A DNA stretch of 39,333 nucleotides, from NCBI GenBank assembly GCA_036381315.1, contig DASVDB010000174.1:1-39333 (forward strand). Direction: 5' to 3'. Below, one piece after another: positions 1-39,333 of the stretch. A program made the position numbers and the translations under genes. The notes under the pieces were generated by a model. The model searched no databases. It was not told the DNA's origin and was given only the letters and a program-made list of their open reading frames with translations. Each line of letters starts with the position of its first letter. The stretch's first letter is position 1. Source of the DNA: Bacilli bacterium. GTDB taxonomy: Bacteria > Bacillota > Bacilli > Paenibacillales > KCTC-25726.

Positions 1-183
1 CCTCAATTCATAGACATACTAATTATGTAATACATTATAATCCACAACCTCGCTTAAGTCAAAGTGAATATTGGACACGTTTGGACAAATGGGGTCGTCT
101 CGGGTTAAAACCACATATAATATTAGTATTTACGTTCGTTAAACACGGTACGTAATTGGACACGGTTGAACTTTATGGCACAT
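1..183. other. AT-rich non-coding stretch at window edge
   Basis: No convincing gene is seen here. The stretch is AT-rich. It contains two imperfect copies of a TTGGACACG motif near 70-90 and 154-170, and a CCACATATAAT stretch near 109-121 that resembles the dyad repeats found downstream of guaA. It may be worn repeat DNA; no transposase remnant could be read. Confidence 0.4.
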
Positions 184-222
184 AAAAAGAGAACGCCTTC
201 GAAGTTGAAGGAACGTTCTCTT
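184..222 (-). terminator. Rho-independent terminator of the yerC-rlmD operon
   Basis: Outer arms at 187-195 and 214-222 pair as AAGAGAACG with CGTTCTCTT, and inner arms pair as CCTTC with GAAGG, leaving a two-base bulge. On the minus strand the hairpin is followed by TTTTT (184-188). It lies about 200 bp past the rlmD stop. Confidence 0.65.
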
Positions 223-426
223 GGATATTCTTCGATTAAAGCAATCCGCCGTTAAAAAGTTCGCGAAACTATTCTCCTGCGTTAAACATGTCTACACACC
301 CGACGTCCAAATCCAGGTCCAAAACGACGGAAACGCCAATTTTATCTTTCAACACCTTATTTTTGAAGTCACTACCGTCCGCCGTAAAAGTCATAAATCG
401 CGCAAAGTGTTGAAAATAAAGGATTT
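223..426. other. Non-coding stretch with an inverted repeat, 3' of rlmD
   Basis: This lies between the rlmD stop and its presumed terminator. Arms at 341-355 and 407-420 form an inverted repeat (GTGTTGAAAATAAA against TTTATCTTTCAACAC, one unpaired base) around 51 nt. Short open frames cross it on both strands but none has a ribosome-binding site or a recognisable motif. It may be the 3' untranslated region of rlmD or a relic of a small element. Confidence 0.35.
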
Positions 427-1974
427 CTACGAATCGATTCGTTGCATTCCTATTACGCACTCCACGTGCACCGTATGCGGGAACATGTCCACGGGCTGCG
501 CCTCGACCACGCGGAAGCCGCCGGCGGCGAGGATGCGCAGGTCACGGGCGAGCGTTGCCGGATCGCAGGAGACGTAAACCACGCGTTCCGGCTTCATCGC
601 GATAATCGCTTCAAGCAGCGCGGGATCGCAGCCTTTGCGCGGCGGATCGACAACGACAACGTCTGCCGCAAGCCCCTCCTCCAGCCAGCGCCGGATCACA
701 TTCTCTGCTTTTCCCGCGCTGAATCGCGCATTTGTGATGCCGTTCAAAAGTGCATTGCGCCTGGCATCTGCGACTGCCTCCGCCACCATTTCCACGCCAT
801 GCACTTGCGCCGCGCGGCGCGCCAAAAACAGCGAGATCGAACCGATGCCGCAATAAGCGTCGATCACCGTCTCATTACCGGTCAGCCCGGCGTATTTCAC
901 CACTTTGCGGTAAAGCGTCGCGGTCTGCCGCGGATTCACCTGAAAGAACGATCTTGCCGAAATGGCAAAACGAATATCGCCGATCGTGTCGTAAATCGCC
1001 TCTTCTCCCCACAGCACCTGCGTCGCTTCGCCAAACACAACGCTTGTCCGCGCCGTATTGATATTCTGGCAGATGCTTTTTACACCGGGAATTTCCCGGC
1101 GAATCAGGCCGATCAGCTCATCCGCGCGCGCGATTTGCCTGCCGTTTGTCACCAGCACGACCATCAGTTCATCCGTATGAAACCCGTATCTGACCACCAA
1201 ATGGCGCAAAAGCCCTTTCCCCGTCGCCGCGTGATAACCGGACAAACCCAACTCCCGCGCGATTTGCTTCACTTTGCGCACGGCCATCTCCACGTGCGGA
1301 TGGCATAGCGGAAAAACGTCCGCATCGACAACGCGGTGGCCGCCCCTGGCAAAAAAACCGCCGATAAGCCTGCCGCCTTCCTCGCCAAACGGCACCTGCA
1401 CATTGTTGCGGTAATGCCACGGATCCGCCATCCCCAGCACCGGATGGACGCGTACGACGCCTTCTGCTTCCGCACCGCTGCTATCACCGAAACCTCCCGC
1501 TTCCGCCGCGCTATCGCCGGCATCCCTCGCCCGCTTGGCGCCGGCGATTTCCGACCGCGCCTTGAATTTCCCGATCCGCTCCAAACAGTCGATCACGGTT
1601 TGCCGTTTCCAGCGCAGCTGCGCCGCATAATCCATGTGCAACAGCTCGCAGCCCGAGTTGTCAAATCCCCGGGAAAAAGGCGGCGTGACCCGATCCGGGC
1701 TCGGTTTCAGCAACTCCAACAGGTTCGCATACCCGTACCGCGCTTTCACGCTCTTAACGCGTGCCCGAACCGTCTCTCCAGGCAGCGCCCCCGGAACAAA
1801 AAGGGTAAAGCCGCCCGCGCGGCCTACTCCTGCCCCATCGCGACTGATGCCGACTATCTCGGCGGTCACAACATCATCGATATCTACCGGCGCCCCCGCA
1901 TTTTTCCGCTCTGCCGCGGACGCCGTTTTCCTGCTCCGATTCAGTCTGTCGGTCCGTCCCATCGTAACGCTCAT
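427..1974 (-). CDS. rlmD: 23S rRNA (uracil-C5)-methyltransferase, RlmD/RlmCD type
   Basis: This 515-residue protein of the TrmA/RumA family methylates uridine C5 in 23S rRNA using S-adenosylmethionine. Visible parts are an N-terminal TRAM-like domain (about residues 30-90), the SAM motif DAYCGIGSISL, VDPPRKGCDP, the catalytic cysteine in YVSCDPATLARDL and the closing HVECVIG. The usual cysteine cluster is degenerate: where the family has CPxFxxCGGC this protein reads FSRGFDNSGC, so two of those three cysteines are gone, and a fourth position near VDADVF also lacks one. A linker of about 25 residues rich in Ala, Gly, Ser and Glu follows residue 140. The gene follows dgkB by 13 bp, as yerQ-yefA do in B. 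subtilis. A second ATG four codons in is an alternative start. The exact target uridine(s) cannot be read from sequence. Confidence 0.9.
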   Translation of the reverse strand: MSVTMGRTDRLNRSRKTASAAERKNAGAPVDIDDVVTAEIVGISRDGAGVGRAGGFTLFVPGALPGETVRARVKSVKARYGYANLLELLKPSPDRVTPPFSRGFDNSGCELLHMDYAAQLRWKRQTVIDCLERIGKFKARSEIAGAKRARDAGDSAAEAGGFGDSSGAEAEGVVRVHPVLGMADPWHYRNNVQVPFGEEGGRLIGGFFARGGHRVVDADVFPLCHPHVEMAVRKVKQIARELGLSGYHAATGKGLLRHLVVRYGFHTDELMVVLVTNGRQIARADELIGLIRREIPGVKSICQNINTARTSVVFGEATQVLWGEEAIYDTIGDIRFAISARSFFQVNPRQTATLYRKVVKYAGLTGNETVIDAYCGIGSISLFLARRAAQVHGVEMVAEAVADARRNALLNGITNARFSAGKAENVIRRWLEEGLAADVVVVDPPRKGCDPALLEAIIAMKPERVVYVSCDPATLARDLRILAAGGFRVVEAQPVDMFPHTVHVECVIGMQRIDS

Positions 1975-1987
1975 TCACTCCGCCATT

Positions 1988-2896
1988 TTATCTGTATGTG
2001 GACAATCCGTGCCGATCCAGAAAGATTTCAAGATGCGACGGAAGCGCCGAAAACTTGCACGGCAGCGTACCGCCCATTTCACCGTCCAGATTCAACTGCA
2101 CATAATCCGGCGACGTTACTTGCAGCATATCCGTTTTGAAATAGATCACATGGGGATCGTGCAAATGGTCGCCGCGCAAAGCCATGGTCGCGATGCGGAT
2201 GAATTCCGCCAGGTTGCATTTTTTCAGGATGATGACATCAAACTGTCCGTCATGCACATTCGCATCCGGCGCCAGCTTCTCAAAACCGCCCACCGAATTG
2301 CTGTTGGCAATCAGAAACATCATCACTTCTTCGGCGAAATTGTATTTTGGCGATTGAAAATGCAGCTTGATTGGCTTAAGCCACGGCAGCTTTTCCAGCC
2401 CCTTCATGTAGTATGCCAATTGCCCGATCATCGTTTTCAACTTGCTCGGCACTTCATAGGTCAGCTCGGTAAACGACCCGCCGCCGGCGATATTGATAAA
2501 ATAGCGGCTGTTAGCCTTGCCGACGTCCACTTTACGGGTATGCCCGGCCAAAATGAGATCAATCGCATACTCCCAATGTTTCGGAATACCCAGCGCGCGG
2601 GCGAAATCGTTGGTCGTTCCGAGCGGCAAAATCCCAAGCTTGGGACGGTATTCCCGCTCCGCCAAGCCGTTGATCACTTCATAGAGCGTGCCGTCTCCCC
2701 CGGCCGCGATGACGATGTCGAATTTGCGCCTGATCGCTTCTTCAGCCGCCTTTGTAGCGTCGCCTTCGCACGTTGTGCCGTGGCAGGAAGTCTCGATGCC
2801 GCCCTGTTCCAGCCTTTGCAAAATCTCCGGCAGCCTGCGCCTGATCTCTTCCCTGCCCGATGACGGATTATAAATTAATCGCGCCCGCAACGTCAT
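1988..2896 (-). CDS. dgkB: Diacylglycerol kinase (DgkB/YerQ type)
   Basis: This soluble lipid kinase of the DAGK/sphingosine-kinase fold phosphorylates diacylglycerol, returning it to phospholipid synthesis after lipoteichoic-acid assembly. About 302 residues. Visible motifs are the nucleotide loop IYNPSSGR at the N-terminus, the catalytic GGDGTLYEVINGL, LPLGTTNDFARALGIP, and a C-terminal NLDGE segment. I chose the ATG at 2896 because AGGGTGA lies just upstream and it starts 5 bp after the chelatase stop. An ATG at 2923 would add nine residues and overlap that gene. The gene is immediately followed by rlmD. The family call is secure; the lipid substrate is inferred from the B. subtilis neighbourhood. 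Confidence 0.9.
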   Translation of the reverse strand: MTLRARLIYNPSSGREEIRRRLPEILQRLEQGGIETSCHGTTCEGDATKAAEEAIRRKFDIVIAAGGDGTLYEVINGLAEREYRPKLGILPLGTTNDFARALGIPKHWEYAIDLILAGHTRKVDVGKANSRYFINIAGGGSFTELTYEVPSKLKTMIGQLAYYMKGLEKLPWLKPIKLHFQSPKYNFAEEVMMFLIANSNSVGGFEKLAPDANVHDGQFDVIILKKCNLAEFIRIATMALRGDHLHDPHVIYFKTDMLQVTSPDYVQLNLDGEMGGTLPCKFSALPSHLEIFLDRHGLSTYR

Positions 2897-2901
2897 CTCT
2901 C

Positions 2902-3693
2902 TCACCCTTCTCGTTCTTGCCAAAAATCTGCGATTCGCCGCTCAAGCCACTTTACCAACCGCGGGCTGGGCAAAAGCGCCGCGCCGTTATATCGGCATTT
3001 AAAGCCGACAAGCTCAGCGGGAATCACCGTTTTTGTAAAATACCCTTCGCTCAAAAAAAACGGTACCACAATAACGTCCGCTTCCGGATACAAATCGGCC
3101 CATTTGCGCAACACTACCGGAACCTCGCCGGTCGAAAGTGTCGCGCCCTCCACATGGGCAAACCCGCCGCGCGTTTTCAGCATCCCCGCCAGGCTGCCCA
3201 AGACAGTTTGCCATTTCGCTTGCGAATCCTCCCCTCCGCTTCCATGCGCGACGATCAGCACAACTTCTTTCGCAGAGTTGACGGATAAAGGACGGATATT
3301 GTCGAGCAGCATTTCCGCAACTTCAGGGTCGTCATCAAGCGGCGCCAAAAAGTGGACGACACTTTGCACACGCAGCGGCGCAAGCCGCGACACTCCGCGA
3401 AAAGCGGGATTTGCGCCGAAAGCCCAAGCGATTTCCGCCACATGCGAACTTCCCGCGCAAATAAAAAGCGGAACCACGAGCAGATCCGTAATCCCCTGTG
3501 CTTCCAGCCGATTAATGCCGTCTTGTATCATGCGTTGCGCGACCGATTCCAAAAATGAACATTCGACAGGCAACGAAGCGGATAGACGCATGGCGGATAC
3601 AGCTTCGTCCACCAGTTTTACCCACGATGCGCTGCGGGAACCGTGGCTGATAACCAAAACCCCGTATTTCCGCACGGTTTTCATTAGCGTCAT
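2902..3693 (-). CDS. Two-domain CbiX/SirB-like chelatase family protein
   Basis: This 263-residue protein has two CbiX-like halves, about residues 10-125 and 140-255. The first opens with LVISHGSR and the second with LIVAHGSGGE; the histidine in each is the usual metal-coordinating residue. Family members insert cobalt, nickel or iron into sirohydrochlorin, a step toward cobalamin, F430 or siroheme. No tetrapyrrole gene lies nearby, so the substrate is open, and some CbiX-fold proteins in Bacillota have no proven role. The start ATG directly follows the yerC stop; an internal ATG three codons in is possible. It is the second gene of the yerC-rlmD operon. Confidence 0.75.
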   Translation of the reverse strand: MTLMKTVRKYGVLVISHGSRSASWVKLVDEAVSAMRLSASLPVECSFLESVAQRMIQDGINRLEAQGITDLLVVPLFICAGSSHVAEIAWAFGANPAFRGVSRLAPLRVQSVVHFLAPLDDDPEVAEMLLDNIRPLSVNSAKEVVLIVAHGSGGEDSQAKWQTVLGSLAGMLKTRGGFAHVEGATLSTGEVPVVLRKWADLYPEADVIVVPFFLSEGYFTKTVIPAELVGFKCRYNGAALLPSPRLVKWLERRIADFWQEREG

Positions 3694-3984
3694 TTATCTG
3701 CCGAGGCGGTCCAGCGCCATTTTGTATCCGTCGTTCCCGTAATTTAAACAGCGTTTTACCCGCGAGATGGTCGCCGTGCTGGCGCCGGTTTCCGCCTCAA
3801 TCTGATTGTATGTGTAACCTTTGCCAAGCATTCTCGCCACCTCCAACCGCTGCGATAAAGATTGAATTTCATTTACCGTGCACAGGTCGTCAAAAAAAAT
3901 ATAGCATTCTTCCACGTTTCGCAAAGTAAGTATGGCTTCAAAGAGTTGATCGATCGTTTTGTCGTTCAATTTTTTCAACTGCAA
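3694..3984 (-). CDS. yerC: YerC/YecD-family TrpR-like DNA-binding protein
   Basis: About 96 residues, the usual length of the YerC/YecD family, whose fold resembles the Trp repressor. The N-terminal part has helices with NVEECYIFFDDLCT and IQSLSQRLEVARML. The helix-turn-helix is YNQIEAETGASTATISRV, followed by KRCLNYG. A DNA-binding regulator is likely but the effector is unknown. I prefer the TTG at 3984, about nine bases after AGGGG; a TTG at 3993 sits too close to that site. It is the first gene of its operon, behind a good promoter (4025-4053). yerB lies just across the convergent terminator. Confidence 0.85.
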   Translation of the reverse strand: MQLKKLNDKTIDQLFEAILTLRNVEECYIFFDDLCTVNEIQSLSQRLEVARMLGKGYTYNQIEAETGASTATISRVKRCLNYGNDGYKMALDRLGR

Positions 3985-4024
3985 TAAGCTCAACCCCTAA
4001 AAATTAACGTTTCTTCTTGCCTAA

Positions 4025-4053
4025 ATCATACTTTAATTCAGTGAAGGATTCAA
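4025..4053 (-). promoter_or_regulatory. Sigma-A promoter of the yerC-rlmD operon
   Basis: On the minus strand, TTGAAT (4048-4053) and TATGAT (4025-4030) are separated by exactly 17 bp. This places transcription start near 4018, about 30 nt before yerC. Confidence 0.7.
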
Positions 4054-4188
4054 GCGGTCGGGCGAGACGCGTCCCCCGGAAAACAGCCGGAAATTCCTTT
4101 TTTCCGCGAATCGTGACATTCGTCCATTCCGAACATTGTTCCGAAACATAGGCTAATATATACAAAGCCAAAAAGGAATGATGGCCCG

Positions 4189-4683
4189 ATGAGTTACAAA
4201 AATTCGCCGCACATTCCGCCTTCCGACGATCCGGCCTATTACGGCCACACGTCAAGTTTCGGAGACAGTCCGTACGGCGCTTATCCCGAATATCCGGCAA
4301 ATCAAGCGCATGCGGGGGGGCAAAATTTGCCCGTTCTCTACCAGCAGCAGCCTGTTCAACCGGGCGGCGGCCTCTTTTCCAATCTGCCGATTAAAGATCT
4401 CAAATCGTTTATTGATAGAATGGGCGGGTTGGACGGGATTTTGGCCTCTCTCACAAAAATACAAAAACTGTTCGCGACTTTCCAGTCAATGGCGCCCATG
4501 CTGAAGCTGCTCGCCGGTTCGCTTGGCGGCAAAGCGGCTACCGCGGGAGAGTCGGACGGATTATCCCGCAAGTTGATGCGCCGCCGTCCACACAGGCGGA
4601 AAAGGAGGAATGTGCAAAACAGAAGAAAAAAGACTTCCGTCCGGAAATCCACAGTAACAAGGGGAAATTCCGGAAATCGTTGA
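4189..4683 (+). CDS. Hypothetical small protein with Pro/Tyr-rich head and Arg/Lys tail
   Basis: This 164-residue protein is not recognised as a named family. Residues 1-60 are rich in Pro, Tyr, Gly and Gln with no predicted fold. Residues 62-112 form a likely helical core containing IKDLKSFIDRMGGLDGIL and FQSMAPMLKLLAG. The tail from about residue 125 is dominated by Arg and Lys (MRRRPHRRKRR). The layout recalls YqfQ/VrrA-type small spore-former proteins, but that is only a resemblance. AGGA lies 11 bases before the ATG. The gene stands alone, and its stop is five bases before a bidirectional terminator, which supports this reading frame to the end. The basic tail could bind nucleic acid or acidic polymers; this is inference. 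Confidence 0.7.
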   Translation: MSYKNSPHIPPSDDPAYYGHTSSFGDSPYGAYPEYPANQAHAGGQNLPVLYQQQPVQPGGGLFSNLPIKDLKSFIDRMGGLDGILASLTKIQKLFATFQSMAPMLKLLAGSLGGKAATAGESDGLSRKLMRRRPHRRKRRNVQNRRKKTSVRKSTVTRGNSGNR

Positions 4684-4687
4684 CGGC

Positions 4688-4730
4688 AAAAAAAGAGCCG
4701 GCACCGCGATCGGTTCGGCTTCTTTGTTTT
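4688..4730. terminator. Bidirectional terminator between hypothetical gene and yerB
   Basis: A hairpin at 4693-4724 pairs AAGAGCCG with CGGCTTCTT (one bulged T) and ACCG with CGGT around loop CGAT. An A-run of seven on the left serves as the T-run on the minus strand; CTTTGTTTT on the right serves the plus strand. The two flanking genes converge on it. Confidence 0.75.
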
Positions 4731-5817
4731 ATTCAAACTCCACTTTCGAGCCGATCGGGACAACCTGCACCCAAGTTTTGCCCGGAAGCAACCCGACTTC
4801 CCGCCCGTCAATATACGGCCGAATAACGCCGTTCTCACGTTTCCAGACGATCTCCCGCACCTTTCCGTCCTCGATGAGATAGCCTTTGCCGGGGCCGTTC
4901 ACATCGACAGCGCGGCGGCCTTTGTCGTCCAGAATTTTATGATCGGCAAAACAGACCATGATGTTTTTCGTTGTGATCTGCTCGCCGCTCTCCTTGTCCG
5001 TATGCGGTTCGCCCAGCATAAAGCGGGCGTATTGTTTTGTCGTCTCATCATATTGATAGGTAACATAGTAGCCTTGAATATAATGGACCGTAACCTCGTT
5101 AGCCGGCTCGCCCTGCGGCGTCGCATCTTCTTCATCGAACAGCAATTCGGGATTGCGCCACTCGGTGCGAAACTTTTTATGCTCCGCGCCCTTTTTGATC
5201 AATTCGATGCTGGTATATAAATTATGCGGCGCTTTGCGCGAAGAATCGCGCCAATAATAAGCGCCGTCCCCATAAACCTCGTCAAAATGGTCCAGCTTCC
5301 GCGCAACCAGCATATTCATCGCCGCCTGGCTCCAGCCCGCATGCACAATCAGCGCATCCAGACCGTCGCCGATTTCCACAAAATAAGGGCGAATGCTGCG
5401 CACAGGCCCGATAATCTTTGGCGCCTGGCTTTGATAGACAGCGACAAATCGCGTAATGTCGCCCTCGGCCAAAATTTCATAGACGATATCCGCTTGCGTA
5501 AGGCCCGTTTGCGGGCGCGCTTTTTCCTGGTTTTCCACCATGACCATGATCGGGCGTTCCGTTACTTTTTTGTCCGTTCCCAATCCTGTAAGCGGATACA
5601 GATACGGATATACCGGTTCCGGAGTTGCTGTAGGCAGCGGCGTCGCTTGCATGGCCAACGTCGGCGCGACTGACGGTGCGACTGTCGGCGACGTTTCCAC
5701 TGTCGGTTTTTGTCCGCATCCCGCCAAAACGATCATCGTGCCTGCAACGAGCGACAATCCACTGAAAAGCAAACGTTTCCCGCACCTGCTTGTCCCCGAT
5801 TTCTCCGTCGGCTTCAA
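4729..5817 (-). CDS. yerB: YerB-family (DUF3048) lipoprotein
   Basis: This predicted cell-surface lipoprotein has the signal segment LLFSGLSLVAGTMIVLAGC with lipobox LAGC, then a Thr/Pro/Ala-rich linker with many TP and AP pairs. The DUF3048 body follows, beginning YPLTGL, with NQEKARPQTGL, VRSIRPYF and the DGAYYWRD region. YerB-like proteins are widespread in spore-formers with no settled function. I prefer the TTG at 5817 (362 residues), seven bases after GGGGG; an ATG at 5862 would add 15 residues but has no ribosome-binding site. It is the last gene of a three-gene operon and ends on the shared terminator. In B. subtilis yerB also sits next to yerC. Confidence 0.85.
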   Translation of the reverse strand: MKPTEKSGTSRCGKRLLFSGLSLVAGTMIVLAGCGQKPTVETSPTVAPSVAPTLAMQATPLPTATPEPVYPYLYPLTGLGTDKKVTERPIMVMVENQEKARPQTGLTQADIVYEILAEGDITRFVAVYQSQAPKIIGPVRSIRPYFVEIGDGLDALIVHAGWSQAAMNMLVARKLDHFDEVYGDGAYYWRDSSRKAPHNLYTSIELIKKGAEHKKFRTEWRNPELLFDEEDATPQGEPANEVTVHYIQGYYVTYQYDETTKQYARFMLGEPHTDKESGEQITTKNIMVCFADHKILDDKGRRAVDVNGPGKGYLIEDGKVREIVWKRENGVIRPYIDGREVGLLPGKTWVQVVPIGSKVEFE

Positions 5818-5866
5818 ATACTCTACCCCCAATTGGAAATTGCCCTGCAATTTGCCCTGCATTCAT

Positions 5867-6643
5867 TCAACCGAATCGCCAGCAGCAAAGACTCAAACTG
5901 CCGTAAGCGTATCCGCGGTACATTAACCATGCCTGTTTAACGTCGGCGGCAGCCCCCATCGCGTACAAGAGCGGGATAAAATGCTCATTTCCCTGCGGCG
6001 GAACGGCATCCGTCGCGTACGGCGCCCATTTTTCATATTCGAATAAAGCGGGCAAATCCCACTGCTGCAAATGATCGTTCAACCAACTGTCAAACTCCAG
6101 CGCCCATTCGTCCGGTGTTTTGCGATTCCAACTGATTTTGCGGAAATTGTGCACGGTGCCGCCGCTGCCGATAATCAGCACATCTTTTTGCCGTAAAGAC
6201 GAAAGCGCCCGCCCGATCCGGTAATGCTCCTCGGGAACAAGCCGCGGATTGACCGACATCGCGACTACGGGAATATCAGCCTGCGGGTATAAAAGCTTCA
6301 GCACGACCCAAGCGCCGTGATCCAGCCCCCGCTCCTTATCGATGCGGCAGGAAACGCCTTCTTTTTCCAACAGCGCGAGCACCTCGGCAGCCGTCTCCAT
6401 GCTTCCCTTGGCCGGATACTTAATATCGTACAGTTCGTCGGGAAAGCCGCTAAAGTCGTGAATCGTTTCGTATGTATCCGCCCCGCCGATTCGTTGCTCA
6501 TCCGCAAGCCAATGTGCGGAAAACAGCACGATCGCGCGCGGGCGCGGCAAATGGCGCGGCAATTCCCGCAAAAAATCCGTGTACTCGTTGTTTTGCACGG
6601 CCAATAGAGGGGCACCGTGTGCAAGGAAGAATGAAGGCAGCAT
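5867..6643 (-). CDS. Extradiol ring-cleavage dioxygenase, DODA/YgiD (LigB) family
   Basis: About 258 residues, typical of the class III extradiol dioxygenases related to plant 4,5-DOPA dioxygenase and E. coli YgiD. Metal-binding candidates are visible in FLAHGAP, LFSAHW and LDHGAW, with a further histidine in GGTVHNFR and the segment GNEHFIPLLYAMGA near the C-terminus. Family members open catechol rings using non-heme iron or zinc; the native substrate here is unknown. The ATG at 6643 has GGAG eight bases upstream; the GTG nine bases earlier overlaps that site. It lies 15 bp after the BI-1 gene and just before yerB, so the three are probably co-transcribed. Confidence 0.85.
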   Translation of the reverse strand: MLPSFFLAHGAPLLAVQNNEYTDFLRELPRHLPRPRAIVLFSAHWLADEQRIGGADTYETIHDFSGFPDELYDIKYPAKGSMETAAEVLALLEKEGVSCRIDKERGLDHGAWVVLKLLYPQADIPVVAMSVNPRLVPEEHYRIGRALSSLRQKDVLIIGSGGTVHNFRKISWNRKTPDEWALEFDSWLNDHLQQWDLPALFEYEKWAPYATDAVPPQGNEHFIPLLYAMGAAADVKQAWLMYRGYAYGSLSLCCWRFG

Positions 6644-6658
6644 AGCGTCCACTCCGTT

Positions 6659-7324
6659 TTAGTCGCGGGAAATGCCTAACAACCGCAGCAAATACAAGAA
6701 CAGGTTGATAAAATCCAGGTACAGGTTCAACACCGCAAGCGGAATCATCTCATCCGGTATGCCGCCGCGATATTGCGAGACGTCGTAGAGGATAAATCCC
6801 GAGAAAATCAATACGCCGCCGGCCGCAAGCAAAAGCCCCAGCGAGCCGCCAAAACCTCCGGTGAACAAACCGACCAGGCTGAAGCCGATCAGGGTAAGCA
6901 AACCGATAAACAAAAATCCCCGCAAAAAGCTGAAATCCCGCTTCGAGTAGTAAGCGTATAACGTCAATCCGGCAAAAATGGCCGCGGTCAGCAAAAACGC
7001 CGTTTCAATCAGCGCGCTGCCGCCAGCCGCAGCGTAATATTGGATCGCCGGAAAAATGGTAATGCCGCTGATAAAAACAAAGGAAAACACGAACCCGTAG
7101 CCGATCGCCCGTTTTCTGCGACGAATAAAGAAAGCGGAAAGCAACATAATAAATTCGACAATGACGAGCGGCAGCACAATCGCCGGCGGTAAAAATTCTG
7201 TGCCGATGTAGGTGCCGGCAAACGATATCAATACCGATATCGTGAACATCTTGAGCAATTTGTGAAAGGAAGCGTTATACGGCCTTTCCGCTTCCGTTAA
7301 AACTTCTCTTTGGTCAAGGTCCAT
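6659..7324 (-). CDS. Bax inhibitor-1 (BI-1/YccA/YetJ-like) membrane protein
   Basis: A polytopic membrane protein of about 221 residues with seven hydrophobic segments. The BI-1 features are the ILYDVSQYRGG motif in the penultimate loop and the closing LNLYLDFINLFLYLLRLLG. Bacterial homologues such as YetJ are pH-sensitive calcium leak channels; that role is inferred from the family. The start at 7324 has GGGG upstream. An ATG at 7375 is less likely because it lies upstream of the transcription start implied by the TACAAT box at 7376-7381. First gene of the BI-1 - dioxygenase - yerB operon. Confidence 0.88.
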   Translation of the reverse strand: MDLDQREVLTEAERPYNASFHKLLKMFTISVLISFAGTYIGTEFLPPAIVLPLVIVEFIMLLSAFFIRRRKRAIGYGFVFSFVFISGITIFPAIQYYAAAGGSALIETAFLLTAAIFAGLTLYAYYSKRDFSFLRGFLFIGLLTLIGFSLVGLFTGGFGGSLGLLLAAGGVLIFSGFILYDVSQYRGGIPDEMIPLAVLNLYLDFINLFLYLLRLLGISRD

Positions 7325-7375
7325 CACAATCCCCGCTTTCGGCAATATGATTGATCGAAACATCCGATCATTCAT

Positions 7376-7406
7376 ATTGTATCATATGCGGAACAAAAGG
7401 ATGTAA
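7376..7406 (-). promoter_or_regulatory. Probable promoter of the BI-1 operon
   Basis: On the minus strand an extended -10 element (TGATACAAT, core 7376-7381) is clear. The best -35 candidate, TTACAT (7401-7406), is 19 bp upstream and weak. The extended -10 may compensate. Confidence 0.45.
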
Positions 7407-7451
7407 CATTTCCGCAAAAAGGTTGCATTCCGCCAAACAAGGAGGGCCGCC

Positions 7452-7565
7452 GTGCAACTATTGCTTGCCTTTTTGCAGCAACATTGGCTGTCTGTCGTAC
7501 TGCTTTCAGGTTTGGTCCTGGCTTCGTTATGGGTATACAAATACCGGGAGAAACTGAAAATCTGA
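7452..7565 (+). CDS. Small single-pass membrane protein (37 residues)
   Basis: A GTG start follows AAGGAGG with six bases between, close to an ideal ribosome-binding site. The frame runs 37 codons to TGA. The product starts MQLLLAFLQQHWLSVVLLSG, continues with one hydrophobic stretch (about residues 10-29), then ends in a short positive tail, YKYREKLKI. That is the layout of a single transmembrane helix with a cytoplasmic basic end. It sits between the BI-1 promoter and the end of purD and reads toward purD, stopping eight bases short of its stop codon. No homologue is recognised. The ribosome-binding site and hydrophobic pattern make it likely real. Confidence 0.6.
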   Translation: MQLLLAFLQQHWLSVVLLSGLVLASLWVYKYREKLKI

Positions 7566-7572
7566 TATCCGC

Positions 7573-8835
7573 TTATGGTTGCAACGCTTTGAGCGCGATA
7601 TCGGTCCGGTAATGCCGCCCTTCATAATGAATCTTCGCCGCGGCGGCGTAAGCTTTTACCCGCGCCTCGGCAATATTGGCGCCGGTCGCCGTCACACCGA
7701 GGAGCCGCCCGCCATTGGTAACGATTTTCCCGTCCTTTTTCGCTGTCCCCGCATGAAATACGATCGCATGTTGTACATCTTCCAGACCGCTGATGGGAAT
7801 CCCTTTTTTATATGGGCCCGGATATCCGCCGGACGCGAGCACTACACAAACGGCGGCTTGATCGCTCCACGCGATGTCGAGATCGCGCAACTTGCCGTTT
7901 ACCACAGCGAGAAAAATTTCGGCAAGATCCGTTTCGAGCCGCGGCAGCACGACTTGCGTTTCCGGATCGCCAAAACGGCAGTTGAATTCGATTGCTTTCG
8001 GCCCTTGCCGCGTAATCATCAAACCCGCATACAGCACTCCGCGAAACGGCCTTCCTTCCTGCACCATCGCTTGCGCGGCCGGTTTCAGGATCGTTTCAAT
8101 CGCCGCTTCGACAATTTCCCGGGAAATATGCGGCACCGGCGAGTACGTGCCCATTCCGCCGGTATTCGGCCCTTCATCCAGGTCGTAAACCGGCTTGTGA
8201 TCCTGCGCCGGCACCATCGGGCGCACCGTCGCGCCGTCGACAAACGCCAGAATCGACAACTCCTCGCCCTGTAAAAATTCCTCGATTACCACCGCGGCGC
8301 CGGCCTCGCCAAACACTTTGTCGACCATCAACTCTTTTAACGCGTTTTCCGCTTCTTCGCGGGTATGCGCAACGGTGACGCCTTTCCCCGCCGCCAACCC
8401 GTCCGCTTTGATGACGATGGGCAGGTTTTGCTCTTGCAAATAGGCCAAAGCTTCCGAATAGTCGGAAAACGACGCATAAGCGGCTGTCGGAATGTTGTAT
8501 TTTCGCAGTAAATTTTTCGTAAATACTTTGCTGCCTTCAATGATCGCCGCCGCCTTATTCGGGCCGAAGACAGGAATGCGTTTCGCCTCGAAGAAGTCGA
8601 CAATGCCTGCAAACAGAGGATCTTCCGGACCGACGACAACGAGATCGACAGCTTCCTTGACGGCGAATTCGCCCAAACGGACAAAGTCCATTTCATTGAT
8701 CGGCACGCATTCGGCCATCTCGGCGATCCCGGCATTTCCCGGGGCGCAGTATATTTGCTTTACGGACGCGCTTTTGCTAAGCGCCCAGATCATCGCATGT
8801 TCCCGTCCGCCGCGCCCGACAACAAGAATCTTCAA
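7573..8835 (-). CDS. purD: Phosphoribosylamine-glycine ligase (GAR synthetase)
   Basis: Second step of purine synthesis: phosphoribosylamine, glycine and ATP give glycinamide ribonucleotide. About 420 residues, the family length. The N-terminal domain starts KILVVGRGGREHAM (most homologues have GSGGREHA). Then follow ATP-grasp elements with KADGLAAGKGVTVA, the NTGGMGTYSP segment and FNCRFGDPETQ. The start is a TTG at 8835 with GAGGGGGG upstream; reading back to the ATG at 8925 would add 30 unrelated residues and overlap purH. It is the last gene of the operon, 13 bp after purH. I see no strong terminator directly after it. Confidence 0.95.
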   Translation of the reverse strand: MKILVVGRGGREHAMIWALSKSASVKQIYCAPGNAGIAEMAECVPINEMDFVRLGEFAVKEAVDLVVVGPEDPLFAGIVDFFEAKRIPVFGPNKAAAIIEGSKVFTKNLLRKYNIPTAAYASFSDYSEALAYLQEQNLPIVIKADGLAAGKGVTVAHTREEAENALKELMVDKVFGEAGAAVVIEEFLQGEELSILAFVDGATVRPMVPAQDHKPVYDLDEGPNTGGMGTYSPVPHISREIVEAAIETILKPAAQAMVQEGRPFRGVLYAGLMITRQGPKAIEFNCRFGDPETQVVLPRLETDLAEIFLAVVNGKLRDLDIAWSDQAAVCVVLASGGYPGPYKKGIPISGLEDVQHAIVFHAGTAKKDGKIVTNGGRLLGVTATGANIAEARVKAYAAAAKIHYEGRHYRTDIALKALQP

Positions 8836-8848
8836 CCGTCGTCCCCCC

Positions 8849-10393
8849 TCAGTGTTTGAAATGTCTAACGCCGGTAAACACCATTGCGATGCCGTGCGCA
8901 TTCGCCGCTTTGATCGAATCTTCATCCCTGATCGAGCCGCCCGGCTGGATGATTGCCGTTACGCCCGCTTTCGCCGCCAGCTCAACGGTGTCGCTCATCG
9001 GGAAAAAGGCGTCGGAGGCAAGCACGGCGCCTTTCGCTTTCTCTCCCGCCTGCTCCGCGGCGATTTTCGCCGCCCCAACGCGGTTCATTTGCCCCGCGCC
9101 TACGCCTACGGTCATATTGTCTTTCACCAGGACAATGGCATTCGATTTCACATGCTTGACCACTTTCCACCCGAACAGAAGCTGACGCAACTCTTCCTCC
9201 GTCGGCTGACGGTCGGTAACCACCTTCAAATCGGCGGCGGCAATTTGCTTCAGGTCCGCACTTTGCACGAGCGCCCCGCCTTCGACAGACGTGAGCAAGA
9301 GCTCGGGATCGCGCGCCGCGAGCGTTCCTTCGCCCAGTTTCAACAAGCGGATGTTTTTCTTTTTCGCCAATATTTCCAGCGCATCCGGCGTAAAATCCGG
9401 CGCGATGACAATTTCCAAAAAAATTCCGTGCAGCAACTCGGCGGTTGCCTGGTCAATCGTCCGATTGGCGGCGACGATGCCGCCGAAGATGGATACGGGA
9501 TCGGATTCGTAGGCCTTTTTAAATGCTTCAAGCACGTTCGTTCCCAAGCCGACGCCGCACGGGTTCATGTGCTTGACGGCGACGACCGCGGGCTCCTGAA
9601 ACTCCTTTACGATCTGCAGCGCGGCATTGGCGTCGTTGATGTTGTTGTAGGAGAGTTCCTTGCCGTGCAACTGCTCGGCAGTCGTAATGCTGCCCGCCTT
9701 CGCCAGCGGTTTGCGGTAAAAAGCCGCTTGCTGATGCGGGTTTTCGCCATAGCGCAGATCCTGCACTTTCTCATATGTGACGGTAAACCGTTCCGGCAGC
9801 GGATCGCCGGTTTGCTCCGACAAATACGCGGAAATAAGCGAATCGTAGGCTGCCGTATGACGAAACACCTTGGCGGCCAGCCGTTTGCGCAATTCCAGCG
9901 ACGTATCGCCGTTTGCGGCAATCTGCTCCAGCACTTCGTCGTAATCGGCGGCATCGACGACGACCGTCACGAACGCATGATTTTTGGCCGCCGAACGGAG
10001 CATCGTCGGACCGCCGATATCGATATTTTCGATCGCCTCTTCGTATTTGACGTTAGGCTTGGCAACCGTCTGCTGGAACGGGTACAGGTTGACGACAACC
10101 AGATCGATATAATCAAGGCCGAGTTCCTGCATTTGCCTTGTATGTTCGGCGTTGTCGCGAACCGCGAGGAGGCCGCTATGTACCGCCGGATGCAGCGTTT
10201 TAACGCGCCCGTCCATAATTTCCGGAAAACCGGTTACTTCACTGATGCCAATTACGGGAACGCCGTTTTGCTCAAGCAGCGTTTTCGTTCCTCCGGTGGA
10301 TATCATTTGCACCCCCATTTTTGCCAATTGAGCCGCGAACGGTACAATGCCTTTCTTATCTGATACACTGATTAGCGCTCTTTTAATCGCCAT
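8849..10393 (-). CDS. purH: Bifunctional AICAR transformylase / IMP cyclohydrolase
   Basis: Last two steps to IMP: formylation of AICAR with 10-formyl-tetrahydrofolate, then ring closure. About 514 residues. The N-terminal cyclohydrolase domain (about 1-140) shows [20 protein letters not shown] and [15 protein letters not shown]. The transformylase part shows [29 protein letters not shown] (catalytic Lys-His) and the closing [18 protein letters not shown] and IQPGGSIRD. The ATG at 10393 has AGGAGG eight bases upstream. It is separated from purN by 139 bp, the largest gap in the operon, which holds a dispersed hairpin repeat. Confidence 0.97.
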
Positions 10394-10442
10394 TTGATGA
10401 CCTCCTACACAATTTGCCAAGATTTAGTTCCGCTTGGTGCGC

Positions 10443-10468
10443 TATATCGGCACTTTTGCCGTTATATG
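10443..10468. repeat. Dispersed hairpin repeat, copy in the purN-purH gap
   Basis: ATATCGGCACTTTTGCCGTT at 10444-10463 is a short hairpin (CGGCA, loop CTTT, TGCCG) with TATA flanks. Two near-identical copies lie at 23734 and 23784. Here it sits inside the pur transcript, in a 139-bp gap that also holds GTGGC/GCCAC near 10507-10520. Confidence 0.6.
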
Positions 10469-10532
10469 CTCCCATTTGCTCCACGTTTCGTCGGCGAGCT
10501 TTAGGTGGCTTTAGCCACGGATTGCTTTTTGG

Positions 10533-11147
10533 TCAGTCGATCCGTACTTTGCGGCCCATCAATTTAACGCGGCCTTCCCGAATCCAGCGAATGACTTCCG
10601 GGTAGAGCCGGTGCTCCTCCGCGTGAATGCGCTCCGCCAGGGTCTCCTTCGTGTCGTTTTCGCGGATCGGTACGGGAACTTGCGCGATGATCGGTCCGGT
10701 GTCCATCCCGTGATCAACAAAATGCACGGTAACGCCGGTAACTTTCACGCCGTACGCGAATGCGTCGCCGATGCCATCGACGCCGGGAAAAGCGGGCAGC
10801 AATGACGGATGGATATTGATGATCCGTCCGTCGTATGCATTGATCAGCACAGGGGTAATCAGCCGCATGTAACCGGCAAGCACGACCAGATCAATCCGCA
10901 TATCCCGCAATTTGTCCACGATGACGCGCTCGTATTCTTCCCTGCTGCCGTAATCCCGCGGACAAAAAGCAAATACGGGCACCCCCACGCGCGTTGCGCG
11001 TTCAACCACGAACGCCTGCGGGCGGTCGCAGACAAGCAGTTCCACCCGCACATCCAGTTCCCCAGAATGGGCCGAATCGACGATCGCCTGGAAATTGGAG
11101 CCGTTGCCCGAGGCAAACACGGCAATGCGAAACGGTTTCCGCGCCAT
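10533..11147 (-). CDS. purN: Phosphoribosylglycinamide formyltransferase (GART)
   Basis: Third step of the pathway: transfer of formyl from 10-formyl-tetrahydrofolate to GAR. About 204 residues from this start. Motifs are FASGNGSNFQAI, LAGYMRLITPVLI, NIHPSLLPAFPG with the catalytic His, and HFVDHGMDTGPII with the catalytic Asp. Two starts compete. The ATG at 11147 has GGAG seven bases upstream and matches the usual protein length. The ATG at 11267 overlaps the purM stop in an ATGA and would add 40 low-complexity residues. I prefer 11147 as the core gene but the longer form is translatable in frame. Confidence 0.93.
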   Translation of the reverse strand: MARKPFRIAVFASGNGSNFQAIVDSAHSGELDVRVELLVCDRPQAFVVERATRVGVPVFAFCPRDYGSREEYERVIVDKLRDMRIDLVVLAGYMRLITPVLINAYDGRIINIHPSLLPAFPGVDGIGDAFAYGVKVTGVTVHFVDHGMDTGPIIAQVPVPIRENDTKETLAERIHAEEHRLYPEVIRWIREGRVKLMGRKVRID

Positions 11148-11267
11148 TTGTCCGCTCCATCCTCCCTGTCCACTTTGTCCGCTTTGCCTACTTTGCTCAC
11201 TCTGCCCGCTACGCCCACTCTGCCCGTTTTGCCCTCTCAATCCGCTTTGACCACTCTGCCCGCTCAT
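11148..11267 (-). repeat. Low-complexity 9-bp repeat tract between purM and purN
   Basis: On the minus strand the tract is a run of degenerate triplets reading Ser-Gly-Gln, such as AGCGGACAA and AGTGGGCAG. It opens with an ATG that overlaps the purM stop and stays in frame with purN. It would encode an extension rich in Ser, Gly and Gln, with scattered Arg. It is either a spacer grown by slippage or a true N-terminal tail of PurN. Confidence 0.7.
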
Positions 11268-12310
11268 ACGCGCACACCCGCAAACGTGACCGTTTTCCCG
11301 CCCGGGGTTATGGTTCCGATAACCGCCGCTTGCTCGCCAGTTTCCGCGGCGATGCGGACCGCCAAATCCGCCTGCTCGGCCGGAACCACCAGCACCATGC
11401 CCACACCCATATTGAATGTGCGGAACATATCGTAATGGCTGATGTTGCCCGTCTCCTGCAACAGATTGAAGACAGCGGGGATTTGCCATGTGCCATACGT
11501 TATGTGCGCATTCACGCGATCAGGCAAAATGCGCGGAATGTTTTCAATGAATCCGCCGCCGGTTATATGGGATATGCCCTTGACGGTGACACGGCGAATC
11601 AGGTTCAGGACCGTTTTGACGTAAATTCTGGTCGGCGCAAGCAACACTTCGCCCAGCCGCGCGATGGGCCCAAGCTCCGGTACGGTATCGGTCAATTGCA
11701 TTCCGCGATCCTGCAGCAAAAGCTTGCGCACCAACGAAAAGCCGTTGCTGTGCAACCCGCTGGATGAAAGCCCGATGATCGCATCCCCCGGCGCAATCGT
11801 CGTTCCGTCGATGATCGCTTTGCGCTCGACTATGCCGACGGCAAATCCGGCGATATCGTATTCATCGGCGTCATACATGCCCGGCATTTCCGCCGTCTCG
11901 CCGCCGATCAGCGCACAGCCGGCTTGCACGCACCCTTCGGCTACGCCGCTTACGATCGCTTCGATTTTTTCCGGCACGACTTTGCCGCACGCAAGATAAT
12001 CGAGAAAAAACAACGGTTCCGCGCCCGACACGACGATGTCGTTCACGCACATCGCCACCGCGTCGATGCCTACGGTATCGTGTTTATTCATCGCAAAGGC
12101 AAGTTTCAGCTTGGTGCCGACGCCGTCAGTGCCCGATACCAACACGGGATCCTCGTACTTTTTCCCATCCAAGCCGAACAGCCCGCCGAAACCGCCCAGG
12201 TCGGCAAGCACTTCGGGACGAAAGGTTCGCTTGACATGGCGTTTCATGCGCTCCACGGCTTCATTTCCGGCGGAGATATCGACTCCGGCCTGTTTGTATG
12301 CATCGGACAC
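11264..12310 (-). CDS. purM: Phosphoribosylformylglycinamidine cyclo-ligase (AIR synthetase)
   Basis: Fifth step: ATP-dependent closure of FGAM to aminoimidazole ribonucleotide. About 348 residues, family-typical. It shows the ATP-binding [36 protein letters not shown] and [15 protein letters not shown]. The start is a GTG at 12310, ten bases after GGAG, giving an opening [11 protein letters not shown] that matches other PurM proteins. A GTG three codons upstream lies against the ribosome-binding site. It sits 14 bp after purF; its stop overlaps the upstream candidate start of purN by 4 bp. Confidence 0.96.
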
Positions 12311-12324
12311 GTTCTTCACTCTCC

Positions 12325-13806
12325 TTACACTCTTTTGACACCGCTTCGTTCTTCCACCGGTATGACCGTCGGGTAGTTCCCATCAAAGCAAGCGGTGCAT
12401 AAGCCCCGGTTCGGCTCGCTCAAGGTGCCGCCGATAGCTTCCAGCATGCCTTCCTTCGATAAAAAGTACAATGAATCGGCGTTGATCGCCTGCCGGATTT
12501 CTTCCACCGATTTTTCCGCCGCGATCAATTCGTTGCGGGTCGGCGTGTCGATGCCGTAATGACACGGATATTTGAACGGCGGGGAGGTGATTCTGACATG
12601 AACCTCCGTGGCGCCCGCTTCCCTGAGCAAATTGACGATGCGCAAAGATGTGGTGCCGCGAACGATCGAGTCGTCGATCATGATCACGCGTTTGCCTTCG
12701 ACCACTTTGCGCACGGCGGAAAGTTTCATCTTGACCCCCTGCTCGCGCAACGCCTGGCTGGGCTGGATAAACGTGCGGCCGACATAGCGGTTTTTGATTA
12801 GGCCCAATTCGTAGGGGATGCCAGTCTGCTCGGCATAACCGATTGCGGCCGAGATGCTTGAGTCCGGCACCCCTGTCACCACATCGGCGTCGACAAACGA
12901 CTCCAGCGCCAGTTGCTTCCCCATCCGCTTGCGCGCCGCATGCACGTTGATTTGCCGTAAATCGCTGTCCGGGCGGGCGAAATACACATACTCCATGACG
13001 CAGGTGGCCCTTCGCGCCTGCGCGGCGAATTTTTCCGAACGTATGCCCGATTTATCAAGAATGATCATTTCTCCCGGTTCCACATCGCGTTCATAGCTGG
13101 CGCCGATTGTGTCAAACGCGCAAGTTTCCGAGGCGAATACCGTGCTGTCGCCGATTTTGCCCATTACGAACGGGCGCAACCCATGCGGATCAAGCGCGGC
13201 GATCAAGGTGTCGTTCGTCATGATCAAAAAGGCAAATCCGCCGATCAGCTGCTGAAGCGACTCCCGCACCGCGGCGACGATATGGTCATGCCGCGAGCGG
13301 GCGATCAAATGCGCCAACACTTCCGTGTCGCTGGAAGTCTGGAAGATGGAACCTTCCCGCTCGAATTCCCGGCGCAGCCGGGCGGCGTTGACAATATTGC
13401 CGTTGGTGGCGATCGCCAAATCGCCTGCGCGGTATTTGAAAATTAACGGCTGCGCGTTGCCGAGCTTGCTTTCTCCCGCCGTCGAATAGCGCACATGGGC
13501 GATTGCCGTCGCGCCGGTCAATTCCCGCAGGCGGTCGTTGTCGAAAACTTCTTTGGCGAGACCCATCCCTTTATGATAACGAAATATTCCGGATTCGTCG
13601 CGCGCGCAAATGCCTGCGCTTTCCTGCCCGCGGTGCTGCAGGGCATGCAGCCCGTAATAGGCGAGCGATGACGCCTGCGGATGGCCGAACACGCCGAAAA
13701 CGCCGCATTCTTCCCGCAGTGTGTCAAATATAGCTTCCCTGCCAAACATGTCGTTATAAAAACGTCCCTGCCACCGCGGCATGTCCGAATTCACTTCATA
13801 AGGCAT
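12325..13806 (-). CDS. purF: Amidophosphoribosyltransferase
   Basis: First committed step: PRPP and glutamine give phosphoribosylamine. 493 residues. The catalytic Cys is in [12 protein letters not shown]; it must be freed by removal of a propeptide, here 33 residues if the ATG at 13806 is used. AAGGA lies nine bases before that ATG, which overlaps purL by 16 bp. Later ATGs at 13782 and 13749 would give shorter propeptides. The PRPP loop is [14 protein letters not shown]. Cysteines in [23 protein letters not shown] and GLCTACFDG match the four iron-sulfur ligands of Bacillus PurF, whose cluster makes the enzyme oxygen-sensitive. Confidence 0.96.
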
Positions 13807-16034
13807 GGAATCGCGTCCTTCCAGATTTTTTCGATTTCCGCAACGGAAATCCGTACAGCCGCTGCGCCGTTTACGCTTATTTCCAAATCATCGCCGGTTA
13901 CGGTCCCAATCCGCTGAACCGGCACGCCCTTTGCGCGCATGGCTTGCGCGAACTTGTCGGCCTGTTCCGGTTTCGTGGACACGATCACGCGCGACTGGCT
14001 TTCGGAAAAAAGGGCGATATCGTGGCGCAGTTCGGTATTTAGTTCGATCCGCGCGCCGATACGCCCGCCGATGCTTGACTCCGCTAAAGCGACGGCCAAA
14101 CCGCCGTCGGACAAATCGTGCGCCGAAGCGACCAACCCGTCGCGAATTGCCGAAAGAAGCGCCTGCTGCATGTTCTTTTCCGCCGCAAGGTCGATTTGCG
14201 GCGGACGGCCTTCCGTCACGCCGTGGATCACCAATTGAAACTCGCTGCCGCCCAGTTCCGGCTTTGTTTCGCCCAGCAGGAAAATAACGTCTCCCGCCGT
14301 TTTAAACGCTTGCGTCGTAATATGATCGGTATGGCGGACCAGCCCGACCATGCCGATGACCGGCGTCGGGTAAATGGCTCCGTTGGCGTTTTCATTGTAC
14401 AGGCTGACATTACCGCCGATGACCGGCGTCTCCAACGCCAGGCAAGCTTTGCTGATGCCGGACGCCGCCTGTGCAAGCTGCCAGAAAATTTCCGGCTTTT
14501 CCGGGCTGCCGAAATTCAAATTGTCCGTTATGGCCAGCGGCTCTCCGCCGGAGCATACAATATTGCGCGCCGCCTCGCTGACGGCAATCTGGCCGCCGAC
14601 GTACGGATCGAGATACACGAAGCGGCCGTTGCCGTCCGTGGTCATCGCGAGCGCTTTTTCGGTTCCCGGCACCAACACGACGGCCGCATCCGATCCGGGA
14701 CCTACCGCCGTGGAAGTGCGCACCATGTAATCGTACTGGTTGAACACCCATTCCTTGCTCGCCACCGTAGGCGATGCCAGCACTTTTTTTAACGCGTCCG
14801 CCAAATCTTTTACTTCGGGATATTGCGACGGATCGATGTCTGCGAATTCCCGATAGTAGGTTGGCACTTTGCCCGCCTTTTCGTATACCGGGCAGTCGTC
14901 CACCAGCGCGCGCACCGGCATGTCGGCGACCACTTCGCCGTGATGGATGAGCTTCAACCGCCCGTCGTCCGTCACTTTGCCGACTTTGGCGCAATGCAGG
15001 CCCCAACGGGCAAAAATCGCTTTCGCCTGCGCCTCATGCTCCGGTTTGACGACGAACAGCATGCGTTCCTGCGACTCGGACAGCATCATTTCATATGGAG
15101 TCATGTTTTCTTCGCGCTGCGGCACTTCATCCAGGTTCAACTCCATGCCATTGCCCGCCTTGCTCGCCATTTCCGCGCTGGAACAGGTGAGCCCCGCCGC
15201 TCCCATGTCCTGGATGCCGACAACGATGCCGGAGGCGATTAATTCCAGGCACGCTTCCATGACCAGCTTTTCCATGAACGGATCGCCAACCTGCACCGCC
15301 GGCCGCTTTGCTTCCGATTCCGCCGTCAATTCTTCCGAAGCGAACGTTGCGCCGTGAATGCCGTCGCGGCCGGTTGCCGGACCGACGTAAAAAACCGGAT
15401 TGCCGACGCCCGACGCGACTCCGCGCTGAATGTTGTCATGATCGATCAGGCCCACGCACATGGCATTGACCAGGGGATTGCCCTCATAGCTTTCATCAAA
15501 CATCACTTCGCCGCCGACGGTCGGGATGCCGACGCAGTTGCCGTATCCGGCGATGCCCGCCACCACATGCTCAAACAAATATTTCACCCGTTCGTTGTTC
15601 AGCCGGCCGAAACGCAAGGAATTCAACAGCGCGACCGGGCGCGCGCCCATCGAAAAAATGTCGCGGATAATGCCGCCGACGCCGGTAGCCGCGCCTTGGT
15701 ACGGTTCAATGGCCGACGGATGATTGTGGCTTTCGATTTTAAACACGACGGCCTGGTTGTCGCCGATATCGACGATGCCCGCCCCTTCGCCGGGGCCCAT
15801 CAGCACCCGCGGACCTTTGGTCGGAAACGTCTTCAACACGGGTTTGGAATTTTTATAGGCGCAATGCTCCGACCACATGACGCTGAAAACGCCGATTTCC
15901 GTATAGTTCGGCTTTCTGCCGAGATGTTCGCAAATTCGCGCGTATTCGCTGTCGCTTACGCCAAACTGCCTGTAAATGCGCTGTTCGGCGATCTGTTCCG
16001 CCGTCGGTTCCTTAGCCGACAACTGCTGTGCCAT
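13791..16034 (-). CDS. purL: Phosphoribosylformylglycinamidine synthase, large subunit
   Basis: Fourth step: FGAR, ATP and ammonia give FGAM, working with PurQ (glutaminase) and PurS. 747 residues, the small form found in Gram-positives, made of duplicated PurM-like halves. Motifs are [12 protein letters not shown] with the catalytic His, [48 protein letters not shown] and [18 protein letters not shown] lies six to eight bases before the ATG. The start lies inside the end of purQ (23-bp overlap), pointing to translational coupling; the end overlaps purF by 16 bp. Confidence 0.97.
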
Positions 16035-16701
16035 GTTGTTCCCTCCATGTCCGCAAAACGGAAGTAAACATGCGCTTCCCGTCCTCCGAACCCAAAATGG
16101 GGCTGACCGCCCGCTCCGGATGCGGCATCATGCCGACCACATTGCCTTTTTCATTGCAGATGCCGGCTATATCGTCAACCGAGCCGTTCGGATTTTCCCC
16201 CGTGTAGCGAAACACAATGCGGTTTTGCGCTTGCAACACCGCCAACGTTTTATCGTCGCAGTAATAGTTGCCTTCGCCATGCGCAATCGGCACGCGGATC
16301 AACTCGCCCGGCGCATAATCGCGCGTAAACGGCGTCGCATTGTTATGAACGCGCAAAATCGTTTGGTGGCAGCGGAATTTCAGCGTCTTGTTGCGCAGCA
16401 TCGCGCCCGGCAACAGCCCCGCTTCCAGCAAGATTTGAAATCCGTTGCAAATGCCGAGGACATATTTTCCCGCCTCCGCCGCCTCCCGCACCGCGTGCAT
16501 CACCGGAGCAAACCGGGCGATCGCGCCGCTGCGCAAATAATCCCCATACGAAAAGCCGCCGGGAATGAGGATGGCGTCGAATTTGCGCAAATCGTTTGTC
16601 TCATGCCAAACGTATTCCACCGGTTGGGAGATGGCTTCCACCGCTTTAAAACAGTCGATGTCGCAATTGGAACCCGGAAAAACCAGAACGGCGAATCTCA
16701 T
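16012..16701 (-). CDS. purQ: Phosphoribosylformylglycinamidine synthase, glutaminase subunit
   Basis: A class I glutamine amidotransferase of 229 residues that supplies ammonia to PurL. It opens with [12 protein letters not shown], has the oxyanion and nucleophile region [14 protein letters not shown] and [14 protein letters not shown] (catalytic Cys), and the His-Glu pair in MMPHPERA. An AAAGGGG site precedes the ATG. It begins three bases after purS stops and overlaps purL by 23 bp, so the three subunits are made in one translationally coupled block. Confidence 0.97.
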
Positions 16702-16704
16702 GAT

Positions 16705-16965
16705 TTATTCCCCTTTCGGCGATTCATGCAGTTCATAGCGGTAGTCTTCAATTACCGTGTTGGCCAAAAGCTTTTCGCACATGGCTTTGACCCGCTCATC
16801 GGCTTTGGCGCGGTCGTTTGTGTCCAATTCCAGTTCCATGTATTTGCCGATCCGCACTTTCCCCACTTCCAAAAATCCCATCGTGTGCAACGCTCCCTGC
16901 ACCGCGTTTCCCTGCGGGTCCAGTACGCCTTGCTTGATCGTCACATATACGGTTGCTTTCAACAT
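16705..16965 (-). CDS. purS: Phosphoribosylformylglycinamidine synthase subunit PurS
   Basis: An 86-residue small subunit that links PurQ and PurL. It begins MLKATVYVTIKQGVLDPQGN, with the family's GNAVQGALHTMGF and VRIGKYMELEL segments. The start at 16965 has AGGAGG twelve bases upstream; the open frame extends further back through purC in another frame, which is not coding. It lies 16 bp after purC. Confidence 0.95.
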   Translation of the reverse strand: MLKATVYVTIKQGVLDPQGNAVQGALHTMGFLEVGKVRIGKYMELELDTNDRAKADERVKAMCEKLLANTVIEDYRYELHESPKGE

Positions 16966-16981
16966 CGGAATCGTCGCCCTC

Positions 16982-17857
16982 CTATTCCGTAATCCGCTTG
17001 AGAATTTCCCGGTATCTGCGGGATGTCGCCCGCACAACCTCATCAGGCAGCGGTTCCGGTTCGCTGTTTTTGTCCCACGCCGAATTCGCCAAGTAAGTGC
17101 GGACCGGTTCTTTGTCCATACTGTCGATGTCCGTATCGAGCGCGTAATTTTCCGCCGCCCAAAACCGCGACGAGTCCGGGGTAAACAATTCATCAATCAA
17201 GATAACCTGGCCGTCCGCAATGCCGAATTCAAATTTGCTGTCAGCCAAAATGATGCCTTTGTTACGGCAAAACTCATGGGCGAACCGGTACAGGCGCAAG
17301 CTTCGTTCACGCAGCTCGCCGGCCAGCTCCTTGCCGATCCGCCGTTCCATTTCCGCAAACGGGATATCCTCGTCATGACCGACGTCGTTTTTTGCCGAAG
17401 GAGTAAAAATCGGTTCGGGCAACGCCGCGTTTTTCCGTAATCCCGGCGGAAGCTCAATGCCGTTCACCTTGCCCGTCTGTTCGTATTGTCTCCAGCCGCC
17501 GCCGGTGATATAGCCGCGCACGATGCACTCCATATCGATGCGCCGCGCCTTTTTCACCACCATAAAACGGTCGCGCAGCGCTTCAGGATCCGCCGCCGCG
17601 CTCCCCAGTTTGCTTGCGTCATGGTGGATCAGGTGATTCGGCTGGAAATGCGCGGTTTGCTTAAACCAGAACGCGCTGATCAGATTCAGCACCTTGCCTT
17701 TATCCGGAATCGCGGGCTTCAGCACATAATCGAACGCCGAAATTCGGTCGGTGACGACGATCAAATACTGTTCGCCGAGATCATATAGCTCGCGCACCTT
17801 ACCCTTGTACAACAGCGGCGCTTTGACCAGATCGGCGGCGGTGGTAACGGCGGCCAT
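16982..17857 (-). CDS. purC: SAICAR synthetase
   Basis: Ligates aspartate to CAIR to form SAICAR (phosphoribosylaminoimidazole-succinocarboxamide). About 291 residues, the longer form of the family. Motifs are LLYKGKVRELYD, VTDRISAFDYVL, ECIVRGYITGGGWRQY, LADSKFEFG and the DELFTPDSSRFW region with metal-binding acids. I place the start at the ATG at 17857, eight bases after AAAGGA; the ATG at 17866 touches that site. It lies 15 bp after purB. Confidence 0.95.
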   Translation of the reverse strand: MAAVTTAADLVKAPLLYKGKVRELYDLGEQYLIVVTDRISAFDYVLKPAIPDKGKVLNLISAFWFKQTAHFQPNHLIHHDASKLGSAAADPEALRDRFMVVKKARRIDMECIVRGYITGGGWRQYEQTGKVNGIELPPGLRKNAALPEPIFTPSAKNDVGHDEDIPFAEMERRIGKELAGELRERSLRLYRFAHEFCRNKGIILADSKFEFGIADGQVILIDELFTPDSSRFWAAENYALDTDIDSMDKEPVRTYLANSAWDKNSEPEPLPDEVVRATSRRYREILKRITE

Positions 17858-17872
17858 TGCTTTCATCCTTTC

Positions 17873-19168
17873 TTATTCAAGTCCCAGCCGGGCAAAAATC
17901 GTGTCGACATGCTTCAAATGCCAAGCGGGGTCAAAGCAGTCGGCAATCTCTTCCAGGGAGAGAAGCCCGCGGATGACCTCGTCGTTCTCGAGAATTTCCC
18001 GGAAGCTGGTTTGTTCCTCCCATGCGCGCATCGCGCGCGGCTGCACGGTGTCGTAAGCCGCTTCCCGCGACAGGCCCTTGTCGATCAGTTTGGTCAGCAC
18101 GCGCCCCGAAAAAGGCACGCCGTAAGTGCGCTCCATGTTGCGCCGCATATTTTCCGGGAATACGGTCAGGTCCCGGATGATATTGCCGAAGCGGTTCAGC
18201 ATATAGTTGAGCAATTGCGTGGCGTCAGGCAAAATGACGCGTTCCACGGACGAATGGGAGATGTCGCGCTCGTGCCAGAGCGGCACGTTTTCATACGCGG
18301 AGAGCATATGCCCGCGGACGACCCGCGCAAGCCCCGAGATATTTTCGCAGCCGATCGGGTTGCGCTTGTGCGGCATGGCCGACGAGCCTTTTTGCCCTTT
18401 TGCGAACGGTTCTTCCACCTCGCGGAATTCGCTTTTTTGCAAGCCGCGAATTTCCGTGGCGAATTTGTCGAGCGAAGTGGCGATCAGCGCCAACGTTGCC
18501 ATATATGCGGCGTGGCGGTCCCGTTGCAGCGTTTGCGTGGAAATCGGTGCCGGTGTGATGCCCAGTTTGGCGCAAACGAATTGCTCCACGAACGGATCAA
18601 TGTTTGCGTACGTGCCCACCGCGCCGGATATTTTGCCGAATTGCACGCCGTCCGCGGCATGGCGGAAACGTTCCAGGTTGCGCTTCATTTCTTCATGCAT
18701 GAGCGCGAGTTTTAATCCGAACGTGGTCGGTTCCGCATGCACGCCGTGCGTGCGTCCCATCATGACCGTCCGTTTATGCTCCAACGCTTTGTTGCGCAAA
18801 ATATCAATAAAACGCAGCAAATCTTGTTCCAAAATGGCGTTTGCCTGCTTGAGCAAATAGCCCAACGCCGTATCCACCACATCGGTGGAGGTCAAGCCGT
18901 AGTGCACCCATTTGCGCTCCGGCCCGAGCGTCTCGGAAACGGCGCGGGTAAAGGCAATGACGTCATGGCGCGTTTCCTGTTCAATCGCATAGATGCGGTT
19001 GATGTCGAAGCCGGCGTGCCGCCTGAGCTTTTGCACATCCTCGCGCGGAATGACGCCCAATTCCGCCCACGCTTCACACGCGCACAGTTCCACTTCCAGC
19101 CAGGCCTTGAATTTGTTTTCTTCCGTCCAGATAGCCGCCATTTCCGGCCTTGTATAGCGTTCGATCAT
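17873..19168 (-). CDS. purB: Adenylosuccinate lyase
   Basis: Removes fumarate twice: from SAICAR on the way to IMP, and from adenylosuccinate to give AMP. 431 residues, a tetramer of the fumarase/aspartase superfamily. Motifs are the [10 protein letters not shown] and [12 protein letters not shown] segments, the catalytic His in [15 protein letters not shown], and the signature [16 protein letters not shown] with the catalytic Ser. GAGGGGG lies upstream of the ATG. There is a 39-bp gap after purK. Its second activity means the operon also serves AMP formation, although purA is not in this window. Confidence 0.97.
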
Positions 19169-19207
19169 GATTGCTTCCCCCTCAAGTCTTTCTGAAAAAG
19201 CCGCCTT

Positions 19208-20398
19208 CTATCTCCAGATCGGAGATTGTTCCGCCCAGGCCAGCGCGTCGTCAAGCCGGTCCGCAAGCAGGGTGACATGCCCCATCTTCCGATTTTCCTT
19301 CGCTTCGTGCTTGCCGTATATATGCACTTTCACGGCCACGCCGTTGTCTTGCTTGCCATCATGGCGCGCCATCCACTCGCGCAGCGGCGCAACATGCTGC
19401 CCCAGCACATTCACCATGACGACCGGCGTGAGCAGATCCGTCGCCGCAAGCGGCAAGTTGCAAATAGCGCGAAGGTGCTGCTCAAACTGCGATGTTTTGC
19501 ACGCTTCGATGGTAAAATGCCCCGAGTTGTGCGGCCTTGGCGCCAATTCATTGACATACAGGTCGCCGTTCGGAGTTAAAAACATTTCTACCGCCAGCAA
19601 CCCGACCACCGCCATGCCTTCCGCTATTTGTTCCGCGAGGCGCCGCGCTTTTCTTGCCGTTTCCGGGTTGATGCGGGCGGGAACAATCGTCTGATGCAAA
19701 ATATTGTTCACATGAATATTCTCCGCAACGGGAAACGTTTTGATTTCGCCGCGCGCGCTGCGGGCCGCGATGACCGACAATTCCTTGTCAAAGCGGATAA
19801 ACCGCTCAAGCATCAGTTCCGTATTCGCCCGCGCCAATTCCCCGTAAGCCGCGTCCGCGTCTACTTCCGACCGGATGACCCATTGGCCTTTGCCGTCATA
19901 GCCGCCGGTTGCGGTTTTCAATACGCAGGGCGTGCCGAAATCGGCAAGCGCCTTGCGCAAACTTGGCAAATCGTTAATTTCCGCATAAGGCGCTACCTGC
20001 GCGCCCGCATGTTCGATCGCGCGTTTTTCGCGCAAGCGGTGCTGCGTCGTATAAAGCAATTGGCTGCCCTGCGGCACGTACGCTTCATGCGCCAACACAT
20101 CGGCGACTTGCGCGTCGACGTTTTCAAACTCGTACGTGATGCAATCGGATATGCGCGCCAATTCCCGCGCCGCGGCAAGATCGTCATACCGCGCTGTGAT
20201 TTGCCGGTCGCACACCTGCCCGCACGGCGAGTCTTCGGCCGGATCCAACGTAATAAAGCGATAGCCCATCTGCCTGCCGGCGAGCGCCAGCATGCGGCCA
20301 AGCTGCCCTCCGCCCAATATGCCGATCGTTGCGCCGGGCAAAATGACACGTCCGGCAATTCCGCCGCCCCGCCTCGTTTGCACGCCGTCCCCACTCAT
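19208..20398 (-). CDS. purK: N5-carboxyaminoimidazole ribonucleotide synthetase
   Basis: ATP-grasp enzyme that carboxylates AIR to N5-CAIR with bicarbonate. 396 residues. A short variable start is followed by [18 protein letters not shown], the YEFENVDAQ segment, ATP-binding [15 protein letters not shown] and [19 protein letters not shown]. The ATG overlaps the purE stop in an ATGA, so the two are coupled. The N-terminal 20 residues before the Rossmann strand are longer than in many homologues. Confidence 0.96.
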
Positions 20399-20880
20399 GC
20401 CAAATCACTTTCTTTCAGCACTTTGCGGCGTATTTCCTCGCGGCGCAGTTGCAACTTTTCCCTTAATCCGCCGTCTTCCACCGCCAAAATTTGCGCCGCC
20501 AACAGTCCGGCATTGGTCGCGCCGGCATTGCCGATCGCTACGGTGGCAACCGGCACGCCGCCCGGCATCTGGACGATGGACAACAAAGAATCGAGCCCGT
20601 TCAATGCGGACGTTTTGATCGGCACGCCGATAACCGGCAGCAGCGTCTTGGCCGCGACCATGCCCGGCAAATGCGCCGCCCCGCCCGCTCCGGCGATAAT
20701 CACTTTGATCCCGCGGTCTTGCGCGGTTTGGGCGTACGCAAACATGGCATCAGGCGTCCGATGCGCGGAAACGACTTTTTTCTCAAAATGAATCCCGAAC
20801 TCCGTCAAAATATCGCAGGCATACTTCATCGTCTCCCAATCGGATCGGCTGCCCATGATGACCCCAACCTGAACCGCCAC
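20395..20880 (-). CDS. purE: N5-carboxyaminoimidazole ribonucleotide mutase
   Basis: Moves the carboxylate of N5-CAIR to C4, giving CAIR (class I PurE). 161 residues. Motifs are [25 protein letters not shown] and [16 protein letters not shown] around the active site. The start is a GTG at 20880, seven bases after AAGGTG. It is the first gene of purEKBCSQLFMNHD. About 290 nt of leader separate it from the promoter, including a guanine riboswitch and a terminator hairpin that ends about 25 nt before the start codon. Confidence 0.97.
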
Positions 20881-20905
20881 AAGCCATCACCTTCCCTGCA
20901 AAAAA

Positions 20906-20958
20906 TGAAAAAAGTCCTTTAGGAGCCGCATTTCGCCGCTACCCGTTGGACGTTTTTT
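20906..20958 (-). terminator. Attenuator hairpin in the purE leader
   Basis: On the minus strand GTCC pairs with GGAC, extended by AAAAAA against TTTTTT. An inner stem of AGC-GC with GC-GCT is broken by one G-G mismatch. The T-run follows directly. It lies between the riboswitch and the purE ribosome-binding site, so it is likely the riboswitch-controlled terminator. Confidence 0.65.
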
Positions 20959-21055
20959 ACAATTTCATTGGACAGCAAATCGGTCGCTCTCATTCCGTAT
21001 GCGGGCAACCGCCGCGCTCGATTCGGCCATGCCCTTGGCAAATGCAACCTTTCGC

Positions 21056-21126
21056 CGCCCATAGTCCAAAAATTTACGGTTTTCGGGTAGAGACTACCGG
21101 GCCGTATCCCCGGCATTATATGAGCG
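21056..21126 (-). promoter_or_regulatory. Guanine-class purine riboswitch aptamer, purE leader
   Basis: Minus-strand P1 arms CGCTCATA and TATGGGCG enclose the conserved ATATAATG, GATACGGCCC, GTCTCTACC and GGACTATGG blocks. A P2 arm GCCGGG pairs with CCCGGT. The discriminating base in GGACTATGG is C, which in the xpt-type aptamer selects guanine or hypoxanthine. When purine is high the downstream hairpin should form and stop the pur transcript. Confidence 0.88.
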
Positions 21127-21178
21127 TTTGATGTTCAATTGTATATTACTATTTCACTTTTTACCTGATTGCATTATA

Positions 21179-21208
21179 AGTGTATCAATGTTCGATGGCG
21201 AATGTCAA
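21179..21208 (-). promoter_or_regulatory. Promoter of the pur operon
   Basis: A perfect -35 TTGACA lies at 21203-21208 on the minus strand. The best-placed -10 is TACACT (21179-21184, 18-bp spacing). A TATAAT six bases further (21173-21178) is too far from this -35. Transcription would start near 21170, about 45 nt before the aptamer. Confidence 0.6.
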
Positions 21209-21212
21209 CTTG

Positions 21213-21257
21213 AAACACGAACATTTTGGTTTCAGGTAGTAGAAATAGTTCGTTTTT
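21213..21257. promoter_or_regulatory. PurR-type operator (two PurBoxes) upstream of purE
   Basis: AAACACGAACATT (21213-21225) and, inverted, AAAAACGAACTAT (21245-21257) match the Bacillus PurBox AWWWCCGAACWWT at 11 and 12 of 13 positions. The CGAA and TTCG cores span 35 bp. Box 1 starts 4 bp upstream of the -35, as at pbuG. A third CGAACATT lies between -35 and -10 (21187-21194). PurR would repress when PRPP is low. The purR gene is not in the window. Confidence 0.75.
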
Positions 21258-21320
21258 ATTACGTAACAAATCAATAGCAACAATTTCCGGTACTTATTCG
21301 TCTGAAACGCAAAGGAGGCG

Positions 21321-21821
21321 ATGCAAATAAGAACGAAACGGTTTTCTTTACGGTTTTCTTTTCTATCGGTTGTGCTTTTTACCGTAATAACAGCCGGATG
21401 CGCGGTTCATGCTCCCGCAAAAGATATGGGGGAAATATACAGTTTGGCATTGGACGCGATCATGCCGATTGACGAAGGGTTGAACAGCGATATGAAATTT
21501 ATTGCCATCGACACGAGTCATTTCAAGGACATGGATGAAGCTGATAAAACGCAAATCCTTCAGTATTTTGCCAAATACAACGTTGAAACAATGGAAGCTA
21601 CCTATGAGGAGCTGAAAGAAAAGGGGTTGTATGATCCCGAGACAACGGTTCTTCACGGCGTGTTACTGCGTGTCGAGAAGACTAGGATTTCCAAGAATCG
21701 GGTAGTGATCGAAGGCTCCAAGTATAGGGCGGGAAACGGGGCAGTCGGAGTAAAAGTCACTGTTGCATATAAGGATGGAAAATGGCAAGCGACAAAAGCA
21801 GATATGATCTGGATCAGCTGA
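21321..21821 (+). CDS. Hypothetical lipoprotein
   Basis: 166 residues with a signal peptide (RFSLRFSFLSVVLFTVITAG) and lipobox TAGC, the Cys being residue 27. The mature part is acidic, with DMKFIAIDTSHFKDMDEADK, a helical stretch around YEELKEKGLYD, and a C-terminal VGVKVTVAYKDGKWQATKAD that looks like a beta-sheet ending common in small secreted proteins. No family is recognised. AAAGGAGG lies only two bases before the ATG, an unusually tight spacing. It diverges from purE and may share the PurR operator region. Its codons look more AT-rich than the pur genes, hinting at separate origin. Confidence 0.75.
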   Translation: MQIRTKRFSLRFSFLSVVLFTVITAGCAVHAPAKDMGEIYSLALDAIMPIDEGLNSDMKFIAIDTSHFKDMDEADKTQILQYFAKYNVETMEATYEELKEKGLYDPETTVLHGVLLRVEKTRISKNRVVIEGSKYRAGNGAVGVKVTVAYKDGKWQATKADMIWIS

Positions 21822-21835
21822 CGAAGATTCAAGTT

Positions 21836-21875
21836 AAAAACAGGGAATTGCTCCGTTCACGGAACAATCCCCTGA
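21836..21875 (-). terminator. Terminator of the pbuG gene
   Basis: Arms 21841-21855 and 21860-21874 pair at 13 of 15 positions (CAGGG...CCCTG). On the minus strand the hairpin is followed directly by TTTTTAAC. It lies 43 bp past the permease stop. On the plus strand it also follows the lipoprotein gene, but with a poorer T-run. Confidence 0.7.
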
Positions 21876-21917
21876 ATGGAAAGGTTATTTTTCGCCGCGG
21901 CTGAGTTCGCCGAATGC

Positions 21918-23306
21918 TTATCCCTGGCTGCCAATAAAGATATACCGGGCGATGACGAGCACGAACAAAATCCACATCAGCCAATGGACCTTGTGTTCCG
22001 TTTTGCCGGTCAAGTTCGCGATCGTGGCCAAAATGACATAGGTCAGAATGCCGAACGAAATACCGTTGGCGATATTGTACGTAAACGGCATAAATACGAT
22101 GGTCAAAAACGAAGGAATTGCAATGACGTAATCCTGGAAGTTGATTTCTTTTACCGTCTGCATCATCAGCAAGCCGACAATAATGAGCGCGGCAGCGGTC
22201 GCGGAAGAAGGAATGATCATGGCGATCGGCGACAAAAACAGTGCGAGCAGGAACAATACGCCGGTAGAAACCGCGGTGAGGCCGGTGCGGCCGCCTTCGG
22301 CGATGCCCGCGGCGCTTTCGATGTAAGCCGTAACGGTGGAAGTGCCGAGCAGCGCGCCACCGCTTACGCCGACAGCGTCAACCAGCATCGCTTTCCCAAC
22401 GCGTTTTTTGCCTTCTTCCGGATTTTTCATAATGCCGGCGCGATTGGCCGTGCCGATCAACGTGCCGAATGTATCAAACAACTCGACAAAGGTGAATGTG
22501 GCAATCGCCGTCAAAATACCGGTGGATACCAGGTCGCCCCAGTCGAAATCGGCAAAATTCAACTGCGTGAAATCGGGGAACCACATCGCTTTGTCGCTTG
22601 CCAGATCGCTGAAATGAACAAGATCAAAATAAGGAATCGCGCCCAAGAGCGTCGTGATCAAAATACCGTATAAAATCGCGCCTTTTACACGCAGCACCAT
22701 CAATATCGAAATCACCACGAGGCCGATGATCGTAAGTACAACGCCGCGGTCTTCCAGGCTGCCCATATGGAATACCGTTTCAAAGCCAAGAACATCGGTA
22801 AACGATTTGGCTTTGATGTCCGTCACCGGGTCTACGGCAACCGTGAGCAAACCGCTGTTTTTCAAACCGATAATCGTAATGAACAGGCCAATCCCGACGG
22901 TGATTGCATGTTTCAGACTGTCCGGTACGGCGACGATCAAAAGTTGGCGAATTTGCGTAACGGTTAGAATAACGAAAATGATACCGGAGATAAATACCGC
23001 GGTCAGCGCCATTTGCGCTGTGAACGAACCGTTGGAAGAAAGTACGACCGTGGCAAAATAAGCATTCAGGCCCATACCCGGAGCCATGGCCACAGGGAAG
23101 TTGACAAAAAGCCCCATGCAAATCGTTACCAATCCCGCGGCCAACGCGGTCGCAAGAAACACCGCCGTTTTATCAAGCCCGGCTCCGCCCAGAACGTCGG
23201 GGTTGACAGCCAAAATGTAGGCCATCGTCATAAAGGTGGTGATACCGGCGATAATCTCTGTCTTGATGTTTGTACCGTTTGCCTTCAATTTGAAGAAACG
23301 ATCCAT
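21918..23306 (-). CDS. pbuG: Purine permease, NCS2/AzgA family (PbuG-like)
   Basis: Membrane importer of 462 residues, likely for hypoxanthine and guanine, with proton symport typical of the AzgA branch. It shows about 12-14 hydrophobic segments. Signature stretches are IAGITTFMTMAYILAVNP near the N-terminus, APGMGLNAYF, the charged FVELFDTFGTLIGTA and GTSTVTAYIESAAG. AGGAGG lies upstream of the ATG. Its leader carries the same control elements as purE. Position between guaA and the pur operon matches B. subtilis pbuG. PbuO-type substrates cannot be excluded. Confidence 0.92.
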   Translation of the reverse strand: MDRFFKLKANGTNIKTEIIAGITTFMTMAYILAVNPDVLGGAGLDKTAVFLATALAAGLVTICMGLFVNFPVAMAPGMGLNAYFATVVLSSNGSFTAQMALTAVFISGIIFVILTVTQIRQLLIVAVPDSLKHAITVGIGLFITIIGLKNSGLLTVAVDPVTDIKAKSFTDVLGFETVFHMGSLEDRGVVLTIIGLVVISILMVLRVKGAILYGILITTLLGAIPYFDLVHFSDLASDKAMWFPDFTQLNFADFDWGDLVSTGILTAIATFTFVELFDTFGTLIGTANRAGIMKNPEEGKKRVGKAMLVDAVGVSGGALLGTSTVTAYIESAAGIAEGGRTGLTAVSTGVLFLLALFLSPIAMIIPSSATAAALIIVGLLMMQTVKEINFQDYVIAIPSFLTIVFMPFTYNIANGISFGILTYVILATIANLTGKTEHKVHWLMWILFVLVIARYIFIGSQG

Positions 23307-23335
23307 TCCTTCTCCTCCTACAAAGAGTTTTGAAA

Positions 23336-23386
23336 TACAAAAACCTTAGGCGCGAGCTGCAATCGAGCTTCTCCTAAGGTTTCACC
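23336..23386 (-). terminator. Attenuator hairpin in the pbuG leader
   Basis: Arms AAACCTTAGG and CCTAAGGTTT (23341-23350, 23373-23382) pair perfectly, with an inner AGCT/AGCT stem and a T-run at 23338-23343 on the minus strand. AAGGTTT at 23431-23437 can pair with the promoter-proximal arm instead, giving a possible antiterminator. Confidence 0.8.
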
Positions 23387-23410
23387 TCTAGGCGCAAAAA
23401 TATCCATAAA

Positions 23411-23434
23411 TGGACAAAGGGACAAATGGACAAA
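23411..23434. repeat. Three tandem 8-bp repeats in the pbuG expression platform
   Basis: TGGACAAA, GGGACAAA and TGGACAAA follow each other without gap between aptamer and terminator. In RNA this gives three UUUGUCC blocks. A similar TTTGGACAAATGG occurs near 80-92. Confidence 0.6.
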
Positions 23435-23443
23435 CCTTGCGCC

Positions 23444-23514
23444 CGCTTCGTAGTAAGATCATTCCGGTGACCTTGTAGAGACTCCCGAGCCAATCCTCAG
23501 GATTATACGAAACG
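23444..23514 (-). promoter_or_regulatory. Guanine-class purine riboswitch aptamer, pbuG leader
   Basis: P1 arms CGTTTCGTA and TACGAAGCG pair over nine positions with one wobble. Between them are GTATAATCC, GGATTGGCTC, GTCTCTACA and CTTACTACG. P2 pairs CCTGAG with CTCGGG and P3 pairs AAGGTCA with TGATCTT. The specificity base in CTTACTACG is C, as in guanine aptamers. Confidence 0.85.
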
Positions 23515-23532
23515 CGTTTGCATTTCACCTTT

Positions 23533-23561
23533 ATTGTAAGAGGCAGCCGAAATGTTGTCAA
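23533..23561 (-). promoter_or_regulatory. Promoter of pbuG
   Basis: On the minus strand TTGACA (23556-23561) and TACAAT (23533-23538) are 17 bp apart, a near-consensus sigma-A promoter. Transcription would start near 23526, about 12 nt before the aptamer. Confidence 0.85.
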
Positions 23562-23565
23562 CAGA

Positions 23566-23609
23566 AAAAACGAACATTTCGGCGTAAAAATGAATTTTTG
23601 TTCGGATGA
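23566..23609. promoter_or_regulatory. PurR-type operator (two PurBoxes) upstream of pbuG
   Basis: AAAAACGAACATT (23566-23578) matches the PurBox at 12 of 13 positions. An inverted partner containing GTTCGG lies at 23597-23609. The CGAA and TTCG cores span 34 bp. Box 1 starts 4 bp upstream of the -35, exactly as at purE. Confidence 0.75.
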
Positions 23610-23733
23610 ATTGCCCGGCAGGCGAAACGGCCGAGCGAGAATTCGCTGTAGTGCACGGCGGAATCGTACGCCAACGCTCTCGGACCGTTGTATGCCCAGC
23701 GTTGCATCAACCTTTTATACAACACTAGTGTCC

Positions 23734-23803
23734 ATATCCGCACTTTTGCCGTTCTAGGGCCGGTTCGCTCCGCATGGGGCGTTATATCCGCACTTTTGCC
23801 GTT
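23734..23803. repeat. Two copies of the dispersed hairpin repeat, 50 bp apart
   Basis: ATATCCGCACTTTTGCCGTT occurs at 23734-23753 and again, identical, at 23784-23803. Compared with the copy at 10444 one base (C for G) breaks one stem pair. Neither copy lies in a gene. Confidence 0.7.
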
Positions 23804-23812
23804 ATACGCCAC

Positions 23813-23857
23813 TAGCGTTGCATCGAGATCAGGAGAAACAAGATTGATGCAACGCTA
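23813..23857. repeat. 12-bp perfect inverted repeat
   Basis: TAGCGTTGCATC (23813-23824) and GATGCAACGCTA (23846-23857) are exact inverted copies around 21 nt. AGCGTTGCATCAA also occurs at 23698-23710. It may act as a terminator on the plus strand (AT-rich, T-run after), though no plus-strand gene precedes it. Confidence 0.6.
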
Positions 23858-23866
23858 ATATTTAAA

Positions 23867-24045
23867 TTTTTTGTGAAAAAGCACATATAATTTTCTCGAA
23901 ACTCGATTTTTAAGCGATTATATATGAAAAACCACATATATTTGGCATGGGTTTACAAATTTTCCGCAAATAAATGTGAAAAATCACATACATTTGTCGC
24001 AAACTCCGGTTTTTGAGAAAATGTATGTGAAAAAACACATAAAAT
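23867..24045. repeat. Four dyads with a 51-52 bp period, 3' of guaA
   Basis: Cores TGTG-AAAAAN-CACA start at 23872, 23923 (TATG variant), 23975 and 24026, giving steps of 51, 52 and 51 bp. The DNA between cores is also loosely similar, so the whole unit of about 52 bp is repeated. The array begins about 10 bp after the guaA stop and would lie in its 3' untranslated region. Low-melting hairpins could form. Function unknown. Confidence 0.8.
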
Positions 24046-24054
24046 TGCCGCGAA

Positions 24055-25593
24055 CTATTCCCACTCGATCGTTGCCGGGGGCTTGGACGTGATATCGTAG
24101 ATGACCCTGTTGACGTTTTGCACCTCATTTACGATACGGTTGGAAATTCGCTCCAGCACATCATAGGGAATGCGCGCCCAATCCGCGGTCATGCCGTCGA
24201 TCGATGTGACGGCGCGAATGCCGACCGTGTAGGAATACGTCCGCGCGTCGCCCATAACCCCGACGCTGCGCATATCGGGCAGCGCGGTGAAATACTGCCA
24301 GATTTCGCGGTCCAGTCCCGCTTTGGCGATCTCCTCGCGCAAAATGGCGTCGGATTCCCGCACAATCGCCAACTTTTCTTCCGTCACTTCGCCCAATACG
24401 CGAATGGCCAAGCCCGGTCCGGGGAAAGGCTGCCGCCAGACGATTTCCGCAGGCAGACCGCATTCTTCCCCGACTTTGCGCACTTCGTCCTTAAACAGCG
24501 CCTTCAACGGTTCCACCAGCTTAAACTTCATATCTTTCGGCAAACCGCCGACATTATGGTGCGACTTGATCGTTTGCGCGGTTGCGGTCCCGCTTTCGAT
24601 AATATCCGTATAAAGCGTGCCCTGGGCCAGAAAAGCGAATTCCCCCAGCGCGCGGCACTCTTCATCGAACACATGAATGAACTCGGCCCCGATGATTTTC
24701 CGCTTTTGCTCCGGATCCGCCACTCCCGCCAATTTGCTTAAGAAACGCTCCCGCGCGTCAACTTTAACGACATGCATATCAAACTTTGCGGAAAATGTCG
24801 CCATGACGCTTTCCGCTTCGCCTTTGCGCAACAAGCCGTGATCGATGAACATGCAGGTCAGTTGGTCACCGACCGCTTTATGCAGCAGCACGGCGACAAC
24901 GGACGAATCCACGCCGCCGCTCAACGCGCACAACACTTTTTGCGTGCCGACCTGCGCACGGATATCGCGCACCGTGTCATCAATAAATGTTTCCATGCTC
25001 CATTTGCCTTCGCAACCGCAGACGTCAAACAAAAAGTTGCGGAGCAACTCGTTTCCGTATACCGTATGCCGAACTTCCGGATGGAATTGCACGGCGTACA
25101 GCTTTTTCTCCGGGTGGCTCATGGCGGCAATCGGCGCATCCGCCGTGCTCGCATCCACAACGAACCCGTCCGGAAGCACCGTCACATGGTCGGTATGGCT
25201 CATCCAAACTTGCTGCGAGCGTTCCAATCCGCGCGCAAGCGCGCAACCCGGCATAAATTCGACGACCGCCTTGCCATACTCCCGCTTGGCCGCAGGTACA
25301 ACCTTACCCTGAAAATGCTGGGACATGAGCTGCATGCCGTAACAGATGCCGAGAACGGGAATGCCCAAATCATATACGGCGGGATCGACTTGCGGAGCAT
25401 TTTCCTCATATACGCTGGCCGGACCGCCGGAGAAAACGATGCCGCGCGGATTTAATTTGGCGATCTCCCCAGCCGGGGTATGGTGCGGCAACAACTCGCT
25501 GTACACGCCGAGGTCGCGGATTCTTCTGGCGATCAATTGATTGTACTGGCCGCCAAAATCCAATACAACAACAAGTTCCGATGGTTTGTTCAT
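24055..25593 (-). CDS. guaA: GMP synthase (glutamine-hydrolysing)
   Basis: Converts XMP to GMP with glutamine and ATP. About 512 residues, family length. The N-terminal glutaminase has [19 protein letters not shown], the nucleophile in [10 protein letters not shown] and the His in QFHPEV. The ATP-pyrophosphatase domain has the P-loop [17 protein letters not shown]. The C-terminal dimer domain ends KPPATIEWE. The ATG at 25593 has GGAGG seven bases upstream; an ATG at 25641 would add 16 unrelated residues and start upstream of the predicted transcript. It has its own promoter and no purine riboswitch, unlike purE and pbuG. Confidence 0.97.
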
Positions 25594-25630
25594 AAATGCC
25601 TCCGCATTTTTGTCCGAATTTAATGTGACC

Positions 25631-25660
25631 ATTATATCCATTCGGATTTGCCAGCGTCAA
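25631..25660 (-). promoter_or_regulatory. Promoter of guaA
   Basis: On the minus strand TTGACG (25655-25660) and TATAAT (25631-25636) are 18 bp apart. The leader is only about 30 nt, with no room for a riboswitch. Confidence 0.78.
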
Positions 25661-25709
25661 GCGCGCCCCATGGCATCCCATGCTTTTTCACGCAGCCCGG
25701 CAATCGTAA

Positions 25710-25829
25710 TTAAATGTTATCCTCCAAAATTGGCTCTTCACCGTATGTTTTTCCTCCGTCAACAACAATGACCGATTCGCCGCTTGATTCAAATCCGCAA
25801 TCATCCGCCCCCGTAACGGGCCGCTTCAT
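25710..25829 (-). CDS. Possible small acidic protein overlapping the transglutaminase gene end
   Basis: An ATG at 25829, in another frame of the last codons of the transglutaminase gene, opens 39 codons to TAA. The product starts [20 protein letters not shown] and becomes strongly acidic ([10 protein letters not shown]). The ribosome-binding site is weak (AGGT four bases upstream). Most of the frame lies in the gap before guaA. Codons look plausible for this genome, but no family is recognised and it may be chance. Confidence 0.25.
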
Positions 25830-28035
25830 ACGACCTGGCAAATTCGGCCAAAGCCTTTTTTCGCTCCGCATCGCGGCAATCGATACGCAGCACGTATTCC
25901 CTGATTGTCTGACCGGGCTGAATCTCGCCGTATTTGCGCATCATTTTTTTCCACTCGCGTTCCCAATATTTTGTCCGCATTCTCCGCGCGGAAATGGCCG
26001 CCGCGCTTTGCACGGCGCGTTTGCGAGCAAACTTGCGGCGCAAACCATGGACGGCCGCCCATAAAAGCAAAATCCCGGGAATGCCGGCCAAACCTCTGGC
26101 GATCGCAGGCTTTTGCAGATCGGCTTCGCGGATGAATTGCAGCCACCAATGCCCGATTGCGTCAACTGTAATGGCGGCTATAGCGCGAACATTCCAATTG
26201 TCGCCGGCGTTTGATATTTCTGCCCCATAGGCGGCAGGCCCTATATCCGAAGCCGCGGCATTTTGTGCGATTGCTCCGTCTGCTTCCCTCTGCCGATCCG
26301 GTATAGCGTGCCGATCAGCCGGTTGATGCCCGCTTTCCGGCAAAAAACCCGGCGTCGGTTCAAACGGTACCCAGCCAATCCCGGCAAAATATGCTTCCAC
26401 CCAGGAGTGCGCGTCGCTGTTGCGCACGGTTACGATCAACGCGTCTCCACCGTAACCGGTTATTTCTCCCGGGGCATAGCCCTTCGCCCAACGCGCCGGA
26501 ATGCCCGCAGCCCGCAGCAAAACGGTCATCGCCGTGGAAAAATGGTCGCAGTACCCTTGCTTCTGTTCAAACAAAAACCGGTCGACAAAATCTTCGGACT
26601 TAGCCGGGAAACCGTTGCCCGCCAGGTCATAACGGTAATTGTTCCGCAGAAATTGTTGAATCGCCAGCGCTTGATCGTACGGATTGGTCAACCCCGCCGT
26701 CAAACGTTGCGCCAATTCCCTGACGCGGGCGGGCAGTTCTTCGGGAAGCTGCAGACCGTATTGCCGGATGTCCGGCGGAATCTGTCCTAAACTTTGGCGC
26801 AGCAAGTCGGGGTCGTTGGGCGGCGCGTACACGGCCAGCTTATAATAAGCGGCGGCATAACCGGCAGCGGCGAAAGTGACGCGCGCGTCTTGTTTCCCCG
26901 CTTTCAGTTTGCCGGACATGAGCAGCTTCCCGCGATCGTCGGCGGCAGCCAACAGGCGCGCGATTTCCCCGCCCGCAAACAGCGGCATATCCGCTTGCGG
27001 CTTTTCCACCATGATTTCCTGGGTAATCATGGCGGACTGTCGCAGCGCCTGACCAACCGGCAAATCGCTGAACAAGCCGTATTCCGCTTCATTCGCCAAC
27101 CCCTCCCAGCCTTTGCCGGTATAGACGCTCTTTGTTTCTCCGCGCCAAAAGGTAAGCCGATTTGTTTTCGCCAAAAAGGCAACTCCGTCGTCAAGCGTAA
27201 CGGCGCCGCCCAAGCTGCCGTCATCATTGCCGTAGCCCGACAGGCTCGCCTGATGAACGGCGGATTTTTCCGGCCAATCGAGCCTCGGCGCGTTCCAATC
27301 GGCGAAATGGAGCGCTGCCAACAGCCTGTCGTCGGCATGCGCTTTTACCCCGCTCGCGAATATGGTCCCGGCCAACACGATTAGCGCGGCGCAGAAAACT
27401 CCCGACGCCAGCCAGCGCGCATAAGCTGCCGTGCGGCGCGAAAATACGATCCCGTACCGATCGGTCAAACCGGGCACAAGCACCACCGCAGCCAGCACAA
27501 GCCCCGCCGCGACGACGCGGATCGCAGCGGCGGCCATATTCATGCCAGCCCAAATGTTTAATGCCGTAAGGTAAATAAAAGTTGGAAGGACAAGCCACAT
27601 CACGCGTTTTTTTTGGACGACAACGGCATAAGCGACCGACAGGAGCAGCGCCGTTCCCAACAAGAACATGAACGTCCTGATTTCCATGCTTAAATCGGGC
27701 AGATTCCCGCGCAAAAAATTGGCGGCGTCGCGGGACAACAGGACAAAGATTCGCTGCCAGTCAGCGGGGCGCAAGAGATCATAAGCAAACAGATGCAACG
27801 TAACACCCGCGCAAACGGAAACTTTCGTCAGCCATTCCACGCCGGATGACAATTTCAAGAGATCAATCGCCAGAAACATCGCCACCGCCCCGATCAACGG
27901 ACCGACCATATATAACCGGGTTATTTCCGGTATGGCCGCAAGCGGCCGCAACCATTCGGCGGCAATCACAAAGACGCCCGCGGCAACCGGCATCCGTTCA
28001 AACAAAGCCAATCCGGCCTGCGGTTTCTCCGCCAT
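25801..28035 (-). CDS. Membrane transglutaminase-like protein (DUF3488/TgpA type)
   Basis: About 744 residues. The first 210 or so hold several transmembrane helices. The outward transglutaminase-like domain follows, with the Cys in [33 protein letters not shown] and the His in [18 protein letters not shown], giving a Cys-His-Asp triad of protease or amide-transfer type. A final helix ([20 protein letters not shown]) and a basic cytoplasmic tail end it. The ATG at 28035 has GGGAGGT just upstream and overlaps the DUF58 gene by 38 bp. With MoxR and DUF58 it forms a conserved trio (yeaC-yeaD-yebA next to guaA in B. subtilis). The substrate is unknown. Confidence 0.9.
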
Positions 28036-29254
28036 GCCCGCCACCTCCCATGGCCCATTGCCTTTTTCCCGCGGCCGAATATACTTCGGCAGTCCGCTTC
28101 TTCCCGGCATAAACGAATCTTTGCAACAACTGCCGTTCCCGCTGCGCAACCAAAGAAGCGCCGCTCACCCAAACAAGCGAAAGCGGCGATTCGCGCCGCT
28201 CCTGCCACGAAGCTGCGGCGCGCAGCGTTTCCTCATCCAGCCATGCCGTGAACAGTACAACAGCGGTTTCTTCCGGCAATCTTCGCCGCATTTCGGAAAA
28301 AATTCGCGACAGTGACGCTGTTTTATCCGGTGCTATAAGCGCCAGCCTGCGTTCCCGGTCATGCGCGTAGCCGGGAGCGCGCAGCAGATCGCGCCGGTAA
28401 TGCTTGTCCGTGCAGACCATAGTTGCGGCTAACCGCGCGTTTGCCGCCGCCAGTGAAAAGCCAAGCGCCATCCGCACGCTCGCTTCGAACGCGTGCGGTT
28501 CCTTATGCTCTTCCCTCCCGCGCGCGGATGCGTCCAGCACCACAAGCAGGCGATTTTCAGCCGGTTGTTCCGCAACTTTGGCATGCAGCTTGCCCGTTTT
28601 GGCGGACGCCCGCCAATGAATCCGACTGAGCGGATCGCCGGCGGCAAACAGGCGCACTCCATTGGCTTCGCCGTCAGGCATATGCGCGCCAACCGGGCGC
28701 AGACCGGCGGCCGCGGCGCCGCAATCTGCGCCGCCTGCCGGAACAAAGAGCGGCTTGGGCACAGCCAAAAAGGCATCGCGCAACTCCACTTTTTGGCTGA
28801 TCGTGACAAACCCAAAGAAATCGCCGGCAATCAGTTCAACCGCGCCAAACCGCCATTCTCCCCGCTCTGTGGGGCAAAGCCGGTAGCGGACGGCAAACTC
28901 CCGTTGAAACCATGGCAGGCAAAAAGCATGAAAGCGTTCCGTTTTCGCGGTTCGCTCATGGCGGCAGCAATCGCGCACAACCACCCAAATAAACGGAAAT
29001 CCCGCTTTACGGCGAATGTGAACGAACGCGTCAAGTTCGTCCCCGCACGCAATACTTGCGCAAGGCAACTCGCGCCGCGCATGGATGCCTGAGATGCCGA
29101 AAACGCAGACGAATACGGCAAAAATAAGCAAGATCGTCAAAATGAAAAATGCAGGGATGCCCGCTTCCGCGCCCGCGCCGAATCCGAGGAAAGCCGAGAC
29201 GAGCCACAAGAAACAAGGAAGGACGAGCCCGCGCAACCGTAATTCCGACTTCAT
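27998..29254 (-). CDS. DUF58 domain protein
   Basis: About 418 residues. Two N-terminal hydrophobic segments (residues 7-25 and 30-50) anchor it. The DUF58 signature [20 protein letters not shown] lies mid-protein, followed by a von Willebrand A-like fold starting [11 protein letters not shown], with a metal-site-like Asp-Ala-Ser. Such proteins partner MoxR ATPases in assembling or activating envelope complexes. The ATG at 29254 overlaps the MoxR stop in an ATGA; a GTG six bases earlier is an alternative. The N-terminal half is unusually rich in Cys and Phe. Confidence 0.88.
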
Positions 29255-30297
29255 TCCCACACGCCCACCGTCCTGTTCGCCCTCCTGCCCGAACCTTCAT
29301 GGCGGCGCATCAGCCCGAAATCCTTGCCGCCAATGTGCGGCACGGCCGTTTTTTGCACCGCCTCGCGCAGAATGTCATCCGCCGTTTTCCCGTCCATTTC
29401 CGCTTCCGGCCGCAACATCAAACGATGGGTGAGCACATCGGGCGCAAAATACAACACATCGTCGGGGACGACAAAATCCCGTTCATGCATCCACGCCCAC
29501 GCCTGCGCCGCCTTTAAAAGCGCGCCCGAACCGCGCGGGCTTACGCCCAGAAGCACGTCTGGATGAATTCTCGTTTGCTGCGCCAAATGCACAATCAATT
29601 GTTTGATATCCGCGTCAACAAAAACGGAGCGGACGGCAAGCTGAATCTCCCGCCATTCTTCAACGGCAATAACGGGCTTAAGCCGCGAAACGGGATGTTC
29701 CGCGCTGATCAGATCGAGCATATCAACCTCTTGTCCGCTCTCCGGATAGCCCATTTTTAAGCGCAGCAAAAATCTGTCCATTTGCGCTTCCGGCAGCGTT
29801 GACGTCCCCAATAAATGCGGCGGATTTTGCGTTGCCACGACGATAAACGGATCAGGCAGCGGATACGTGCCGCCGTCCACCGTGACGCATTTTTCCTCCA
29901 TGCACTCCAGAAGCGCCGATTGCGTTTTCGGCGACGCGCGGTTGATTTCATCCGCCAGGACGATATTCGCCATCACCGGCCCTTCGCGAAAGACAAACTC
30001 TCCCGTTTTTTGGTTATAGACGGATGCGCCGATAACATCTCCGGGCAGCATGTCGGAAGTGAATTGAATCCGTTTGCAGGTGCAGCCGAACGTTGCCGCC
30101 AGCGCCCGCGCCAGCATCGTCTTGCCCACGCCGGGCACGTCTTCCAGCAGAATGTGGCCCCCGCACAAGAGCGCGGTAACCGACTTTTCTATCATTTCGG
30201 TTTTGCCTACGATTACTTTTTCCACATTGCGCACAATTTGCTTGATGATTTCATGCGGCCTATCAAACATGCCGCCAAACGCCAATTCGGGGCGCAT
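29251..30297 (-). CDS. MoxR-family AAA+ ATPase
   Basis: About 348 residues. Walker A is LLEDVPGVGKTMLARALA, Walker B is NIVLADEINRASPKTQSALL, sensor 1 is VVATQNPPHLLGT, the arginine region is LPEAQMDRFLLRLKMGYP, and a C-terminal lid follows GVSPRGSGALLKAA. MoxR proteins act as ATP-driven chaperones, here probably for the DUF58 and transglutaminase partners. The ATG at 30297 has GGGAG eight bases upstream. A GTG at 30357 opens the same frame without a ribosome-binding site. First gene of the trio. Confidence 0.92.
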   Translation of the reverse strand: MRPELAFGGMFDRPHEIIKQIVRNVEKVIVGKTEMIEKSVTALLCGGHILLEDVPGVGKTMLARALAATFGCTCKRIQFTSDMLPGDVIGASVYNQKTGEFVFREGPVMANIVLADEINRASPKTQSALLECMEEKCVTVDGGTYPLPDPFIVVATQNPPHLLGTSTLPEAQMDRFLLRLKMGYPESGQEVDMLDLISAEHPVSRLKPVIAVEEWREIQLAVRSVFVDADIKQLIVHLAQQTRIHPDVLLGVSPRGSGALLKAAQAWAWMHERDFVVPDDVLYFAPDVLTHRLMLRPEAEMDGKTADDILREAVQKTAVPHIGGKDFGLMRRHEGSGRRANRTVGVWE

Positions 30298-30361
30298 TTC
30301 ACCAACTCCCTCAAGTCGCTCAAGGTCTTCCTTTCTAGCATTGCCAAAGAAAAACACAAAT

Positions 30362-30401
30362 AAACCGGGAGCGTTTTGTCTTATGCAAGTCCCCGGTTTT
30401 C
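30362..30401 (-). terminator. Probable terminator after the polysaccharide deacetylase gene
   Basis: AAACCGGGA (30362-30370) pairs with TCCCCGGTTT (30390-30399), one base bulged. The minus-strand T-run after it is broken (TTTATTTG). It lies 16 bp past the deacetylase stop. Confidence 0.5.
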
Positions 30402-30416
30402 TATGAAGCTTATGAT

Positions 30417-31703
30417 CTATTGCCGTGGCGCGCTTTTATCGCGCAACTCTATCATTCCAGTACCGCGGCTAATTTTGACAGATACGATTTCACAGTCGAA
30501 TAGCTGAGCGGCCAGGCGAAGCGAAATCCGTACGCGCCCCGCTTCCAATTTGATCGCGCCCGTTCTCACTGCAATTTCCGGCATTTCCGCCGTCTTATCG
30601 AAAAATTCCCCGTCCAGCGGACGCAATTGCCAATGATGCCGCCCATATATGAGCGTGGCCGTTTTCGAGAATTGATTCCAGCCGATATCCCCGTCCAACC
30701 AGTCGGACAAATCTTTTAGCGGCACATAAAAATGCCCGTTTTGCAGCGCAGCCTGCCGCAAGTTCAATGTTTTGCGCTGTGCGCCGTCGTGCCAAACGAG
30801 GTTTAAACACGTCGGCGATTTACTCTCGGATTTACTCTCGGATTTACTCTCATGATCGGCTATCGCCGCCAACATATTCCGGAAATCTGCCGCTGTCACG
30901 TTGCGCGGCGGTATTTTGGGGCCCAACGGGAAGTGGACGGGCCGTACTTTTTCATTGAGCGCGGCAAAATGGTAGCCCTTCTCTTTAAAAAAGCGGATAA
31001 TATCCGGCAGCGCTTTGACGGACTCGGCATGTCCCGCCCCGTCATGCAAAAGGACATGCACCTCCTTGGGGAACGGCCCTTTTTTGACGTTGGCCACAAT
31101 CTCCGCCGCCGGAACGCCTTTACGCTGCGAGTCGCCGCTGTCGATATTCCAATCGTATACCTCGTATCCAGCCTGATCGAGATAGTAGAAATAAAAGGCG
31201 TCAAAATGGTTGTACGTTCCTCCCGGCGCCCGCAAAAGCTTCGGCCGAACGTCGGCAACCCGGGCGATGATCGCCTCGGTGCGCTGAATTTGCTCCCAGA
31301 AGTCGGCGAAATCCCGATAAATCTCCGCATATTGATGATTAAACGTATGGTTTCCGAGCGCATGGCCTTCCCGCACGATCCGCCTGATTGCATCCGGATG
31401 GGACTGCGCGTTATTCCCCAGCACAAAAAAAGTCGCCTTGATTTTTTCTTCTTTTAAAATATCCAAAACTTCCGGCGTCAACGCGCTCGGCCCGTCGTCA
31501 AACGTGAGATAGACGGTCGGTTGCTCGGGATGTGCGAACGTTTTTGGCGACGGCGGCAGCTTCTCTTGCTTCAGTTCCAGGTAAACCGCGTTTTGCCCGG
31601 CGCCATTGGCGGCCGCCCCGACAGCGGCAAATCCAAATATCAGCCAAAAAGATAACATTGCCCCGCAGAGCAGTTTGCTTGTTTTGCGAAAATGTCCGTT
31701 CAT
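30417..31703 (-). CDS. Secreted polysaccharide deacetylase with C-terminal copper-amine-oxidase-like domain
   Basis: About 428 residues. A signal segment (LLCGAMLSFWLIFGFAAVGAAA) leads to the NodB-type deacetylase domain: VYLTFDDGPS with the catalytic Asp pair, ALGNHTFNHQYAE with the two metal His, LRAPGGTYNHFDAF, and the closing VHVLLHDGAGHAE. It likely removes N-acetyl groups from peptidoglycan or another glycan outside the cell. After a linker with three ESKS repeats comes a C-terminal part (FYVPLKDLSDWLDGDIGWN) resembling the stalk domain common in Paenibacillus secreted enzymes. The ATG at 31703 sits directly after a strong hairpin; the frame continues upstream through it, but that part is repeat DNA. 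Confidence 0.88.
   Translation of the reverse strand: MNGHFRKTSKLLCGAMLSFWLIFGFAAVGAAANGAGQNAVYLELKQEKLPPSPKTFAHPEQPTVYLTFDDGPSALTPEVLDILKEEKIKATFFVLGNNAQSHPDAIRRIVREGHALGNHTFNHQYAEIYRDFADFWEQIQRTEAIIARVADVRPKLLRAPGGTYNHFDAFYFYYLDQAGYEVYDWNIDSGDSQRKGVPAAEIVANVKKGPFPKEVHVLLHDGAGHAESVKALPDIIRFFKEKGYHFAALNEKVRPVHFPLGPKIPPRNVTAADFRNMLAAIADHESKSESKSESKSPTCLNLVWHDGAQRKTLNLRQAALQNGHFYVPLKDLSDWLDGDIGWNQFSKTATLIYGRHHWQLRPLDGEFFDKTAEMPEIAVRTGAIKLEAGRVRISLRLAAQLFDCEIVSVKISRGTGMIELRDKSAPRQ
30817..30852. repeat. Three tandem 12-bp repeats inside the deacetylase gene
   Basis: GATTTACTCTCG occurs twice and GATTTACTCTCA once, end to end. On the coding strand they read Glu-Ser-Lys-Ser three times, a hydrophilic linker between the catalytic and C-terminal domains. 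Copy number may vary by slippage. Confidence 0.85.
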
Positions 31704-31707
31704 ATGA

Positions 31708-31761
31708 AAAGCCCCCATATATTTTGGCGAAACATGCTTCGCTAGAATATATGGGGGCTTT
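31708..31761 (-). terminator. Long perfect hairpin between oxidoreductase and deacetylase genes
   Basis: Arms at 31708-31723 and 31746-31761 (AAAGCCCCCATATATT and its exact complement) give 16 perfect pairs, with an inner GCGAA/TTCGC stem. The minus strand continues with TTTTCATATG, so it can terminate the epimerase-oxidoreductase operon. Its last GGGGG is also the only ribosome-binding candidate for the deacetylase start. Confidence 0.7.
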
Positions 31762-31819
31762 GGCAGCGATATGACTTTTCTTATGCGTGCGATATGCGCG
31801 GCATCGGCATGTTCCTGCC

Positions 31820-32842
31820 TTACTGCGCTACTTTTACCCAAGCGCCTTTCTTATCGGCAGAGGCGATTTCCGCCTCCACAATCGCGATGCTGTCCATCGT
31901 GCTGCGCGGATCCGCCTTCGTAACGGGCTCATTGTTGCCGAGCGCCTCAACGAAATATTTTAACTCGTAATAGTACCCCATATCCGGGGGAAGGTCGACG
32001 ATAAAACCGGGGGCAGCTTCCGGATTGACTTTCAAAACATTGCCCTGGAACACGATGTTTCCGTGTTCAAAGTTGACGCGAAAGCCCATCTCAAAGCCGT
32101 AATCGCCCTGCAGGGTCCAATCGGCCTGCGCGTTCACCACTTTCCCATCCGCATACTTGTAATGCGTGGACACTACATCGTAGCCGCTGCCGGGTATCAC
32201 GACGCGCGCCTGCGTAGAAACTTCTTCCGGTTTGCCGAACAGCCAGTTGACCATATCGGTGTCATGGACATGCATATCCAGCATGGCGCCGCCGCTTTTT
32301 TCTTTCTGCGTAAGCCAAGCTCCCCATGTTGGCGTACCGCCGCCGCGGTAGAAATAGCCGCTGATGGCGTTGCCGTAAGTGCCTTTCTCGACAACCTCTT
32401 GCAAATATTCATACGCCGGCCAGAAGCGCAGACATTGTCCGATCATCAGCGTCTTGCCGTTCTGTTCGGCCGCCCGCACCATCTCTTCGCATTCCCTGAC
32501 CGTGAGCGCCATCGGCTTTTCGCACAAAACATGCAGCCCCTTGCGCAAACATTGCACGGATACATCGCGGTGCAAAAAAGTCGGAAGCGTAATGTCGACC
32601 ATATCCAGTTGCTCTTTTTCCAACATTTCTTGCAACGATACATATTTGGCAAACCGGCTGAAATCGATTGCCGAAGAACCGGCGTCGATGTTCCCGCCGG
32701 AAGATTGCCCGGACAGCTTGTTTTGATCGATATCGCACAGCGCCACAACCTGAATGGGCAACCCTTCCTGCTCCAAACGAAGATAGTTTTCCAGGTGCGC
32801 CCTGCCCATAAAGCCCAATCCGATAAGCCCGATTTTGATCAT
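31820..32842 (-). CDS. Gfo/Idh/MocA-family sugar oxidoreductase
   Basis: NAD(P)-dependent dehydrogenase of 340 residues. The Rossmann motif is KIGLIGLGFMGRAHLENY, the catalytic-Lys region is LHVLCEKPMALT, and the C-terminal substrate domain holds SGGAMLDMHVHDTDMVNWL with the usual Asp-His. Substrates in this family are sugars or inositols; which one cannot be told. Its ATG shares one base with the upstream epimerase stop, so the two are coupled. A strong hairpin follows it. It probably acts with the epimerase on one sugar under the divergent AraC regulator. Confidence 0.92.
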   Translation of the reverse strand: MIKIGLIGLGFMGRAHLENYLRLEQEGLPIQVVALCDIDQNKLSGQSSGGNIDAGSSAIDFSRFAKYVSLQEMLEKEQLDMVDITLPTFLHRDVSVQCLRKGLHVLCEKPMALTVRECEEMVRAAEQNGKTLMIGQCLRFWPAYEYLQEVVEKGTYGNAISGYFYRGGGTPTWGAWLTQKEKSGGAMLDMHVHDTDMVNWLFGKPEEVSTQARVVIPGSGYDVVSTHYKYADGKVVNAQADWTLQGDYGFEMGFRVNFEHGNIVFQGNVLKVNPEAAPGFIVDLPPDMGYYYELKYFVEALGNNEPVTKADPRSTMDSIAIVEAEIASADKKGAWVKVAQ

Positions 32843-33690
32843 CAGCGTTTTGTCCTCCCCAGGATGGCGTCCATAGAAGCCGAAGTATTGTAAACAATTT
32901 GCGTCGTAAAATGCGTATAAGGCGGGATCATCTCGGCGGTCACGAAATCGTCGTAGCCGACTTCCTTGAGCGCCTTCACGACTTCAGGATAGTTCACGTC
33001 GCCGGCGAGCAAATCGACAAAGCCGGACAATCCGCCCGACTCGCGCCGGTAGTCTTTGAAATGGACTTTCTTGATCCGCTTGTTCAAGATGCGGATCCAA
33101 TGCTCGGGATAACCGGAATAAACAACATTGCCGACATCAAAATAAGCCCCGACATAGTCCGAGTTGATTTGGTCGATAAAGTTCCGCATTTCAAGCGGCG
33201 AAAGCAAAAACTTGTTCCAGACGTTTTCAATGCCGATCGCGACCTGATGCGCTTTGGCCTCTCCGGCAAGCCGCGACAGCGCCTCCAACGCGTAGTCGTA
33301 AGCCCGGTCGTACGGGACCACCTCGGAATTCGGAATAAAGTCGACGCCGACCGCCCCCGGAACGACAAGAATCGTATCGACGCCAAGTATGGACGCGAAC
33401 TCCAACTGTTTTTTCACAATGGACTGCGCTTTCTCGCGAATTTCCGCTTTGCTGCTCGTGAGCGAATAGTCCCAATACAATCCGCTTGCCAGGCTGGACA
33501 GCGCAATCCCCGTATCCTCGGCCAGTTTTCTGTACTCCTGAATTTCTTCGGTTGTGCTTTCCAGACTTAATTGCCCTGTTTCGTTCAAAGCCAGTTCGAT
33601 TCCGTCGAATCCGGCGTCTTTGGCGATTTTGATACAATCTGCGATTTTGGCATTTGGGGGAAACGACCAGATGTTGATGCCTTTTTTCAT
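32842..33690 (-). CDS. Sugar phosphate isomerase/epimerase (xylose isomerase-like TIM barrel)
   Basis: About 282 residues. AP-endonuclease-2/IolE-IolI-type barrel: opening KKGINIWSFPPNAK, DAGFDGIELALNE, GVDTILVVPG, the metal Glu in VAIGIENVWNKFL, YFDVGNVVYSGYPE, VHFKDYRRE and the final Glu in FVTAEMIPP. It likely isomerises or epimerises a keto sugar or inositol derivative. I chose the ATG at 33690, eight bases after AGGAGG; an ATG six bases earlier abuts that site. First gene of a two-gene operon with the oxidoreductase. Confidence 0.9.
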   Translation of the reverse strand: MKKGINIWSFPPNAKIADCIKIAKDAGFDGIELALNETGQLSLESTTEEIQEYRKLAEDTGIALSSLASGLYWDYSLTSSKAEIREKAQSIVKKQLEFASILGVDTILVVPGAVGVDFIPNSEVVPYDRAYDYALEALSRLAGEAKAHQVAIGIENVWNKFLLSPLEMRNFIDQINSDYVGAYFDVGNVVYSGYPEHWIRILNKRIKKVHFKDYRRESGGLSGFVDLLAGDVNYPEVVKALKEVGYDDFVTAEMIPPYTHFTTQIVYNTSASMDAILGRTKR

Positions 33691-33742
33691 ACACATCTCC
33701 TCCTAAACGCCATTTTAATAGGAATGGAGCGATTCGCCTTTA

Positions 33743-33765
33743 TGCAAAAAGCCGTTTTTTTTGCA
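33743..33765. promoter_or_regulatory. Inverted repeat in the epimerase/AraC divergent promoter region
   Basis: TGCAAAAA and TTTTTGCA (33743-33750, 33758-33765) form an 8-bp inverted repeat around seven bases. It lies 50-75 bp from both divergent starts, where an AraC-type operator would be expected. No convincing -10/-35 pair was found. Confidence 0.4.
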
Positions 33766-33816
33766 ATTTTGATATGTTAAGATGATTTTCAAACAAGGCC
33801 TGAAAGGATGACTGCC

Positions 33817-34719
33817 GTGAAGTTTGAACGGCTGACGCTTGCCGAATCGTTATCGATCCGCAAGCTGATTTCATTCCATTATTTCGAATACGCAAAAGGG
33901 TATATGTTCCCGGGAGAGCAGCATGACTTTTGGGAATTTCTCTATGTGGACAAAGGGGAAGTGGAAGTCCGCGCCGACGAGCGCGTCCTTGAGCTCAAGC
34001 AAGGCATGATGATTTTCCACAAACCGCTGGAATTTCACACGGTTTATGTCGATCAGGCGCATAAGCCGCCGAATCTCATTGTGATCGCATTCGAGTGCGT
34101 ATCGCCGTTTATGAACCATTTGGAAAATAAAGTGTTGGCGCTGGGAGACCGGGAGCGCAATCTGCTTTCGGAAATTTTGCAGGAAGGCTTTCAGGCGTTT
34201 ATTCCGCCTTTCGACAACCCGGCCGTGCATCGCTTATCGCGCAATCCGAACGCGCCGTTTGCCGGCGAGCAAATCGTCAAATCATCTCTGGAAATGCTCT
34301 TGATCAACTTGATTCGTCAGCAAATTGCGAACTCCGCAGGACAAGAACCGCGCAAGCTTTCCTCCATGCAGCAGGAAAAAACCGAGCAGCGCATTGTGCG
34401 GCAAATTACCGCCTATATGCGGAATCATCTCGCCGAGCCGCTGTCGCTTGACGATCTCTGCCGGGAAGTGCATTTGGGAAAAAGCCGCTTAAAAGAAATC
34501 TTTAAAGCGCAAATTGGCACCAGCGCATTTGATTATTTTAAGCGGCTTAAAATTGCCGAAGCGAAAACCTTGATCCGCGAAGAACAGTACAATTTTACCG
34601 AAATTGCCGCCAAATTGGGATACGGAAGCATCCATTATTTCTCCAAAGATTTTAAAAAGGCGACAGGCATGCCTCCTTCCGAATATGCGCGTTCGGCAAA
34701 AGCGCGCGCGCAACTTTAA
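33817..34719 (+). CDS. AraC-family transcriptional regulator
   Basis: About 300 residues. An N-terminal cupin-like sensing half (around EQHDFWEFLYVDKGEVEV and MMIFHKPLEFHTVYV) is followed by a C-terminal AraC double helix-turn-helix: SLDDLCREVHLGKSRLKEIF and NFTEIAAKLGYGSIHYFSKD, ending FKKATGMPPSEYAR. I prefer the GTG at 33817, eight bases after AAAGGA; the ATG at 33808 touches that site. It is divergent from the epimerase-oxidoreductase pair, its probable target. The inducer is probably a sugar, by analogy. Confidence 0.9.
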   Translation: MKFERLTLAESLSIRKLISFHYFEYAKGYMFPGEQHDFWEFLYVDKGEVEVRADERVLELKQGMMIFHKPLEFHTVYVDQAHKPPNLIVIAFECVSPFMNHLENKVLALGDRERNLLSEILQEGFQAFIPPFDNPAVHRLSRNPNAPFAGEQIVKSSLEMLLINLIRQQIANSAGQEPRKLSSMQQEKTEQRIVRQITAYMRNHLAEPLSLDDLCREVHLGKSRLKEIFKAQIGTSAFDYFKRLKIAEAKTLIREEQYNFTEIAAKLGYGSIHYFSKDFKKATGMPPSEYARSAKARAQL

Positions 34720-34734
34720 GGCGATCTCGCCCCT

Positions 34735-35499
34735 TCATTGCGCTATGTCCCGCTTCGCCATGTCCTGATTATGGAAATTCCAGTTTTGCGTTTCGATCGA
34801 GATCACGTGGCTGTTCCTTCTGATGTGCTCAAGTGATTGCGGCAGTTGCTCAAGCGTTTTCATTTTGATGCTGAATTTGGCTTTCATGACGGTCCGGGCG
34901 TCATCCGCGCGCGCCGCCGATTCTTCCGGCTTGATATTCACATTCACCACCTGAATATCATGCTGCCCGAACAGGTTGGATATTTCCCCGAGCGACTGCT
35001 CGCCATCGTAATAGCAAATCACGACATCCTGCTGTTTTTTGTTGCGCAGCAAATTTTTCTCCAGTTTGTTTAAAACGAACAGACTGATGAGCACCATGAC
35101 CGTTGACAATACGGCTACATAATAGAAACCGGCGCCCACGCACAGGCCGATCGCCGCCACAACCCAAATCGACGCGGCCGTAGTCAAGCCGGATACGATC
35201 GAGCCGTTGCGCATAATTGCCCCGGCGCCCAAAAAGCCGATGCCGGAAACCACTTGCGCCGCCAACCGCGCCGGGTCAACCCGCACGTTCAGTTCATTCA
35301 CAAACTGGTTGAATCCATAAATCGACAAAAGCATAATGGCGGAAGATCCGATACATACCAAAATATGTGTTCTTAGCCCGGCGGCATGATTGTTCCATTC
35401 CCGTTCGAAGCCGATTACGCCGCCCAGCGCAGCAGCCGCCAATATGCGCAAAGTTAAATCCCACATGCTGATTTGCCAAACATTTTCCATCTCATGCAT
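34735..35499 (-). CDS. MgtC/SapB-family membrane protein
   Basis: About 254 residues from this start. The N-terminal half has four or five transmembrane helices with the family motifs ALGGVIGFEREWNNHAAGLRT, QVVSGIGFLGAGAIMRNG and GLTTAASIWVVAAIGLCVGAG. The C-terminal half is a soluble ACT-like domain (about residues 155-240). MgtC proteins aid survival at low magnesium, partly by affecting the F-ATP synthase; the role here is inferred. AAGGG lies six bases before the ATG at 35499. The frame is open back to an ATG at 35598 with a stronger AGGAGG; that would add 33 basic residues. It ends 15 bp from the convergent AraC gene. Confidence 0.88.
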   Translation of the reverse strand: MHEMENVWQISMWDLTLRILAAAALGGVIGFEREWNNHAAGLRTHILVCIGSSAIMLLSIYGFNQFVNELNVRVDPARLAAQVVSGIGFLGAGAIMRNGSIVSGLTTAASIWVVAAIGLCVGAGFYYVAVLSTVMVLISLFVLNKLEKNLLRNKKQQDVVICYYDGEQSLGEISNLFGQHDIQVVNVNIKPEESAARADDARTVMKAKFSIKMKTLEQLPQSLEHIRRNSHVISIETQNWNFHNQDMAKRDIAQ

Positions 35500-35621
35500 C
35501 ACCCTTCTGTGTCGATAATAAAAAAACAGCGTTGCCATCCGGCCCCTTTTATTAGCCGCGCCCCGAATATGAAAAAGACGCAAAGCATACCCCGACATCG
35601 ATTCCTCCTAAAAGAGAAGGA

Positions 35622-35665
35622 GAATTGTCTTTCGGGTTGTCTCCACGTCTCCACCCAAGACATTC
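35622..35665 (-). promoter_or_regulatory. Leader hairpin of the MgtC gene
   Basis: On the minus strand GAATGTCTT pairs with AAGACAATTC (one bulge) and GGGT with ACCC inside. A second small stem CTCCT/AGGAG (about 35605-35622) covers the AGGAGG before the ATG at 35598. A T-run (TTTTTTT, 35519-35525) follows further down. It does not match the M-box as far as I can tell. Confidence 0.45.
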
Positions 35666-35689
35666 GCATTTGATTAAATTCTTGCTTTC

Positions 35690-35718
35690 ATCATAACACG
35701 ATCCGGGCCAGGCAACAA
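35690..35718 (-). promoter_or_regulatory. Promoter of the MgtC gene
   Basis: On the minus strand TTGTTG (35713-35718) and extended -10 TGTTATGAT (core 35690-35695) are 17 bp apart. The -35 lies just past the peroxiredoxin stop. The transcript would have a leader of about 185 nt. Confidence 0.6.
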
Positions 35719-35727
35719 TCGCCGGGT

Positions 35728-36204
35728 TCATTTACCGGCAAGCTTTTTGATTTCATTAAGCACTTCCGCAACATGCCCCGCGACCTTGACTTTGCGCCAC
35801 TCTTTCACCAGCGTGCCGTGTTTGTCCACGAGAAACGTCGAGCGCTCCACGCCCATATACTTTTTGCCATACATGCTTTTCTCTTTCCACACATCGAACA
35901 ATTCGCATACCTTATGATCGGTGTCGGCCAAAAGCGGAAACGGAAGTCCGAACTTGGCGGCAAATTTCTCATGCGACTTTACCGGATCGGGACTTATGCC
36001 GAGCACAACGGCGCCCGCGCCGGAAAAATCGGCATGCGCATCGCGAAAATCGCACGACTCTGCCGTACAGCCGGGTGTCATGTCCTTCGGGTAAAAATAA
36101 AGCACCACGGGCTGCCCGCGAAAACCGCCCAGCGATATTTCGTTTCCGTTCGAATCCGGCAGCGTAAAGTCCGGCACCGGTTGTCCAATTTGCACTTGCG
36201 CCAT
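35728..36204 (-). CDS. bcp: Thioredoxin-dependent peroxiredoxin Q (BCP family)
   Basis: 158 residues, cytosolic. It reduces hydrogen peroxide and organic peroxides with electrons from thioredoxin. The peroxidatic Cys is in YPKDMTPGCTAESCDFRD, and the second Cys five residues on is the usual resolving Cys. VLGISPDPVKSHEKFAAKF and GVERSTFLVDKHG are also typical. It starts 27 bp after the PIN-domain gene and could be read from the same transcript. No clear terminator follows; the MgtC promoter begins at once. Confidence 0.95.
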   Translation of the reverse strand: MAQVQIGQPVPDFTLPDSNGNEISLGGFRGQPVVLYFYPKDMTPGCTAESCDFRDAHADFSGAGAVVLGISPDPVKSHEKFAAKFGLPFPLLADTDHKVCELFDVWKEKSMYGKKYMGVERSTFLVDKHGTLVKEWRKVKVAGHVAEVLNEIKKLAGK

Positions 36205-36231
36205 TTTCCCGCACTCTCCTTCAAAACAAAT

Positions 36232-36687
36232 TTACTCAAGCAAACACTGGTCAATGTACGCCTCCGGGGTAAATACGGGCACATATTTGCGGGCGATTGC
36301 GGCGAAAGCGGAATCGCGCGTGATCAACTGTCCGTCCCGCCCTATGGCCTGCGCAAGAATGAGGCTGTCGAAAGGATCCAGGGATTCCTCGCATTGTAGG
36401 GAGTTTGCTTGTTGTACATCTGCTGCCTCCGGTGCGATCCATGTCATGATGAGCTGCAGCCGCCGCAAATCGGATTCAATCTCTTCTTGGGGCCAACGTT
36501 TTTTTCTTCTGAGCGCGTAACGAACTTCCATCAAAGAGATGAAACTAAGCTCGTTTTGGATCGCCTTCCGCTCGCCCAATTCCAAAATTGTCGCAGGCGC
36601 CACCCACAACGGCTTGCCGGAAATAGTTTCTTGTTCGGCGGTCAACCAGTTGATGACAACATCGCTGTCAAGAATCAATTTTTCCAT
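36232..36687 (-). CDS. PIN-domain ribonuclease, toxin of a toxin-antitoxin pair
   Basis: 151 residues. The fold is a VapC-like PIN domain with acidic residues at LILDSDVVINWL, FISLMEVRYALRR, SLDPFDSLILAQAIG and LITRDSAF, which would bind metal for RNA cleavage. It overlaps the AbrB-type gene by 20 bp, the usual antitoxin-then-toxin order. The target RNA cannot be inferred. Confidence 0.85.
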   Translation of the reverse strand: MEKLILDSDVVINWLTAEQETISGKPLWVAPATILELGERKAIQNELSFISLMEVRYALRRKKRWPQEEIESDLRRLQLIMTWIAPEAADVQQANSLQCEESLDPFDSLILAQAIGRDGQLITRDSAFAAIARKYVPVFTPEAYIDQCLLE

Positions 36688-36946
36688 ATAAATGTTCCCT
36701 CAACGCCCGAAGCCTTGCATTTTCTTCTTCCCGTTCCCGCTCATCCGTTGCCGCGTATTTCCCAAGCAGCTCCCTTACCAGACTTGGCTCCGGTTTTGCC
36801 GCGGTCTTCCGTATTTTCCGAATTTCCAGCCGCTCTCCTTGCCAAGTCAGTTCCAACTGGTCTCCCGGTTGAAAATTAGCCGCTTCGCGAATCTTCTTCG
36901 GGATGACCAATTGCCCTTTTGAAGACAATGTGGAATACTCCGGCAT
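36668..36946 (-). CDS. AbrB/MazE-type antitoxin with SpoVT-AbrB domain
   Basis: 92 residues. The N-terminal swapped-hairpin DNA-binding domain reads TLSSKGQLVIPKKIREAANF and PGDQLELTWQGERLEIRKI (residues 6-45). The C-terminal half is charged and helical and should wrap the PIN toxin. GGAGG lies seven bases before the ATG. It has a consensus-like promoter whose -10 lies in an inverted repeat, pointing to self-repression with the toxin. Confidence 0.87.
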   Translation of the reverse strand: MPEYSTLSSKGQLVIPKKIREAANFQPGDQLELTWQGERLEIRKIRKTAAKPEPSLVRELLGKYAATDEREREEENARLRALREHLYGKIDS

Positions 36947-36975
36947 ACGATTGCCTCCGTTCCATATTTGCTCTT

Positions 36976-37013
36976 CTTACTTTTATCATATGAAATTCCA
37001 AAAAGTAAGTCAA
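36976..37013 (-). promoter_or_regulatory. Promoter and likely operator of the antitoxin-toxin pair
   Basis: On the minus strand TTGACT (37008-37013) and TATGAT (36985-36990) are 17 bp apart. A perfect 9-bp inverted repeat, CTTACTTTT at 36976-36984 and AAAAGTAAG at 37001-37009, flanks the -10. An AbrB-type dimer bound here would block polymerase. Confidence 0.7.
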
Positions 37014-37219
37014 CTTTTCTTGTTCAAGTCCGCCAATGCAAGTCAAGAATCGGAGGCTTCGCTTTTTCTTTTCAATTTTGTCGCGTACGGCAACCGCCAA
37101 AACCGGCAGATGTTTAAATGGAACAAGCCCATATGGCGAATATATAATATATTTTGGAAAGACCACCGGCCGGGGTCCTTCTAATATTCTCAGCACACAT
37201 AAGGAGAAGGGGGATTCAC
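37014..37219. other. Intergenic region upstream of the ABC transporter
   Basis: No gene is supported. TATAAT at 37143-37148 is a possible -10 for the transporter, with only a weak -35 (GGAACA, 17 bp). A hairpin at 37158-37182 pairs GAAAGACC with GGTCCTTC (one mismatch) around a GC-rich loop. Confidence 0.4.
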
Positions 37220-38794
37220 TTGAAGAAGTCATTGATCATCGGTCTTTCTGTCTTATTCATGTTCAGCGCACTTTTACTAAGCGCTTGTTCATCAGGCAAA
37301 GACGCCGGAAATTCAAGCACTTCCGCGAAAACTACAAACCAACCTTCTGAAAGCGCCAACAATTCATCATCACCGGCGCCTTCCGCCACCGATGCGGATC
37401 CGTTCGGCGGTTGGGTGGAAGGCTTGCCGAAAATCGAAGCTCCGGCAGGCTTTGATTGGAAACAGTTTGCCGGAACAACCCTGAACGTCATTACGGAAAA
37501 TACGCCTCCCTCATCAGGCCTTGCGGCCAACATCGACGTATTCGAAAAAGCTACCGGTATCAAAGTGAATATCGAGCAGAGCAACCTTAACGAAGTCGTC
37601 GAAAAAGCCGGCCTCGATTTTAATGCCCGCAACGACAATTACCAAATTATATATGCCGATCCGTACCAGATTTTATCGAGAATGTACAAAAACTTCGTCG
37701 ACTTGAATACGCTCAACAACGATCCGTCCCTGCCGCACATTCCCGGCGGCACAGACGACTTTATCCAGTCCCAGCTTATCGCGGACGGTTATATGGGAGA
37801 CAAGGACCATCTGTACGCGCTGCCTTACGATAATCCGACGATGATTCTGGCCTACCGCACGGACGTATTCGCCAAATATAAAGACCAGTTCATGAAAGAC
37901 AAAGGGTATGACTGGACTCCGGGGCCTGACATGACTTGGGATCAATATTATGAAATTGCTTCCTGGATCAACGAAAAAGTAAAAGAAGGCGTCATCACGG
38001 AAGTCAAGTACGGAACCGGACATCAGGCAAAACAACACGATTCGCTGATGAACGATTTCAGCAATATATTGGCGTCCTACGGCGGAGATTATTTCCAGGC
38101 CGAAAATCTCGGCAGCATCGGCACCACGAAGCCGGGAAAATCGTTGCTTGACTCGCCTGACGCGATCGCGGCTGCCGAATTTTATAACAAGCTGCTGAAA
38201 CAAGCCGCTCCCGGAAGCACGACCTGGGATTGGTCGGGACTCGCCGAAGCTTTTGAAGCCGGCCAAATCGCCATGATCCCGGAATGGCACGAGTTTGCCG
38301 CCTCGTTCGAGGACCCGAACATATCCAAGGTCGCCGGCAAAGTCGGCTGGACCATTCTGCCGAAAGGACCGAAGGCCCGCGGCAACATGTACGGCGGCAC
38401 CGGTATCGGCATCAACAAGTATATATCCGAAAAAGAACAGAAAGCGGCCTGGCTGTTCCTGATCTGGGCGACTTCCCCGCAAGTGCAGTATCAAATACTG
38501 AACAACGGGGCAACACCTACAAGATATTCGGTATATAATTTGCCGGACATTAAAAAGGCAATATCCGATCCGAATTCCGCCGAAGCCAAAAAGCTGCCTC
38601 TTGCTTCATCGTTAAGCGCGGTGCAGGAAGCCTGGAAAGAGGGCAACGTCTATATGCGGCCGAAAATTCCAATGTGGCCGCAGGTGGATACGATCGTCTA
38701 CACGGAACTTTCCAAGATGCTCGCGGGCCGGGAAACCCCTGCGGAGGCAATGAAACAAATCGCCAAGCAAAGCAACAAACTGACCGGCAACTAA
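37220..38794 (+). CDS. Sugar ABC transporter substrate-binding lipoprotein
   Basis: 524 residues, an extracellular solute-binding protein of family 1. The signal peptide is KKSLIIGLSVLFMFSALLL with lipobox LSAC (Cys 23), followed by a Ser/Thr/Asn-rich linker. The binding part shows FEKATGIKVNIEQSNLNEVV, YALPYDNPTMILAYRTDVF, DWTPGPDMTWDQYYEIA, AFEAGQIAMIPEWHEFAASF and YGGTGIGINKYISE. The start is a TTG at 37220 with GGGGG six bases upstream; the ATG at 37154 would mask the signal peptide. The ligand is probably an oligosaccharide, by family. It is followed by a permease gene of the same operon. Confidence 0.92.
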   Translation: MKKSLIIGLSVLFMFSALLLSACSSGKDAGNSSTSAKTTNQPSESANNSSSPAPSATDADPFGGWVEGLPKIEAPAGFDWKQFAGTTLNVITENTPPSSGLAANIDVFEKATGIKVNIEQSNLNEVVEKAGLDFNARNDNYQIIYADPYQILSRMYKNFVDLNTLNNDPSLPHIPGGTDDFIQSQLIADGYMGDKDHLYALPYDNPTMILAYRTDVFAKYKDQFMKDKGYDWTPGPDMTWDQYYEIASWINEKVKEGVITEVKYGTGHQAKQHDSLMNDFSNILASYGGDYFQAENLGSIGTTKPGKSLLDSPDAIAAAEFYNKLLKQAAPGSTTWDWSGLAEAFEAGQIAMIPEWHEFAASFEDPNISKVAGKVGWTILPKGPKARGNMYGGTGIGINKYISEKEQKAAWLFLIWATSPQVQYQILNNGATPTRYSVYNLPDIKKAISDPNSAEAKKLPLASSLSAVQEAWKEGNVYMRPKIPMWPQVDTIVYTELSKMLAGRETPAEAMKQIAKQSNKLTGN

Positions 38795-38805
38795 AAGATT
38801 CGGGT

Positions 38806-38839
38806 AAAGCGGGTTATCCGGTTGGCGGTAACCCGCTTT
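38806..38839 (+). terminator. Intercistronic hairpin between binding protein and permease
   Basis: AAAGCGGGTTA (38806-38816) and TAACCCGCTTT (38829-38839) pair perfectly over 11 bases, followed only by ATT. Without a real T-run it is more likely a partial terminator or RNA-stabilising stem that keeps the binding protein more abundant than the permeases. Confidence 0.65.
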
Positions 38840-38876
38840 ATTCGCCTTACTTGCTTGTGGAGAGGAGAATGCATTC

Positions 38877-39333
38877 ATGTTGCAGGCAGCAGAAAATCAC
38901 AGAAAAAAAGCGAAACATAACCGTACGGAATTCTGGATGCTTTTCCCTTCCATGATCGTACTCGCGGCTATCAGCATTTTCCCGTTTATTTTCATGATCT
39001 ACGCCAGTTTTATGAACTATACTTTCGGCATCAACGAGCCGCAATTTGTCGGCTTTCGCAATTGGACAAACATATTTACCGACGCAACCTTTTGGCATTC
39101 CTGGGGAAGAACCGCAATCTATGCCGGCGCCGGATTAATCTTGCAATTGGTTATGGGCGTCGCGATGGCCCTTTTGCTTTATCACATCCCGAAGGCAAGA
39201 AATTTCTTTGCCACGATGTGGATGCTGCCGTTATTTGTCGCTCCGATCGTTACGGGGCTTTTATGGCGTTTTTTGCTTGACCCCACCTACGGTCTCTACT
39301 ATTGGCTCCTCCATCTGATCGGAATGAAAGCGC
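38877..39333 (+). CDS. Sugar ABC transporter permease (partial, runs off window)
   Basis: 152 codons are visible, without a stop. The product starts MLQAAENHRKKAKHNRTEFW, then a first transmembrane helix (MLFPSMIVLAAISIFPFIFM), a periplasmic loop with FVGFRNWTNIFTDATFW, and further helices (AIYAGAGLILQLVMGVAMAL and FATMWMLPLFVAPIVTGLLW), as in MalF/UgpA-type permeases. The EAA loop lies beyond the edge. AGGAG sits nine bases before the ATG. Basic N-terminus and order match carbohydrate uptake operons. Confidence 0.9.
   Translation, partial: MLQAAENHRKKAKHNRTEFWMLFPSMIVLAAISIFPFIFMIYASFMNYTFGINEPQFVGFRNWTNIFTDATFWHSWGRTAIYAGAGLILQLVMGVAMALLLYHIPKARNFFATMWMLPLFVAPIVTGLLWRFLLDPTYGLYYWLLHLIGMKA

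Follow-up and report, generated by a model that had tools for sequence, protein, structure and literature searches.

A phased array of four dyads after guaA is one copy of a dispersed repeat linked to a nuclease-like protein family of the Bacilli

We analyzed a stretch of 39,333 nucleotides from a bacterium of the class Bacilli (Paenibacillales; contig DASVDB010000174.1 of GenBank assembly GCA_036381315.1), which we call the window. In the window, the minus-strand gene guaA (identified by the Pfam domains PF00117 and PF00958) ends at 24055. An earlier reading, made from the sequence alone, had described four dyads just after the guaA stop, one of them a variant, with starts 51, 52, and 51 bp apart. 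We read the dyads at 23872, 23923, 23975, and 24026, as described, and the array begins after a gap of 14 bp. The absence of a classical terminator was also borne out (there is no terminator-like site between 23300 and 24100). The loosely repeated linkers are real and have a two-unit period (a 73-nt direct repeat, 103 bp apart, 74% identical). The pattern TGTGN6CACA occurs three times in the window, always within this array, versus 0.21 expected, and none of 100 shuffles reached three. The feature is wider than first described: it is a 180-bp genomic repeat, with two dyads of another family alongside. The relevant features are:

23864–24041, minus strand: core of a dispersed element with four dyads (C102-type array), 14 bp beyond the stop of guaA; 74–84% identity over 174–192 bp with ten other places in the genome
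23868–23889: dyad 1, core TGTGAAAAAGCACA at 23872–23885 (direct reading and TGTGN6CACA search)
23919–23940: dyad 2, the variant, core TATGAAAAACCACA at 23923–23936 (direct reading and dyad pattern search)
23971–23992: dyad 3, core TGTGAAAAATCACA at 23975–23988 (direct reading and TGTGN6CACA search)
24022–24043: dyad 4, core TGTGAAAAAACACA at 24026–24039 (direct reading, TGTGN6CACA and dyad pattern searches)
23734–23756: dyad of a second family (C44 type), ATATCCGCACTTTTGCCGTTCT, matching the array 3' of the C44 paralog
23784–23806: second C44-type dyad, 50 bp from the one at 23734
10444–10465: solitary C44-type dyad, ATATCGGCACTTTTGCCGTTAT, between the ORFs at 8849–10420 and 10533–11489 (pattern search)

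Between the two dyad families, the guaA–permease intergenic region also has inverted repeats around GTTGCATC (23813–23824 with 23846–23857, and 23700–23714 with 23840–23854). They may belong to yet another dyad family or form a long-looped hairpin. A similar stretch, CCACATATAAT, had been pointed out near position 110. It does exist, as a single partial match, but it has no dyad or adjacent repeat and looks like chance.

The ten other places were found by searching the organism's own genome (2.78 Mb in 183 contigs) with a 195-bp region. In all, there are 11 full copies of an element of about 180 bp, and when these are aligned, all 11 have four dyads at 51/52/51. The consensus dyad is TATATGTGATTTTTCACATATA. 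The dyad pattern has 34 matches in the genome, versus none for the reversed pattern, and the matches include a twelfth, divergent four-dyad array in contig C102. There are also three solo dyads (contigs C58, C66, and C134). Similarly, the C44-type pattern occurs at 55 places, versus none for its reversed-pattern control. The earlier reading had held that the array would probably be drift if the unit occurred nowhere else and close relatives kept the flanking genes but not the dyads; instead, the unit is dispersed through the genome. The ends of the element are neither uniform nor sharp, as some copies have up to 145 bp extra in common on one side. A rho homolog has its 3' end 225 bp from one copy (L018:1582–1761, contig C1), and another copy (L009:3027–3520, contig C85) lies between ftsY-like and ylxM-like genes, which are usually close neighbors. 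We rejected a CRISPR array because unique spacers are absent: the linkers are common to copies or repeat within one array.

The array's partner is not guaA but a nuclease-like gene at another place in the genome, which encodes a protein of 227 amino acids (the C102 protein). The divergent C102 array, a relative of the dispersed arrays, lies 37 bp 3' of this gene. Members of the gene family are found in 295 of 395 Paenibacillales genomes and also in other Bacilli. Scanning named genomes gave 51 loci from Paenibacillus, Cohnella, and relatives. With a template for the dyad, we found chained dyads just 3' of the gene at 27 of these loci, and none were chained in the reversed sequence. The chains have up to 26 dyads, and their spacings are 52 bp (72 times), 51 bp (44 times), 53 bp (once), and 102 bp (once). 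A sequence-neutral scan for palindromes found further arrays at loci that the template missed. About a third of the C102-clade loci lack a 3' array in either scan, and some of those have a 5' array. Arrays follow several of the homologs in other Bacilli (for example, six copies of ATAAGGCGGAAAAACCGGCTTAT at 52 bp), though not every one. In G048, a genome from another family, a frameshift-split homolog is followed by 11.6 copies of a 52-bp unit.

The dyads and the protein are also associated across genomes. First, protein distance correlates with half-site distance (Mantel r = 0.71, n = 42, with duplicate loci and false calls removed), and 0 of 5,000 permutations reached this value. As a pattern in sequences, this shows co-inheritance or co-evolution of the protein and the dyads; it is not proof of binding. 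Second, three or more C102-type sites are present in 37 of the 69 genomes with a C102-clade gene versus 7 of the 326 genomes without one (Fisher p = 6e-26, uncorrected for phylogeny). Gene presence was read by hand from the genome listing with a 60% identity rule, and at least one of the "gene-negative" genomes in this count, G038, has a broken copy of the gene.

The genome has six members of the gene family, and the other five all have dyad-like repeats, of different sequence, directly 3' of the stop codon. The C116 paralog has TTAGTTGGATTTTGTCCAACTAA, with steps of 52, 63, and 51 bp; the C44 paralog has TATAACGGCAAAAGTGCCGATATA, with a step of 51 bp; and the repeats 3' of the C20, C9, and C88 paralogs have steps of 51 and 62, 50, and 51 bp, respectively. 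At 30 loci with homologs of the C116 protein, we found GGA-N5-TCC dyads (66 dyads, versus 3 in the reversed sequence), many of them arranged as 51-62-51 and others as 51-72-51. A histogram of all palindrome distances peaks at 51/52 in both clades. The steps of the paralogs' arrays are quantized at about 51, 62, and 72 bp, or 5, 6, and 7 helical turns. These other arrays independently support the helical phasing that had been proposed for the guaA array, and such steps favor phasing along double-stranded DNA over a role as RNA. (In P. timonensis, L194:1350–1560 has four dyads of the form AATAAGGGC-N-GCCCTTATT at about 51-72-51, with no family gene in the fetched locus. This is a further dyad family.)

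We then considered what the partner protein might do. The AlphaFold2 model of the protein (pLDDT 86, pTM 0.62) combines a core that resembles PD-(D/E)XK enzymes with a winged helix. In Foldseek searches, the first part of the model matched the catalytic domain of I-Bth0305I, the Vsr-like protein NGO0050, and the R2 endonuclease, and the second part matched MarR regulators, all with modest E-values (0.001–0.05). The match to I-Bth0305I (PDB:3r3p) has a TM-score of 0.67, normalized to the target domain, and E = 0.05. With the DUF559 profile (PF04480), the paralog L124 scores 22.7, above the cut-off of 20.6; P0001 (13.0) and the others are below it. Asp69, Glu82, and His89 are invariant in 30 of 30 sequences. 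Lys84, the usual catalytic lysine, is present in 3 of the 30, which are three paralogs, and 25 sequences have methionine, including every sampled C102-clade sequence. Because methionine replaces the canonical catalytic lysine, nuclease activity in the C102 clade is doubtful. The models point to a Vsr/DUF559-like PD-(D/E)XK fold joined to a MarR-like winged helix.

Is the unit mobile? P. phocaensis has two copies, 96.5% identical, of a unit made up of leader, gene, and array. (In both, at L087:2480–3000 and L090:2480–3000, the leader is a tandem repeat of the AGTAGTAAGG type and of variable length.) One copy is at a site that is common to P. timonensis and P. rubinfantis, and the other is not. 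P. timonensis has the matching site without the second unit, with flanks that are 86 and 95% identical. At the filled site, the unit lies in an array of yet another family, where it has taken the place of about 75 bp lying between dyads 2 and 3. A caveat is that this is the only clear filled/empty pair, so the evidence is thin, and it is a replacement, not a clean insertion. In a second lineage, gene-less four-dyad elements are 87–90% alike over about 212 bp and have different flanks. A second comparison for an empty site, at L155, gave no such pair: the array is also present in the nearest genome, and the other genomes do not have the right flank in common. As the 11 copies in the genome of the window include ten that are only about 74–84% identical to the guaA copy, we saw no recent movement there. 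No target-site duplication was identified at L155, L151, or L160, and the ends vary between copies, which bears on the criteria for MITEs and insertion sequences.

The known systems that come closest are the REPtrons (REPIN-RAYT, or TnpA-REP), in which palindromic repeats lie near a gene, many extragenic copies have no gene, and groups of proteins co-evolve with their palindromes (PMC8266576, PMC3116915). Palindromes beside a gene and dispersed gene-less copies are both found here. RAYTs, however, are HuH/tyrosine enzymes that act on single-stranded hairpins, which are preceded by GTAG and form inverted pairs (PMC8266576, PMC3116915). In contrast, our protein is PD-(D/E)XK-like with a winged helix and has no match to HuH/tyrosine (Y1) transposases (profile and fold searches found no HuH family), the sites resemble dyads in double-stranded DNA and occur about four at a time, in helical phase, and none of the 11 copies has GTAG directly before its dyads. 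Also, no evidence of movement has been reported for tnpA-REP genes (PMC8266576), whereas one gene-and-array unit here appeared at a new site. Because the HuH enzyme and the GTAG motif are missing, we did not classify the system as a REPtron.

Other systems share single features. EDxHD or Vsr-type homing endonucleases such as I-Bth0305I have a similar nuclease domain, judging by the predicted fold, but our protein is outside any intron or intein, has a C-terminal MarR-like winged helix, and is accompanied by a dyad array. TnsA of Tn7 has a PD-(D/E)XK domain and then a winged-helix domain, and the ends of Tn7 contain several sites of about 22 bp that are bound by TnsB. The domain order is the same in our protein, but it has no match to the Pfam TnsA family. 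BOX, ERIC, and other dispersed bacterial repeats or MITEs are small, modular, and intergenic; in contrast to these, each type of repeat here can be assigned to one particular neighboring gene.

We think it somewhat probable that this is a mobile system that resembles REPtrons but uses an unrelated enzyme, and that the guaA array is a non-autonomous copy that lacks the gene. In its autonomous form, the element would pair a gene with an array of about four dyads directly behind it, and the gene product would join a PD-(D/E)XK/Vsr-like nuclease to a MarR-like winged helix. Most likely, dimers of this protein bind the dyads of its own array. With steps of 5, 6, or 7 helical turns, four such dimers would all lie on the same side of the helix and might form a synaptic complex. 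The nuclease domain could then cut at or beside the array, and repair or strand transfer could place a new copy elsewhere, either of the array alone or of the array together with the gene. We infer these binding, cleavage, and copying steps, as we would any consequence for guaA, and a neutral landing in its 3' flank is the simplest reading of the guaA copy. The earlier reading had listed a protein-binding array, a mobile repeat family, and a 3' RNA structure as possible roles. The first two, taken together, give the best explanation, and the third is disfavored (see below).

Alternatively, the arrays could serve the host in an architectural or regulatory role and be maintained by selection for it. 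The protein would now be a DNA-binding protein, perhaps catalytically dead, that bridges or marks dispersed sites, much as matS or parS sites are used. The dyads are better conserved than the linkers among the 11 copies (0.89 versus 0.80 for the alignment columns), the catalytic lysine is methionine in 25 of 25 sampled C102-clade sequences, and the quantized helical spacing would fit cooperative assembly. However, each genome has several paralogs, and the dyads next to each paralog's gene have a sequence of their own; close species differ in presence; the distribution is patchy; and one unit sits within another family's array. We consider this explanation unlikely.

A role in conflict or defense seems quite improbable. 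The array beside the gene would provide self-limiting or decoy sites for a nuclease that attacks invading DNA in which the dyads are present, and the dispersed arrays would be relics of insertions. A nuclease-like fold with a winged helix and a patchy, paralog-rich distribution would be expected of such a system, but the host chromosome would be full of its own targets. Also, neither PADLOC nor NCBIfam models include a family for the protein (PADLOC matches did not exceed noise), and we found no relative of it in phage records, one in plasmid records, and one remote relative in viral contigs.

It is very improbable that the arrays act as RNA, as hairpins that are co-transcribed with the gene upstream and work as 3' stabilizers or guide-like RNAs. 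Arrays do lie mostly 3' of genes, and the guaA array folds better than shuffled sequences on either strand (z = -2.9 and -4.0). But palindromy accounts for these z-scores, and there is no covariation: G.T mismatches (30) and A.C mismatches (25) are about equally common in the dyad arms of the 11 copies, which is not the G.U bias of an RNA, and compensatory pairing was slightly below permutation. Furthermore, the element can point either way with respect to its neighboring gene (compare guaA in the window with rho at L018), Rfam has no family at the guaA array, and RNA would not need spacing by helical turns. Finally, the AT-rich, imperfect repeats might come from neutral drift or be an ordinary tandem repeat that has no partner, but this is scarcely credible and is refuted by eleven dispersed copies, zero control matches, and an association, across the class, with a single protein family.

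Returning to a mobile system with an enzyme unrelated to that of REPtrons, we tentatively propose, at a little under even chances and from comparisons of sequences, that it represents a new class of mobile element in Bacilli. In this class, a nuclease of the PD-(D/E)XK type that also has a winged helix would recognize its own quadruple phased array of dyads in double-stranded DNA as the mobile end, disperse gene-less arrays over the chromosome, and have a private site for each paralog. We found no published description of this gene-array system in the open-access literature. If the proposal is correct, it would give a function-linked explanation for many unannotated dispersed repeats, account for a widespread and unnamed protein family of the Bacilli, and be a second, enzymatically unrelated solution to the task that REPtrons perform. 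It would also offer a natural collection of many pairs of protein and site, in which every gene lies next to the site of its product, and these could show how winged helices recognize DNA. Panels of strains would allow the gain and loss of arrays to be counted directly.

The window has some other features. Two purine riboswitches (Rfam RF00167) are on the minus strand: one at 21042–21143 (83.9 bits), upstream of a purE-like AIR carboxylase, and one at 23431–23530 (64.9 bits), upstream of a xanthine/uracil-type permease. An 18-bp tandem repeat of CTTTGCCCACTCTGCCCG (5.1 copies, 11173–11264) lies where the long formyltransferase ORF (10533–11489) overlaps the next ORF upstream; the true start of the formyltransferase gene is probably further inside this ORF. 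A perfect 12-bp tandem repeat, GATTTACTCTCG, is at 30817–30851 (2.9 copies).
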